DNA of 51,909 nucleotides, taken from NCBI GenBank assembly GCA_024278595.1, contig JAJRSW010000086.1:1-51909 (forward strand). The letters run 5' to 3'. This stretch comes from Fidelibacterota bacterium. Lineage in GTDB: Bacteria > Fidelibacterota > UBA8477 > JABMPR01. The position numbers and the translations under genes were made by a program. Shown here in pieces: positions 1 through 51,909 of this stretch (the stretch's first letter is position 1; every line of letters starts with the position of its first letter). The notes under the pieces were generated by a model. It did not search any database. It saw only the letters and a program-made list of their open reading frames with translations, and was not told the DNA's origin.

Positions 1-138
1 AAAGTTTTAAAAAATATATGCTTAGCAAAAATTATCCCTCACAGATGCAAATAATTCTGTTTAAAATGACCTTGTTCATAACTTTAATAATCTTCGTGGC
101 TTAGTGTGTTCGTGGCAATAATTCATGAATAATGCAGG
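1..138 (+). repeat. MITE-like dispersed repeat, family 1, copy A (cut by window edge)
   Basis: This stretch is nearly identical to 27756-27929 and 50997-51171 and to the reverse complement of 24217-24372. It lacks the first 35-40 bases of the element because the window starts inside it. The right end reads ATTCATGAATAATGCAGG, as in the other copies. It contains no reading frame. The complete copies have imperfect inverted ends, so a non-autonomous miniature element is likely. Confidence 0.85.
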
Positions 139-291
139 CTATATCAATTATTTTCAGCGAATTCTTTGAACTGATTCAAATGTGACCAGGAAATGATTGC
201 CTAAATTCAGTTTTTAGTTTAGTTCAAAGCGGGGCTAGAAAAGGAATTTTGGGTGTTTTTAATAGTAGTCATTTTGGTCATGACCATTTTG

Positions 292-494
292 CCTGGATAT
301 GTGGGTGCCCGAATGATCGCCCCGTTCTCATTGACCGGATCCATCCCTATGGCGCGGGATATTAGCGGCACGCTGAGATGCAGGTTTATGTGAACCGGGG
401 AACCGGCTATTGGGGACCACCCTTGCGGCTGGGCATTCCTTCGGAGACCACCTTATTTGAGCTGGAGTTGATAAATGCCAGGACTAACGCATAG
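292..494 (+). pseudogene. Remnant of a metallophosphoesterase (C-terminal end, frameshifted)
   Basis: Translating from 378 gives 38 codons ending at TAG 492-494, with the block YVNRGTGYWGPPLRLG followed by IPSETTLFEL. This matches the conserved C-terminal end of YkuE/YaeI-type calcineurin-like metallophosphoesterases, where the tail contributes to the metal site and ends in an E-(I/T)-T-L-(L/F) strand. About 28 residues of matching upstream sequence lie in a different frame (292-378), ending at TGA 391-393. The catalytic N-terminal domain is absent, having been replaced by repeat DNA. I call it a decayed gene fragment. The family assignment is moderately sure because only the tail remains. 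Confidence 0.6.
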
Positions 495-510
495 ACTTTT
501 AGGCTCTCTA

Positions 511-544
511 TAAAACGAAAACACCCCGGAGATCCAGGGTGTCT
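511..544 (-). terminator. Rho-independent terminator downstream of the Spy-like gene
   Basis: Read on the minus strand, an ACACCC/GGGTGT stem (521-542, with GC-rich internal bases) is followed by a T-rich run (511-520). It lies about 30 bases after the stop codon of the minus-strand gene at 575-1060. Confidence 0.6.
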
Positions 545-574
545 ACGATGTGTTCCACAGGGAGGAAGAACAGT

Positions 575-1060
575 TTAGAAACGATCTCGATGGGGACGTT
601 TATTCGGGCCGCTCTGCTGATCACAGCTCCGAGCTTTACCACGACCATCGTTGTTCTGCATCGTTCGGGCAAATATTTTAAATTGATCTTCCGTCAACAC
701 TTTTCGAACGGCCAACTGATGATCAACTTTGGATTTATCCATTTTGATCTTTACAGCACCCACCTTTTCAACCTGGGCATACAGTTTCTTCTTATTCGGC
801 TCATCTGCTTGACGCAATTTTCTCAGGGTTAGGTGTTCCGTCTGCAATTTAGCTCTGAGATCGATCATGTTTAATTCACGGTCGAAGCGCAGATCTTGCA
901 TTTGCTTTTCCTGGATCTCGGTCAGATTTAGTTCAGCGCGCATCTCCCTGGGGCTATCACAATTTCCCCTGGATCCGCGTTGCGGTTCCGCAATGATGGG
1001 GAGGGCTAGTGCCAGCGTCAGTGCCAGCAGGAGGGTCGTTTTCATTTTTTGGTGTTTCAT
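575..1060 (-). CDS. Spy/CpxP-family periplasmic protein (LTXXQ type)
   Basis: A small exported protein of about 161 residues. The N-terminus is a basic-hydrophobic signal peptide ending near IIAEPQ. The mature part is charged and helical with an LNLTEIQEKQMQDLR stretch, the LTxxQ-like repeat of Spy/CpxP proteins, and a second LTEDQFKIF repeat near the C-terminus. Family members are ATP-independent periplasmic chaperones or metal-resistance sensors. The start at 1060 is preferred over an upstream ATG at 1081 because AAAGGA lies seven bases before it. The C-terminal tail is rich in Arg, Lys and Asn. It stands alone, divergent from the cysteine desulfurase, with a terminator behind it. The substrate cannot be told from sequence. 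Confidence 0.7.
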   Translation of the reverse strand: MKHQKMKTTLLLALTLALALPIIAEPQRGSRGNCDSPREMRAELNLTEIQEKQMQDLRFDRELNMIDLRAKLQTEHLTLRKLRQADEPNKKKLYAQVEKVGAVKIKMDKSKVDHQLAVRKVLTEDQFKIFARTMQNNDGRGKARSCDQQSGPNKRPHRDRF

Positions 1061-1264
1061 TTTGGATCCTTTCAGGTTCAATTAAAATTTCTGTGGGTTT
1101 AGACCACATTGGCTTATGGAAGGTTAAGATGGGGGGAGTTTGGTGGATTGCAATCCAGCTTTCGCCTAACAGGGGAAGTTCGTCCCCATCAAATTTCACT
1201 AATAATGCTGGAAAATCAGGATTATTATCAGGCGTCATTAAGTTTAGCTGGAAAGGAGTGAACC

Positions 1265-2428
1265 ATGTTACTTGCAAATGGTGATATCTATCTGGACTAT
1301 AATGCTACCACGCCCGTGGATCCTCGAGTGCTGGAAGCCATGGGTCCTTACCTGGATCCAGAATTCGGAAATCCATCCAGTAGCCATGCGCTGGGCAAAC
1401 GCTCCCACGCAGCTGTGGAAAATGCCCGTCACCAGATTGCGGCCCTCTTACGCTGCCAGTCGGATGAAATCGTCTTCACCTCGGGCGGTTCTGAAGCTAA
1501 CAATTTGGCTTTGAAAGGGATCGTGGCCAAATATGCTCATCAGGGGCAGCACATAATTATTTCTGCCATCGAACATCCAGCTGTCTCCAAAGTGGCAAAC
1601 TACCTGATGAAGCAGGGGTTCCGTCTCTCATTCTTGCCAGTTGATGAGCAAGGCGTGGTACGGCCAACTGATCTACAGGAGATCATCACCTCCAAAACAA
1701 TCCTGGTCTCTGTCATGCATGCCAACAATGAGGTTGGAAGCATCCAACCCATCCAGGAGCTGGCTGATATTGCCCATGGGTCCGGGGCAGTATTTCATAC
1801 GGATGCAGCCCAATCTGTGAGTAAAATTCCGGTCCATGTAAATGATCTGAGATGCGATCTGCTCAGTTTGGCAGGTCACAAGCTGTATGCACCCAAAGGA
1901 ATCGGTGTTTTATACATCAAGAGCGGTCTCAGTCTGGAACCACTTATCCATGGTGCTGACCATGAAGGTGGGCTCAGGGCAGGCACAGAGAATGTATCTC
2001 ACATTGTTGGCTTGGGTCAAGCCGCCGAGATCGCGGATCAAACACTGACTGAGGAAATGAGCCGAATTCAACACTTAAGAGATTGGCTGCAAAGTGATCT
2101 AAAACAGTCTTTTCCGGAGATGCGGGTTAACGCGGCCAACACACTGCGTCTACCGAATACCCTCAGTATCAGTTTTAGGGAGTTGTCAGCTCTTGCGATC
2201 ATGGCCAACATGGAACACGTGATGGTCTCAGCAGGAGCTGCCTGTCATAGCGGGGATGGGAAGAAGGGCTCTGGCGTTCTGGAAGCCATGGGGGTTCCGC
2301 TAGCTTATCAATTAGGCACCCTCAGAGTATCACTGGGACGTTTCTGTGATGAAGCATTGGTGAAACAGGCTGCTCAAATATTGATCACCAGCACTAAAAA
2401 ATTGCTGGATCAATCAAAATCTAATTGA
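1265..2428 (+). CDS. Cysteine desulfurase / selenocysteine lyase-like, PLP-dependent class V
   Basis: At 387 residues it has full family length. It begins with YLDYNATTPVDPRV, the class V aminotransferase opening. EANNLALKG and HTDAAQ follow, then the PLP-lysine motif SLAGHKLYAPKG (Lys near residue 206) and RAGTEN. The catalytic loop reads SAGAACHSGDGKKGSGVLEA. IscS and NifS have SGSACTS followed by LEPS, whereas SAGAACHS with a Gly/Lys-rich insertion resembles selenocysteine lyase (SCLY). The enzyme would mobilise sulfur or selenium from Cys/Sec as a persulfide or selenide. An AAGGAG ribosome site precedes the ATG. No iscU, iscR or selD lies nearby, so the physiological partner is unknown. 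Cysteine desulfurase fold is certain; Sec specificity is inference. Confidence 0.88.
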   Translation: MLLANGDIYLDYNATTPVDPRVLEAMGPYLDPEFGNPSSSHALGKRSHAAVENARHQIAALLRCQSDEIVFTSGGSEANNLALKGIVAKYAHQGQHIIISAIEHPAVSKVANYLMKQGFRLSFLPVDEQGVVRPTDLQEIITSKTILVSVMHANNEVGSIQPIQELADIAHGSGAVFHTDAAQSVSKIPVHVNDLRCDLLSLAGHKLYAPKGIGVLYIKSGLSLEPLIHGADHEGGLRAGTENVSHIVGLGQAAEIADQTLTEEMSRIQHLRDWLQSDLKQSFPEMRVNAANTLRLPNTLSISFRELSALAIMANMEHVMVSAGAACHSGDGKKGSGVLEAMGVPLAYQLGTLRVSLGRFCDEALVKQAAQILITSTKKLLDQSKSN

Positions 2429-2457
2429 AATCTCACACGCCAGATTAGTTTTCAGCA

Positions 2458-3165
2458 ATGATAGATCCCAATAATAAGCTGATCCTCGTGGTTGATGATG
2501 AGGAAGATATCCGTGAACTCGTTCGCTACAACTTGAACAAACTCGAGTTTGAGACCCTGGGTGCTGAAACTGGGGAAGCAGCCTTGACCCTGGCTCGGGA
2601 AAAATCTCCGGTATTGATAGTTCTGGATCTGATGTTGCCTGGCGTGGATGGGCTTGATGTCTGCCGAATCTTGAAGAATGATGCCCGGACGGAAGATATT
2701 TGCATCATTATGCTCACCGCCAAGGGTGAAGAATCAGATATCGTCAGGGGCCTGGAGATCGGTGCCGATGATTATATCACCAAACCCTTCAGCCCGGCGA
2801 TCCTCACTGCCAGGGTAAAAGCAAATATCCGGAGAACCACTGGATCTCGCAGCCTTGATGGGCTTCTGGAATATACCGACCTCCTGATCCATAAAGGTCG
2901 TCGTGAAGTATTGGTCTCGGGAGCGAAGATAACACTGACAAACTCAGAATTCAGGATACTCTACTTTTTGGCATCTAACCCGAATTGGGTCTTTACCCGA
3001 GCCCAGATCATTGAGGCCGTAAAAGGTGATAATTATCCAGTAACTGAACGCACCGTTGATTTTCAGATTGTGGGTCTGCGAAAAAAAATGGGCAAACAGG
3101 GGGATGTAATTCGGACCGTTCGTGGTGTGGGATACCGCTTTACCGAACCTGACGGAGAGGTATAG
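2458..3165 (+). CDS. OmpR/PhoB-family response regulator
   Basis: This 235-residue protein has a receiver domain (about 8-122) and a winged-helix DNA-binding domain (about 138-230). The receiver has the acidic pocket VVDDEED, the phospho-acceptor Asp57 in VLDLMLPG, Thr87 and Lys109 in the ITKPF motif. The output domain shows LTNSEFRIL and the closing VIRTVRGVGYRF, typical of OmpR/PhoB proteins. The sensor kinase starts 14 bases after the stop, so the two form an operon. The pairing and the kinase architecture are PhoB/PhoR-like. No pst or pho transport genes are next to it, so the signal (phosphate or other) is open. Confidence 0.93.
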   Translation: MIDPNNKLILVVDDEEDIRELVRYNLNKLEFETLGAETGEAALTLAREKSPVLIVLDLMLPGVDGLDVCRILKNDARTEDICIIMLTAKGEESDIVRGLEIGADDYITKPFSPAILTARVKANIRRTTGSRSLDGLLEYTDLLIHKGRREVLVSGAKITLTNSEFRILYFLASNPNWVFTRAQIIEAVKGDNYPVTERTVDFQIVGLRKKMGKQGDVIRTVRGVGYRFTEPDGEV

Positions 3166-3179
3166 ATTCTGCAGATATC

Positions 3180-4946
3180 ATGAAAAAACATAAACTGGTC
3201 GTTAGATTATTCTCATTATACATCCTGTTAACAGCAGCAGCGATCCTGTTGATCGTAGTTTTTGCCTCCCAAGCCGTTGAAAGGTTTTATTTTAGCCAGA
3301 AAATTGAGGATATGCGGGTCAGATCAATTCTGGTAGAGCAGACCTTACTCCAATCTGGTGCAGCAGGTTCAGCAAGCCTGCAGCAGCGGTCAACTGACCT
3401 GGGGTCAACTACCTATACAAGAATTACAATTATAGATATGGCTGGGCAGGTCTTAGCTGATTCTCAGGAAGATCCAGCGACAATGGATCTGCATAATGAT
3501 CGACCTGAGTTTATCAAAGCCGTGAGCAGTGGTGAAGGGCATGATGAGCGTTGGAGTTATACCCTGGAACAGGATTATCTGTATTATGCCCGTCTCTCGA
3601 AACTGGGGACCAGGCAAGTCGTGGTACGGGTCTCATTGCCTACGCTAGACCTCCACACTGCCTTGCAGTCCATAAAAATGCAAATTTCGTTCATCGCTGT
3701 GTTGGTCATCCTGTTGATCGCCGCGCTGAATTGGTATGTATCACGCATCATTACCAGACCGATCCAGGTCATGGAAACCGGTGCCAGACGCTTTGCCAGG
3801 GGCAAATTCAAATCAAAATTACCTGAGTCTGATATTTTTGAGCTGGGCAGTCTGGCCCGATCACTCAATCACATGGCTGATCAGATATATGACCGGATCA
3901 GGGTGGTAACCCAGCAAAAGAACGAACAGATCGCCATTTTGACCAGCATGACAGAGGGGGTGTTGGCCCTGGATGCCAACGGCAGGCTTCTTGCGGTCAA
4001 TCGGTCTGCGGCCCTCATGTTCGGTTTAAAACCCATACAGGCTAAAGGTCGCCCTATCCATGAAATCATTCGTCATGTCGGATTAAATGATTTTGTTACA
4101 GCGGTATTTGAACATAAAAAAAGACAGGAATGTCGAATCACCGTGTTCCAACCAGAAGAACGGATCCTGAATGTGATCGGCAGCCGCATGCCGTCCAAAA
4201 AGGGAGCCAGCGGAGGCGCGGTCATTGTGCTCACTGATCTTACCAGGATTCAAAAACTGGAAGGGGTTCGTCGAGAATTTGTAGCCAATGTATCCCATGA
4301 GCTAAAGACCCCCATTACTGCCATCCAGGGCTATGTTGAAACCCTGCAGGATGGGGCTATGCAAGATCCGAAGCATGCCAAACGATTTTTGGAGATCATA
4401 GCGAAACATAGTGATCGGCTGGGACAGATCGTCGATGATCTGCTTGAATTATCCAGGATCGAAGAACTGTCCATGGGGGATGAGGATGCCAATTTTGAAA
4501 ATATCATGATCTCAGATCTTATGGCAGCCACCATCCAGAATTGTCAGGTTGCCGCTGATCTGAAGACCATCAAGATCCACCAGGAAGTTGAGTGGGATGG
4601 TCAGGTGTTGGTCAATCCCAAGCTCATGGCTCATGCCCTGGGGAATCTGTTGGACAACGCCATCAAGTATTCAGAAGCAGCCTCACAGATCGTGATCCGC
4701 TGTCGCTCAGAGAAAAAGCGCGGTATTATCGAGATTATTGACAGGGGACCTGGGATTGAGGCGGAACAGCTACCCCGTATCTTTGAGCGGTTTTACCGGA
4801 TCGATAAAGGTCGCAGCCGGGATGTGGGCGGCACGGGTTTAGGTTTGGCTATTGTGAAGTATATCGTAAGAATTCATGGAGGTGAAGTTGACGTACAAAG
4901 TACCCCAGGTGAGGGCAGTGTCTTCAGGATCACATTTTCAGCATAG
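3180..4946 (+). CDS. PhoR-like sensor histidine kinase (HAMP-PAS-HisKA-HATPase)
   Basis: A membrane kinase of 588 residues. A transmembrane helix at about 9-30 is followed by an extracytoplasmic sensing region (about 35-165), a second helix (about 168-187) and a HAMP segment (RPIQVMETGARRFARG, about 193-240). A PAS-like domain follows (about 250-350). The HisKA box FVANVSHELKTPIT places the autophosphorylated histidine at His373. The ATPase domain has the N-box LGNLLDNAIKYS, the G1 box DRGPGIE and GGTGLGLAIVKYIV. It should autophosphorylate and pass phosphate to Asp57 of the regulator encoded just upstream. The order matches PhoR. The signal sensed is not determinable from sequence. Confidence 0.92.
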   Translation: MKKHKLVVRLFSLYILLTAAAILLIVVFASQAVERFYFSQKIEDMRVRSILVEQTLLQSGAAGSASLQQRSTDLGSTTYTRITIIDMAGQVLADSQEDPATMDLHNDRPEFIKAVSSGEGHDERWSYTLEQDYLYYARLSKLGTRQVVVRVSLPTLDLHTALQSIKMQISFIAVLVILLIAALNWYVSRIITRPIQVMETGARRFARGKFKSKLPESDIFELGSLARSLNHMADQIYDRIRVVTQQKNEQIAILTSMTEGVLALDANGRLLAVNRSAALMFGLKPIQAKGRPIHEIIRHVGLNDFVTAVFEHKKRQECRITVFQPEERILNVIGSRMPSKKGASGGAVIVLTDLTRIQKLEGVRREFVANVSHELKTPITAIQGYVETLQDGAMQDPKHAKRFLEIIAKHSDRLGQIVDDLLELSRIEELSMGDEDANFENIMISDLMAATIQNCQVAADLKTIKIHQEVEWDGQVLVNPKLMAHALGNLLDNAIKYSEAASQIVIRCRSEKKRGIIEIIDRGPGIEAEQLPRIFERFYRIDKGRSRDVGGTGLGLAIVKYIVRIHGGEVDVQSTPGEGSVFRITFSA

Positions 4947-4978
4947 CAGGATCAACCATAAATTGGGAGCAAGGTCAA

Positions 4979-5365
4979 TTGCAAAAAAGCTTGGAAAACA
5001 ATAAGCAGTCTGCCATGGACTTTTACTCAATGGCATTTAATGATTGTAAACCGGTCGAAGCTGTCCAAAGCTATGTGGGGGCTGATTATATTCAGCACAA
5101 TCCCCTGGTTGGCGACGGTAAAGCGTCCTTTAGCGAGTATTTCAAGGAGCTGGCTGAGAAATGGCCGGGGAAAAAGGTACGCTTTGTCCGGGCTATTGCA
5201 GAGGACAATTTAGTGGTTCTCCATTGTCACCAGACCTGGCCGGGAGATAGTGACTATGTTACCATGGATATATTCCGCTTCGATGGATGTGGAAAAATTG
5301 TTGAACATTGGGATGCCATGCAGGTTGTTCCCGCAACCTCACAAAATAACAATACTATGTATTAA
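4979..5365 (+). CDS. SnoaL-like (nuclear transport factor 2 fold) protein
   Basis: This 128-residue protein has the signature of SnoaL-like polyketide-cyclase relatives: a start with NNKQSAMDFYSMAFN, then DYIQHNPLVGDG, and a closing segment with KIVEHWDAMQ. The fold is a cone-shaped alpha+beta barrel. Most bacterial members are uncharacterised and predicted to be small-molecule isomerases or binding proteins. The start is TTG at 4979, with an AAGG a few bases upstream. An ATG twelve codons further in would remove the family-typical N-K opening, so TTG is preferred. It sits 32 bases after the histidine kinase and may be co-transcribed. Confidence 0.75.
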   Translation: MQKSLENNKQSAMDFYSMAFNDCKPVEAVQSYVGADYIQHNPLVGDGKASFSEYFKELAEKWPGKKVRFVRAIAEDNLVVLHCHQTWPGDSDYVTMDIFRFDGCGKIVEHWDAMQVVPATSQNNNTMY

Positions 5366-5445
5366 CACCTGAGGTATACTCGTTGCGGAGCCTGAACGCT
5401 TGGTGCATAGGCACCATTCAATTTAAAAGACAGGGAAGTACCAAA

Positions 5446-5706
5446 ATGAAAAAATATCTGAACCAATTTACCTTATTCCGGGACCCGGTCTATTGGGCGA
5501 AAACGGCTGTTAGCACCTGGCCCAGATTTGGGTTCATCACTTTATTTTTGGTTCTGTTTACAAAAAACATCATCGAGAGATCCAGTGAGGTTGGTCCCCG
5601 TTGGTTTGACACCTTGTTGCTGGTCAGTATTCCCCTGATGCTACTGTATGCCTTACGGAGACTTTATTTAGAACTGCCAGATAACGACAGCTCAACAGTG
5701 AAATAA
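5446..5706 (+). CDS. Small membrane protein, unknown function
   Basis: A protein of 86 residues when started at the ATG preceded by CAGGGAAG; a longer frame opens at TTG 5383 without a better ribosome site. Two hydrophobic stretches are visible: RFGFITLFLVLF (about 26-40) and FDTLLLVSIPLMLLYALRRL (about 55-75). A Tyr/Trp-rich, charged N-terminus precedes them and a short acidic tail (LPDNDSS) follows. I recognise no family. It is 80 bases behind the SnoaL-like gene and convergent with plsY. Confidence 0.5.
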   Translation: MKKYLNQFTLFRDPVYWAKTAVSTWPRFGFITLFLVLFTKNIIERSSEVGPRWFDTLLLVSIPLMLLYALRRLYLELPDNDSSTVK

Positions 5707-5780
5707 ATTATACCAGTTACACTCCCAAATTGGCCATAACTCCGACATCTTTTGCACTTTTACTTCACTCAAAATGCTCA

Positions 5781-5800
5781 TCCCGACAAGCTTATCGGGA
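5781..5800. repeat. 20-bp near-perfect palindrome between convergent genes
   Basis: TCCCGACAAGCTTATCGGGA is a palindrome with one mismatched pair, at the end of plsY. A related 21-bp version (TCCCGACAAACTTGTCCGGGA) lies at 9225-9245. It could act as a weak hairpin for either convergent gene, but it lacks a strong T tract on the plus side. Confidence 0.55.
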
Positions 5801-6460
5801 CTATGGTTTCTTCTTAAAGATCCGGGCTTTCTCAAAGCGGTTTTCGGTGCCTTCACGCATACGGGTGATGTTTGAACGATGGGTGAAAATGATGAATACC
5901 GGGACCAGCAAGGAAAACACTCGCAGAGTTAACGAGATCTGGGCCTCCGGCATGATCCCTTCGATGATAAATAGAGTGATGGGTAAGGCAGTCGCCGCCA
6001 ACATACTCCCCAGGGAAACGATCCCGGTGGTCATGAGGGTCAGAACAAACACCAAAATACAGAAGGGCAAGGCAGTCGGGAAGAGGGCGATCAACATGCC
6101 GGCTGCCGTGCCGACCCCTTTGCCGCCTTTAAATCCGGCAAAAATTGTGTAGGTGTGACCCAGGACAGCAGCAAAACCAGCCAGGATCATCAAAGCATCT
6201 GGATTACTACCAAACAGGATGGAACTGGAATCGAGATGACCGGCGATATAGGCTGGCAGCCACCCTTTGAACACATCCACCAGCGTGACCAATAAGGCCG
6301 GTTTCCACCCAAAGGTCCGGAATACATTTGTCGCACCTGCGTTACCAGAGCCGTGTTCACGGATATCAGCTTTATATTTTAATCGGGAAACAATAATACT
6401 CGTTGGTGTTGAGCCAACAATGTAAGCGATCAGAATAAGTAGTATCAGTTCAAACATCAT
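5801..6460 (-). CDS. plsY: Acyl-phosphate:glycerol-3-phosphate acyltransferase PlsY
   Basis: At 219 residues it has family length with about five to seven membrane segments. The three conserved cytosolic motifs are present: an opening IAYIVGSTPTSIIVSR, motif 1 HGSGNAGATNVFRTFG, and motif 2 GHTYTIFAGFKGGKGVGTA (glycerol-3-phosphate and acyl-phosphate binding). Motif 3 is the HRSNITRMREGTENRF block at the C-terminus. It transfers an acyl group from acyl-phosphate to position 1 of glycerol-3-phosphate in the inner membrane, the first step of phospholipid synthesis. It lies 76 bases downstream of the fatty acid kinase fusion on the same strand. AAGGA precedes the tandem ATGs at 6460 and 6457. Confidence 0.95.
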   Translation of the reverse strand: MMFELILLILIAYIVGSTPTSIIVSRLKYKADIREHGSGNAGATNVFRTFGWKPALLVTLVDVFKGWLPAYIAGHLDSSSILFGSNPDALMILAGFAAVLGHTYTIFAGFKGGKGVGTAAGMLIALFPTALPFCILVFVLTLMTTGIVSLGSMLAATALPITLFIIEGIMPEAQISLTLRVFSLLVPVFIIFTHRSNITRMREGTENRFEKARIFKKKP

Positions 6461-6536
6461 TTAATTCCTTAATTTACTTGAGTCTAAATATACTCATTTC
6501 CACCAATTGAGTTAGACAATTAATTGTGCGATTATA

Positions 6537-8324
6537 TTAATAGTATTGCAGGGCGATCCCAACTGCCCCAACACCGCCATGCACACCCAGTGCCGGACAA
6601 AAATCAGTGACGAAAACAAAGGCATCCGGGAAAAGCTCATTGAACGTTAACCGGTATTTCTCAGCAATCTCCGGGTTCATCCCATGGACGATGCCGATCC
6701 GCTTTATTGAACGTCCCTTAGCTTTCTTCAACACAAATTTTTCAAATTTATCAAAGATATTCTTGCGACCCAAAGTGGCACCACATGGTTTTAAATACCC
6801 CTCCTTATTAATACTCAAGATCAGGTTCAGGCGCAGCAAATCGATGATCCGCTTTTTGCCCAGGCTTAACCGACCCCCTTTCAATACTGCATCCAGAGTT
6901 TTTAACCCGATATAGATGTCGGTATTTTGAATGGCATATTCGACCTTTTCAAGGATCTCCTGGAAGGTCAGATCAGCGTCAATTGCTTCCGCTGCTTCTA
7001 AAGCAATGGATCCGGTACCAGCTGAGATGGATAAAGCGTCCAATAGGATCGCGTCCTTTTTAAAGGTGACCTGTTTAATTGCAGCAGTGGCATTTTGCAG
7101 GGTCCCGCTCAAGACCTTTGGAAGATGGAGGGAGATAACCGATTCGTAATGCGAAGCTAAAAACTGGTACATCCGCCGGAAATCAGCCGGGGGCGGTTGG
7201 GATGATTGTGGGTGATCCTTGGATTCTGCCAATCGCTGGTAAAATTCTTCATTGGTTATGGTCACCCGATCGATGAATTGCCTTTTTCCGAAATTTAAAC
7301 GGACAGGTACCACATGGAGGTGGTGTTGTTCCAACACTTCTGGCGGGAGATCGCAGGTGGAATCAACCACTAGCGCGATTCGCTTATCTGAACGAACACT
7401 CCTATTCTGCTCACGCATATCATCCACTTTTTCCTGCTGGACCTCCCCAAACTGTGCCAAGGTTTTAAAGAGTTTGCCGGGATCATTCGTGTGAATATGG
7501 ATCTTGGCCCGGTGTTTCGAGCCGGCGATGACAATACTGTCACCCAGGGGCTGCAGCGCCTTATTGAGTGATTCACGGGGAATATCCTCCCCAACGATGA
7601 TGCATTCACTGCAGTAGGGGAAGGCCAGGTTATTGATGACCTGTTCACTCATTTCCAGAGCTGCGGATGAGAATTCGTTCTCGATCTTGGGGAGTCGCCG
7701 GATGTCACCTGTGTTCATGAAAGACATAACGCCCTCAAGTATATTCAAAAAACCCTGTCCGGCGGCATCCACGACGCCGGCATCCTTTAGCACCTGCAGT
7801 TGTTCTGGTGTATGGTCTAATGCTTTCTGGGCCAAATCCATTGCTGCTTTCCAGACCTGTTGAAAATTGGCACTGGTAGCAGCAGCATCTGTTAAGGCAT
7901 CGCTCCAGGCGCGGAGAACTGAAAGGATAGTACCTTCCACAGGTTTCATCAGGGCTGTATATGCTTCATCCACCGCGATCCTGGAGGCACTGGCAAATTG
8001 GCTGGTGTTCACTGCTTTGAATGGTTTTAATCCTGTGCTCAGACCCTGGAAGAATTGAGCCAGGATCACACCAGAGTTCCCCCGGGCATTGTCCAGGGCT
8101 GCTTCTGCAACCAGGTGGCTTAGCTCATTTAAGGCAACCCGATTATGGGGTTGAATGTTCTCAATGATTCCCATCAATGTGAAGGCCATATTCGTTCCAG
8201 TGTCACCATCTGGAACAGGAAAAACGTTGATCTTATTGAGATAGTCCTGCTCATCGAGTAGACTTTGGATACCGGCATAGAGAACACGATACAATCGGAT
8301 ACCATCTAGATAGGCTATTTTCAT
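6537..8324 (-). CDS. Fused fatty acid kinase: FakA (DAK2) plus FakB (DegV)
   Basis: A 595-residue fusion. Residues 1-200 form a DAK2/DhaL-type kinase domain with the metal-nucleotide motif VFPVPDGDTGTNM (about 34-46) and LDNARGNSGVILAQFFQG. Residues 220-308 match the FakA middle/C-terminal region (KIHIHTNDPGKLF). Residues 315-595 form a DegV (EDD) lipid-binding domain beginning IALVVDSTCDLPPE, with the fatty-acid carboxyl-binding Ser/Thr motifs DST and VLSGT. In Firmicutes FakA phosphorylates fatty acids held by a separate FakB, giving acyl-phosphate. Here both are on one chain. plsY follows directly on the same strand, matching that product. The role in exogenous or recycled fatty acid use is inferred from family knowledge. 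Confidence 0.9.
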   Translation of the reverse strand: MKIAYLDGIRLYRVLYAGIQSLLDEQDYLNKINVFPVPDGDTGTNMAFTLMGIIENIQPHNRVALNELSHLVAEAALDNARGNSGVILAQFFQGLSTGLKPFKAVNTSQFASASRIAVDEAYTALMKPVEGTILSVLRAWSDALTDAAATSANFQQVWKAAMDLAQKALDHTPEQLQVLKDAGVVDAAGQGFLNILEGVMSFMNTGDIRRLPKIENEFSSAALEMSEQVINNLAFPYCSECIIVGEDIPRESLNKALQPLGDSIVIAGSKHRAKIHIHTNDPGKLFKTLAQFGEVQQEKVDDMREQNRSVRSDKRIALVVDSTCDLPPEVLEQHHLHVVPVRLNFGKRQFIDRVTITNEEFYQRLAESKDHPQSSQPPPADFRRMYQFLASHYESVISLHLPKVLSGTLQNATAAIKQVTFKKDAILLDALSISAGTGSIALEAAEAIDADLTFQEILEKVEYAIQNTDIYIGLKTLDAVLKGGRLSLGKKRIIDLLRLNLILSINKEGYLKPCGATLGRKNIFDKFEKFVLKKAKGRSIKRIGIVHGMNPEIAEKYRLTFNELFPDAFVFVTDFCPALGVHGGVGAVGIALQYY

Positions 8325-8620
8325 GCGACCCTCTTTGTTATCACCAACTTATGGGCTTCTGGATTGAATACTTAAATTGCGTTTATGGTGCGACAATATA
8401 GGAACTAAAACAGGGTTCATGAAAAGAATAAAAATCTCACTTTAAGCGTGTGTAGCGTTCAAATAGTGTTTGGGATTCGTCCAGATGGACTCATATTTGC
8501 ACGTTCGTTGACTCGATGAACCTGGTTTTATGCATGGACTGTATGGTTGATACATGCAGGTATAAAACCCCAAACGTCTCCCCAGGTGATTTCCTCGGGT
8601 GACATCATAAATTGAGATAG

Positions 8621-8878
<258 letters not shown>

Positions 8879-8916
8879 TTTAGTACTTACGTTTTCTCAA
8901 CATTCTGTTGTTATAA

Positions 8917-8951
8917 AAGAGGCTGTCTCAACCAGAGACAGCCTCTTTTTA
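8917..8951 (+). terminator. Strong Rho-independent terminator after the ferredoxin gene
   Basis: A perfect 13-bp stem (AAGAGGCTGTCTC with GAGACAGCCTCTT), a five-base loop and a run of T. It starts 38 bases after the ferredoxin stop. Confidence 0.92.
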
Positions 8952-8999
8952 GTTTGTGGGAGATAAATCCAAAATATTTCTATTCCGTCACATTTTTCG

Positions 9000-9104
9000 C
9001 CCTCGCAAAAAGGATTTGCAAAAACACGGAATATACCCTATGTATATTAAATACAACTACTTATAACAAATACACCTAAACCTATAAATAACAACACTCT
9101 GCGT
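9000..9104 (+). repeat. Dispersed repeat, family 2, copy 1
   Basis: About 105 bases closely match 11789-11895 and the reverse complement of 38062-38171. Shared landmarks are GCAAAAAG near the left end, AAAAACACGGAAT, a TAAATACA block and AATAACAACA followed by CTCTGCG. No reading frame is present. The similarity with the third copy continues to the right into the CCCTGAG-containing tandem repeats. Confidence 0.8.
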
Positions 9105-9118
9105 CATTTCGGCCAGCG

Positions 9119-9190
9119 ATCCCTGAGCCCCGTCGAAGGGTGGTCCCTGAGCCCCGTCGAAGGGTGGTCCCTGAGCTCAGCCGAAGGATT
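9119..9190 (+). repeat. Three tandem 24-bp units
   Basis: The core CCCTGAGCCCCGTCGAAGGG recurs at 9121 and 9145, with a diverged third unit at 9169 (CCCTGAGCTCAGCCGAAGG). The spacing is exactly 24 bases. Each unit can fold as a small hairpin (CCCT...AGGG). It is an intergenic repeat, not a CRISPR, since there are no spacers. Confidence 0.85.
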
Positions 9191-9264
9191 CAATGCAATG
9201 CTCTGTACCTCTGCGAGTCGAAGATCCCGACAAACTTGTCCGGGAGGAAAGGTTGCACCCACAA

Positions 9265-9990
9265 TCAATCCTGAATAATATCCTCTTCGTTATCCTCAAA
9301 TACCCAATCCGGGATGCCTTGATTTACTTTGTAATTTTTAAATGTGATACTGATTGATCCTTCCAGCCATTCACCAGTCATACTTTCATCAAAAGCCTTC
9401 ATATCAGTCGGCTTTTGGCCGAGTCGTTGAATATTCTTAAAATCTGGTGGAAACTGTATATTCATCTCTGTGGATGTAGGGAGCGGAATCCCTGCCACAA
9501 TGGTATATTCGGAATTCAAGGAGAAGAACTCCCGGTCATTATGGGTAACCCGAGCATGATAAACGCTACCATTCAATTGATCCACGTAAAAGCTGATCCG
9601 CCCGGCTTTGTTCATGAATGTGTCCTCGATGGCAACTTCAAAGACGGCATGGCCATTTACAATGGTATCATTCAACACCTGCAGCTCTAGCGAGTCCTTT
9701 AGGAAGGTAAAAAAGGGCTGAATTCCCTGTTTGGGAATAATAGCAAAACCTTTGACCTCCACCTTACTTTTGTCAGGAGCTTTGTACAAATAATGGATCT
9801 TACGGGAGGGCATCCGGAAACCGGGAATATTCAGGGACAGCTTGATGTCCACCTCATAATCCTCGATCTGTTCCCAGTTGCCCAACATGAGTTTACGGAT
9901 CTCATTGCTGCTGGGAAGTTCTTCAGCGAGGAGACCACTGGACAAACAAGCCAGGGTGAGAAGTAGTACAGCATTTTTGACAATGATCAT
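9265..9990 (-). CDS. Exported LolA/LolB-like fold protein, partner of the ABC-2 transporter
   Basis: A 241-residue protein with a signal peptide (VLLLTLACLSSGLLAEE). The mature part alternates short beta-strand-like segments such as YEVDIKLSLNIPGF, IHYLYKAPDKSKVEVKG and GRISFYVDQLNG. This resembles the half-barrel of outer membrane lipoprotein carrier (LolA/RseB-like) proteins. The C-terminus is acidic. The gene overlaps the permease stop by four bases (ATGA), so it is translationally coupled to the transporter. It may accept a lipid or lipoprotein from the pump. No catalytic motif is visible and the fold call is by pattern only. Confidence 0.55.
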   Translation of the reverse strand: MIIVKNAVLLLTLACLSSGLLAEELPSSNEIRKLMLGNWEQIEDYEVDIKLSLNIPGFRMPSRKIHYLYKAPDKSKVEVKGFAIIPKQGIQPFFTFLKDSLELQVLNDTIVNGHAVFEVAIEDTFMNKAGRISFYVDQLNGSVYHARVTHNDREFFSLNSEYTIVAGIPLPTSTEMNIQFPPDFKNIQRLGQKPTDMKAFDESMTGEWLEGSISITFKNYKVNQGIPDWVFEDNEEDIIQD

Positions 9991-10829
9991 GAAAGGATAT
10001 CCCTTCTACTAAAAATAAGGTAGGCAACCCCCAGAAAGAAAATAATGTTTGAAAATATCAGACCAAAACCCCTGAACAGATCACCCCAGGGTATGGGGTC
10101 ATAAAATACTTGCTCCCAATTGGAAAAATAGGTCGTGAAGAGATAGGGCTGGATATTTCTGAACACGTCCAGCGGTAAGGTGGAGACCATGAGGAAAAAG
10201 ATAATCACCGCCATGGTACCGATCACTGGTCCCACTGCATTCCTCACCATGACTGAGAAGAAGATTGCGATGGAGCTTACCAGGGCCATATTCATGAACG
10301 AAAATCCGTAGGCGAACAGAAATCTACTGGCAGCATCCCCGGACTCCAGGATCAACACCCCCTCATGAAAGACCAGCATGTCGCCCCCGCCATGCCAGAT
10401 CAAACCCAGTCCAAGTGTTAAAAGTCCGAAGTACAGCACAAAAATGAGGGTATAGATCATGGTGGCTAAAGTTTTTGAGATAAAAATACTTAGGCGTGAA
10501 ATGGGGCGGGTGGCATAGATCCGGAAGGTGCCATTTGCCTGTTCTCCAGCAAAGATATCACCCCCAACCAGAGCGATGAGAAAGGGAATGTGTACCCAGA
10601 AGAAGTTCATGATAAAGTAGGCTGCTGTGTATCCATTCGTGGGTGATCCCTCAATAAAGAACATCTCAGAGACAGCATTCTCGATTTGACCCTGAATGTG
10701 CGAGGTTCCCATGCCGTAGCCCCATAGTATCAGGGGCACGATCACCGTAAATAGCATGATGCCAATGTAGGACCGAACCAACGAAAATATTTTGTAGAGT
10801 TCGTTTTGGGTCAGTTTGAGGAGTATCAT
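9987..10829 (-). CDS. ABC-2 type transporter permease
   Basis: This 280-residue protein has six hydrophobic segments, the first near residues 22-40 (IGIMLFTVIVPLILWGYGMG). The FAGEQANGTFRIYATRPISRLSIFISK block around residues 90-115 is the signature cytoplasmic loop of ABC-2/NosY-like permeases that contacts the ATPase. Large loops follow between helices (for example after LIWHGGGDM). The gene overlaps the ATPase gene upstream and the LolA-like gene downstream by four bases each, giving a tight three-gene operon. The substrate is unknown. Confidence 0.88.
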   Translation of the reverse strand: MILLKLTQNELYKIFSLVRSYIGIMLFTVIVPLILWGYGMGTSHIQGQIENAVSEMFFIEGSPTNGYTAAYFIMNFFWVHIPFLIALVGGDIFAGEQANGTFRIYATRPISRLSIFISKTLATMIYTLIFVLYFGLLTLGLGLIWHGGGDMLVFHEGVLILESGDAASRFLFAYGFSFMNMALVSSIAIFFSVMVRNAVGPVIGTMAVIIFFLMVSTLPLDVFRNIQPYLFTTYFSNWEQVFYDPIPWGDLFRGFGLIFSNIIFFLGVAYLIFSRRDILS

Positions 10830-11788
10830 TTCTGCTCCATGAGCGAAAGAAAATAATGTTCAAGGCGATTGCGCTGCGAAATCGAAAAGATGTTAATATT
10901 GTGGGTCGACATGCGGTGGATCAATTCAGGAATATTGCTGTATATGATCTCAATACTGATGGCATTGGCCAAAACTTTTATATCGCTCACCAGGTCAATT
11001 CCTGCTAAAAACTTGATAGCCAGCTCTGAATGCTCGACCTCAAGTTCAACCGTAACATTTTCCATTTTCTGGAAAATTGTACTCAGGGATCCTTGGGCAG
11101 CCAGTTTCCCATTAAAGATCAGGGCAATATCCGAGCAGATGAGTTCGACTTCATGCAGGAGATGTGAAGACAGGAAGATCGTTACTTGCTGTTCCCGGGC
11201 GATCTTGAGAATAAAATCCCGAATTTCATGCATGCCCTGGGGATCCAGACCGGTCGTTGGCTCGTCCAGTACCAGGAGTCTCGGGTTGGGTAACAAAGCC
11301 TGCGCCAATCCAAGCCGTTGTTTCATCCCCTGGGAAAAAGTCTTCACCTTATCTTTGCGACGTTCATATAAACCCAGTAGCTGCAATAGTTCGTTAATGT
11401 GGTCATCCTGATCGTGTCCGGTCAAGCGGCCCAGGATCTTCATATTCTGGGAAGCACTCAGGTTTTTATAAAAATCAGCTCGGTCCACCAGAGTGCTCAT
11501 TTCCTGACGAACTTTATGACCTGAATAACTTGACCGACCTAAAATATTAAAATTGCCAGCATCTGCCCTGATAAGGCCGGCCACGATCCTGATCAAGGTG
11601 GATTTTCCAGCCCCATTGGGTCCCAGAAATCCAAATATGCTCCCGGTTGGAACCTGCAAGCTTACATCGTCCAGAGCCTGGATAGTTTTAAAACGTTTGG
11701 AAAGTCCGTAGCATTCAAGAGCCATGGGCATTGACTGCAGCGGAGGAATATTTTCTACTAAAGGATCTTTTTCAGGGGTATCAATCAT
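10826..11788 (-). CDS. ABC transporter ATP-binding protein (ABC-2 exporter type)
   Basis: An ATPase of 320 residues when started at ATG 11788. Walker A is GPNGAGKST, the signature motif is FSQGMKQRLGLAQALL, and Walker B is LLVLDEPTTGLDPQG with the H-loop in LSSHLLHEVE. The C-terminal ~90 residues are the extra domain seen in exporters such as CcmA/NatA-like proteins. An ATG 20 codons upstream (11848) is open, but those codons lie inside the family-2 repeat and have no family match, so 11788 is the better start. It powers the overlapping ABC-2 permease. Confidence 0.92.
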   Translation of the reverse strand: MIDTPEKDPLVENIPPLQSMPMALECYGLSKRFKTIQALDDVSLQVPTGSIFGFLGPNGAGKSTLIRIVAGLIRADAGNFNILGRSSYSGHKVRQEMSTLVDRADFYKNLSASQNMKILGRLTGHDQDDHINELLQLLGLYERRKDKVKTFSQGMKQRLGLAQALLPNPRLLVLDEPTTGLDPQGMHEIRDFILKIAREQQVTIFLSSHLLHEVELICSDIALIFNGKLAAQGSLSTIFQKMENVTVELEVEHSELAIKFLAGIDLVSDIKVLANAISIEIIYSNIPELIHRMSTHNINIFSISQRNRLEHYFLSLMEQK

Positions 11789-11927
11789 GACGACCCGCAA
11801 AAAGTATTTGGAAAAACACGGAATGTGTCCTATGCATAATAAATACAATCATTTATAATAAATACACCTACACCCATAAATAACAACATTCTGCGCCTCT
11901 GCGAGAGGAACTTTTTGCGATGGCGTC
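11789..11927 (+). repeat. Dispersed repeat, family 2, copy 2 (fills the whole intergenic gap)
   Basis: This copy runs from the base adjoining the ABC ATPase start codon to the first bases of the GMC oxidoreductase stop codon. Its ends form an imperfect inverted repeat: GACGACCCGCAAAAAGT at the left and ACTTTTTGCGATGGCGTC at the right. The interior matches 9000-9104 and the reverse of 38062-38171. Confidence 0.82.
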
Positions 11928-13515
11928 AATCATAAAAGGGTGAATCTTTTCGTTGAGGAAATGTGGAAAGAATATACTCGGCCAGGGCAGTGATGGTGAG
12001 GCTGGGGTTAACACCCAAATTGGCCGGGATCACGGATCCATCTACCACATACATGTTTTCATAGCCGTGCACCTTGCCTTCAAAGTCGCAAACGCCGGTT
12101 TGTTCCGTTGGACCCATGGCACAGCCACCCAGGATATGAGCCGTGGATGAAACATCAAACAGAACTTCTGGTAGAACACTATAGGCATTGCCGTCCATTT
12201 TTTCAGCCATTCTCCTGGCGACCTCATTGGCAACGGGAATATAGGCTGGTACCATGGCTACGCCGGGTGCCTCTCTGGAGTTCATGCTCCGGCCACCCAG
12301 GCGCCACCAACGCCGTTTATAATCAAACCGCATATAATTTTCTACGGTCTGCATGACCAGCAGGATGGCTGTTCGATGAGCCCAACGAAAAGGATTCAAA
12401 GATTCCAGAGTTTTCAGGGGATGTCGGATAACAGTCCCTAAAAACCGGATGGGTCGAGGGATTCGACCTCCACCGCCCACCAGGATCGTGGTGAGCATGG
12501 CCATGACATCAGAGCCCTTGGGATAGCGAACCACTTCCACATGGGTATCTGGATCGGGATAGATCCCTGAGGTGATGGCGATCTCCTTGGAGTAATTCAC
12601 ATCCCTCCGGTTTGTTTTAACCCCGATTAGTGCTTCAGAATTGGTGCGGATAAGATCACCCAGGCGCGGCGAAAGGGCTGGCAGATCCCCATTCGATCGG
12701 GATTTCAGGAGTAATTTTACGGTACCCATAACCCCGCCAGCCAGTATGAGACCTTTGGTTTTAAATATTTCGATGGGGTGTCTGAACCCCGTACTTTTGC
12801 GGGTGATGAGCCGATAGTTATCCCCACGTTTTAGAATTTGGGTCACTTCTGTTTCCGGAATGATTTCAACCCCCAGTTTCTCAGCCAGGTAGAGATAATT
12901 TTTATCAAGGGTATTTTTACCATCATCACGACAGCCCACCATACAGGCGCCACATAACGTACAACCCGTCCGTTCAGGACCTTTGCCATCAAAGTATGGG
13001 TCCGGAACGGGTTCACCGGAATTCTCATAAAAGACACCCACATCGTTTATGTGGAAAGTGTCCTTGCCGGTGAGCTCCTGGCCCACCTCGGCCAGCATTT
13101 CATCCGTGGGCGAGAGGGTGGGGCTGGGGGTTGCACCTAACATCTTCTGGGCGGTCTTATAATGGGGGGCCAGCCGCTGCTTCCAATCACCGGGTCCCCA
13201 TTCAGGTTTTTTGAAAACTTCATCAGCTGGAACCAATAAATTGTTGGCGTAAACCAGACTACCCCCGCCAACCCCGGCGCCATGCAGAATGAAAACATGT
13301 TTCAACAGGGTCATACATTGAATACCATATAGCTTTAACTGAGGTAGCCAGAAATATTTGCGGAAATTCCAGTTGGTTTTAGCATAGTCCTTGGGTTCAT
13401 AGCGTTTCCCTTTTTCAAGAACCGCAACTTTGTACCCCTTCTCAGCCAATCGCAAGGCTGATACAGAACCACCAAACCCCGAACCGACAATAATATAATC
13501 ATATGTTTTAGCCAT
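11926..13515 (-). CDS. GMC-family FAD oxidoreductase (cholesterol-oxidase-like)
   Basis: A 529-residue flavoenzyme. The N-terminal Rossmann motif is YIIVGSGFGGSVSALRLAEKG, followed by the second FAD motif HGAGVGGGSLVYAN (about 79-91). Four cysteines, CTLCGACMVGC (185, 188, 191, 195), form a ferredoxin-like CxxCxxCxxxC cluster in the middle. The C-terminal GMC domain has HILGGCAMG and VVDGSVIPANLGVNPSLTI. No signal peptide is seen. Family members oxidise sterols or other hydroxylated lipids. The cysteine set is common in this bacterial subfamily and may bind an Fe-S cluster. The gene follows rpmB on the same strand but is separated from it by a terminator. Confidence 0.88.
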   Translation of the reverse strand: MAKTYDYIIVGSGFGGSVSALRLAEKGYKVAVLEKGKRYEPKDYAKTNWNFRKYFWLPQLKLYGIQCMTLLKHVFILHGAGVGGGSLVYANNLLVPADEVFKKPEWGPGDWKQRLAPHYKTAQKMLGATPSPTLSPTDEMLAEVGQELTGKDTFHINDVGVFYENSGEPVPDPYFDGKGPERTGCTLCGACMVGCRDDGKNTLDKNYLYLAEKLGVEIIPETEVTQILKRGDNYRLITRKSTGFRHPIEIFKTKGLILAGGVMGTVKLLLKSRSNGDLPALSPRLGDLIRTNSEALIGVKTNRRDVNYSKEIAITSGIYPDPDTHVEVVRYPKGSDVMAMLTTILVGGGGRIPRPIRFLGTVIRHPLKTLESLNPFRWAHRTAILLVMQTVENYMRFDYKRRWWRLGGRSMNSREAPGVAMVPAYIPVANEVARRMAEKMDGNAYSVLPEVLFDVSSTAHILGGCAMGPTEQTGVCDFEGKVHGYENMYVVDGSVIPANLGVNPSLTITALAEYILSTFPQRKDSPFYD

Positions 13516-13547
13516 GGAAAAATCTATTCAGAATGGGGGTTTATGGA

Positions 13548-13576
13548 ATAAAAAAAGTCCCGGGAACGGGACTTTT
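13548..13576 (-). terminator. Terminator of rpmB
   Basis: A ten-base perfect stem (AAAAGTCCCG / CGGGACTTTT) with a GGAA loop; the minus-strand transcript then runs through a T tract. It separates rpmB from the GMC oxidoreductase gene. Confidence 0.9.
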
Positions 13577-13602
13577 ATAAATACTGTCAGAACCGAAAAA
13601 AA

Positions 13603-13794
13603 TCAGGCGACTTTTACAGCCTTTCCGGATTTAATGCAACTGGTGCAAATTTTCTGATGGGTAACCCGACCATCAACAAGAACCCGCACGCGCTGCAGGT
13701 TTGGTAACCAACGGCGACGTGATTTCTTGTGTGAGTGACTCACATTATTCCCTACGGTCGGACCTTTACCACATATATCACAACGCTTTGCCAT
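13603..13794 (-). CDS. rpmB: 50S ribosomal protein L28
   Basis: A 63-residue protein beginning MAKRCDICGKGP, then GNNVSHSHKKSRRRWLPN and VTHQKICTSCIKSGK. Two CxxC pairs show it is the zinc-binding (C+) form of L28. It binds 23S rRNA in the large subunit. The start at 13794 is chosen over an in-frame ATG two codons upstream because GGGAG then sits seven bases away. No rpmG is adjacent. Confidence 0.95.
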   Translation of the reverse strand: MAKRCDICGKGPTVGNNVSHSHKKSRRRWLPNLQRVRVLVDGRVTHQKICTSCIKSGKAVKVA

Positions 13795-14005
13795 TTTCAT
13801 ACTCCCATTCTAAAGCGCGCAAATATAGACGGGGACAGACGCGTGTCAAAGAATAAATAGTAGCCATAAGCCAGAATTCAGGAATAGGGAAGTAGGTGGG
13901 TACAGGAGCCTGTGAAATCAACGATTGTAAAGTTATGTCGGTGAATAAATTCGTGCTCTCAATCTGATAATTCAATTGTTTCAAACAATATTTAGTCTTT
14001 ACTAT

Positions 14006-14040
14006 CCTGCAATAATTCTGTAATTCATGAATAATGCAGG
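14006..14040 (+). repeat. Short element with family-1 tips (35 bp)
   Basis: CCTGCAATAATTC at the left and GAATAATGCAGG at the right are the two outer ends of the family-1 element, joined by only ten bases with the interior missing. A related 29-bp sequence in reverse lies at 15361-15389. The rest of the 13795-14145 gap shows no gene. Confidence 0.6.
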
Positions 14041-14145
14041 CTAGAAGTTGTTTGATTTATTATCCCCTTGATAATTCAACTGTCAGAGCACTGCCAAAAT
14101 ATTCTCTGCGTTCTCAGTGCTCTCCGCGGTTAGATTAAATCGGAA

Positions 14146-15198
14146 ATGTGGAAGATCGGACATATAGAGATAAAATCTAAGGCTATTCTGGCGCCCATGG
14201 CTGGTGTTACGGGTCATCCATTTCGTGTGCTCTGCAAAGAACAGGGTGCTGGTGTTGTATATACTGAATTTGTGAGTGCCAATGGGATCATCCGCGAAAA
14301 TCGGAAAACCCTGGATATGATGAAATTCACCGAGACTGAAAGACCCATCGGCGTCCAGATCTTTGGTGAATCACCGGAAGTCCTGGCCCAGAGTGCGAAA
14401 TATATTGAGGAAACTGTTAAACCCGATATTATCGATCTCAATTTCGGGTGTCCAGTACCCAAGGTCACTAAACGCGGGGGTGGCTCGGCCATCCTAAAGG
14501 ATCTACCGCTCATGGATGAGGTAGCCCAGGCAGTGGTTGAAGCTGTTTCAATACCAGTGACAGCGAAGATTCGATCGGGTTGGAACAATGGCTGTATCGT
14601 TGCACCAGTAGCCGCCGCTGCCTTACAGGATGCTGGAATTGCAGCTCTCACACTTCACCCTCGGACGACCAAACAACTTTACACAGGCGAGGCTGACTGG
14701 AGCCTCATCACTGAGACGCGTAAAGCGATCAGTATTCCCCTCATCGGAAATGGTGACATTCGCAGTGCTCAGGATGCCAAACGAATGATGGATGAAACGG
14801 GTTGCGATGCCGTCATGGTCGGGCGCAGAGCTTTGGGGAATCCCTGGATCTTCAGGGAGATCAATGAATATCTGAATCAGGGGACCATTCCTGATGCGAT
14901 TCGCTTGATCGACCGGGTGAAATTGTGCCATCGACATTTGTATATGGAGACCCAGGCCATGGGTGCCACCCGGGGAACAAATTATATCAAAAAACATCTC
15001 AGCTGGTATCTCAAAGGCTTTCCAGGAGCCTCCGCTTATCGTCAACGATTATATACCATCATGGAATTTGGTCATATGGATGCTGAGATAAATAAAATAA
15101 TAGAAGAATTAGAAGCTGACCATGAGCTGGCAAACTTTAGCTATCGGGAGGAGGGACCACTGTTTCCTAATGTCCCTGGCAGCAAAGATAATTACTAA
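14146..15198 (+). CDS. dusB: tRNA-dihydrouridine synthase (DusB-like)
   Basis: A 350-residue flavoenzyme. The opening ILAPMAGVTGHPFR binds FMN. NFGCPVPKVTKRGGGSA carries the catalytic Cys102. The Lys of VTAKIRSGW, LHPRTTKQLYTG, GNGDI and MVGRRALGNPWIF complete the TIM-barrel FMN-binding set. The C-terminal helical domain (about 250-340) binds tRNA. It reduces specific uridines in the tRNA D-loop. The motif spelling fits DusB rather than DusA or DusC. It starts at ATG with only a weak ribosome site. Confidence 0.93.
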   Translation: MWKIGHIEIKSKAILAPMAGVTGHPFRVLCKEQGAGVVYTEFVSANGIIRENRKTLDMMKFTETERPIGVQIFGESPEVLAQSAKYIEETVKPDIIDLNFGCPVPKVTKRGGGSAILKDLPLMDEVAQAVVEAVSIPVTAKIRSGWNNGCIVAPVAAAALQDAGIAALTLHPRTTKQLYTGEADWSLITETRKAISIPLIGNGDIRSAQDAKRMMDETGCDAVMVGRRALGNPWIFREINEYLNQGTIPDAIRLIDRVKLCHRHLYMETQAMGATRGTNYIKKHLSWYLKGFPGASAYRQRLYTIMEFGHMDAEINKIIEELEADHELANFSYREEGPLFPNVPGSKDNY

Positions 15199-15210
15199 AT
15201 ACCAAATTTT

Positions 15211-15238
15211 GTAGAGACCCTGTATGCAAGGTCTCTAC
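15211..15238. repeat. 28-bp palindromic repeat downstream of dusB
   Basis: GTAGAGACC and GGTCTCTAC form a nine-base perfect stem with a TGTATGCA-like centre. A sister copy lies at 44329-44356. It may double as a transcription stop for dusB, although no T tract follows. Confidence 0.75.
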
Positions 15239-15360
15239 GGTAAATGCCTGTTGCATATATTTATTACAACCCTGGTCCTGTAACAAACCCTACCCTTTCC
15301 CAATAAACAGTTTATACTATTCGCGATTCATTCCCACCATTGGCTGGAAATTTGCTTATA

Positions 15361-15389
15361 GCAGATTCATGAATTACAGAATTATTCAG
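15361..15389 (-). repeat. Short element related to family-1 tips (29 bp)
   Basis: Read on the minus strand this is CTGAATAATTCTGTAATTC followed by ATGAATCTGC, almost the same as 14006-14040. It lies 27 bases before the start codon of the COG2403-like gene. Confidence 0.5.
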
Positions 15390-15415
15390 ATTGACAATCA
15401 TTTAAAGGAGAAGTA

Positions 15416-16765
15416 ATGAGCGATCGAATCAAAGTATTGATCATGGGCGCTGCCGGGCGCGATTTTCATAATTTTAATGTCCACTTTCGTGACAATGAAG
15501 ACTACGATGTGGTGGCCTTTACAGCCACACAGATCCCGGATATCGATGGGCGTAAATATCCTGCTGAATTGGCCGGTAGCCTGTATCCTGAAGGTATCCC
15601 CATTCATGATGAAGAGGACCTGGAAGACCTGATCTATGATCTGGATGTGGATGAAGTGGTTTTTGCCTATAGTGATCTGCCTTATGAATATGTCATGTCC
15701 AAAGCAGCCCTGGTCAATTATGCCGGTGCTGATTTTCGGCTCATGGGAGCCAAGTCCACCATGGTTCCCTCCACCAAGCCGGTGATCGCCATTTGTGCTG
15801 TCCGAACTGGCTGTGGAAAAAGTCAAACCACCCGGGCTGTCTGTGATCATTTGACAGCAATGGGCAAAAAGGTGGTGGCGATCCGACATCCCATGCCGTA
15901 CGGTGATCTGGTGCAGCAGAAGGTTCAGCGTTTTGCTGAACTGGATGACCTTAAAAAACATGATTGCACCATCGAAGAAATGGAAGAGTATGAACCTCAC
16001 ATCATGAACAACACAGTGGTCTATGCCGGTGTGGATTATGAAGCCATCCTCCGCGAAGCGGAAAAGGAAGCTGATATCATTGTCTGGGATGGTGGTAACA
16101 ATGACATGCCCTTTTATATGCCTGATATCATGATCACGGTTGTTGATCCGCACAGAGCTGGTCATGAACTGGGTTATTATCCCGGTGAAACTAATCTACT
16201 CCTGGCTGATGTCATTGTGATCAACAAGATCGACACCGCCGATATTGATGATATTGCCACTGTGCGTGAGAATATCCGTATGGTCAACCCTGAAGCCATT
16301 GTTGTGGATGCCGCGTCACCTGTAGCTCTTGATGACCAGGAATTAATCTATGGTAAGAAGGTTCTGGTGGTGGAAGACGGTCCAACCCTGACCCATGGTG
16401 AGATGATGTATGGTGCCGGTGTGGTGGCTGCTGAAAAATATGGGGCAGAAAGTCTGGTTGACCCGCGTCCCTGGACCGTTGGCAAGCTTTCTGAAACCTT
16501 TGATAAGTATCCTGATATTGGACAGATTCTCCCAGCCATGGGCTATGGTGATGAGCAGATGAAGGATCTCGAAACCACTATCAATAAAGTTGAGTGTGAT
16601 GCAGTTGTCATCGGAACACCCATTGATCTGCGGCGGGTCATCAATATCGAAAAACCTTCGGTTCGGGTAACTTACAAACTGCAGGAGATCGGTTCACCCA
16701 CATTGGCTAGTATTCTCAATAGCAATGTCCTGAAGGAACTCGAGGACGCCGTTAAAAACAGTTAG
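15416..16765 (+). CDS. Cyclic 2,3-diphosphoglycerate synthetase-like P-loop GTPase (COG2403 type)
   Basis: A 449-residue cytosolic protein. A Rossmann-like N-terminal part begins KVLIMGAAGRDFHNFNVHFR. The central P-loop ICAVRTGCGKSQTTRAV lies at about 126-141, with IRHPMPYG, IIVWDGGNNDMPFY and the NKID motif (VIVINKIDTAD) typical of G3E/MinD-like NTPases. The layout matches archaeal cDPG synthetase, which cyclises 2,3-diphosphoglycerate using ATP; bacterial COG2403 proteins are mostly unstudied. AAAGGAG lies eight bases before ATG. It is a monocistronic gene followed by a terminator hairpin. Whether it makes cDPG here is unproven. Confidence 0.8.
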   Translation: MSDRIKVLIMGAAGRDFHNFNVHFRDNEDYDVVAFTATQIPDIDGRKYPAELAGSLYPEGIPIHDEEDLEDLIYDLDVDEVVFAYSDLPYEYVMSKAALVNYAGADFRLMGAKSTMVPSTKPVIAICAVRTGCGKSQTTRAVCDHLTAMGKKVVAIRHPMPYGDLVQQKVQRFAELDDLKKHDCTIEEMEEYEPHIMNNTVVYAGVDYEAILREAEKEADIIVWDGGNNDMPFYMPDIMITVVDPHRAGHELGYYPGETNLLLADVIVINKIDTADIDDIATVRENIRMVNPEAIVVDAASPVALDDQELIYGKKVLVVEDGPTLTHGEMMYGAGVVAAEKYGAESLVDPRPWTVGKLSETFDKYPDIGQILPAMGYGDEQMKDLETTINKVECDAVVIGTPIDLRRVINIEKPSVRVTYKLQEIGSPTLASILNSNVLKELEDAVKNS

Positions 16766-16777
16766 TCCAGCATAATT

Positions 16778-16805
16778 CCAGGCTGGGGGTCCACCCCCAG
16801 CCTGG
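16778..16805 (+). terminator. Terminator-like hairpin after the COG2403-like gene
   Basis: A perfect 13-bp GC-rich stem (CCAGGCTGGGGGT / ACCCCCAGCCTGG) with a two-base loop lies 12 bases after the stop codon. It lacks a proper T tract. Confidence 0.65.
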
Positions 16806-16911
16806 TTATCCCCATTCAACTCCAGGTCTGGTTAATCATCGATCAAATCCCAACTCGCTTAAACTGTGCAAAATAGTTTCGCATGGCAAAATCAACCCTA
16901 CATTACCGGCC

Positions 16912-17226
16912 ATGAGTGCCAAACGATCAAAACGGATCAGTAGCGGGGACGGGTGGAGCTTTAATGCTGCCCCTCAACCTCTTGCCAAAAATACGGGAAG
17001 CAGTAAAAAGCTTATTCGTCTGAGGATGGAGAAGCGCAAAGGTAAACCGACCACCATCTTATACGATATGGAAGGGGTGCCTGATATGAAGCTGTTGGCC
17101 AAAGCCTTGAAAAACCTGGTAAGTGCCGGCGGGACGACAAAAAATGAAAAAATCGAGATCCAGGGTGAACATCGTAAGCGATTTAGGGTATACCTATGTG
17201 ATGAAGGTTACGAAGTGAAAGGTTGA
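16912..17226 (+). CDS. SUI1/YciH-family translation factor
   Basis: This 104-residue protein has an eIF1-like fold. The core RLRMEKRKGKPTTILYDMEG starts at about residue 36. LAKALKNLVSAGGTTKNEKIEIQGEHRKR then matches the YciH/SUI1 family (K-x-L-K-x-x-x-x-G-G-T-x-K-x-x-x-I-x-x-Q-G). Bacterial YciH binds the 30S subunit and influences start-site fidelity. The N-terminal 30 residues are basic and probably disordered. The next gene starts two bases after its stop, so the two are likely co-expressed. No ribosome site is evident. Confidence 0.9.
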   Translation: MSAKRSKRISSGDGWSFNAAPQPLAKNTGSSKKLIRLRMEKRKGKPTTILYDMEGVPDMKLLAKALKNLVSAGGTTKNEKIEIQGEHRKRFRVYLCDEGYEVKG

Positions 17227-17228
17227 TC

Positions 17229-17525
17229 ATGATATTAATGCTTACAATTGGGATCGTGGGTACAGCTCTGCTTATTATGAGCATCGCCCTGATACTTACT
17301 GGTGAAAATAAAGTTCATAGCTCCTGTTCGGCCACCAGCCAGATTGATGGTGAGGAGGACTCCTGTGCATTTTGTCCAAATGATGATGATGAAGACCAGG
17401 TCACCACGCTCTCAAAGGCTGGCTATCCAGGACGCAAAGACATCGTTTCCCAGGAAGTCTTTGATGGTAGAGAGGATCGCAATATCCTTGTCGAACGCTT
17501 AAAATACAATGCCGGTCGGGATTGA
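17229..17525 (+). CDS. Small cysteine-rich membrane protein, unknown function
   Basis: A 98-residue protein. One transmembrane helix (ILMLTIGIVGTALLIMSIALIL, about 2-24) is followed by a short cytosolic or periplasmic segment with three cysteines, SSCSAT and SCAFC, and a run of acidic residues. The TM-then-cysteine pattern is reminiscent of NqrM (DUF539), which helps mature Na+-NQR, but the match is loose and no nqr genes lie in the window. The C-terminal half (KAGYPGRKDIVSQEVFDGRED) shows no known motif. It starts two bases after the YciH gene. Confidence 0.55.
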   Translation: MILMLTIGIVGTALLIMSIALILTGENKVHSSCSATSQIDGEEDSCAFCPNDDDEDQVTTLSKAGYPGRKDIVSQEVFDGREDRNILVERLKYNAGRD

Positions 17526-17541
17526 CCCCAATACAATTCCT

Positions 17542-17801
17542 AGATTAGTCTTTCTGAGCGAGTGTAACGAGAGAAGAAGCTTACTTTGATCACGGAGATC
17601 TAAATTGAGGATGTCACCTAGAATAGTCTTTGTAATTGAATGTGATGAGAAAAGAAGCTCACTTTAATTGCGGAGATCCTTCGTTTCACTCAGGAAGACT
17701 AAATTGAGGATGTCACCTAGAATAGTCTTTGTAATTGAATGTGATGAGAAAAGAAGCTCACTTTAATTGCGGAGATTCTTCGTTTCACTCAGGAAGACTA
17801 G
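17542..17801 (+). repeat. 99-bp tandem repeat, two full units plus a diverged partial unit
   Basis: Units at 17604-17702 and 17703-17801 are almost identical. Each starts ATTGAGGATGTCACCTAGAA and contains ATGTGATGAGAAAAGAAGC and GGAGAT followed by TTCGTTTCACTCAGGAAGAC. A diverged copy at 17542-17603 lacks the last 22 bases. The array fills the gap between the small membrane protein and the glycosyltransferase. No reading frame spans it. Confidence 0.92.
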
Positions 17802-17816
17802 AAAAACCTCTTGCTA

Positions 17817-19319
17817 ATGATGGAGAGAGACCCAGAATTGAATTCTCAGGCTAAACTATTGAATATTCCGACACAGGTCTGGAAAGTCATTTTGGGGTTC
17901 ACCCTATTCAGGACATTTCTGGCGCTGATCCTGCCACTCACACCCCAGGAAGCCTACTACTGGTCCTGGAGTCGGGATCTGTCCCTCTCATACTTTGACC
18001 ATCCACCACTTGCCAGTTATAGTATCTGGCTAACTACCCTGGTCCTTGGTCAAACCATTTTTGGGATCAAAATGGCGGCTGTGCTGTGGTTTTTGGGGCT
18101 CAACATCCTGTGGGCCAAGTTGACCCAGGAGATGTTTGGCAATACTGGCCAAACCTTCTGGACCCTACTGGCCTTGAATGCTACCATTGCCTTCCAGCTT
18201 TACGGCTTTGTCATCACACCAGATACACCACTGATCGTGGCCTGGACTGCCACCATCTATGCACTTTGGAAATTAATTGATACGAAGAATCCCCAATGGT
18301 GGTATGCTGCCGGGTTCTTCATGGGGTTGGCCTGGTTAGGTAAATATGCTGGCATCATGTTGGTTCCTTCGGTGTTGATGTTTGTGTTGATCTCCAAGCA
18401 CCAGCGCAAGTGGTTGCTGACACCCCACCCATACCTGGGTGTCATGATCGCCATCCTGGTATTTACACCGGTTCTCATCTGGAATGCCCAGCATGATTGG
18501 ATCTCATTTGCTTTCCAGGGAGCACGCCGGACCGCTGGTATGGGAACCTGGAAAATACGTTTTGTAGGGGAATTGTTTGGCTCTCAGTTCTTTATGTTAA
18601 CGCCTTATATTTTTGTGCTGGTCTTTGCTTCAATTAACCGGTTCGGGCGTAAAATATTTGCAGCTATGGAAGACAAGATTCTGTTGTTGGTAAGTAGCGG
18701 GCTGATCACCACCCTCTTCTTTATCGCAATCAGTTTCAGGAGTCTGGTAAAAATGAACTGGTTGGCTCCAGCCTACTGGTCCTTCATCATATTGGGAGTC
18801 TATTATCTCTTTCAGACTCCCAAACGGATCCAACGCTTAAAGATCGGGATTTTTTCATCATTGGCATTTCTTGGGTTAGGTATTTCAGTGGTTGCCATCC
18901 CCGATGTTCCCCTGGGTGAAGGGAATACCTGGAGTGGCTGGAAAACAGCTGCTGCTGAAGTACAAGCTGTATCAGATTCCTTGTTAGAGCAGGGGCGTGA
19001 CCCCTTTATTTTCAGTACGAATTACAAAGCCAGTTCCTTGCTGAAATTCTACCTGAAGGATCATCCCAGGACCTATGCCCAGGACATTATTGGAAAGCAG
19101 GCGCTCCAATTTGATATCTGGCCAATGACAGAGGACCTGCTTGATCGAACGGGTATCCTGGTGGTGGACGATCGGCGGGAGTATCGGTTTAAACGAAAAA
19201 AGATCTCACCCTTCTTTGCTGAGATAGAAAAGGTCCGCACCATTGAGATCAACAACTTTGATCAGACCGTACGTCGGATAGATATTTATCTGTGTACCGC
19301 ATACAAGGGTGCCGGGTGA
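17817..19319 (+). CDS. ArnT/PMT-like (GT39/GT83) membrane glycosyltransferase
   Basis: A polytopic protein of about 500 residues with roughly ten hydrophobic segments. The N-terminal loop LILPLTPQEAYYWSWSRDLSLSYFDHPPLASYSIW carries the acidic catalytic motif (here QEAYY and FDHPP) of lipid-linked sugar transferases. These use polyprenyl-phosphate sugars on the periplasmic side, like ArnT or protein O-mannosyltransferases. The C-terminal ~130 residues are soluble, beginning near GEGNTWSGWK. The start is taken as ATG 17817 (a TTG lies two codons upstream; no ribosome site is clear). The S9 peptidase starts 12 bases downstream. Acceptor and donor are unknown. Confidence 0.85.
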   Translation: MMERDPELNSQAKLLNIPTQVWKVILGFTLFRTFLALILPLTPQEAYYWSWSRDLSLSYFDHPPLASYSIWLTTLVLGQTIFGIKMAAVLWFLGLNILWAKLTQEMFGNTGQTFWTLLALNATIAFQLYGFVITPDTPLIVAWTATIYALWKLIDTKNPQWWYAAGFFMGLAWLGKYAGIMLVPSVLMFVLISKHQRKWLLTPHPYLGVMIAILVFTPVLIWNAQHDWISFAFQGARRTAGMGTWKIRFVGELFGSQFFMLTPYIFVLVFASINRFGRKIFAAMEDKILLLVSSGLITTLFFIAISFRSLVKMNWLAPAYWSFIILGVYYLFQTPKRIQRLKIGIFSSLAFLGLGISVVAIPDVPLGEGNTWSGWKTAAAEVQAVSDSLLEQGRDPFIFSTNYKASSLLKFYLKDHPRTYAQDIIGKQALQFDIWPMTEDLLDRTGILVVDDRREYRFKRKKISPFFAEIEKVRTIEINNFDQTVRRIDIYLCTAYKGAG

Positions 19320-19331
19320 AAAGAGGAAACC

Positions 19332-21266
19332 ATGCAAGATAATTCAAAGCTGGTCCAACCCTACGGAACCTGGAAATCACCCATATCAGGACAATCCATG
19401 GTTTCCAGCAGTCTGCGTCTGGGACAGCTCCAGATCGATGATTCCAATGTTTTCTGGACTGAGGGTCGGCCGGCTGAAAAGGGGCGCACCGCCCTGATGA
19501 AATGGTCCGTCAGCCAGGAATCTCAGGAGATCAGCCAGTCGGACTGGGATGTTCGAACCAGAGCCCATGAGTATGGTGGGGGCGCTTTTTTGGCGGATCA
19601 AAAACGCCACTTTTATATCGACAACCGTGACCAGAACCTGTACGAGATCCTGGCAGAAGGGAGTCGCCAGGCATTGACCTCTTCCCAAAATACCCGGTAT
19701 GCCGATTTCGTCCTGGATACTCAAAAAAAGCTACTCTTCGCGGTGGCGGAGGATCATTCAAACCCACAAGCAGTTAATAATATGTTGGTCAGAGTGGCGC
19801 TGGATGCCAGTGGGCAACAGCATGTGATCGCTGAAGGGCACGATTTTTATTCAAATCCGCAGGTGAGTCCCGCTGGTCATCAACTACTCTTTCTAACATG
19901 GGATCACCCCAATATGCCCTGGGATGGGTCACAGTTATGGTTGGCTGACCTTGATGGAGCTGGCGACCTGAACTCCCTCGCTCTCATTGCAGGTGGTGAT
20001 GAAGAATCCATCTTTCAGCCCTTATGGGATCCGAATGGGGATATCTATTTCGTCTCTGACCGGAACGGATGGTGGAATATCTATAAATACTCCCAGGGAC
20101 AGACAATCTGCGTATTGGAGAAGGAAGCTGAATTTGGTCTCCCGCAATGGGTCTTTGGGATGAGCACTTATGCGGTTCTGGATTCAGGAAAGCTTGTGGC
20201 AAACTACCGGGATCGATCAGGATCCCATCTGATTCGGATCGATGTCACCAACAGTGAAACCCATACCATTGAACTGCCCTATTCTGATATTGCTCAGGTT
20301 CAGGGCTCAGGTGATCTCATTGCCTTTATGGGAAGTTCTGGAGACCGTCCCAGCGAGATCGTAGCCCTGGATCTGCGATCCGGGAACCGCCAGGTTTTAC
20401 GTCAGGCATCAGAAATTGAGCTGGATCCGGGCACTATTTCCAAGGCCGAGTTAATCACCTTCGAACCACGCACCGGGGAGGCGACATTCGCCTGGTACTA
20501 TGCCCCGAAAAATCCCAAATATCGAGCACCGGAAGGGGAAAAAGTACCTCTTATCGTTTTGAGTCATGGCGGTCCAACTGCCTATAGCTCAGGCGCTTTC
20601 AACTTGGCCATCCAATATTGGACGACGCGTGGATTTGCCATTGTAGATGTGAATTACAGTGGCAGTACCGGGTTTGGTCGTGACTATCGGCGGCGCCTGA
20701 ATGGGCTCTGGGGGATCCGTGATGTAGAGGATTGTGTGGCAGCAGCCGAATATCTGACCCTGAAAGGCCAAGTGGATCCTGGACGTCTGATCATCAAGGG
20801 GGGCAGTGCTGGTGGCTATACAACCCTGGCAGCATTAACCTTTAAGGATGTGTTCAAAGCCGGCGCCAGTTACTACGGCATTGGTGACCTGGAACTCCTG
20901 GCCCGGGACACCCATAAATTTGAAAGTCGCTATCTGGATCGATTAGTTGGTGCCTATCCCCAGGAGAAGCTAACTTATCAGGAGCGCTCGCCCATTCACC
21001 ATACCGATCAAATGGATTGTCCTGTCATCTTTTTACAAGGCCTGGATGACCCGGTTGTACCGGCTGATCAAGCCAAGAAAATGGTCGCCGCCCTCAAATC
21101 AAAGGGTATCCCAGTGGCTTATGTTCCTTTCGAAGGTGAATCCCATGGATTTAGACAGGCCCGTACCATTGTAAAAGCGATTGAGAGCGAATTGTATTTT
21201 TATACGAAGATATTTGGGATAGAACCGGCTGATTCTCTTGAAGCGATCGAGATATTTAATCTTTAA
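19332..21266 (+). CDS. Prolyl-oligopeptidase family S9 serine peptidase
   Basis: A 644-residue cytosolic peptidase without a signal peptide. The N-terminal two thirds read as a WD-like beta-propeller (for example YFVSDRNGWWNIYKY). The alpha/beta-hydrolase domain starts near residue 400 with VPLIVLSHGGPTAYSS. The triad is Ser492 in GGSAGGYTT, Asp572 or Asp573 in QGLDDPVVP and His605 in GESHGF. It should cleave short peptides after Pro or remove acyl-amino acids. AAGAGGAAAC precedes the ATG, and the glycosyltransferase gene is 12 bases upstream, so the two share a transcript. The propeller limits substrates to oligopeptides. Confidence 0.93.
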   Translation: MQDNSKLVQPYGTWKSPISGQSMVSSSLRLGQLQIDDSNVFWTEGRPAEKGRTALMKWSVSQESQEISQSDWDVRTRAHEYGGGAFLADQKRHFYIDNRDQNLYEILAEGSRQALTSSQNTRYADFVLDTQKKLLFAVAEDHSNPQAVNNMLVRVALDASGQQHVIAEGHDFYSNPQVSPAGHQLLFLTWDHPNMPWDGSQLWLADLDGAGDLNSLALIAGGDEESIFQPLWDPNGDIYFVSDRNGWWNIYKYSQGQTICVLEKEAEFGLPQWVFGMSTYAVLDSGKLVANYRDRSGSHLIRIDVTNSETHTIELPYSDIAQVQGSGDLIAFMGSSGDRPSEIVALDLRSGNRQVLRQASEIELDPGTISKAELITFEPRTGEATFAWYYAPKNPKYRAPEGEKVPLIVLSHGGPTAYSSGAFNLAIQYWTTRGFAIVDVNYSGSTGFGRDYRRRLNGLWGIRDVEDCVAAAEYLTLKGQVDPGRLIIKGGSAGGYTTLAALTFKDVFKAGASYYGIGDLELLARDTHKFESRYLDRLVGAYPQEKLTYQERSPIHHTDQMDCPVIFLQGLDDPVVPADQAKKMVAALKSKGIPVAYVPFEGESHGFRQARTIVKAIESELYFYTKIFGIEPADSLEAIEIFNL

Positions 21267-21483
21267 CTCATGGCCAGTTCAACCACCCTATTGATCCTGG
21301 TCGGGTTCAGGTGATCAAGTGAGGGAAGCGATAGACATCCTTGTGCTTGTGCCCGCTCTATACTTTGTTTTTTCACACACTACAAGGTTCACTGAACACA
21401 AGTGACATGTCGAGCCCAGACTTTTTGGGTCAAGTCTTGCTCTTTAAAATTCCTGCGACTTACCCCAAATTCCAGACTTGACG

Positions 21484-23580
21484 CTAGCTCAATTGATTCT
21501 TTAAAGGTAATCGCGTTATCCGCTTGCCAGTTAGGGCTGCAATGGCATTCATAAGTGCCGGAGGAGTAGGGGGAACCGGTGGTTCACCAGCACCAGTAGG
21601 TGGCTCAGTGCTTTTCACAATATAGGTACTGATCACTGGCATCTCAGCCATGGTTAGCAGGGGATAGTTGTGAAAGTTAGATTGCTGCACACGTCCATTT
21701 TTATGGGTGATCTCGCCGTATAGAGCAGCCGTCAGCCCCATGATGACCCCACCCTCAAGCTGAGCATGAACACCATCGGGATTGATGACCGTACCGCAAT
21801 CGATGGCTGCAGTTATCCGTTCCACTTTGAGTTTTCCCCTGGTTGAAAGTGAGATCTCTGCCACTACGGCGACATAGCTCTGGAAAGAGTAATGAACCGC
21901 GATTCCCCGGGCCTGGCCTTCAGGTAGTTTGCTGCCCCAGCCTGACCGGTCAGCAGCCAGATCCAACACACCCAAATGACGCGGTTCATTTTTAAGCAAC
22001 TCGCGACGGAAGGTCAACGGATCGCGACCGGTACTACACGCTATCTCATCGATCATACTTTCATTGACAAAGCCATTCTGAGTATGGGCAACAGAGCGCC
22101 AGGCACCCATGGGGATCGGTAGCTCCGTCATGACATAAGAGACTTGCTGGTGGGGGATGGCATAGGCCAATTCATCCGCTCCACCTGTAATAATGGGCGC
22201 CCAACCATTGGCTGGACCTGAAAGATGATGTTCCCAGAGCAGGGGCTTATCTGATGCATCCAGTCTCACGGATACTTGATGAACAGTTGCCGGTCGGTAA
22301 AATCCGTTTTTGATGTCCTCCGAACGAGTGCGGACAACTTTGACCGGCACATCTATGTGTTGGGCAACCTCAACTGCATCCTTCACATAGTCACTCTGCA
22401 GTCTGCGACCAAAGGCCCCACCCATTCTCAGGGTATGTATTTTGATCTGGGTATCTTTGAAACCGGTGACACCACTGGCAGCCCGAAAAGCACTACCAGG
22501 ATTCTGGGTTGGCGCCCATACTTCACAGATATCCTCGTGAATATGAGCAACACAATTATTAGGCTCTTGAGGGGCATGATCCAGAAAAGGAAGTTCAAAG
22601 GTCAGATCCAATTTACGAGCAGCAGCTTTTCTCGCCTGCGAGGGATCACCATCTTTTCTGATAATTTCCCCTGGTTGACGCAGAGCATCATGCAGTTCTT
22701 TAAAGATGGCTTGACTGCTCAGGGTCTCATGCTGACCTTTGTTCCAGGTCAACTTAAGTTTTTTACGACCCTCTAATGCGGCGCTGGTATTTTGGGCTAT
22801 GACGGCCACACCAGCGCTGACTGGAACAACTTCTACCACACCAGGAACCAGGAGACTTGCCGAGTCATCAACCTGCTTCAGGCTGGCACCATATCGGGGT
22901 ATTCTGGCGATCACGGCCGTTAGCATGCCTGGTAAATGAAAGTCGTAGCCATATTTGAGACTCCCATCGATCTTTGACAGGCCATCAATGCTGTTGTGGG
23001 TTTTGCCAATGATCCGAAAATCTGCTGGATCTTTCAGCGTAACATCATGGGGGACTGGCAGGGCTGCAGCAAGGGCTACCAATGACCCGTACTTCAAGCT
23101 CTGATGGCCAGCTTTAATATGAACTGCACCCGCTGCCGCAAAGCACCTGGTCTCAGCTACATTCCATTTTTCGGCAGCAGCCTGGATGAGCATTGTTCTG
23201 GCAGTGGCACCAGCCTTTCTCATAATGTCATATTGCGTCCTGACACTGGCACTGCCACCGGTTGTCTGGGATCCGAACTTTTGATCGAGATCTCCCTGCA
23301 CGACTCGGATCTTTTTCCAGTCCGCCTCCAACTCTTCCGCCAGGATCATGGGTAAAGAGGTAAAGATCTTTTGCCCCATCTCACTGCGCGGCATAACGAT
23401 GGTCACTGCGCCATTGTGATCGATACGCAAATAAGCGTTGGGAATAAAAGTTGATCGAGATTCTTGGGATTCACTACAACTGGCCAATGACCAATTGAAT
23501 CCAAGAATGAGTGCCGCAGTACTTCCTGAACTAAGTTTTAGGAATTGTCGCCGGTTTAGTTTAGCAGTAGCAGGTAACAT
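21484..23580 (-). CDS. Molybdenum hydroxylase large subunit (IorB-like, Tat-exported)
   Basis: A 698-residue molybdopterin-binding subunit of the xanthine dehydrogenase family. The N-terminus carries NRRQFLKLSSGSTAALILGF, a twin-arginine signal, so the enzyme acts in the periplasm. EMGQKIFTSLPMILAEELE, GGSASVR, RMGGAFGRRLQSDYV and WRSVAHTQNGFVNES bind the cofactor. The catalytic Glu lies in TGAGEPPVPPTPPALMNAI. The order and length match isoquinoline 1-oxidoreductase beta subunits. The start at ATG 23580 follows GAGGAGG by six bases; an upstream ATG lies inside the previous gene. It is one base after the 2Fe-2S subunit stop. No FAD subunit or cytochrome is adjacent. Confidence 0.9.
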   Translation of the reverse strand: MLPATAKLNRRQFLKLSSGSTAALILGFNWSLASCSESQESRSTFIPNAYLRIDHNGAVTIVMPRSEMGQKIFTSLPMILAEELEADWKKIRVVQGDLDQKFGSQTTGGSASVRTQYDIMRKAGATARTMLIQAAAEKWNVAETRCFAAAGAVHIKAGHQSLKYGSLVALAAALPVPHDVTLKDPADFRIIGKTHNSIDGLSKIDGSLKYGYDFHLPGMLTAVIARIPRYGASLKQVDDSASLLVPGVVEVVPVSAGVAVIAQNTSAALEGRKKLKLTWNKGQHETLSSQAIFKELHDALRQPGEIIRKDGDPSQARKAAARKLDLTFELPFLDHAPQEPNNCVAHIHEDICEVWAPTQNPGSAFRAASGVTGFKDTQIKIHTLRMGGAFGRRLQSDYVKDAVEVAQHIDVPVKVVRTRSEDIKNGFYRPATVHQVSVRLDASDKPLLWEHHLSGPANGWAPIITGGADELAYAIPHQQVSYVMTELPIPMGAWRSVAHTQNGFVNESMIDEIACSTGRDPLTFRRELLKNEPRHLGVLDLAADRSGWGSKLPEGQARGIAVHYSFQSYVAVVAEISLSTRGKLKVERITAAIDCGTVINPDGVHAQLEGGVIMGLTAALYGEITHKNGRVQQSNFHNYPLLTMAEMPVISTYIVKSTEPPTGAGEPPVPPTPPALMNAIAALTGKRITRLPLKNQLS

Positions 23581-23581
23581 A

Positions 23582-24040
23582 TTAAACCTCCTCGGCAACT
23601 GTATGAATCGCTTTTCGGATCCGCTGATATGTCCCGCATCTGCACAGGACTCCGTTCATAGCCTCATCGATATCAGCATCACTGGGTCGTGGGTTTGTTT
23701 TAAGGAGGGCGACTGCATTCATGATCTGCCCGGGTTGGCAATACCCGCATTGAGAGACCGCTTCAGCGTCCCACACTTTTTGGACGGGGTGCAAACCTTT
23801 TGCACCTAGCCCTTCGATAGTGAGGACTTCTTTTCCAGCGACATGTTTTATGGGGATGGTACAGGAGCGTTGAGGCTTTCCATTGATGTGAACTGAACAG
23901 TTGCCACAAATACCCATACCACAGCTATACTTGGTCCCGGTCAATCCGAAATGATCGCGAAGGACCCAGAGCAGGGGTGTTTCCGGGTCAATATTAACGG
24001 TTTCCCTGTGGTTATTAAGCGTAAATGTGAGATCGATCAT
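23582..24040 (-). CDS. 2Fe-2S subunit of a molybdenum hydroxylase (IorA-like)
   Basis: A 152-residue protein with two iron-sulfur domains. The plant-type [2Fe-2S] motif is [19 protein letters not shown] with a fourth Cys in QRSC. The second cluster is formed by [13 protein letters not shown] and [12 protein letters not shown]. It passes electrons from the Mo site in the partner encoded next. Its own export would be by hitchhiking on the Tat signal of the large subunit. The start at 24040 lies behind GGGGAGAAAG; an upstream ATG at 24094 would add a non-conserved 18 residues. Confidence 0.93.
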
Positions 24041-24216
24041 TAGAACTTTCTCCCCTGTGTAGATTAGCGGTATCCGGTAATTTAATTCATGCACGGTAAG
24101 GAGAAAGTGATTAAATCAGGAAAGGGGGAGCGTAGGGCGGAATCGCCCACATCAAACGCGTCTCACAAACAAATTCATTAAATTGGATATCCTGGAATTA
24201 TTTTGCAGACTCATAG

Positions 24217-24372
24217 CTTGCATTATTCATGAATTATTGCCACGAAGATTATTAAAGCTATGAACAAGGTTATTTTAAACAGAATTATTTGCATCTGTGA
24301 GTGATAATTATTGCTAAGCATATATTTTTTAAAACTTTGTCTTCGTGACTTAGTGGCAATGAATTATTCAGG
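24217..24372 (-). repeat. MITE-like dispersed repeat, family 1, copy D
   Basis: The reverse complement matches copies at 27756-27929 and 50997-51171 across 156 bases. It lacks about 18 bases next to the CACGAAG motif, consistent with a deletion between short direct repeats. It sits 12 bases upstream of the -35 element of the fur promoter. Confidence 0.85.
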
Positions 24373-24383
24373 TGTGCGCATTC

Positions 24384-24411
24384 TTGAATTACCGGGGTCT
24401 CCCCATATAAA
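24384..24411 (+). promoter_or_regulatory. Likely sigma-70 promoter of the fur-feo operon
   Basis: TTGAAT (24384-24389) and TATAAA (24406-24411) are separated by 16 bases. They lie directly upstream of the two Fur-box-like sequences. Inferred from consensus only. Confidence 0.55.
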
Positions 24412-24412
24412 T

Positions 24413-24462
24413 CTAAATGAGACTTATTTGCACTTGCGTAAATGAGAATCAGTCTTATTTTG
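24413..24462 (+). promoter_or_regulatory. Tandem Fur-box-like operators
   Basis: TAAATGAGACTTATTTG (24414-24430) and TAAATGAGAATCAGTCTTATT (24439-24459) both resemble the Fur consensus built from GATAAT hexamers. They lie between the predicted -10 and the fur start codon, as expected for iron-dependent autorepression of fur-feoAB. Confidence 0.6.
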
Positions 24463-24483
24463 AGGCTGAGAGGAGACCGCACA

Positions 24484-24930
24484 ATGGCTGCCACGTCAAA
24501 TAAAGAGCTAAAAAAAGTACTTAGAGCGCACGAATTAAAAGCAACTTCCCAAAGAATTGCCCTCCTTAAGTTACTTAATAGCACCCAAGATCATCTTGAT
24601 GCTGAGGAGATCTACTTTGAACTTTATAATCAGCAAAAGAATGTCAGCAGGGCCACAGTGTACCGTAGTCTGGAGGCTTTGGTTGCCCAGGAGCTGGTCA
24701 GCAAACTGGACTTTGGCGACGGTCGTAGCCGTTATGAACGTAGCAAGGGTGATGACGAGCATCATGACCACCTGATCTGTGAAAAATGCGGTAAGGTGAT
24801 CGAGTTCTTTAATCTTGAAATGGAAGCTCAACAGCTATCTGTTTGTGAAGAACATTTTTTTACGCCAACGACGCATACCATGTACATCTTTGGAACCTGC
24901 GCGGATTGCCGTCCACCAAATTCCACCTGA
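24484..24930 (+). CDS. fur: Ferric uptake regulator Fur
   Basis: A 148-residue protein. The winged-helix domain includes LKATSQRIALLKLL and VSRATVYRSLEALVAQELV. The metal-binding dimerisation domain has HHDHLICEKCGKVIEF and HFFTPTTHTMYIFGTCADC, with both CxxC pairs for structural zinc. The start at 24484 follows AGGAGA; the open frame extends 14 codons upstream through the Fur boxes, which argues against the longer start. feoA and feoB follow on the same strand, so this is the iron-sensing member. It should repress its own operon when Fe2+ is plentiful. Confidence 0.93.
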   Translation: MAATSNKELKKVLRAHELKATSQRIALLKLLNSTQDHLDAEEIYFELYNQQKNVSRATVYRSLEALVAQELVSKLDFGDGRSRYERSKGDDEHHDHLICEKCGKVIEFFNLEMEAQQLSVCEEHFFTPTTHTMYIFGTCADCRPPNST

Positions 24931-24983
24931 CCACCCAAATGATAAATTATTAGATAGAAAATTTTAAGTGTAGACCGGTAGAC

Positions 24984-25265
24984 ATGTTCAATTTTAACAA
25001 GCCCCGTCACCAACTTAGCAACGATTATTCGGACGGTTTACGCCTCAATGATCTGAAGCCGGGTGAGATCGGTCGGGTGCTCGAGATCGGTGGCAGCGAA
25101 CAATTCCGACTGCGCCTGATCGAAATGGGTCTCACCAAAGATACTGAGGTCTGCGTTGATAAATTTGCCCCGCTTCGGGATCCCATGGAACTGATCGTTA
25201 GGGGTTATCACCTCTCAATCCGCGGACAGGATGCTCAAAAAATAGCAGTTGAGCGGATCAATTAA
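24984..25265 (+). CDS. feoA: Ferrous iron transport protein FeoA
   Basis: A 93-residue SH3-like protein. LRLNDLKPGEIGRVLEI and LRLIEMGLTKDTEVCVDKFAPLRDPMELIVRGYHLSIR match FeoA and the DtxR C-terminal fold. It is a small cytosolic partner of the FeoB channel. It lies 53 bases after fur and one base before feoB. The N-terminal 17 residues (MFNFNKPRHQ...) are longer than in E. coli FeoA. Confidence 0.94.
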   Translation: MFNFNKPRHQLSNDYSDGLRLNDLKPGEIGRVLEIGGSEQFRLRLIEMGLTKDTEVCVDKFAPLRDPMELIVRGYHLSIRGQDAQKIAVERIN

Positions 25266-25266
25266 G

Positions 25267-27540
25267 ATGCGTTACAACATCGCCATTGCCGGCAACCCCA
25301 ATTGCGGAAAAACCACTATTTTTAATGCCCTTACCGGTGCCCGTCAACATGTGGGGAATTGGCCAGGTGTCACGGTTGAACGCAAATCCGGCAAATATAC
25401 TCAGGCTGAGCACAAATTCGATGTGATCGATCTGCCTGGCACCTATTCCCTGGCCGCATTTTCTGCGGAAGAGACCATTGCCAGACAATACCTCATCAAT
25501 GACAAACCTGATGTGGTTGTCAATATCGTCGATGCTTCCAATCTGGAACGCAATCTATTCCTAACTACCCAGCTCATCGAACTGGGACGTCCCATGGTCA
25601 TCGTTCTGAACATGATGGACATGGCTACCGAAAAAGGCCTGGAGATCGATGCCGACACACTGGCCACTTTATTGGGAGCGCCCGTTATACCCGTTGTGGG
25701 ACGGAGTGGAGCGGGGATCGATCTGCTCAAGGAAAAGATCTTAAGAGTTGCCCGGGAGCTTTCCCTGAAATCACGACCCATTGACATCACCTACCCAAGA
25801 GATATTGAAGCCGAGCTCGAGCAAGTGAGTGCTCTACTTACAGCGAGCGGCGATGAGAACCGCCTGGTGCGCTGGACCAGTGTAAAATTGCTTGAATCTG
25901 ATAAACAAACCCGTGATGAAGTTCGTGCACTTAAGGGCGGAGAGGCCATTTTAGAGCAAACTGCCCGCTCCATTGAACATATCGAAAGACTATTCAAGGA
26001 TGTTGGTCGAGCGGTGATCTCACATGCCCGTTATGGTTTTATTCAGGGTGCTCTGCGTGAATGTGTGGTAGAAACCCTCCCTGATGCAGTTGATTACAGT
26101 CGACGGGTCGACCGTCTATTGACTAATCGCTGGCTAGGGCTGCCTATTTTTGCACTGTTTATGTGGTTGATGTTCAAGGTTACTTTTGATCTGGGCTCCA
26201 TCCCCATGGGTTGGATCGATTCTGGTGTTGTATTCCTGATGAATGTCATCTCTGCTGCGCTCCCCCAGAGCATGTTCGCCAGTTTGCTGGTGGATGGCGC
26301 AATCGGCGGAGTGGGAGCTATTGCTGTTTTTTTGCCCAATATATTTATGCTCTTTTTCATCATAGCCATCCTGGAGGATACTGGATACATGGCCCGAGTG
26401 GCTTTTATTATGGATCGCATCATGCATAATATCGGTCTCCATGGGAAGGCATTTATTCCCATGATCATGGGCTTTGGCTGTAATGTTCCGGCCATTATGG
26501 GGACCCGCATCCTGGAGTCCCGTCGGGATCGGATCCTCACCGTGTTGATCAATCCGTTTATGAGCTGTTCGGCACGGTTACCCGTCTATGTCCTGGTGGC
26601 CGGAGCCTTCTTTCCTGAAAATGCAGCAACCGTCATTTTTTCCATGTATATCCTGGGGATCGTAGCCGCTATAGGCAGTGGTAAACTATTCAGCAAAACC
26701 ATCCTTAAGGGGATGTCAAAACCATTTGTACTTGAGTTACCACCCTACCAACGACCCACCTTGCGATCGCTGGTACTGCATACCTGGGAACGCGGTTTCC
26801 TGTTCATTCAAAAGATGGGTACCGTGATTCTGGTCGGATCCGTTCTGATCTGGGCTTTGGGGTATTTTCCTACTCAGGTTGACTTGGAGCGGGATTATAG
26901 CGCTGAGAGAGCTCAGGTCAACCAGGTCTATGATCAGGATTTGAGCGATTTGACCGCCAAGTTCAAGTCATCTGTACAGGCAAGTAAAAGTGTCTATCAT
27001 TCTGAGATGGTCGAGTATAAAGCAAGTTCAGGTTACCAGGAACTCAATGACCAGTATCAAACTTTAAGAACCAGCTTGAGCGAAGCTCACACGAACCAAC
27101 TCTATTCCTTGAGACAGCAGGAGGTTGGGGATATTACTGAGCAGAAATGGATCGGCCGGATCGGTAAGGTCTTTGAACCCATTGTTGCACCGCTGGGTTT
27201 TAGCTGGCGTGAAAGCGTGGCGCTCATTACCGGGTTTGTTGCCAAGGAGATCGTAGTTTCCACCTTTGGCGTCCTGTTTGGCGTGGGTGCAAATGTGGAC
27301 GAGGGAAATCTAGGGGTAATCTCGGGGCTGAGATCCTCAGGGATGACGCCGCTGGCTGCCTTAAGTTTCCTGGTCTTCACCCTATTATACACGCCCTGCC
27401 TGGCTACGGTTGCGGCCATCAAACGAGAAACTGGAACCTGGTCTTATACGCTTTTTTCCATCGGGTATTCTTTAGGTTTGGCTTATCTACTGGCTTTTGG
27501 GGTCCAATATTTTGGCGGGATTTTTAATTGGCTCAGTTGA
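25267..27540 (+). CDS. feoB: Ferrous iron transporter FeoB
   Basis: A 757-residue protein. The G domain has G1 GNPNCGKTT, G2 GVTVE, G3 DLPG and G4 NMMD near the N-terminus, then a helical GDI region. The membrane part starts near residue 290 with the two Gate motifs, including GFGCNVPAIMGTR and FMSCSARLPVYVL. Between TM segments (about residues 538-628) lies a charged, coiled-coil-like insert with YSAERAQVNQVYDQDL and TLRTSLSEAHTNQL that I do not recall from E. coli FeoB. The ATG at 25267 follows the feoA stop by one base. It imports Fe2+ across the inner membrane. Confidence 0.95.
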   Translation: MRYNIAIAGNPNCGKTTIFNALTGARQHVGNWPGVTVERKSGKYTQAEHKFDVIDLPGTYSLAAFSAEETIARQYLINDKPDVVVNIVDASNLERNLFLTTQLIELGRPMVIVLNMMDMATEKGLEIDADTLATLLGAPVIPVVGRSGAGIDLLKEKILRVARELSLKSRPIDITYPRDIEAELEQVSALLTASGDENRLVRWTSVKLLESDKQTRDEVRALKGGEAILEQTARSIEHIERLFKDVGRAVISHARYGFIQGALRECVVETLPDAVDYSRRVDRLLTNRWLGLPIFALFMWLMFKVTFDLGSIPMGWIDSGVVFLMNVISAALPQSMFASLLVDGAIGGVGAIAVFLPNIFMLFFIIAILEDTGYMARVAFIMDRIMHNIGLHGKAFIPMIMGFGCNVPAIMGTRILESRRDRILTVLINPFMSCSARLPVYVLVAGAFFPENAATVIFSMYILGIVAAIGSGKLFSKTILKGMSKPFVLELPPYQRPTLRSLVLHTWERGFLFIQKMGTVILVGSVLIWALGYFPTQVDLERDYSAERAQVNQVYDQDLSDLTAKFKSSVQASKSVYHSEMVEYKASSGYQELNDQYQTLRTSLSEAHTNQLYSLRQQEVGDITEQKWIGRIGKVFEPIVAPLGFSWRESVALITGFVAKEIVVSTFGVLFGVGANVDEGNLGVISGLRSSGMTPLAALSFLVFTLLYTPCLATVAAIKRETGTWSYTLFSIGYSLGLAYLLAFGVQYFGGIFNWLS

Positions 27541-27725
27541 TCGATATGGTGCTGGTTGTGGTGGCTGTTGGTCTAGCCCTATGGGCGGTGATAAAATATT
27601 TCATGGGTTTGATGCGGGTTCCCCAGGGGTCAGCAGTCAGATGTTCAGGTTGCAGTACTTCCTGTCATACCGATATTCCAGCCAAGCCCTCAACCGAACT
27701 GATTCGAAATATTAAAACGCACTAA
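27528..27725 (+). CDS. FeoB-associated cysteine-rich small membrane protein
   Basis: A 65-residue protein: one hydrophobic helix (MVLVVVAVGLALWAVIKYF), a short linker and CSGCSTSCHTD with three cysteines. This is the layout of the FeoB-associated Cys-rich family, often encoded right after feoB and thought to play a FeoC-like role. The start is uncertain: TTG at 27528 or 27537 (overlapping the feoB end) or ATG at 27546. Conserved I-D before the helix favours a TTG. Confidence 0.75.
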   Translation: MAQLIDMVLVVVAVGLALWAVIKYFMGLMRVPQGSAVRCSGCSTSCHTDIPAKPSTELIRNIKTH

Positions 27726-27755
27726 TGTTTCATGTATAATTGGTATTATACTTAG

Positions 27756-27929
27756 CCTGAATAATTCATAGCCACTAAGTCACGAAGTTCCAAAGTTTTA
27801 ATAAATATATGCTTAGCAAAAATTATCATTCACAGATGCAAATAATTCTGTTTAAAATGACCTTGCTCATAACTTTAATAATCTTCGTGACTTAGTGTTT
27901 TCGTGGCAATAATTCATGAATAATGCAGG
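27756..27929 (+). repeat. MITE-like dispersed repeat, family 1, copy B (complete)
   Basis: A complete 174-bp copy, from CCTGAATAATTCATAGCCAC to ATTCATGAATAATGCAGG. The ends form an imperfect inverted repeat that includes CACTAAGTCACGAAG at the left and CTTCGTGACTTAGTG at the right. It separates the feo operon from the convergent adenosine deaminase gene. Confidence 0.9.
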
Positions 27930-27952
27930 TTAGAAAAGTCACGCCTCTCTAC

Positions 27953-29008
27953 CTAATATTTCTGTGAACCAACCTCTAAATAATCATCGATCTGATGAGC
28001 GACTTCCTTGATCAGCTTGGTGCGCTCCCGGTGTTCGAGGAAGGCACTTTTAAACCCGCTGATGATAAAATCTTTAAAATCCCGCATGTTGAAGTTAAAG
28101 GTCTTGTAAGCCAGCATATATTCATCCACTAGTGAGGTCCCGCTGATTAGTCGGTTATCCGTATTCAGGGTCACTCTTAGACCATAATCATGATAAAATT
28201 TGACTGGATGATTCTCGATCTTGTCAATGGAGCCAGTTTGCATGTTACTGGTCAGACAGACTTCCAGACAGATACGATGGTCATTGATGTAGTTCATCAG
28301 ATCACCGTCTTCCCGCAGCCGGGTACCATGACCGATACGATTGGCACCACAGTAGTGGATAGCTTGATGAATGGAAGCTGGCCCATAGGCTTCTCCGGCA
28401 TGCAGGGTTACGTTCACATTATTGTTGCGGGTGAGGTAAAAAGCTTCGAGATGATCTTTAGCCGGAAAATTTTCTTCGACACCTGCCAGATCGTAACCCA
28501 CAACGCCACGATATTTATAAGCGATGGCCAACTCGGCCAACTGAATTGATGATTCAATGGAGAAATTTCGAATTCCACAGATGATCACACCAGTACGGAT
28601 ATTGAAGGCATGTTCAGCATCCTGCAGTCCCGTAATGACGGCATCCAGGGATTCCATGGGTGACATGCCCCGATCCTGATGCAGGATGGGGGAGTAGCGT
28701 ACTTCCAGCAGACGCACATTCTCGGCAGCCGCATCCTCGGCTAACTCGAAAGCAGCTCGTTTTAAAGCTTCAGGCGTTTGGAGGACAGCCAGCGTAAGTT
28801 GGAATTTATCAATATACTCCCCGAGATCCTTGACTCGTCCCTTCACCACCACTGCTTTGATCAACTCATCTCGATCAGTCGTACCCAGATCGATCTTATC
28901 CTTTTGGGCCAGATCCAGCATGGTGTCGATCCGCAATGATCCATCCAGATGACAGTGAAGTTCCGGTTTGGGCAGTTCCATCAGAAAATCTCTACGTACG
29001 GCTTTCAT
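27953..29008 (-). CDS. add: Adenosine deaminase
   Basis: A 351-residue TIM-barrel deaminase. The metal ligands are in ELHCHLDGSLR (His18, His20), VTLHAGEAYGP (His203 with catalytic Glu206), IGHGTR (His227) and LNTDN (Asp284). It converts adenosine to inosine with Zn2+. The start codon overlaps the stop of the OPT transporter gene (TGATG), with GAGG seven bases upstream, so the two are translationally coupled. A link with the transporter would suggest nucleoside or peptide scavenging, but OPT substrates are usually peptides. Confidence 0.95.
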   Translation of the reverse strand: MKAVRRDFLMELPKPELHCHLDGSLRIDTMLDLAQKDKIDLGTTDRDELIKAVVVKGRVKDLGEYIDKFQLTLAVLQTPEALKRAAFELAEDAAAENVRLLEVRYSPILHQDRGMSPMESLDAVITGLQDAEHAFNIRTGVIICGIRNFSIESSIQLAELAIAYKYRGVVGYDLAGVEENFPAKDHLEAFYLTRNNNVNVTLHAGEAYGPASIHQAIHYCGANRIGHGTRLREDGDLMNYINDHRICLEVCLTSNMQTGSIDKIENHPVKFYHDYGLRVTLNTDNRLISGTSLVDEYMLAYKTFNFNMRDFKDFIISGFKSAFLEHRERTKLIKEVAHQIDDYLEVGSQKY

Positions 29009-30906
29009 CAATCCACCTCAGTTTGAGTACGGTCAGTTTTCAGGGTGACCAGGAACCAGCTGGCGATAGCAACAATTAGAATGGAACCCAACCAGCCAAA
29101 TCCATCAAATGTTGGCCACCAGTCCTTGTCAGCTGTGAGAAAGATCGGCAGAGCAACAAAAATGCCCATCAAAGCTTCACCAGTGATCATTCCAGCAGCC
29201 AGCAGCAATCCCTTTTTGCGGGTTGTTTCTGTGGCACCCAGTTTGTCGCCAAAATGAGCCAGCATCCCACCTATAAAAATGGGGGTTGACAGTGAGATGG
29301 GGAGATAGATACCAACAGCAACAGCTAGAATAGGAATTCGGAAATCAGAACCACGTCGCTCCTGTCGGATATCCAAACCGATGATGATCACTCCCAGAAT
29401 GGCTCCTGAAATAACCATATTCCACGGTAGGTTACCTTGGAAGACACCTTCGGCCACTGCTTTCATCAGGGTTGCCTGGGGGGCAGAAAGGGTTGGAGAA
29501 CCAATGGTATAAGCCGTGTGTAGGATGTCCAGGACCAGGCCAAGAACGATGGCTGCACTCAACACACCGACCACCTGCATCACTTGCTGTTTCCAGGGAG
29601 TCGCACCAATTATGTGACCCGTTCTTAGATCCTGGAGATTATCTCCACCAATGGCCGCTGCATTACAAACCACAGCGCCCACCATGATCGCGGCTGCTGC
29701 ACCCTGGAGTGATCCTGACCCCATGATGGCCAGTAAAAGAAGTGAGGCAAATAGAACGGTCGCTACTGTTACCCCTGAGATGGGATTATTTGATGATCCT
29801 ACTACACCAGCCATATAGGCTGCCACTGCGGAGAAGAAAAACCCGAAGACCATCATGATAATTGTGATCAGAAATGCCAGTTGAATGGTTGGTAGAATGT
29901 CATTGTAAATCATGAAAACAGGGATCATCATGACCAACAGGGCAAGACCCACATACTTGATGGGAATGTCATTTTCTTCCCGCTTGGGGGGTTCACCATT
30001 CTGGATCTTACTATAGGCTTTCAAACTGGATTGGATCCCGACCATGAGTGGTTTGAATAATTTTATCAACGACCAGATCCCGCCTACAACCATGGCACCA
30101 ACGCCGAGATAACGAATCTCTGTGTCCCAGATTGTGTTGGCAGCCTCAAGCGCATTCCCTTCGTAGCCATAGATCGCTGTATAGATCGGTATGGCCACAA
30201 ACCATGAAATTACTCCTCCGGCAAAAACCAGAATACTGATGTTTCTCCCAACGATATAGCCCACTGAGATCAAGGCTGGTGAGAGATCCATCCCAAATCC
30301 AAATACTGAACGGCCCAAATGGGTTGCACCTTCCAGAGCCGAATGCCACAGAGCGAAGCCTTGTTGACCCAATTTCATGCTGGCGGCTGTTAAACTGGCG
30401 AGTGTTAATAATTTCAAGCCTCCTTGCACCGCATCTTCACTTGTGTCCTCTTTGGCATGTCCTGCCCGCAAAACGGCGGCAGTAGCGATACCCTCAGGGT
30501 AGGTTAGTTTGGCTTCGACGATGAGGGCCCGACGGAGGGGAATCGTGAACAGAACACCGATCAAGCCCCCCACACTGGCGATCTTGGCAACTTCCAAATA
30601 GTTAAAGGTCTCCCAGTAACCCATGAGCAGGAGGGCCGGAATGGTAAAGATGACACCGGCAGCCAGAGACTCTCCAGCAGAAGCAGCGGTTTGCACAATA
30701 TTGTCTTCAAGAATATTATGTTTTTTAAACAAGCTCAAGACACCCATGCTGATAACAGCAGCGGGGATGGAGGCCGAGGCCGTCATTCCAGCGAAAAGAC
30801 CGAGGTAGGCGTTGGCCCCTGCCAGGACCATTGATAGTAATATTCCAAGAACGACTGCTTTGATGGTGATCTCAGGTAATGGCTTACTCACGATATCCCT
30901 TTCCAT
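29008..30906 (-). CDS. OPT-family oligopeptide transporter
   Basis: A 632-residue polytopic protein with about fourteen to sixteen membrane segments. The N-terminal LPEITIKAVVLGILLSMVLAGANAYLGLFAGMTASASIPAAV and the middle NLQDLRTGHIIGATPWKQQ are hallmark OPT motifs. The C-terminal half repeats the helix pattern (MLAHFGDKLGATETTRKKG). It takes up peptides with protons. adenosine deaminase is coupled at its end. Confidence 0.93.
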   Translation of the reverse strand: MERDIVSKPLPEITIKAVVLGILLSMVLAGANAYLGLFAGMTASASIPAAVISMGVLSLFKKHNILEDNIVQTAASAGESLAAGVIFTIPALLLMGYWETFNYLEVAKIASVGGLIGVLFTIPLRRALIVEAKLTYPEGIATAAVLRAGHAKEDTSEDAVQGGLKLLTLASLTAASMKLGQQGFALWHSALEGATHLGRSVFGFGMDLSPALISVGYIVGRNISILVFAGGVISWFVAIPIYTAIYGYEGNALEAANTIWDTEIRYLGVGAMVVGGIWSLIKLFKPLMVGIQSSLKAYSKIQNGEPPKREENDIPIKYVGLALLVMMIPVFMIYNDILPTIQLAFLITIIMMVFGFFFSAVAAYMAGVVGSSNNPISGVTVATVLFASLLLLAIMGSGSLQGAAAAIMVGAVVCNAAAIGGDNLQDLRTGHIIGATPWKQQVMQVVGVLSAAIVLGLVLDILHTAYTIGSPTLSAPQATLMKAVAEGVFQGNLPWNMVISGAILGVIIIGLDIRQERRGSDFRIPILAVAVGIYLPISLSTPIFIGGMLAHFGDKLGATETTRKKGLLLAAGMITGEALMGIFVALPIFLTADKDWWPTFDGFGWLGSILIVAIASWFLVTLKTDRTQTEVD

Positions 30907-31128
30907 ATTTCGAATTAGCCAAAAAGATAAGGGAGATTGAAAACAGCGAAAGTGCTATTTGAGTTGAGCTTCGTGTCAAGTTATACCAATTTCAGTTTAT
31001 CTTTCCCGCTAACTGGGTTATATATTTTCACCACGGCTTATGCTATGCTGAAAACATTTGCCTTGTTAGCAAAAAAAATCCCGGCGACTTTTTGCACAAT
31101 TCATGATTGCCATAACACTTGATGTTTT

Positions 31129-32874
31129 CTATTGAATGCGGCTCTTTGATGTGGGGTTAGAAAAAGCAGCATAAAGTGTATCAAAATAATGCAGCCACTT
31201 CAGGCTGATTTCATCTGAGGGGAGAAAAAAGGTATGGCGTACACCACCAACACCAATTGATACAGCATTATGGTAATCCAGGGTGAATATGGTGATGTTC
31301 TCCATGAACCACGAATCAAGGAGCTCAGCTTTACGTCTCATTATGAGCCGCTGTGATGTGAGGGTCAGATCCAGGTCATCCATGACGGTCACACCATCCT
31401 CGCTCATGTATTTGTCAAGTTTAGAATTCAAGGCCGCCTGCTCACCGTCTTTCAGAACCAACTGCCGATCCAGCTCAGGCTGATATTCCAACATGGCGCT
31501 TTTGATATGAGCCATCCATGAGATCAGGGTGCTGGTCTGGGATGTGTCTTCATCGATAAGGGTGTAATCATCAGACACATGCCAATCAGAATGACAGTTG
31601 CCGCAATGGATACTATTATGGGATGTGACTGCAATTGTACTGTGTGCGTGACACTTATTGCAAGCCCAGAGGAAGTGGTCCAGACCCTGGGCAATATTCC
31701 GGGTCTTTACCCGAGAAAATATTTTTTCTTTGGCGAAGATTGCACGTTGAATATGCCCTTCGAGTTCCCGAAGGTCAGTTTGATCCGCGACTGGGATGAT
31801 AGGGTTGAACTTGGCAGTGATCCTGCCACGCCTTCGATTGGCTGCCCAGCGAGGCCAGATCTCATAGGCCCCTTCCAGATGAATGGGCAGGATCGGAACT
31901 TTGCTGTGCTGGATCAATTTTAACGTTTCTTTCAGAATCGGCAGGGGAGAGCCATCAATACAGCGGCCACCCTCAGGAAAAATACCCACGATCCCACCGC
32001 TTTTCACCAGTCGGATCATGGTGCGGATTGATTTAAGATCCTGACGGTGTCTGCGCATGGGGAAAGTCCCAATACCGTTGAGCAAAAAACGCATCGTAGG
32101 AGTTGTGAAGACATCGGCGGTGGTGACAAATTGAATTTCATAGCGTAAGAATAACGAGAAGAAAAATGGATCTATATAACTCTCGTGATTGGCTACGACA
32201 ATGAATGGCCGCTCATGGGGGATATTTTCGCTGCCTTCAATTTTAATCCTATACCAATTACGGAGCACAAGCATCCCGAACACCCAGATCAATTGAGGCA
32301 GTAGGCGTACGGCTTGATTTTTTGGAATTTTGAGCTTCCAGTACCAAAAGGGAGTCTGCTGCTGATACATCTGGTAACGCTGACCCAGCGAGTGGGTCAA
32401 TTGTTGTTCCTGGATAAATATGAGGTAGAGGATGCAAACGGTGAGTATTCCAACCCAGAGCAGCATGGATAGTGAGAAAAAACTACCAAACAGCAGTATG
32501 ATACCCAGGGTGTAAATAGATAGGAACCAGAATGAAGGATGCCGATTTCGGGCATAGAACCCCACATCGACAAGTCGGGTGACCGGTCGCGAGAAATGCA
32601 GGATCCCATCACCAAAACGCAGTATCAGCAGATCGGAGTAGAGCATCCCAAGCGCCCCAAAACTGACAAGCAACCAGGTCGCTGCTGATTCTACCAGCTT
32701 AGGATCGGACTGGGTAAACTCAACCCTGAAGGATGCGAGTAAGATGGGCAGGGTCGAAAGCTTGATCACAAATCCACAAAAGTTTAAAATGTACTGACGG
32801 TTTTTTTGCATGGGTGGCATATTAATCCGAATCTCAGGTTGTGGACAACTATTAAAGCTCAGTAAATTATTCAT
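31129..32874 (-). CDS. Multidomain PlsC acyltransferase with ICMT-like membrane, zinc-ribbon and GRAM-like domains
   Basis: A 581-residue protein with four regions. Residues 25-185 are membrane helices ending in a phospholipid-methyltransferase/ICMT-like segment: GFYARNRHPSFW and EQQLTHSLGQRYQMYQQQTP. Residues 205-385 are a PlsC domain with HX4D (His230, Asp235 in NHESYID) and FPEGGR (299-304). Residues 400-430 are a zinc ribbon (Cys405, 408, 424, 427). Residues 470-575 are a beta-rich domain (LTLTSQRLIM) resembling GRAM. It should acylate lysophosphatidate or a related lysolipid; the methyltransferase half may be inactive. The start is the first ATG and lacks a clear ribosome site. Confidence 0.78.
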   Translation of the reverse strand: MNNLLSFNSCPQPEIRINMPPMQKNRQYILNFCGFVIKLSTLPILLASFRVEFTQSDPKLVESAATWLLVSFGALGMLYSDLLILRFGDGILHFSRPVTRLVDVGFYARNRHPSFWFLSIYTLGIILLFGSFFSLSMLLWVGILTVCILYLIFIQEQQLTHSLGQRYQMYQQQTPFWYWKLKIPKNQAVRLLPQLIWVFGMLVLRNWYRIKIEGSENIPHERPFIVVANHESYIDPFFFSLFLRYEIQFVTTADVFTTPTMRFLLNGIGTFPMRRHRQDLKSIRTMIRLVKSGGIVGIFPEGGRCIDGSPLPILKETLKLIQHSKVPILPIHLEGAYEIWPRWAANRRRGRITAKFNPIIPVADQTDLRELEGHIQRAIFAKEKIFSRVKTRNIAQGLDHFLWACNKCHAHSTIAVTSHNSIHCGNCHSDWHVSDDYTLIDEDTSQTSTLISWMAHIKSAMLEYQPELDRQLVLKDGEQAALNSKLDKYMSEDGVTVMDDLDLTLTSQRLIMRRKAELLDSWFMENITIFTLDYHNAVSIGVGGVRHTFFLPSDEISLKWLHYFDTLYAAFSNPTSKSRIQ

Positions 32875-33011
32875 AAATTGTGACCTAATGACCTTGCCCC
32901 GGACAGTAACCCCGAATATATTCCGCCTTCGGTTTACAGGACAGGTAGAAAGACCATAATTATCAGAAACCTCCTAAGCAGGTTTATCGTATAAAGATTT
33001 GATGTGTGAAA

Positions 33012-33362
33012 ATGGAATCCCAAAGAATGAAGTTTGAAACTGAAATTAAGAATGATACGCTTATTGTAAGGGTTCAAAATACCACCTTTGATATCCGCGG
33101 TGTGAAAGCCTTTAAACGTGATATTTTTATGGCTATTGCTGAATCTGACTTTAAAAATATCATGATCAATATGGAAAACGTCCGGATGGTGGATAGTACC
33201 GGACTGGGGGGCTTGCTTTTTGCAAAAAGGCAGGCAACCATCAAAAAAGGTGATTGTTATTTAGTGAAGCCGCAGCAAAAGATTAGATCACTGATCAAAA
33301 TATCCAAGTTAGAGGATGTATTTACTATTGTTGATAGTGAAGCGGATGTTGTAAAAGATTGA
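33012..33362 (+). CDS. STAS-domain anti-sigma factor antagonist
   Basis: A 116-residue single STAS domain. DSTGLGGLLFAKRQA carries the conserved phosphorylatable Ser in the VDSTGLGG loop. FDIRGVKAFKRDIFMAIAE and VKPQQKIRSLIKISKLEDVFTIV complete the fold. Such proteins sequester anti-sigma kinases in partner-switching. No RsbW or sigma factor is in the window, so the partner is elsewhere. The start may be 33006 (GTG), 33012 or 33027. A strong bidirectional terminator follows 20 bases after the stop. Confidence 0.88.
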   Translation: MESQRMKFETEIKNDTLIVRVQNTTFDIRGVKAFKRDIFMAIAESDFKNIMINMENVRMVDSTGLGGLLFAKRQATIKKGDCYLVKPQQKIRSLIKISKLEDVFTIVDSEADVVKD

Positions 33363-33381
33363 ATATTGCTTTTAGTGATAT

Positions 33382-33409
33382 AAAAAAAGCGGCTGAAGCC
33401 GCTTTTTTT
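33382..33409 (+). terminator. Bidirectional terminator after the STAS gene
   Basis: A perfect twelve-base stem (AAAAAAAGCGGC / GCCGCTTTTTTT) with a TGAA loop. The A and T tracts let it work on both strands. Confidence 0.95.
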
Positions 33410-33434
33410 GTCTCCCATTTATCGAGAAAAAGAA

Positions 33435-33489
33435 ACAGGGACAACTAAAATCCGGAAGCGGGGGAATACGACCAGACCGATGTCCCTGT
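33435..33489 (+). other. Unexplained long-range hairpin upstream of the CsgG-like gene
   Basis: ACAGGGACA at 33435-33443 pairs perfectly with TGTCCCTGT at 33481-33489 around a 37-base loop rich in G and C. A run AAAATCGTGA follows. This could be a structured RNA leader or a regulatory hairpin, but no known class is recognised. The remainder of the 33410-33677 gap shows nothing else. Confidence 0.3.
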
Positions 33490-33677
33490 AAAATCGTGAT
33501 AAAAATAGTAGCATATATACCTAATGTCAATGATTTATGTTGCCAATATCAAAGAAATTTTAAAAAAATGATGCTGAATTAATGAATCACGGTTTGGACA
33601 CTCCTTGACATTGCTTAATTTGGGAGTAATTAATAATTCCGAATTCTTTTGAATAATGACCTAACAGGAGATACAGC

Positions 33678-34958
33678 ATGAATATCAGGCAGGTAGTACA
33701 GGGTGTAGGGATCATACTTATGGTGATGATCATGGCCAGTTGTGCATTTTTTAGTGAATATGGAAAGTTGGAACGCTCTGCTCGGGAAGCCTATGGCCGG
33801 GCTGATTATGATACTGCAGTTTTTATGCTTGCCAGAAGTTTGCAGATCAATCAGGATTATGAAAAAAGCCAGGTCCTGGCAGCCGATGCTTTTCTCATGG
33901 CAAACCGGATCCACCATGATCGGATCAAAGACATCCAGGCCCGCTCAGCTGAATTCAAGTACGATGATCTTGTACGGGAATACCAGTCTTTGATAAATCT
34001 ACACGATGCTGTAAAAAACCTACCGCCCATCCGTCACCCGAAAACCGGTCTGGTCCTGGAGTTCAAGGTGGTGGATTATTCAGAAAATTTGAGCGAGTCA
34101 AAAGAGCTGGCTGCCGAAACACACTATCAGGCTGGAAAGGCACTCTCTGTATCTGAGGATATGAATAATCAAAAAGCAGCTGCCAAAGAATTCAAAAAAT
34201 CTTTAAGCTTCATAGCACACTACAAAGATGCTGTGGATCGTTATGAATTGAGCCGCAAAGCTGGTATCAAAAGGATCGCTGTTTTTCCGTTTGAAGATCT
34301 TTCCGGAAAGCGGAAAAAATATGGATCTATTGCAGAATTGGTGGTGGATCAGATGGTTAGCTCTGTAATGAAAGATCCTGCTGCAACCGAATTCCTGGAG
34401 CTGATCACCCGTGATCAGTTGGATCGTGTTATCACAGAACAGAAGTTAGGTCTTTCAGGAATGGTAAATGAGGTAACCGCCATGGAGGTGGGCGCTATCC
34501 TTGGTGTTCACGAGATCATCACAGGCAAGATCACCCAGATCATTTATACACCGGTCCAAACCAATCATCGAGACTATAAAGAGACCAGTAAAATTGTCGT
34601 AAAAACTGAGAAGTATAAAGACAAAGCAGGGAAGACCAAAACCCGAAAAATATATGCTGATGTGGAGGCCCGGGTCAGGCACTATACGCGCAGTACAAAA
34701 GCGGTCATCAAGGGCTCTTACAAGATCGTTGATGTGCGGACTGCTAAATTGATCAAGAGCGAGGCCTTTGAAGGCAAAGCGGATTTTAGTACGGAATGGG
34801 CTACGGCCCAAGGTGATGTACGCGCGCTAAAATATCGCACGTCCAAATTAGTAAAAAAGGGTGAGGTCTTCGCACCGGTTGCAGGTGAAATGGTCAGCCA
34901 GGCAGCTGCTGATCTGGCAAATTCGCTCAGTGCCACCTTAAAGATCTATGCCAGATAA
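33678..34958 (+). CDS. CsgG-like outer-membrane lipoprotein with a TPR-like N-terminal region
   Basis: A 426-residue protein with a lipoprotein signal (MVMIMASC, lipidated Cys22). The mature N-terminal half is helical with TPR-like spacing (LERSAREAYGRADYDTAVFMLARSLQ, then ...KALSVSEDMNNQKAAAKEFKKSL). From about residue 200, RIAVFPFEDLSGKRKKYGSIAELVVDQM and ITRDQLDRVITEQKLGLSGMV match the CsgG/DUF799-like assembly domain. It ends with a long strand-rich part. CsgG forms the curli export pore, but members of this wider group have other roles and csgA, csgE and csgF are absent here. A strong CAGGAG site precedes the ATG. Confidence 0.7.
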   Translation: MNIRQVVQGVGIILMVMIMASCAFFSEYGKLERSAREAYGRADYDTAVFMLARSLQINQDYEKSQVLAADAFLMANRIHHDRIKDIQARSAEFKYDDLVREYQSLINLHDAVKNLPPIRHPKTGLVLEFKVVDYSENLSESKELAAETHYQAGKALSVSEDMNNQKAAAKEFKKSLSFIAHYKDAVDRYELSRKAGIKRIAVFPFEDLSGKRKKYGSIAELVVDQMVSSVMKDPAATEFLELITRDQLDRVITEQKLGLSGMVNEVTAMEVGAILGVHEIITGKITQIIYTPVQTNHRDYKETSKIVVKTEKYKDKAGKTKTRKIYADVEARVRHYTRSTKAVIKGSYKIVDVRTAKLIKSEAFEGKADFSTEWATAQGDVRALKYRTSKLVKKGEVFAPVAGEMVSQAAADLANSLSATLKIYAR

Positions 34959-34981
34959 AGGTCAAGCTTGAGATGACGAGA

Positions 34982-36415
34982 TCAACGCTCATCTGGTTTC
35001 AGGTAGGAGACAATTACAACCGCTAAGAAAGCGATCACAAATGCTGAGAAGCGAGCTGTAACCCAATCCCCAAAAAGATCAATGACCGTAAAGAGGGTTC
35101 CCGAGACCATCCCGGTTATCACGCCCACCTTACTGACCTTTTTCCACCACAGGGTCAGGAGCAGTGCCGGACCGAAGGATGCTCCCAGCCCTCCCCAGGC
35201 ATAGCTGACCATCTCGAATACCAGATCCTCGGACCGCCAGGCCAGATAAAAGGCGATCAATCCAATGACAATGGTCAGCATCCTGCCGATGAGCAGCAGG
35301 TCAAATCGTTTTTTTAGCCCCGCAAAATAATTGGCAATGAGATCCTCAGTGAGGACGGTGGTGGTGACCAGTAATTGACTGTCAGCCGTAGACATCATGG
35401 CGGCAATGGCTCCAGAAATAAATATGCCTGCTATCCAGGGGTGCAGCAGGTTCTGAGCCATAATCGGCATCAGCTTTTCAGGGTCTGCCAAAGCAGCCAC
35501 AGATTGCAGCACGCGTCCTTCAAACAGCATGGTTCCGGAGTTCAATAAGAAGTAACCTGTAAGACCGATGAACAGGCTGCCAAAGAAGGCTGGCACCGCC
35601 CATGCAATGGCGATCCGGCGGCTGATCCGGATATTTTCCGGTTTATCGATGGCCATGTAACGGGTAACCAGGTGCGGCTGTCCCATATAGCCAAGCCCCC
35701 AACTCAACCCGCCAATGGCAGCCGCGAAGGCGGCCATCCCGGTCTGCCCTCCAAAGAGCTTGGCAGTATTTATTTCGAAACTTGTTGTTGGTAGGGCATT
35801 GATTTCAATGAAGGCCACCAGCGGCAGGATAACCAGGGTTCCGATCATGATGATACCCTGGATCAGATCGGTCCAGGCAACGGCCAGGAATCCCCCCAGC
35901 AGGGTGTAAAAAACAATGATAACGGCTCCCAGCAGCATGCCCTGCATCTGAGTAATCCCAAACGTGACGTTCAACACTTTGCCAGCCCCGGAGAATTGGG
36001 CAGCCACATAAAAAGTAAAAAAGAAAGTTATTATCAGTGATGCCAGAATCCGCATGCCGCCCTGGTCGTCCTGAAATCGCTTTGCGAAAAGCTCCGGTAA
36101 GGTCAGCGCATCGTATTCCTCTGTGGCCAGGCGCAGTCGCTTGGCAATGATGAACCAGGAAAAAATGATACCCGATACACATCCTACAACGGTCCATAAT
36201 TCCAATAACCCGGCCATTAAGGCTGCTCCCGGGAGACCCAGGATCAGCCAGGCAGATTCGCCAGAGGCCCGTTCTGAGAAGGCGATCACCCAGGGTCCCA
36301 AGCGGTTTCCGCCCAGAGCAAAATCTTTCATTGATCGGGTTAAACGGGCAGTATATATACCTACGCCCATGATCAGGAACAGATAAAGTACAAATCCAAG
36401 GGTGACGGGATCCAT
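34982..36415 (-). CDS. putP: Sodium/proline symporter
   Basis: A 477-residue symporter of the SSS family with about thirteen membrane helices. The N-terminal GGNRLGPWVIAFSERASGESAWLILGLPG is characteristic of PutP. AWTDLIQGIIMIGTLVILP and GAIAAMMSTADSQLLVTTTVLTEDL carry the Na+ sites. It imports proline with Na+. A pyrroline-5-carboxylate dehydrogenase lies 3 kb away on the opposite strand; no proline dehydrogenase is in the window. Confidence 0.93.
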   Translation of the reverse strand: MDPVTLGFVLYLFLIMGVGIYTARLTRSMKDFALGGNRLGPWVIAFSERASGESAWLILGLPGAALMAGLLELWTVVGCVSGIIFSWFIIAKRLRLATEEYDALTLPELFAKRFQDDQGGMRILASLIITFFFTFYVAAQFSGAGKVLNVTFGITQMQGMLLGAVIIVFYTLLGGFLAVAWTDLIQGIIMIGTLVILPLVAFIEINALPTTSFEINTAKLFGGQTGMAAFAAAIGGLSWGLGYMGQPHLVTRYMAIDKPENIRISRRIAIAWAVPAFFGSLFIGLTGYFLLNSGTMLFEGRVLQSVAALADPEKLMPIMAQNLLHPWIAGIFISGAIAAMMSTADSQLLVTTTVLTEDLIANYFAGLKKRFDLLLIGRMLTIVIGLIAFYLAWRSEDLVFEMVSYAWGGLGASFGPALLLTLWWKKVSKVGVITGMVSGTLFTVIDLFGDWVTARFSAFVIAFLAVVIVSYLKPDER

Positions 36416-36575
36416 TTTAAGCTACCTTTTGGTTGACCAACATTTTCAATCTGCTTTGGTTTAAGGTAAAATAATAATGGTGTAGGGGGAGCGTAAAAAT
36501 TGCCCGCTGAACATCAAACCTTAGCCCCTATAAATTCCTTAACTGACCGCGTGAAAAAGACTACATTCCGACCCA

Positions 36576-37178
36576 ATGCTGATGCGACTACCTGACATAT
36601 TCGTTCTTAAGGTCCTGGTTGTACTGCTCCTATCCGGACCAGTGCTACATGCTCAGGTTGATAGCACAGAGACCTTTCCTGAGTTTGATAGCCAACTACT
36701 GCGGCTGAAGGTTCCCGATGCCTTCCAGAAGAGCAGTCTTAAACTGGAGATATTTTCAGACTCATCCTGGCAGCTCTATCGCGGGTCATATGCCTTTAGC
36801 TTCACAGAAGCATTGGAATTTCTAGGGCAAGATGAGAAGCTCGTTCAATATGAAGCTCATCTGGAAAAGCATGCTGAACTACTCAAGGGATATCGTTCGC
36901 GCCGGGTATTTTCAATGGTCACCGGATTGGGGGGAGTCAGTTATTTAATTTTTTCCTGGTCCCAGAGCTGGGTCTACCATATTCCGGGCTATGTCGCCAT
37001 CCTGGTGGCTGGCCAACGCCTGTGGGAAAGCCGGAAGATCGAGATCCAGGCGCAGCGGGAGACTTACTATCTAAGCACCTTGATAAGCCCCAGCCAGGTG
37101 AAAAGCCAGGTGGATGAGTATAATTTTAGACTCTATCAATATCTTTCAAAGGCCGGGATTCAATTCAGTGATAGTTAA
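36576..37178 (+). CDS. Exported protein of unknown function, possibly anchored
   Basis: A 200-residue protein. The N-terminus (FVLKVLVVLLLSGPVLHAQ) is a signal peptide. A second hydrophobic stretch near residues 118-145 (MVTGLGGVSYLIFSW, then VAILVAG) suggests one or two membrane helices. The C-terminus is basic and helical (IEIQAQRETYYLSTLI). I recognise no family. Its end overlaps the next gene by 11 bases (GTG start at 37168), so the pair is co-expressed. Confidence 0.55.
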   Translation: MLMRLPDIFVLKVLVVLLLSGPVLHAQVDSTETFPEFDSQLLRLKVPDAFQKSSLKLEIFSDSSWQLYRGSYAFSFTEALEFLGQDEKLVQYEAHLEKHAELLKGYRSRRVFSMVTGLGGVSYLIFSWSQSWVYHIPGYVAILVAGQRLWESRKIEIQAQRETYYLSTLISPSQVKSQVDEYNFRLYQYLSKAGIQFSDS

Positions 37179-37893
37179 CACCCTGGTTAAGCTGCTGACC
37201 CTGTTCAGTATCATGGCGTCTGCTTACGCTTATGAGATCTTCCATGAACCACCAGAAAAATTTCTCCAGGGAGTACCCAGTCAGTTGGAAGTTCTCACAC
37301 CCTACTATCTGGATCAGGTTGATTTTGTCCATCTCTATCTAAAAGCTGGGGGTCAGAGTACTTACCAGGAATTGAATTTCTATGAGCTTGAAGGGGCCTG
37401 GTTCTGTGATATCCCGGCTGCTTTTATGAATGTGGACACCTTGAGCTACTATATCATTGCCTCTTTCGGTCCCGCCGGTTTCGCTGCCTTACCGGCCATC
37501 GACCCGGAGATATTCCCGTTTAAAGTTCCCCTGCTAAAATTTAGATCGAAGGGTAAAAAATTCAAACCAGAGCTGGTTCAAGAGGTGATAGTTGATTATC
37601 AGGTTACCCCCTGGAAGCCCAAACCAGCCTATCGCTCCAATTCATTTCCAGTACTCTACATCCCCAAGGCAAATCGAATTTTTATCGAGAGTGGCTATAT
37701 TAAGATTGTTGGAAACCAGCATGCTACTGCTGAAGAACTGCTCAGGTCAATGCTTTATCTGTGTTTGCAAGAAAATGCGGATGCAATTACTCAATTGAAA
37801 TATTCTTTGCTCTCCGCTAAACCCGAACCGGGTAGGCTGCAGGGTCACATCGAACTGGAAGGTGTCTACCTGAGACGCCCACCCCGGGAATGA
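37168..37893 (+). CDS. Exported beta-rich protein of unknown function
   Basis: A 241-residue protein. With GTG 37168 as the start it opens MIVNTLVKLLTLFSIMASAYA, a textbook signal peptide cut before YEIFHEPP. The longer frame opening at ATG 37114 lies inside the upstream gene and gives no signal. Mature features are PSQLEVLTPYYLDQVDFVHLYL and a C-terminal GRLQGHIELEGVYLRRP strand, suggesting an all-beta surface or periplasmic fold. I recognise no family. It is coupled to the preceding exported protein. Confidence 0.55.
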   Translation: MIVNTLVKLLTLFSIMASAYAYEIFHEPPEKFLQGVPSQLEVLTPYYLDQVDFVHLYLKAGGQSTYQELNFYELEGAWFCDIPAAFMNVDTLSYYIIASFGPAGFAALPAIDPEIFPFKVPLLKFRSKGKKFKPELVQEVIVDYQVTPWKPKPAYRSNSFPVLYIPKANRIFIESGYIKIVGNQHATAEELLRSMLYLCLQENADAITQLKYSLLSAKPEPGRLQGHIELEGVYLRRPPRE

Positions 37894-38061
37894 TGACCTG
37901 GAGCCCGGGTCTGGTTGATCTTGGATCAATTCTTGGAGCCAAACAAAATTGACGATCCTCAAAAAAGTCCTTCCGGTAGCGCAAGCAGAGCTTTGCATTA
38001 AGCCCTTGGTTCAAGCTCAGGGACCCTCCTGCGACTGAACTCAGGAAGCGTTTACTGATAT

Positions 38062-38171
38062 GACGCAAAGAGTTGTTATTCATGGATTTAGATATATTTA
38101 TCACAAGTGGCTGTAATAAATGGTCATGGGGCATATTCCCTGTTTTTTCAAATACTTTTTGCGGGGGCGTC
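38062..38171 (-). repeat. Dispersed repeat, family 2, copy 3
   Basis: The reverse complement carries the same blocks as copies 1 and 2 (GCAAAAAGTATTTG, GGAATATG, AATAACAACTCT, TTTGCGTC). Similarity continues leftward to about 38010 as a degraded version of the CCCTGAG units at 9119-9190. It lies in the 410-base gap before the small acidic gene; the rest of that gap shows no gene. Confidence 0.75.
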
Positions 38172-38303
38172 AAAATTGAATAATCCATCTGATTTCACCG
38201 ATGTAATAATTGCCTGTGGGATAGATTCAACCTAGCTTAATGCCTCTCGAGCAAGCGGTAGCTTTGTCCGGGATCATCGAGGAAAATTTAACAGGAGTGC
38301 TGT

Positions 38304-38705
38304 ATGCCAGATAATATTGAAGAAGTTGTAGAATCTACTGAAGCGGAAATAATTGTTGATTTTGATGATTCAGAAAGTCGCATGAATTTTCTGAAAACTC
38401 AACTTAATGACCTGCTGGATGGCATCAACAATGTTTATGGCCAGGACCTTATGGAAGAACTCCTGAAACGTCTGGAAAAAACTGTGGAAGATTATAATAT
38501 TGAAGTTAGTGGCCTCATCGGCAAACTCAAAGAAGGCAAAATCTTCGAAGAGGATGAACCAACGGCAGAACCTGCTTCCCCAAAGGCAAAGGATGATGAT
38601 CAGCCTGAGGATGAAAATGATCCTGGAAAAACCTTTGAGGAACAGGAAGCTGAGGATTCAGATATCATTGCCCGTATGCGCGCCCGTAAATCCCACGACG
38701 ACTAG
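38304..38705 (+). CDS. Small acidic coiled-coil protein, unknown function
   Basis: A 133-residue, very acidic protein without signal or membrane segment. The first ~75 residues look like a helical coiled coil (RMNFLKTQLNDLLDGINNVYG, then LMEELLKRLEKTVEDYNIEV). The last 50 are a low-complexity Asp/Glu/Pro tail (KDDDQPEDENDPG) and end in RMRARKSHDD. A strong CAGGAG precedes the ATG. It heads a run of three small same-strand genes. I recognise no family. Confidence 0.55.
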   Translation: MPDNIEEVVESTEAEIIVDFDDSESRMNFLKTQLNDLLDGINNVYGQDLMEELLKRLEKTVEDYNIEVSGLIGKLKEGKIFEEDEPTAEPASPKAKDDDQPEDENDPGKTFEEQEAEDSDIIARMRARKSHDD

Positions 38706-38773
38706 TCCCGAATAATCACATGCGCCCCAGGAGCCAAAGCCCTCCCACCATCTCTGAAATGGGGGAGCGGATT

Positions 38774-38959
38774 ATGAAAAACCTCAAACGAGTCCAGGGT
38801 TTTCTCGATGAATTGGATCAAGAGATCGATGATCCTCAAAAAACAGGTCCGGGGACCAGTCGCCAGGAGTGGCGCGAGTTGACCCATGCTTTACAGGGTA
38901 AATTGATCGAGCTGGATGAGTTTTTAAGTTCAAAACAATGGAAATCGGTAGATGAATGA
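38774..38959 (+). CDS. Small helical protein, unknown function
   Basis: A 61-residue protein when started at ATG 38774, which has GGGGAG seven bases upstream; a longer frame from 38720 adds a Pro/Ser-rich stretch. It reads as two helices: LKRVQGFLDELDQEI and WRELTHALQGKLIELDEFL. It overlaps the next gene by eight bases. No family recognised. Confidence 0.5.
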   Translation: MKNLKRVQGFLDELDQEIDDPQKTGPGTSRQEWRELTHALQGKLIELDEFLSSKQWKSVDE

Positions 38960-39188
38960 GCCCCTGAGCATGGTAGAGGTGGCTCAGCTGATCAAAAGGT
39001 ATGATGTTGAGCTGCGCAAAGCATTAATGACCGCTCGCTCAGGTCTTTTTCGTAATGCTGGGGGTGAGTTATACATCCGATCAAATGTACCATTGGGGCA
39101 GAGCTATCCTGAAGAAGTTCTGGGTATATTTGCAGATTTGGCTGATCTTGATTTTTTTTACAAGATCTATCTCAAAGATGATATTTGA
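38952..39188 (+). CDS. Small protein of unknown function (third of a small-gene run)
   Basis: A 78-residue protein: an N-terminal helix (MVEVAQLIKRYDVELRKALM), a central GGELYIRSNVPLGQ and an acidic-aromatic end (FADLADLDFFYKIYLKD). Its start codon lies inside the last codons of the preceding gene, so the two are translationally coupled. There is no signal peptide. I recognise no family. Confidence 0.5.
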   Translation: MNEPLSMVEVAQLIKRYDVELRKALMTARSGLFRNAGGELYIRSNVPLGQSYPEEVLGIFADLADLDFFYKIYLKDDI

Positions 39189-39295
39189 TCATATCTTTTA
39201 AACAATTGGATTGCTATTTGCATTGGGGGGCTGTCCGTAGTGTGGTTTGAGTTTTTACAAATTAAGTAATATTTGTTTGATTTGAGGAGAAGAAT

Positions 39296-40927
39296 ATGTC
39301 CGATAAAATTGCAATGGTCCCAAGCGCAGTAAATGAACCCATCCTGAATTATACGCCTGGTGCTCCTGAACGGGCTGAATTGATAGCAACATTGAACCGG
39401 ATGAAATCAGAGGTTATTGAAATTCCCGTGATCATCAACGGCAAGGAGCTATTTACAGGCAACACTTCCACCAATGTGATGCCGCATGATCATAAACATG
39501 TCCTGGCCAAATATCACATGGTGGGTCCTGATGAAATTGCTCAGGCCATCGAAGCCTCACAGGAAACCTGGCAGACCTGGTCGGTCATGCCCTGGGAAAG
39601 CCGTGTCGCCATCTTCAAACGGATGGCAATTTTACTGGCTGGTCCCTATCGTCATATTCTCAATGCTGCCACCATGCTGGGGCAAAGTAAAAATGCCTTT
39701 CAAGCCGAAATTGATTCAGCTTGCGAATTGATCGACTTTTTCAATTTTAATGCTGCCTATCTCCAGGAGATCTATGCTCAACAGCCCCTCTACTCACCAG
39801 CAGGGATGTGGAACCAGGTAGAACACCGTGCACTGGAAGGTTTTGTGTTTGCAGTAACCCCTTTCAATTTCACCTCCATTGCTGGAAATTTACCGACTGC
39901 GCCTGCTCTCATGGGGAACGTAGCTTTGTGGAAACCGGCCTCTTCGTCTGTTTATTCAGGTTACTTTCTGATGAAGATGTTTAAGGAAGCGGGATTACCT
40001 GATGGTGTGATCAATTTTATCCCCGGTAAAGGCTCGGTGGTTGGACCCACCGTCATGGAGAGTGAACATTTAGCCGGAATCCATTTTACCGGTTCAACTG
40101 CTGTTTTCCAAAGCATGTGGAAGACTGTGGGAAATAATATTGCTAAATATAAAACCTATCCACGCATAGTGGGTGAGACAGGCGGGAAAGACTTTATCGT
40201 TGCCCACGAGTCGGCCAAAATGGAAGTCCTGCGAACGGCGATCATCAGAGGCTCGTTTGAATACCAGGGACAGAAATGTTCAGCCGCGTCCAGAATTTAC
40301 GTGCCGCGCGTACTGTGGGCTGAGCTCAAGGAGAGTTATGTTGCTGAAGTTGTCAAGATCAAGCTGGGGGATGTAGCGGATTTTGGTAACTTTATGAATG
40401 CAGTTATTGATGCAAGCGCTTTTGCAGACATCACCGCCTATATCGACTATGCCAGGAATCATGCTGACGCTGAGATCATTACAGGTGGTAATTATGATGA
40501 TTCTGTGGGTTACTTCATTGAGCCTACCACCATCGTGACCACGAATCCTCACTTTAAGACCATGGAAGAGGAGATCTTTGGTCCTGTTGTAACCATCTAT
40601 GTATACGATGAGAGTTGGGAAGATATTCTGGATGTGGTCGATGGCACCAGTCCCTATGCTTTAACCGGGGCCGTGTTATCCAATGATCGGGGTGCTACTG
40701 AATTGGCAATTACAAAATTACGGCATAGTGCTGGGAATTTTTACATAAACGATAAACCGACAGGTGCCGTGGTTGGTCAACAGCCATTTGGTGGAAGCCG
40801 GGCATCTGGAACCAATGATAAGGCTGGGTCGATCTCAAATCTGACCCGCTGGGTCTCACAACGAACCATCAAAGAGAACTTCCTGCCCCCGACAGAGTTC
40901 CCGTACCCCTTTATGGATAAGGAATAG
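39296..40927 (+). CDS. L-glutamate gamma-semialdehyde (delta-1-pyrroline-5-carboxylate) dehydrogenase
   Basis: A 543-residue aldehyde dehydrogenase. VTPFNFTSIAGNLPTAPALMGN is the NAD-binding signature with the PFNF of P5C dehydrogenases. GETGGKDF holds the general-base Glu and GQKCSAASR the nucleophile Cys328. FGPVVTIYVY and QQPFGGSRASGTNDKAG complete the set. The length and spelling match the stand-alone ALDH4A1/RocA type rather than PutA. It oxidises glutamate semialdehyde to glutamate in proline breakdown, in keeping with putP nearby. GAGGAGAA precedes the ATG. Confidence 0.93.
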   Translation: MSDKIAMVPSAVNEPILNYTPGAPERAELIATLNRMKSEVIEIPVIINGKELFTGNTSTNVMPHDHKHVLAKYHMVGPDEIAQAIEASQETWQTWSVMPWESRVAIFKRMAILLAGPYRHILNAATMLGQSKNAFQAEIDSACELIDFFNFNAAYLQEIYAQQPLYSPAGMWNQVEHRALEGFVFAVTPFNFTSIAGNLPTAPALMGNVALWKPASSSVYSGYFLMKMFKEAGLPDGVINFIPGKGSVVGPTVMESEHLAGIHFTGSTAVFQSMWKTVGNNIAKYKTYPRIVGETGGKDFIVAHESAKMEVLRTAIIRGSFEYQGQKCSAASRIYVPRVLWAELKESYVAEVVKIKLGDVADFGNFMNAVIDASAFADITAYIDYARNHADAEIITGGNYDDSVGYFIEPTTIVTTNPHFKTMEEEIFGPVVTIYVYDESWEDILDVVDGTSPYALTGAVLSNDRGATELAITKLRHSAGNFYINDKPTGAVVGQQPFGGSRASGTNDKAGSISNLTRWVSQRTIKENFLPPTEFPYPFMDKE

Positions 40928-41082
40928 ATCCATTTTGTTCCTGCGAAGGCTCTCAGCTTCTGCAAGGTTGATGCCCTCGCAGAAAGTCCCTCTCGCAGAG
41001 GCCGTTTAATTTTTCATCGAGCACACCTCGTCCTTCGACAGGATGACGCGCGGTGTGAGGATCCAACAGGAAAGATGATCCC

Positions 41083-41763
41083 ATGAACAACATCGAACAA
41101 CTCGCCTACTCAGGTCGCAAAATCCTGCAACGCCCAGCGGCAGATCCAGCAAATTCGAAAGGGACGCTGGTCATCCTCCACGGTTATGGAGCTGATGAAT
41201 ATGATCTCATGGGTCTGGCACCCTATTTTGATGCAAATCTTCAGATCCTGAGTGTTCGGGGTCCTGGAACCGTGATGTATGGGGGTGCTTCCTGGTTTGA
41301 TATTGATATGAATACCGATGGGAGTCTCAAATTCAACATTGAGCAGGCATTGGAAAGTGCTGGCGGGATAGCTAAGCTCGTCGCTGATTTGAAACAACAG
41401 GAGATCATCCAGGATGATAAGATCATGCTGGGCGGGTTCAGCCAAGGTGCCACAGTTTCACAGTTGGTGGCATTGAAGTACCCTGAATTGCTAAAAGCAT
41501 TGTTGATCATGAGTGGACGCTTGACTGACCAGGCTGTTGAATTGCTCCAAAAGCCGGCAGATCTGAAAGACTTACCGGTATTTGCCGGGCATGGAGCCCA
41601 CGATAATGTCATCCCCCTGGAATTTGGACGTCAGATCGTCTCATTCTGGGAAAAACTCCCAGTGGCACTCGAACACCATGAGTACCCCATGGGACATGAG
41701 ATTTGTGAGGAAGAATTAGGGCATATTCAGGAGTGGATGAATACAAAAGTCCTTAATATTTAA
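41083..41763 (+). CDS. Phospholipase/carboxylesterase family alpha/beta hydrolase
   Basis: A 226-residue cytosolic esterase. TLVILHGYGADEYDL holds the oxyanion region. The triad is Ser120 in GGFSQGATV, Asp174 in GAHDNVIP and His205 in MGHEIC. The layout matches acyl-protein thioesterase/YpfH-like carboxylesterases that cleave short acyl esters or thioesters. AGGAAAG lies about nine bases before ATG. There is no signal peptide. Confidence 0.9.
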   Translation: MNNIEQLAYSGRKILQRPAADPANSKGTLVILHGYGADEYDLMGLAPYFDANLQILSVRGPGTVMYGGASWFDIDMNTDGSLKFNIEQALESAGGIAKLVADLKQQEIIQDDKIMLGGFSQGATVSQLVALKYPELLKALLIMSGRLTDQAVELLQKPADLKDLPVFAGHGAHDNVIPLEFGRQIVSFWEKLPVALEHHEYPMGHEICEEELGHIQEWMNTKVLNI

Positions 41764-41834
41764 AAGGATCCACGATTACCCACGACTGAAGTCTTGTCAT
41801 ACTAACCCCCAACTCCTAACCCTAACTGTTTTTT

Positions 41835-43394
41835 TTACCACCAAACCTGCTGACCCTTTTCCCAGGTAAAGATGCGTTCCTGTTGACGGCTGTCAGTTTC
41901 TACCAGCCAGTACAAACCATTTTCAGGGATGGAGAATTGCAATGGTAAACCCCGGGCGGTCTCTTTTCCCGCACTGATCCATCCATCCTGCCAGATAAAC
42001 AACTCGTAATCTGCTCCTGCTGTGAAGAAGACTTCAGCGATTCCATCAGTTGAATTGGCCAGTTTGCGTTTGGTTGTCGAAATGAGGGAAACATCCTGGT
42101 GTGGGGTCGCTGCAGATCTTTCAAGATGCGTCAGGCTGCCATCAGACCGGAGAATAAAGGGTGCTCCCGCAGGAATTAATTCGTCTTTTATGAAATAGAC
42201 TGGTAAATAAGCGATATCCCGACCCATATCGGTGAAAGTGACTTGATCATTGTTTATCTTACCCCAGTGAATAGCACCCCATTCACCGCTATTAAAAACA
42301 CAGAGATAGGTAAATCTGGTACTGTCAGGAGTCGAATCCAATTGCAAAGTGACATCACTTACGGGGACATAATCTGCCGTTACATCCAAATAACTCTTTC
42401 CCGATAACCAGCGGGGTACGTGCTCCCACTCCTCCAATTGGAACGTGAGATTATCCGGCTGATCGGCATACATCTTACGATAAACCTTGGCCAGTTTATT
42501 CCAGAGCCGATAGGAACCTGGATCAGCCTCACAGCCCATAAAGGGTATGATCTCCTTATCTTTGGATAGGACTGCATTCCAGGCATGATTATTACCAGAA
42601 TTTGCCCAGTAAGGGGTGTAGTCACTGGTGACGGCAATGCCATTGGCCCGCATGGCAGCGATGGCGAGATTGGTCATGTCTTCGCAACGTCCCAGTTGCA
42701 TAGCCAACATTTCCTGGACACCCTGATCCGTGGGGTGACGGTAGTAGCGCTCATCAAATTTGAACCATGACTTCAATTCCTGGTTGATCAGGCTGGCTGC
42801 CTTGACTGGATCATCACCAATGGCAGAATCTTTCAGTAGCAGTGCATAGCGGTTCCAGAAAAGGGGTCTAAATGATTCGAGGGGCTCATTGCTGCCGCGG
42901 TAGGGCAGGATATAGTTCATGAATTCAGTAAATGTTAGATTACTGGCCCAGGAGAGTTCTTTCCAGGCCCGGAATGACCAATCCACATTCTCAATGAGGA
43001 AATCGGCGGTAATTACATCAATGTCCTGGATGGTTTCACTGCGGCTAAAGTGCAAGGCTCCCAATTGGACCTCCACACTATCCATACCGCTTACCAGGGA
43101 ACTGTAGTCCGGAAAATCCGTGACACAGAAGGGAACGATCTGGTCCAGACTATCATAGAGTTCCACTGCGACATAGGAGTGACCCTCCATATTTTCCAAT
43201 AAGTATTCAAGAGCCTGCAGCTTGAGAGGGTCAGGATCAGCTTTGAAATGGTCCAGGGCTTTTTGAATTTCTACCTGGTTATCTCCTGCTAATTTAAGGT
43301 ATTCCGGGATGGGGGTCTCAGTTTTTGTAAAAACACATGAAACCAGGTTTGCCAGCATGAACGTTGTGACAAGCAGTTTGATGAATGTCTGCAT
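41835..43394 (-). CDS. Transglutaminase-like lipoprotein
   Basis: A 519-residue protein with a lipoprotein signal (LANLVSC, lipidated Cys20). A helical region is followed by a transglutaminase-like core: Cys237 in MQLGRCEDMTNLAIAAMRANGI and His270 in NNHAWNAV, the papain-fold Cys-His pair, with an acidic residue to follow. From about residue 340 it is beta-rich and ends in LPLQFSIPENGLYWLVETD, perhaps a sugar- or peptide-binding domain. Such proteins may process peptidoglycan or surface peptides. It lies 134 bases downstream of the Lol-like operon on the same strand. Confidence 0.8.
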   Translation of the reverse strand: MQTFIKLLVTTFMLANLVSCVFTKTETPIPEYLKLAGDNQVEIQKALDHFKADPDPLKLQALEYLLENMEGHSYVAVELYDSLDQIVPFCVTDFPDYSSLVSGMDSVEVQLGALHFSRSETIQDIDVITADFLIENVDWSFRAWKELSWASNLTFTEFMNYILPYRGSNEPLESFRPLFWNRYALLLKDSAIGDDPVKAASLINQELKSWFKFDERYYRHPTDQGVQEMLAMQLGRCEDMTNLAIAAMRANGIAVTSDYTPYWANSGNNHAWNAVLSKDKEIIPFMGCEADPGSYRLWNKLAKVYRKMYADQPDNLTFQLEEWEHVPRWLSGKSYLDVTADYVPVSDVTLQLDSTPDSTRFTYLCVFNSGEWGAIHWGKINNDQVTFTDMGRDIAYLPVYFIKDELIPAGAPFILRSDGSLTHLERSAATPHQDVSLISTTKRKLANSTDGIAEVFFTAGADYELFIWQDGWISAGKETARGLPLQFSIPENGLYWLVETDSRQQERIFTWEKGQQVWW

Positions 43395-43527
43395 TTATAG
43401 TCTTTCTTTACCACCCTGCTCAGCAGAGGTGTTGATTAAATGTGTGTTGTCGCTAAAGTAGCTATCTTTTACGGAGCCTTGAAGAGCCCAAAACCGCATT
43501 GTTCTCTTCCCTCGGCCCCACTTTTTT

Positions 43528-44283
43528 CTATTTTCTCAATGCTGCCTTGGTAAACAGAAAATCCGGTATATCCTGGTCAAACTTGATGGAATCAATGATG
43601 AATTCGGTACCCTTCCCCTTTTTAAGGACATCTTTAAAGATCATGTGTTTGGGATACCAGCGTCCTTCAACCTTGAATACTTCTGTGATCTCGGTGGTCT
43701 TCAATAATTTACCGCTTCGTGCATAACGTTCTTCCTTCAGAGCGATCCAGCGCTTTGAATCTACCCAGACCTTGCGTTTGGCATAGGCTATGTCAGCTCT
43801 TTTGGCAATTAATTCAACCACCAGTGTCGGCCGAGCCCCAACCTGTTCTTCTGCAATAACGGTGCAATCATAGGCTTCTGCCAGCTCTTCAGCTTCCGTG
43901 AAATCCTCATAGGAGAGATCGGAGCCCATGACGGATTGGCGCAGCATGTGTCCGGCGATCTGGATTACCCTGTTCGTCCCCGGTGAATAGATCCAGAGTT
44001 TGTCATCAAGCCGGAGCATCTTGGTCCCCTTTTCACGAGGTGGAGAGAGATATTCACTGAATGATTTTTCAGCACCAACCATATAGCCTCGGGAGGTGAT
44101 GGTACGGCTACTCCGGATACCATGAACGATCATAGTGGATTCCACGACCTGATTTTCGGAGACCATATTTTCATCGATGCGTTGCATGACCTCCAGCCCG
44201 TCAGGCCATTTCTGGGCAATTACACTTGATGCGGGCCAGCTAAGCAAAATTGTCCCCACCAATATTAGAATTTGATTTTTCAT
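43528..44283 (-). CDS. Outer-membrane lipoprotein-sorting (LolA-like) protein of the Lol-type operon
   Basis: A 251-residue exported protein: signal peptide (ILVGTILLSWPASSVIAQ), then the LolA-like half-barrel: MIVHGIRSSRTITSRGYMVG, KMLRLDDKLWIYSPGTNRVIQIAGHML and RYARSGKLLKTTEITEV. The GSDLSYEDFTEAEEL block is typical of the group annotated as outer membrane lipoprotein-sorting protein (COG2834/DUF4292-like). It would shuttle a lipid or lipoprotein across the periplasm. It is the last gene of an operon with two FtsX permeases, an ATPase, a barrel and a TetR regulator. Confidence 0.82.
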   Translation of the reverse strand: MKNQILILVGTILLSWPASSVIAQKWPDGLEVMQRIDENMVSENQVVESTMIVHGIRSSRTITSRGYMVGAEKSFSEYLSPPREKGTKMLRLDDKLWIYSPGTNRVIQIAGHMLRQSVMGSDLSYEDFTEAEELAEAYDCTVIAEEQVGARPTLVVELIAKRADIAYAKRKVWVDSKRWIALKEERYARSGKLLKTTEITEVFKVEGRWYPKHMIFKDVLKKGKGTEFIIDSIKFDQDIPDFLFTKAALRK

Positions 44284-44328
44284 TTACCTCATGATCCTTA
44301 TTTCACAATTATTTTGGGGCTGTTATCT

Positions 44329-44356
44329 GTAGAGATGTTGCATGCAAGGTCTCTAC
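44329..44356. repeat. 28-bp palindromic repeat, second copy
   Basis: GTAGAGATGTTGCATGC continuing to GGTCTCTAC matches 15211-15238 and forms a hairpin with two mismatches in the stem. It lies between the LolA-like gene and the first permease, where it could tune expression of the last gene. Confidence 0.7.
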
Positions 44357-44370
44357 CACCGTGCAATATA

Positions 44371-45654
44371 TTATGTTTCTAGCTCCTTGAAGAGAGATGC
44401 TGTCTGCCGCTTGTATATCCCACGTCCGGATACCAGGGAGCCCAGAAGTGGGGCAATGAGGCCAGGAATGAATCCAGCATAGAAACAGGCTGGTATGATC
44501 TTTCCCCGAATAACATTGGGGTAGTAAATGCCATCCCCCGTATTCGAAGCCATATCACCCAGATTGATCCCATACTCCTGTAGGAACCAGACACCGACCA
44601 ACCCCAAAGCTGTTCCAAAAATGGTTCCAATAACACCAATGATGGCGGATTCTATGAGCATGGATCGATAGATGTGACCCTTTTGCTCCCCGACAGCTAA
44701 ACGCAGTCCCATTTCGCCATACCGACGTAGACCGTTCATGAGACCAGAGTTCCAGAGTACGATAAACATGATCAAAATGAATACAGTGGAAATGATGAAA
44801 ATAAAAGAACCTGCGAATTGCAGCATGCCAGCCATTTCATTGGAATCTTCAAGGCGGAGGGCGATGGGTGAGTAGGGATCATTTACATCTTTCAGGTTGT
44901 TGTTAACCCAGTCTGTGACAACCAGGGCTCTTTCACTGGTGTACTCATCATCCTTGAAAAATCCCAGGATCTCAGTACTGCCGCCATCCATGTCCAAAGC
45001 CATCCGGGCTCCCTCAATATCTGTGATAATGGCACCACCTTTATCCAGTGCGGCAATTCCAAAAACGACCATTCCAGAAACATTAAAATTCTGAAAGGAC
45101 ATGGAACCATTCACCGTAGAGGTCATGAGAGTTACCTGATCCCCAACACTGATATCGTAGGATTCAGCCATGCTTTTTGCGATGAGGATATCGAATGGAT
45201 CTTTGGGTAGACCTCCGGCTACAATGGATTCAGTCAGGTTTAGATAATCCAATTCTGTACTATTGGGGCTAATGAGGTCAGCAGCTAATGCGGAAATCGT
45301 AGTTTGAGCTCGTGTCTCCCCGTTTTCATCGGGAATGTCCAGTAGTCCACCAAAGCGCGTCCGGGCTTTCCACATCATGTCGGGAAATTGGGCTTCCAGA
45401 GTTTCGATCAGATCAGCTGCATTATCCATAGCCAGGTCCAAGGGCATTTGATGACGATTTTCATAGAAGCTCTGAGACATGAGCTTGACGTGGCCCGCAT
45501 CCATATGAGAACTCAGGCGTATCATATCGGGTAAAATACCGCCAATATACCCGGTCATTACAACAGTCAGAGCGGCTCCAATGAAGACAGTGAGAATGGG
45601 AAAAAGACTTCGTGAACGATCGCGGAGAATTCCAAGCAGCAGAAATTTGATCAT
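44371..45654 (-). CDS. FtsX-like (LolC/E/MacB-type) ABC permease 1
   Basis: A 427-residue permease with the FtsX topology: one N-terminal helix (FPILTVFIGAALTVVMTGYI), a large periplasmic domain (about 45-270) and three C-terminal helices: FAGSFIFIISTVFILIMFIVL, then IESAIIGVIGTIFGTALGLVG and a last helix near ACFYAGFIPGLIAPLLG. Its start overlaps the next permease's stop by four bases. A substrate such as a lipid-anchored or lipid molecule is inferred from the LolA-like neighbour. Confidence 0.9.
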   Translation of the reverse strand: MIKFLLLGILRDRSRSLFPILTVFIGAALTVVMTGYIGGILPDMIRLSSHMDAGHVKLMSQSFYENRHQMPLDLAMDNAADLIETLEAQFPDMMWKARTRFGGLLDIPDENGETRAQTTISALAADLISPNSTELDYLNLTESIVAGGLPKDPFDILIAKSMAESYDISVGDQVTLMTSTVNGSMSFQNFNVSGMVVFGIAALDKGGAIITDIEGARMALDMDGGSTEILGFFKDDEYTSERALVVTDWVNNNLKDVNDPYSPIALRLEDSNEMAGMLQFAGSFIFIISTVFILIMFIVLWNSGLMNGLRRYGEMGLRLAVGEQKGHIYRSMLIESAIIGVIGTIFGTALGLVGVWFLQEYGINLGDMASNTGDGIYYPNVIRGKIIPACFYAGFIPGLIAPLLGSLVSGRGIYKRQTASLFKELET

Positions 45655-46826
45655 GACATCTTCCCCCGTAAAGCATCGGTTGGTTTCAACTTGGCCAATT
45701 TGCGCACAGGAATAAAACTGGTAATAGTGACTGTAATGAGAACAATAATTATGGTTCCCAATATCAGTCCTACTGAATACTCCGGGAACAGGGTTTGAGG
45801 TAAAACCATTCCAAAATTGTCAACATCCATGGGCATTGTAAGACCCTTAACAGAATTCAAGTAGAGGAGTGGGGCTCCATATATAGTAGCCAGAACAACA
45901 GCAAAGAATCCATGCATACCTCCCTCAAGCGTAAACAGTTTGATGAGTGTCATGCGGGTCATTCCCAGAGCCATGAGGGTTCCCATCTCACGTCGACGCC
46001 GCCAGATGGAAAGAACTTGCGTATCGAAGACTGCCAGGAGAGCCAGTGCCATGAGTACACCATACATGATACTTCCACCGATACTTTTCATCTCCACCAT
46101 ATCACGGATATCTTTTGTCAGCGCAAAGAGGCTGTGATACTCCCATTCTGACTCGGGTAATTCTCCGCTATAGGACTTATCAATGATCAACAAGGTTGCT
46201 TCATTTTCCAGGCGTGTGATATCCTGAAGCAGCGCCAAATCGACCCAGACATTCCCGATATCGATGGTCGAGTTCGTGGTCGTCATGACAGCTACAACCC
46301 GGGCGTCCCGGGCGTCATAGGCACCATTCCCATCCCGCCATTGCAAGGTAAAAATATCTCCTGCTTTGACATTGATGCTTTTGGCCATTCGATGACCCAG
46401 CATGATGGGTAAATACTCATTTGATTCAACTCTAAGCTCAGATGTAGGTATGTTCATCACCTGTTGATTGGGATCCACTCCCCGTAATATGATGTTTTTT
46501 AACCGGTTGTCAGGGTATATGGCTCCCTGGTAAAACATGACGGGTGTTATTACTCCTGAACTGATCAGTGGATTAAAAACCTCTGGAATGGTTTCATGTG
46601 CATCAGGGAGGGATAGGGGGTCGTAGGGATCGTAGATCGCGCACCAGTATTGCCCACTACCCATATCCGTGTCTTCTGAAATTCGGATGCTTTGATCCTG
46701 CATACCATTATACAGGCCTTTAAGGTAGATGATGGACAGGAATGCCAATGAGAGCACAAAGACATTGAGCCAGGTACGTATACCAGCGCCTTTTAAATTT
46801 CGATATGCTAATTTTAGGATGACCAT
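45651..46826 (-). CDS. FtsX-like (LolC/E/MacB-type) ABC permease 2
   Basis: A 391-residue paralogue of the neighbouring permease: an N-terminal helix (TWLNVFVLSLAFLSIIYL), a periplasmic domain (about 45-245) and three C-terminal helices (SIMYGVLMALALLAVFDTQ, MHGFFAVVLATIYGAPLLYL, VGLILGTIIIVLITVTI). The RRREMGTLMALGMTRMTLI coupling segment is the FtsX signature that contacts the ATPase. The ATG is preceded by AAGGAGGG. It forms a heterodimer with permease 1, most probably. Confidence 0.9.
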   Translation of the reverse strand: MVILKLAYRNLKGAGIRTWLNVFVLSLAFLSIIYLKGLYNGMQDQSIRISEDTDMGSGQYWCAIYDPYDPLSLPDAHETIPEVFNPLISSGVITPVMFYQGAIYPDNRLKNIILRGVDPNQQVMNIPTSELRVESNEYLPIMLGHRMAKSINVKAGDIFTLQWRDGNGAYDARDARVVAVMTTTNSTIDIGNVWVDLALLQDITRLENEATLLIIDKSYSGELPESEWEYHSLFALTKDIRDMVEMKSIGGSIMYGVLMALALLAVFDTQVLSIWRRRREMGTLMALGMTRMTLIKLFTLEGGMHGFFAVVLATIYGAPLLYLNSVKGLTMPMDVDNFGMVLPQTLFPEYSVGLILGTIIIVLITVTITSFIPVRKLAKLKPTDALRGKMS

Positions 46827-46842
46827 GTTGCCCTCCTTTTAT

Positions 46843-47535
46843 TTATTTAGTTTCATCTTTAACCACTTTGCCATCTTCCAGAGAGATGATCCGTTTCATA
46901 TACTGCATGACCTTCTCGTCATGAGTAGCGAATAGAAATGTGGTCTGAAGCTCAGCATTCAGTTTCTCCATGGTTTCCAGGATATGATGCGAGTTTTTAG
47001 CATCAAGATTTGCTGTGGGTTCATCGGCCAGCACAAGTGCCGGTTTTTTTACCATAGCTCGGGCAATGGCAACACGCTGTGATTCACCACCTGAAAGCTG
47101 CGCTGGACGCATATCAGCCTTAGCTGATAATCCAACCCATTCCAGGGCATCGTTGACCATCTTTTTGCGATCGTCTGCACTTTTACCGAGCAAGAGCAGG
47201 GGGAACTCAATATTTTCAAAAACCGTATAAACGGGAAGCAGGTTATAGGTTTGGAAGATGAATCCGATGTGCTGGTTTCTGAGCATGGCGGCCTGTTTAT
47301 GAGTAAGCGATCCTATATTATGATCAAGAACTGTGACCGAACCGCTGGTTGGGATGTCCAGTGATCCAATAACATTGAGTAGCGTCGTTTTTCCTGACCC
47401 ACTGGGACCGACCAGCCCGCTGAATTCACCTTTTCCAATGTCAATATTTACATTTTTCAACGCAACAAACTCACAACCAGCTACCGGATAAGTTTTAACC
47501 AGGTCGTGGGTGTGGATCAGTTTTGTTTCACTCAT
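46843..47535 (-). CDS. LolD/MacB-type ABC ATPase
   Basis: A 230-residue ATPase. Walker A is GPSGSGKTT, the Q-loop is GFIFQTYNLLPVYTV, the signature LSGGESQRVAIARAMVKKPALVLADEPTANLD and the H-loop FATHD. The spacing and the NLLPVYTVFENIEFPL segment are typical of LolD/MacB/FtsE. It powers the two FtsX permeases encoded next, separated by 16 bases. Confidence 0.95.
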   Translation of the reverse strand: MSETKLIHTHDLVKTYPVAGCEFVALKNVNIDIGKGEFSGLVGPSGSGKTTLLNVIGSLDIPTSGSVTVLDHNIGSLTHKQAAMLRNQHIGFIFQTYNLLPVYTVFENIEFPLLLLGKSADDRKKMVNDALEWVGLSAKADMRPAQLSGGESQRVAIARAMVKKPALVLADEPTANLDAKNSHHILETMEKLNAELQTTFLFATHDEKVMQYMKRIISLEDGKVVKDETK

Positions 47536-47671
47536 TTCAGTCTCCTATTTAAGAAATCTTGTAAAAAGTTACCCTGTACCGCTTCGAAGGCACCCAGGCT
47601 CAAAGGAGGGCAAAGTGTGCTTGTCTATCCTGGTAACTTGGTGCCATAAAGATTTTTTGGTCCATATTAGT

Positions 47672-48787
47672 TTAGTGGTTATAAGCCACTGTCAATTGTA
47701 TTCCTTTACCACTCGAACCAGTGGTAACTAATGATTCACGTCCCGCTGATCCACTCACCTTGGTATATAGGGCTGCCAGGGTGAAGCGGATGCTATCATA
47801 GCTTCGTCTCCAACTGAGATATACCAGGGGTGTCTCTGACTCCCAATTCATAAACAGAAGAATGCTAAGCTGGTCAAACATGCTGGGCGAGTAGCTGATC
47901 ATACCACTACTAAGCTGCAGCGTTTGATCTTCGATGAAGGGACTATTCCAGCTTCTGATAAGCATGTGTTCAGCCATAATATGCAGTCCACTCCCAATCC
48001 AGATCGTATAGTCAGAGCCCAGGGTTGCCTGGATCTGGTCTAGAAATGGGTCTACACTAAGCTCTTGATGTTTGTACACAGATTCCACCCAGAGACCGAC
48101 ACCCACATCCCAGAAACCATCCAGTCCGATGCGACCTTCGTACAGATCGGGATCATCAGGAGAAAAATCTGATATATCAGCTATCCTAAAGTGAGAGCTG
48201 ACGCCGATCTGCCCACGATTCCTGGGTATCTCCACTCGTCCACCAGTTTCAAGCGTACCGGGTTTACCAGGAAAGGCTTCCCAACCCATGGGCTCTCCTG
48301 GGAGCAGAAGCCAGGCTCGAGACGACCAGCCAAAATCATAGTAGTAGCTGGCAGAGATCCCCGTGACGCCGCTGGTCAGGTTCAAGGGATCAGTTGGATC
48401 CAGGGTGTCAAACCACATGAGGGGACGGAGGATCTTTGCCGGTCCGAAATTGATCTTTTGCAAGCCAATGATGTATTCAGAATGGCTGCTTTGCAGGTTT
48501 AGGGCAATCCGATAGGGCTCAAACTGTATGGTAGATTCCGAAAGAGCGGGAGTATCCAGAAAACTCGTCCAGCTAAGTTGCCAACGAAATTCAAGGTCAT
48601 AGTCCCAGGAGTCAGTCAAATTGTTCGTGACTTCGAATGCCGGTAAATATCGGGTAATGACTTGCATGTCGGAGCGTTCTGTACCAAAGACAGATGTGGA
48701 GAGCGATAGTTCCCCGACCAGTGGGAACCCAGCAAAGGTTGAGATGATGGGGAGCATGAAAAATAGTGTTTTGGCAAGTCGCCCCAT
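47672..48787 (-). CDS. Predicted outer-membrane beta-barrel protein of the Lol-type operon
   Basis: This 371-residue protein opens MGRLAKTLFFMLPIISTFAG, a signal peptide, when started at ATG 48787. The mature sequence alternates amphipathic strands with polar turns, rich in Trp, Tyr and Phe: WDYDLEFRWQLSWTSFL, GISASYYYDFGWSSRAWLL, GLWVESVYKHQEL. It ends in an aromatic-His strand (GIQLTVAYNH), as many barrels do. No DUF is recognised with certainty. The TetR stop lies one base upstream, so the two are coupled. In an ABC-LolA operon it may be the outer-membrane exit or receptor. Confidence 0.68.
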   Translation of the reverse strand: MGRLAKTLFFMLPIISTFAGFPLVGELSLSTSVFGTERSDMQVITRYLPAFEVTNNLTDSWDYDLEFRWQLSWTSFLDTPALSESTIQFEPYRIALNLQSSHSEYIIGLQKINFGPAKILRPLMWFDTLDPTDPLNLTSGVTGISASYYYDFGWSSRAWLLLPGEPMGWEAFPGKPGTLETGGRVEIPRNRGQIGVSSHFRIADISDFSPDDPDLYEGRIGLDGFWDVGVGLWVESVYKHQELSVDPFLDQIQATLGSDYTIWIGSGLHIMAEHMLIRSWNSPFIEDQTLQLSSGMISYSPSMFDQLSILLFMNWESETPLVYLSWRRSYDSIRFTLAALYTKVSGSAGRESLVTTGSSGKGIQLTVAYNH

Positions 48788-48788
48788 G

Positions 48789-49424
48789 CTATCTGGTATC
48801 CTGTTCCTGAGGAGGACCTGATGTTCCATAGAACAAAAAATTCATATAGTCCCGGGATAACTTCACCATGTCATCACCAAACATGGCCATCATCTCCGGC
48901 GATCTGGCGTCTTCCCCCAGGAGGGTCCAAACATGGAGGAGAAAATCAACGCTGTAGTCCTGGTGGATCTCACCGGCAATTTGGGAATCACTAAAAAAAT
49001 GTTTCATGGCCTGCATGCTCATTTCAGTCCAGCGACTCATAAGTGATGTGACGGCAACATCTGAGCTTAGCAGGCTGTGTATAAAGACGGGGGTGAAATG
49101 ACTAACAGCGGATTCTTTCATGGCGATCATGGCCTGCATCTTGTCTTGAAGACTGGCCTGGGCTGTTCTGATACGCTCAAAAGTTTCCATTCCCAGGGAC
49201 AGGCGCTCGCTCATATAATCTTCCAGGACTGCAAATTTATTGGAGAAATATTTATAAAAAGTAACTTTTGAGACACCTGCTTCCCGGCAGATCTCTTCAA
49301 CGGTAACTCGATGGTAACCGAATTTCATAAAGAGATCTTCGGCTGTGCGTAAGATATCACCTTCTTTTTTTGGGCGATCCTGAAAGTCAGGTAGTTTAAC
49401 GTCTGTGAGTATTCGATGTGGCAT
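48789..49424 (-). CDS. TetR/AcrR-family transcriptional regulator
   Basis: A 211-residue regulator with the helix-turn-helix VTVEEICREAGVSKVTFYKYFSNKFAVLEDY at about 40-70. The ligand-binding half is helical and divergent. It is the first gene of the Lol-type operon, with the barrel one base after it, so it likely controls its own operon in response to a lipophilic or membrane-stress signal. Directly repeated ATGTACGAT motifs flank its promoter. Confidence 0.9.
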   Translation of the reverse strand: MPHRILTDVKLPDFQDRPKKEGDILRTAEDLFMKFGYHRVTVEEICREAGVSKVTFYKYFSNKFAVLEDYMSERLSLGMETFERIRTAQASLQDKMQAMIAMKESAVSHFTPVFIHSLLSSDVAVTSLMSRWTEMSMQAMKHFFSDSQIAGEIHQDYSVDFLLHVWTLLGEDARSPEMMAMFGDDMVKLSRDYMNFLFYGTSGPPQEQDTR

Positions 49425-49427
49425 GAT

Positions 49428-49507
49428 ATGTACGATTCCCGTTACTTGTGTTCAAATACGTATGGAATATCCTTAATAAATATAGCATGTCAATCGAAAT
49501 GTACGAT
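49428..49507 (-). promoter_or_regulatory. Promoter and candidate TetR operator region of the Lol-type operon
   Basis: On the minus strand TTGACA (49488-49493) and GATATT, 16 bases downstream, make a plausible promoter. ATGTACGAT occurs as a direct repeat at 49428-49436 and 49499-49507, and the palindrome ATACGTAT lies between them. TetR proteins usually bind such short palindromic or repeated sites. Inferred. Confidence 0.4.
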
Positions 49508-49677
49508 AAATACAAAATAATATGATAAACGTTAATAAACCTATAATGCGTAAATATAATACTGCTGATTGGCAACTAATCAGTGGACGAATAAAAAGGC
49601 TACGGTCAGGAATTTCCGTTTCATTACTGAGAAAAAATGTCACATTAACGTCGACTAACCAGGATAGGGAGGAAATG

Positions 49678-50388
49678 ATGAAAATTAAGCTGTCAGGTAT
49701 ATTTCTTATTATGAGCATAATGATCTTTGGATGCCGAGGTGGGGGGGCACCACAGGGTAACGACTTTAAGGGGATCCAAATAAATACCTCTGGAAAAGTA
49801 GAAGGTGGGTATCGACACATTCCGATAAATGTAGGTGGCGAACCCATCGATCTGACTGTGTATCGTGGTGATTATGTCAAGTTTTTTATTAATGATGATG
49901 GTAATGCTCGTTCTGAGTATGAATTCCTGATTCCTGAACTTAACATTCAAACTATCCTGCGGGACAATAGCTCAGAGCAACCCTACTTTAAGATGAAAAA
50001 AACAGGGAAGTACCGGTTGAAAATTGGAGAACAGATGGGTGTGATCCATGTGGTTGAGCTTGAGCAGGTTAACTACTCTGAGATATCTGCTGAGGAAGCC
50101 TGGAAAATGATTAATAAGAATCCCCCTTTTATTTTGGATGTGAGAACCAAACGGGAATTTTCCAATGGTTATATCCGAGGCGCAAAATTGATCCCACTGC
50201 AGGAACTTCAACAGCGCAGTAATGAAATTGAAATGTACCAGAACCAAGCTATTCTTATCTATTGCGCAACCGGGAATCGGAGTACAACAGCTTCGAAGAT
50301 ATTGTTGGATCGTGGATTTAAGAATATCATGAATCTACGCATGGGTATCATGGGCTGGGGCAGTCAAGGCTATGGTGTCGAATTTTAA
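49678..50388 (+). CDS. Lipoprotein with a cupredoxin-like domain and a rhodanese domain
   Basis: A 236-residue protein. The signal ends in the lipobox IMIFGC (lipidated Cys19). Residues 50-128 form a cupredoxin-like beta domain (DLTVYRGDYVKFFIND, then KTGKYRLKIGEQMGVIHVVE), which lacks the usual His and Cys copper ligands. Residues 132-236 form a rhodanese domain: SAEEAWKMI, LDVRTKREFSNGYIRGA and the active-site loop with Cys196 in IYCATGNRS. It should transfer sulfane sulfur at the cell surface. The start follows GGGAGG; a longer frame starts at 49522. Confidence 0.82.
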   Translation: MKIKLSGIFLIMSIMIFGCRGGGAPQGNDFKGIQINTSGKVEGGYRHIPINVGGEPIDLTVYRGDYVKFFINDDGNARSEYEFLIPELNIQTILRDNSSEQPYFKMKKTGKYRLKIGEQMGVIHVVELEQVNYSEISAEEAWKMINKNPPFILDVRTKREFSNGYIRGAKLIPLQELQQRSNEIEMYQNQAILIYCATGNRSTTASKILLDRGFKNIMNLRMGIMGWGSQGYGVEF

Positions 50389-50423
50389 TTGGCAACCAAT
50401 ATATTGATTGTTTTGGTCGTGGA

Positions 50424-50441
50424 GACAATGCCTGCGTTGTC
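50424..50441. terminator. Weak hairpin between convergent rhodanese and PerR genes
   Basis: GACAATGC pairs with GCGTTGTC (one G-T pair) around a two-base loop, followed by TTT. It can serve as a modest terminator in either direction. Confidence 0.4.
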
Positions 50442-50452
50442 TTTCCAATTGG

Positions 50453-50839
50453 TCAGGTTTTTAGACAGTCTTCGCAGACACCTTCAAGCTCGAGATTGAC
50501 CGATCTTATCTCAAATTGATGTTTTTGATTAAAGGCTTCAATAGATTTTTGATCCAGGATCTGTACATCAAACCATTTTCCACACCGGAAGCAGCGGAAA
50601 TGGTCATGGTGACCGGTGTTGCCATCATAGCGAACCATGGCCTCATCCTTGAGTTTCAAGAGTTGACCACTTGCTACTAATTGACTCAAATTTCGATAGA
50701 TCGTTCCCAAACTGATGTTGGGAATATCTTTACGTGTCTCAGTATAGATCCAATCAACGGTCGGATGTTCGACTGTACTTCTCACAACCTGGAGGATGGT
50801 CTCGCGTTGTTTACTATAGCGGTGTTTAATAGTTTCCAT
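50453..50839 (-). CDS. Fur/PerR-family regulator
   Basis: A 128-residue, short Fur paralogue. The DNA-binding helix is LGTIYRNLSQLVASGQL. The regulatory region has TGHHDHFRCFRCGKWFDV and the C-terminal CEDCLKT, giving two CxxC pairs. The short size and the NISLGTIYRNL start to the recognition helix fit PerR (peroxide sensing) better than Fur. A GTAATAATTAC palindrome 40 bases upstream may be its operator. It is separate from the feo-linked fur. Confidence 0.85.
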   Translation of the reverse strand: METIKHRYSKQRETILQVVRSTVEHPTVDWIYTETRKDIPNISLGTIYRNLSQLVASGQLLKLKDEAMVRYDGNTGHHDHFRCFRCGKWFDVQILDQKSIEAFNQKHQFEIRSVNLELEGVCEDCLKT

Positions 50840-50877
50840 GCCTGAAAAATAGACCCTGAACGACCCAAATCAAGTAA

Positions 50878-50896
50878 ATAGTAATAATTACTGTTA
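50878..50896. promoter_or_regulatory. Candidate PerR/Fur operator
   Basis: ATAGTAATAATTACTGTTA contains the perfect 11-bp palindrome GTAATAATTAC. It lies 39 bases before the PerR-like start codon. It is similar in spacing and AT content to PerR boxes. Confidence 0.45.
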
Positions 50897-50996
50897 AGAA
50901 GGAATTCGGTATGAATGGATTAACTATGGATTTCACTGATTTACACGGATGGGGTGTAGGGGATAATTAGTGTCTATCCATAATGTCACTATTTAA

Positions 50997-51171
50997 CCTG
51001 AATAATTCATAGCCACTAAGTCACGAAGGCACAAAGTTTTTAAAAAAAAGATGCTTAGCGAAAATTATCCTTCACAGATGCAAATAATTCTGGTTAAAAT
51101 GACCTTGTTCATAACGTTAATAATCTTCGTGGCTTAGTGTCCTCGTGGCAATAATTCATGAATAATGCAGG
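50997..51171 (+). repeat. MITE-like dispersed repeat, family 1, copy C (complete)
   Basis: A complete 175-bp copy with the same ends as 27756-27929. Two bases differ in the left stem and a few within the A/T-rich middle. It lies in a gene-free region between the PerR-like gene and the final partial gene. Confidence 0.9.
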
Positions 51172-51188
51172 TTAACAAAATTAGGTTA

Positions 51189-51290
51189 AACCGTTAAAAC
51201 GGTTATATATTAGTTAAGTAGTTAGTAACCACCGACTTAAGTCGGGGTTTGCTGATACAATTATTAGCCTATAAACCGTTTTAACGGTTT
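51189..51290. repeat. Nested palindrome cluster (REP-like)
   Basis: AACCGTTAAAACGGTT at 51189-51204, CCGACTTAAGTCGG at 51232-51245 and AAACCGTTTTAACGGTTT at 51273-51290 are each palindromes. The outer two are reverse complements of each other and could pair around the middle one. This looks like a REP/BIME-type extragenic element. The remaining gap to 51744 shows no gene. Confidence 0.75.
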
Positions 51291-51744
51291 TTATATTGAG
51301 TTTATAGGCAGACACTAATTAATAACAATGATAAGCGTGTTACCTTTAAAAAGTTCGAATATTGAACCCGGAATGTAGAATTTCTAAGCAGAAAAAAATC
51401 CCAGTCCCTAAGACCCAACTCCAAGCAGAGTTTCCGTGTTTATACGTGAAGATTAGTGAGCTTCGGGTTTAAAAAAAGTACAGCTTGCGAGATCATAAAG
51501 TTTCAAATCTCCAGTTTCACCAAAAAGCCTATAAACATTTACTTCTATCGGAAATTAAAGTTTAATAGTTACGCACTCCTGAAATAGCTTGCCATATCAA
51601 AAAAAAATAATACTAGATTGAGTATGTCTCAACCAAACAGATATGAGCCCGGGTTGAATTCTTACTGAGCAATTAGTTAATACCGAATGCAATCAAGTGT
51701 ATTGGGTAAAGAATTTGTTAACTTCAATTGTAAGGGGTTTACAG

Positions 51745-51909
51745 ATGAAACTATTAATTAAAAGTCTTACTCTGATTTTGTTAGTTCTGTGGTTTAGCGA
51801 CACACAGTTATATGGCTGCCGTTTGTGGGGAGCCATTGCAGACGATGGATATGATCTCAGTGAAAATGACAACCCTGTGGATATGAATTATTACAGAGCT
51901 AATTATGAA
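51745..51909 (+). CDS. Exported class II glutamine amidotransferase-like protein (partial, runs off window)
   Basis: The first 55 codons are open to the window end. Residues 1-24 form a signal peptide (LIKSLTLILLVLWFSDTQLYG) and the mature part would begin with CRLWGAIAD. In class II (Ntn-type) glutamine amidotransferases such as YafJ, the catalytic Cys follows the initiator Met as MCRL-G. Here the N-terminal Cys would be exposed by signal cleavage instead. Gly before Cys also leaves lipoprotein processing possible (LYGC is a poor lipobox). AAGGGG lies nine bases before ATG. Confidence 0.6.
   Translation, partial: MKLLIKSLTLILLVLWFSDTQLYGCRLWGAIADDGYDLSENDNPVDMNYYRANYE

Follow-up and report, generated by a model that had tools for sequence, protein, structure and literature searches.

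Our data show that the window, the whole 51,909-nt stretch of Fidelibacterota DNA that was analysed, carries on its minus strand an operon of six genes in the order TetR-type regulator, barrel, LolD-like ABC ATPase, two FtsX-type permeases (PermA and PermB) and LolA-like carrier, and that the last five recur across phyla as one transport set. We propose, with a probability of about 0.55, that the operon encodes a self-contained, probably inducible, ATP-driven exporter of a hydrophobic or amphiphilic compound, an ABC counterpart of AmeABCD-type exporters. In such an exporter the LolC/E-like permeases and the ATPase would lift the compound out of the inner membrane and hand it to the soluble carrier, which would cross the periplasm and dock on the predicted barrel of 18 strands, in which loop L3 is conserved and through which the compound would enter or cross the outer membrane. 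TetR would repress the operon until the compound, or one related to it, releases the repressor. The mode would resemble that of exporters with an RND pump, a LolA-like protein and a DUF1302 barrel, an ABC engine replacing the RND engine.

The gene order and positions given in the preliminary description are borne out by open reading frames and Pfam. On the minus strand, TetR (48789..49424; 211 aa; PF00440 TetR_N, 3.1e-15) is followed by the barrel gene (47672..48787; 371 aa with a signal peptide), the ATPase (46843..47535; 230 aa; PF00005 ABC_tran, 5.2e-35), PermA (45651..46826; 391 aa; PF02687 FtsX, 7.1e-13), PermB (44371..45654; 427 aa; PF02687 FtsX, 5.1e-16) and the carrier (43528..44283; 251 aa; PF17131 LolA_like, 3.2e-58; signal peptide without a lipobox). 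The tight packing claimed there holds for TetR and the barrel (1 nt apart if the barrel starts with the ATG at 48787; with the alternative start at 48829 the ORF is longer and would run into TetR), for the ATPase and PermA (16 nt) and for PermA and PermB (overlapping by 4 nt), but not for the gaps between barrel and ATPase (136 nt) and between PermB and carrier (87 nt).

When this gene order was searched for in relatives, the five-gene set was complete in 66 of 80 cross-phylum loci found via PermA (the best 80 of at least 544 confirmed PermA relatives), in identical order in 66 of 66. Since all complete loci share it, the order is not due to chance. Among the other 14 loci 11 miss genes at contig ends, and in the three remaining ones (L071, L088 and L112) no match to one of the core genes lies between the others. 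The 80 loci belong to 13 phyla as mapped from record titles; the Bacillota entry consists of two MAGs titled Clostridia, which may be misbinned, and the Myxococcota entry stems from two records with Deltaproteobacteria in their titles. TetR genes were recognised by their similarity to that of the window, which misses divergent ones, and in the survey of the 80 loci any same-strand TetR of a locus was counted. The PermA tree was built by a quick method; SH-aLRT values are its sole support, and one branch (L057) is very long. Persicobacter psychrovividus NBRC 101262 (L173), a strain kept in a culture collection, also has the cassette order; for two plasmid records the annotation lists no genes.

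The surroundings of the set gave no recurring biosynthetic or lipoprotein partner, as no flanking family is present in more than 9 of the 80 loci (clustering of 456 ORFs of at least 100 aa). Pfam gave matches for eight of ten chosen neighbours, mainly unrelated enzymes or transporters, with one acyltransferase. The transglutaminase-like lipoprotein just downstream of the operon had been considered a possible part of the pathway; it does not recur beside the set and was rejected as such, a relative adjoining the operon in 2 of 30 fetched relative loci (L029 and L043; several of the 30 end earlier) and in a single cross-phylum locus of the 80 (L058, on a contig as long as that of L029). The broader proposal of a specialised exporter of a lipid, lipoprotein or hydrophobic compound loses this component and keeps its Lol-like ABC pump with a LolA-like carrier and a predicted barrel of its own, and its TetR.

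The pump is related to Lol transporters, from which it also departs. Against NCBIfam TIGR02211 (LolD) the ATPase scores 234 bits, under the cut-off of 307.75, and against TIGR02212 (LolCE, cut-off 362.45) PermA scores 37.2 bits and PermB 20.4 bits. PermA is predicted to have a LolC/LolE-like fold (model pLDDT 84.8), its top nine Foldseek matches all being LolCDE chains (best TM 0.75), and the PermB profile finds LolF (8.7e-12), MacB (8.9e-10) and LolE (3.5e-5) among PDB sequences. A search for further lol genes in the genome, suggested at the outset, revealed a separate LolCE-like pair on contig C96, whose members score 272.7 and 245.7 bits versus 35.8 for PermA; this pair, probably the housekeeping one, is also under 362.45, which makes the cut-off a strict one for this phylum. 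With PF03548, the sole other LolA model used, no LolA was matched in the genome. Because of the separate pair, and with the Lol cut-offs missed, the operon probably does not encode the housekeeping Lol system, and we rejected this candidate. Compared with LolCDE-LolA-LolB, the operon shares the predicted PermA fold, the LolD-like ATPase and a carrier of the LolA superfamily; unlike that system it includes a barrel of its own and no LolB, scores under all Lol cut-offs, and has permeases with the Hook insertion missing (PermA) or the hairpin shortened (PermB). MacAB-TolC is similar in permease type, MacB being among the PermB profile matches, but the operon encodes two permeases and, apart from them, the ATPase, and MacAB-TolC was ruled out, no MacA- or TolC-like gene being present in the operon (Pfam, NCBIfam) and the 18-strand barrel model matching AlgE and porins.

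These relationships raise the question of lipoproteins as cargo. The ABC part could extract certain lipoproteins, the carrier could move them, and the barrel, replacing LolB, could insert or flip them to the surface. The permeases and the ATPase are indeed nearest to LolF, LolC/E and LolD, and the genome has no match to the PF03548 LolA model. The Hook of LolC (aa 167–179) recruits LolA (PMC10865981), and in the alignment PermA is without LolC residues 165–181 (probability 96.8), which stands against this explanation, while PermB has a hairpin at the Hook position, six residues shorter (probability 69.4), that may be a short hook. The permease hairpins lie at about residues 163–172 in PermA and 178–189 in PermB. 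Since the hairpin of PermB is shortened, and the insertion is missing, by alignment, in PermA only, the Hook argues little against a lipoprotein substrate. However, the genome has its separate, far more LolCE-like pair, and no lipoprotein gene recurs next to the set. We thus regard a specialised lipoprotein exporter as unlikely, and under the preferred reading the cargo, hydrophobic or amphiphilic, would more likely be a lipid or a toxic hydrophobe.

The barrel, which the preliminary description had guessed at, is supported by structure prediction: the AlphaFold2 model has 18 strands, a mean pLDDT of 90.7 and a pTM of 0.85, and predicts a protein that is not soluble, where a common soluble protein had been named as the possible refutation. 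The barrel matches nothing in Pfam (down to E 1) or NCBIfam, phmmer against PDB sequences gave nothing beyond chance (two matches, E 0.35 and 1.7), the barrel profile had no match in the PDB at E 1, and hhalign against the DUF1302-type barrels of relatives gave a weak match (probability 42.6). The nearest solved fold is AlgE (Foldseek; 9% identity in the structural match); to a family of alginate exporters the barrel has no Pfam match. The 50 Foldseek matches listed, out of 847, include no Omp85 chain. Conservation in the barrel is highest in loop L3, and the outer loops are variable; conserved inward-facing positions are mostly polar or charged, so an amphiphile fits better than a plain hydrocarbon.

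General porins follow close behind AlgE in the Foldseek ranking, with E-values within a factor of ten, and they include OmpC in complex with MlaA. The barrel might therefore receive nothing from pump or carrier and serve as a porin, or help to maintain lipid asymmetry, being no more than co-expressed with the Lol-type pump. We consider this improbable, as barrel and pump gene distances correlate at r 0.93–0.97 within the genus of the window, where the genes are swapped together; the order is identical in all complete loci; and L3 is conserved while the outer loops vary. Within the genus the five transport genes are one block that is swapped whole behind a kept TetR. Their pairwise distances (13 operons) correlate among themselves at 0.93–0.99, versus r 0.17–0.33 between TetR and the five genes (p 0.02–0.07), which is weak but not nil, and two loci of the genus have 91% TetR identity versus 34% barrel identity. 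The cassette types I and II were defined once these identities had been seen, so the AU p-value does not refer to a group chosen in advance. In 36 cross-phylum loci the correlation of TetR with the transport genes is 0.49–0.58 and that of barrel with ATPase is 0.48. These values lie close together, so separability from TetR is shown within the genus only.

Among described systems, AmeABCD of Castellaniella defragrans, a deletion mutant of which is less tolerant to monoterpenes and accumulates more Nile Red (PMC6394551), is one of the closest. According to passages of that paper, it too encodes together an inner-membrane pump, a periplasmic protein of the LolA superfamily and its own outer-membrane protein, and handles hydrophobic cargo; unlike the operon, with its ABC_tran and FtsX proteins, it uses an RND pump of the HAE3 family, has a DUF1302 protein of 605 aa and a DUF1329 protein of 451 aa in place of our barrel and PF17131 carrier, and includes an additional protein, AmeC (PMC6394551). 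For homology of the two outer-membrane proteins the weak hhalign match mentioned above is not sufficient. The carrier of the operon scores 196.9 bits with PF17131 (gathering score 30) and 33.8 bits (E 3e-8) with DUF1329 (gathering score 23.1), PF17131 being by far the better fit. Three further PF17131 genes in the genome each accompany RND transporters (of the HAE3 and HpnN/BstA kind), and one of them adjoins a DUF1302 protein. For Borrelia BBJ23-29 a comparable scheme with a different barrel was put forward in 2026; there a Lol/MacB-type ABC transporter, a LolA-like protein and a barrel of its own form one cluster (PMC13078400). In this cluster, however, the barrel is of the Omp85 family, a single permease is proposed to be a homodimer, and two TPR proteins and BBJ29 are present, no TetR being named in the passages drawn on (PMC13078400); Pfam matched no TPR protein in the operon of the window. 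TetR/MMPL operons of Bacteroidota such as PG1175-81, a type induced by low iron, likewise combine TetR, a transporter and a 'lipoprotein-sorting' protein, but the transporter is of the MMPL type, other ABC proteins are present, and the relevant passages name no barrel (PMC10434189). A carrier with its own barrel and an RND engine, and the idea of an ABC pump with a LolA-like protein and a barrel, are thus already known; the ABC engine with a different barrel would be what the operon adds. We found no paper in the open-licence literature describing it as a known MacAB/Lol system, the other refutation that had been considered, and no experimental work on any member of the set.

The solved relatives of the permeases (LolCDE, MacB and HrtBA) are exporters or mechanical transducers, no catabolic gene family recurs next to the set, and AmeABCD itself acts as an exporter (PMC6394551). 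An inward function, by which the cell would take up hydrophobic nutrients, is therefore very improbable, even if Pseudomonas putida requires its DUF1302 and DUF1329 genes to grow on Tween 20 (PMC10866462).

Tentatively, the operon may represent a widespread, so far unrecognised class of ATP-driven trans-envelope exporters beside Lpt, Lol and MacAB-TolC, in which a soluble shuttle connects a Lol-type pump with an exit barrel of its own, of 18 strands, and the five-gene cassette is swapped behind a kept TetR as the expelled compound changes. If so, lipids and toxic hydrophobes would have a common route over periplasm and outer membrane by way of a soluble shuttle, with no continuous duct or bridge, in many phyla known mostly from uncultured genomes, through a barrel that in the window escapes Pfam and NCBIfam; the 'carrier plus barrel' half of RND systems would then work with different engines. 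The set of five genes is small enough for reconstitution.

The nearest NCBIfam model of the TetR is FadR of Bacillus, with 39.9 bits, far under the cut-off of 200. Its upstream region (49425..49500, minus strand) contains TTGACA (49493-49488) and, after 16 nt, GATATT (49471-49466), with a CGTACAT-type element right before the start codon; no perfect or near-perfect palindrome was found 5' of this TetR at the thresholds used. Among 16 upstream stretches, two of which (L049 and L053) are cut at a wrong start, the remaining 14 have by eye, with no statistic applied, a CGTACAT or CGTTCAT element of putative function close to the start codon, in both cassette types.

All six genes named in a preliminary description were recovered on the minus strand: TetR (49424-48789), a beta-barrel (48787-47672), a LolD-like ATPase (47535-46843), the FtsX-type permeases PermA (46826-45651) and PermB (45654-44371), and a LolA-like carrier (44283-43528). 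Five have Pfam matches and the barrel is the sole member without one; the view that it has no nameable family holds, as neither Pfam nor NCBIfam gives a match at E 1. The closest NCBIfam model for the ATPase is LolD (234 bits, cut-off 307.75). The LolCE model matches PermA and PermB weakly (37.2 and 20.4 bits, cut-off 362.45), and PermB scores higher with the ADOP permease model (30.5 bits). The carrier covers the Pfam model PF17131 almost end to end and also matches DUF1329. Read from the translated sequences, barrel and carrier begin with signal peptides without a lipobox, and the transglutaminase protein encoded downstream of the operon has a lipobox.

The five transport genes form two types of block within the window's genus, standing behind similar TetR genes. 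Locus L043 of a relative resembles the window in flanks and regulator (Fur 77%, rhodanese protein 62%, TetR 74%, transglutaminase 77% identity), while its cassette differs (barrel 34%, ATPase 65%, PermA 44%, PermB 48%, LolA 56%). Likewise, L031 is 91% identical to L049 in TetR but 34% in the barrel and 45% in PermA; against L030 the values are 71% for TetR but 92% for PermA. In the PermA tree types I and II each form one group (SH-aLRT 100), with members of other families and phyla between them; the TetR tree shows the two intermingled, and placing all type I TetRs in a single clade is rejected (AU p 6.6e-7; the groups were defined once the identities were known). Across 13 operons of the genus, distances among the transport genes correlate at 0.93–0.99 with one another and at 0.17–0.33 with TetR, a contrast that is lost in 36 cross-phylum loci (0.48–0.85 and 0.49–0.58, respectively). 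These differences from TetR in trees and distance correlations indicate that in this genus the barrel travels together with the pump and the carrier, while the regulator is kept in place. Such exchange as one block is the best evidence here that barrel and carrier belong to the pump. A shared element near the start codon was seen by eye in 14 of 16 upstream stretches, with both cassette types. Since elements upstream of TetR (window 49425-49500; upstream regions of L028-L056) are kept with either type, the promoter seems to be inherited along with the regulator.

The barrel is present in 30 of 40 genomes (the window's own and 39 relatives); both permeases are visible in 26 of the 30 loci fetched from 29 relatives with a barrel match, the remaining four running off the contig. 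Among Fidelibacterota it occurs, almost always as a single copy, in 92 of 149 genomes (58 of the 84 more complete and clean ones) and in 47 of 64 genera. A PermA search of genome contigs gave at least 544 confirmed relatives, the best 80 of which were taken as loci; by NCBI ranks their titles fall into 13 phyla, with 19 loci from Fidelibacterota and 26, mainly Aminicenantes and KSB1, without a ranked phylum. The gene order proposed as a point of comparison with other genomes is indeed found there: 66 of these best 80 loci have all five transport genes, invariably (66/66) ordered barrel, ATPase, PermA, PermB, LolA, with all gaps ≤500 nt in 59. Genes are missing at contig ends in 11 of the 14 incomplete loci; the other three are L071, L088 and L112. 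TetR was found close upstream of the complete set in 36 of the 80, and Persicobacter psychrovividus (L173) has all six genes in the window's order.

The structure prediction suggested earlier for the barrel gave an 18-strand AlphaFold2 model (69 sequences, mean pLDDT 90.7, pTM 0.85), for which Foldseek ranks the alginate exporter AlgE first (E 8.8e-10, TM 0.59, 9% identity), with numerous porins close behind. Both ends of such barrels are generally periplasmic; if this applies here, the 30-residue loop joining strands 5 and 6 would be outer loop L3. It is the best-conserved part of the protein (0.79 versus 0.52 for the mature protein), and conservation is lowest (0.18–0.29) in outer loops L1, L2, L5, L6, L7 and L9. 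One alternating face of strands 5 and 8 is polar, with conservation of 0.94 and 0.95. We infer a lumen with a fixed, porin-like constriction. Pfam scans of 29 barrels gave weak outer-membrane-family matches in three, one to Wzi (5.6e-4) and two to Phenol_MetA_deg (best 0.015); a further three families each match a single barrel at E 0.12 or worse. In hhalign the ABC-linked barrel aligns with relatives' DUF1302-type barrels at the conserved motif (P 2.6e-4) with a probability of 42.6%, so that shared ancestry is a suggestion. At L056:7701-8803, close to a contig end, the reading frame of the barrel is split, and in each of genomes G069 (contig C1) and G110 (contig C30) it contains one TGA.

The PermA model (pLDDT 84.8) has LolE and LolC as its closest folds, Foldseek matches 1–9 all being LolCDE chains (best TM 0.75); by profile the top solved relative is LolF for both PermA (5.4e-13) and PermB (8.7e-12). 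Aligned to E. coli LolC, PermA lacks residues 165–181, the Hook-bearing stretch, and PermB has there a hairpin six residues shorter; both carry conserved residues at this place. In E. coli the Hook is described as essential to lipoprotein trafficking, and it is reported as predicted in every species modelled (PMC10865981). A second PermA-like gene adjoins or follows the cassette at L029:2776-5221, L031:12027-13169, L034:4655-5830, L093:11312-12475 and L101:2864-5593.

A housekeeping Lol function is probably not that of the operon. The search for other lol genes proposed in the preliminary description revealed another FtsX pair on contig C96 of the same genome (94% complete), with LolCE scores of 272.7 and 245.7 bits, under the cut-off yet far over the 35.8 bits of PermA in this genome search; no PF03548 LolA was found in that genome. 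Besides the operon's carrier it has three PF17131 genes, each sharing its locus with genes for a TetR-like protein, an MMPL/RND transporter and a 391–439-aa product. Two transporters are HAE3-like (211.7 and 225 bits, cut-off 351.9); the third resembles HpnN (351.2 bits) and BstA (251.4 bits), under the cut-offs. One of the 391–439-aa proteins matches DUF1302 (2.1e-10), and the remaining two match nothing in Pfam. On contig C42 the RND/LolA-like/DUF1302 set is followed by a gene for a patatin-like phospholipase (PF01734, 1.7e-23; L005:9841-12039). The three sets are reminiscent of AmeABCD of Castellaniella defragrans (RND pump, LolA-like protein, DUF1302 barrel), the nearest tested analogue of the cassette; its deletion is reported to lower monoterpene tolerance and raise Nile Red accumulation (PMC6394551).

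We favour a hydrophobic or amphiphilic non-protein substrate because the genome holds both a LolCE-like pair elsewhere and RND counterparts of the cassette, and because no lipoprotein partner recurs; conserved polar positions in the barrel argue for an amphiphile. Judging from the parts, the pump would extract the substrate from the inner membrane and pass it to the soluble carrier, which would ferry it across the periplasm and dock on the barrel; the barrel would let it enter or traverse the outer membrane, and TetR would presumably release upon its appearance. A contact between a DUF1302 barrel and a DUF1329 protein is predicted in Pseudomonas putida (PMC10866462). The closest published idea we found is the BBJ23-29 cluster of Borrelia, presented in February 2026 and outlined as an Omp85-type barrel, a LolE-like ABC transporter, a LolA-like protein and TPR proteins (PMC13078400). 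The possibility that the operon had already been described gained no support, as no description was found in the open-licence literature searched.

Several loci carry additional genes. A small ORF of one family (104–153 aa), putatively a 23S rRNA intervening-sequence four-helix protein, lies inside the cassette or borders it in L085, L093, L098, L099, L101 and L115, mostly between ATPase and PermA. Downstream of LolA in L085, L091 and L098 are genes that read as a second TetR and a TolC/HlyD/RND efflux set. In one Fidelibacterota genome an acyltransferase gene (PF01757, 1.6e-28; L129:1635-2813) lies between barrel and ATPase, which may hint that the substrate is acylated. Vibrio campbellii LJC015 (NZ_CP050465.1; L174:3957-9204) encodes, in this order, a PF17131 protein, two FtsX permeases with MacB_PCD, an ATPase and a ∼400-aa protein with a likely signal peptide and C-terminal Phe, a putative barrel; this set may represent the same idea with another gene order and another barrel.
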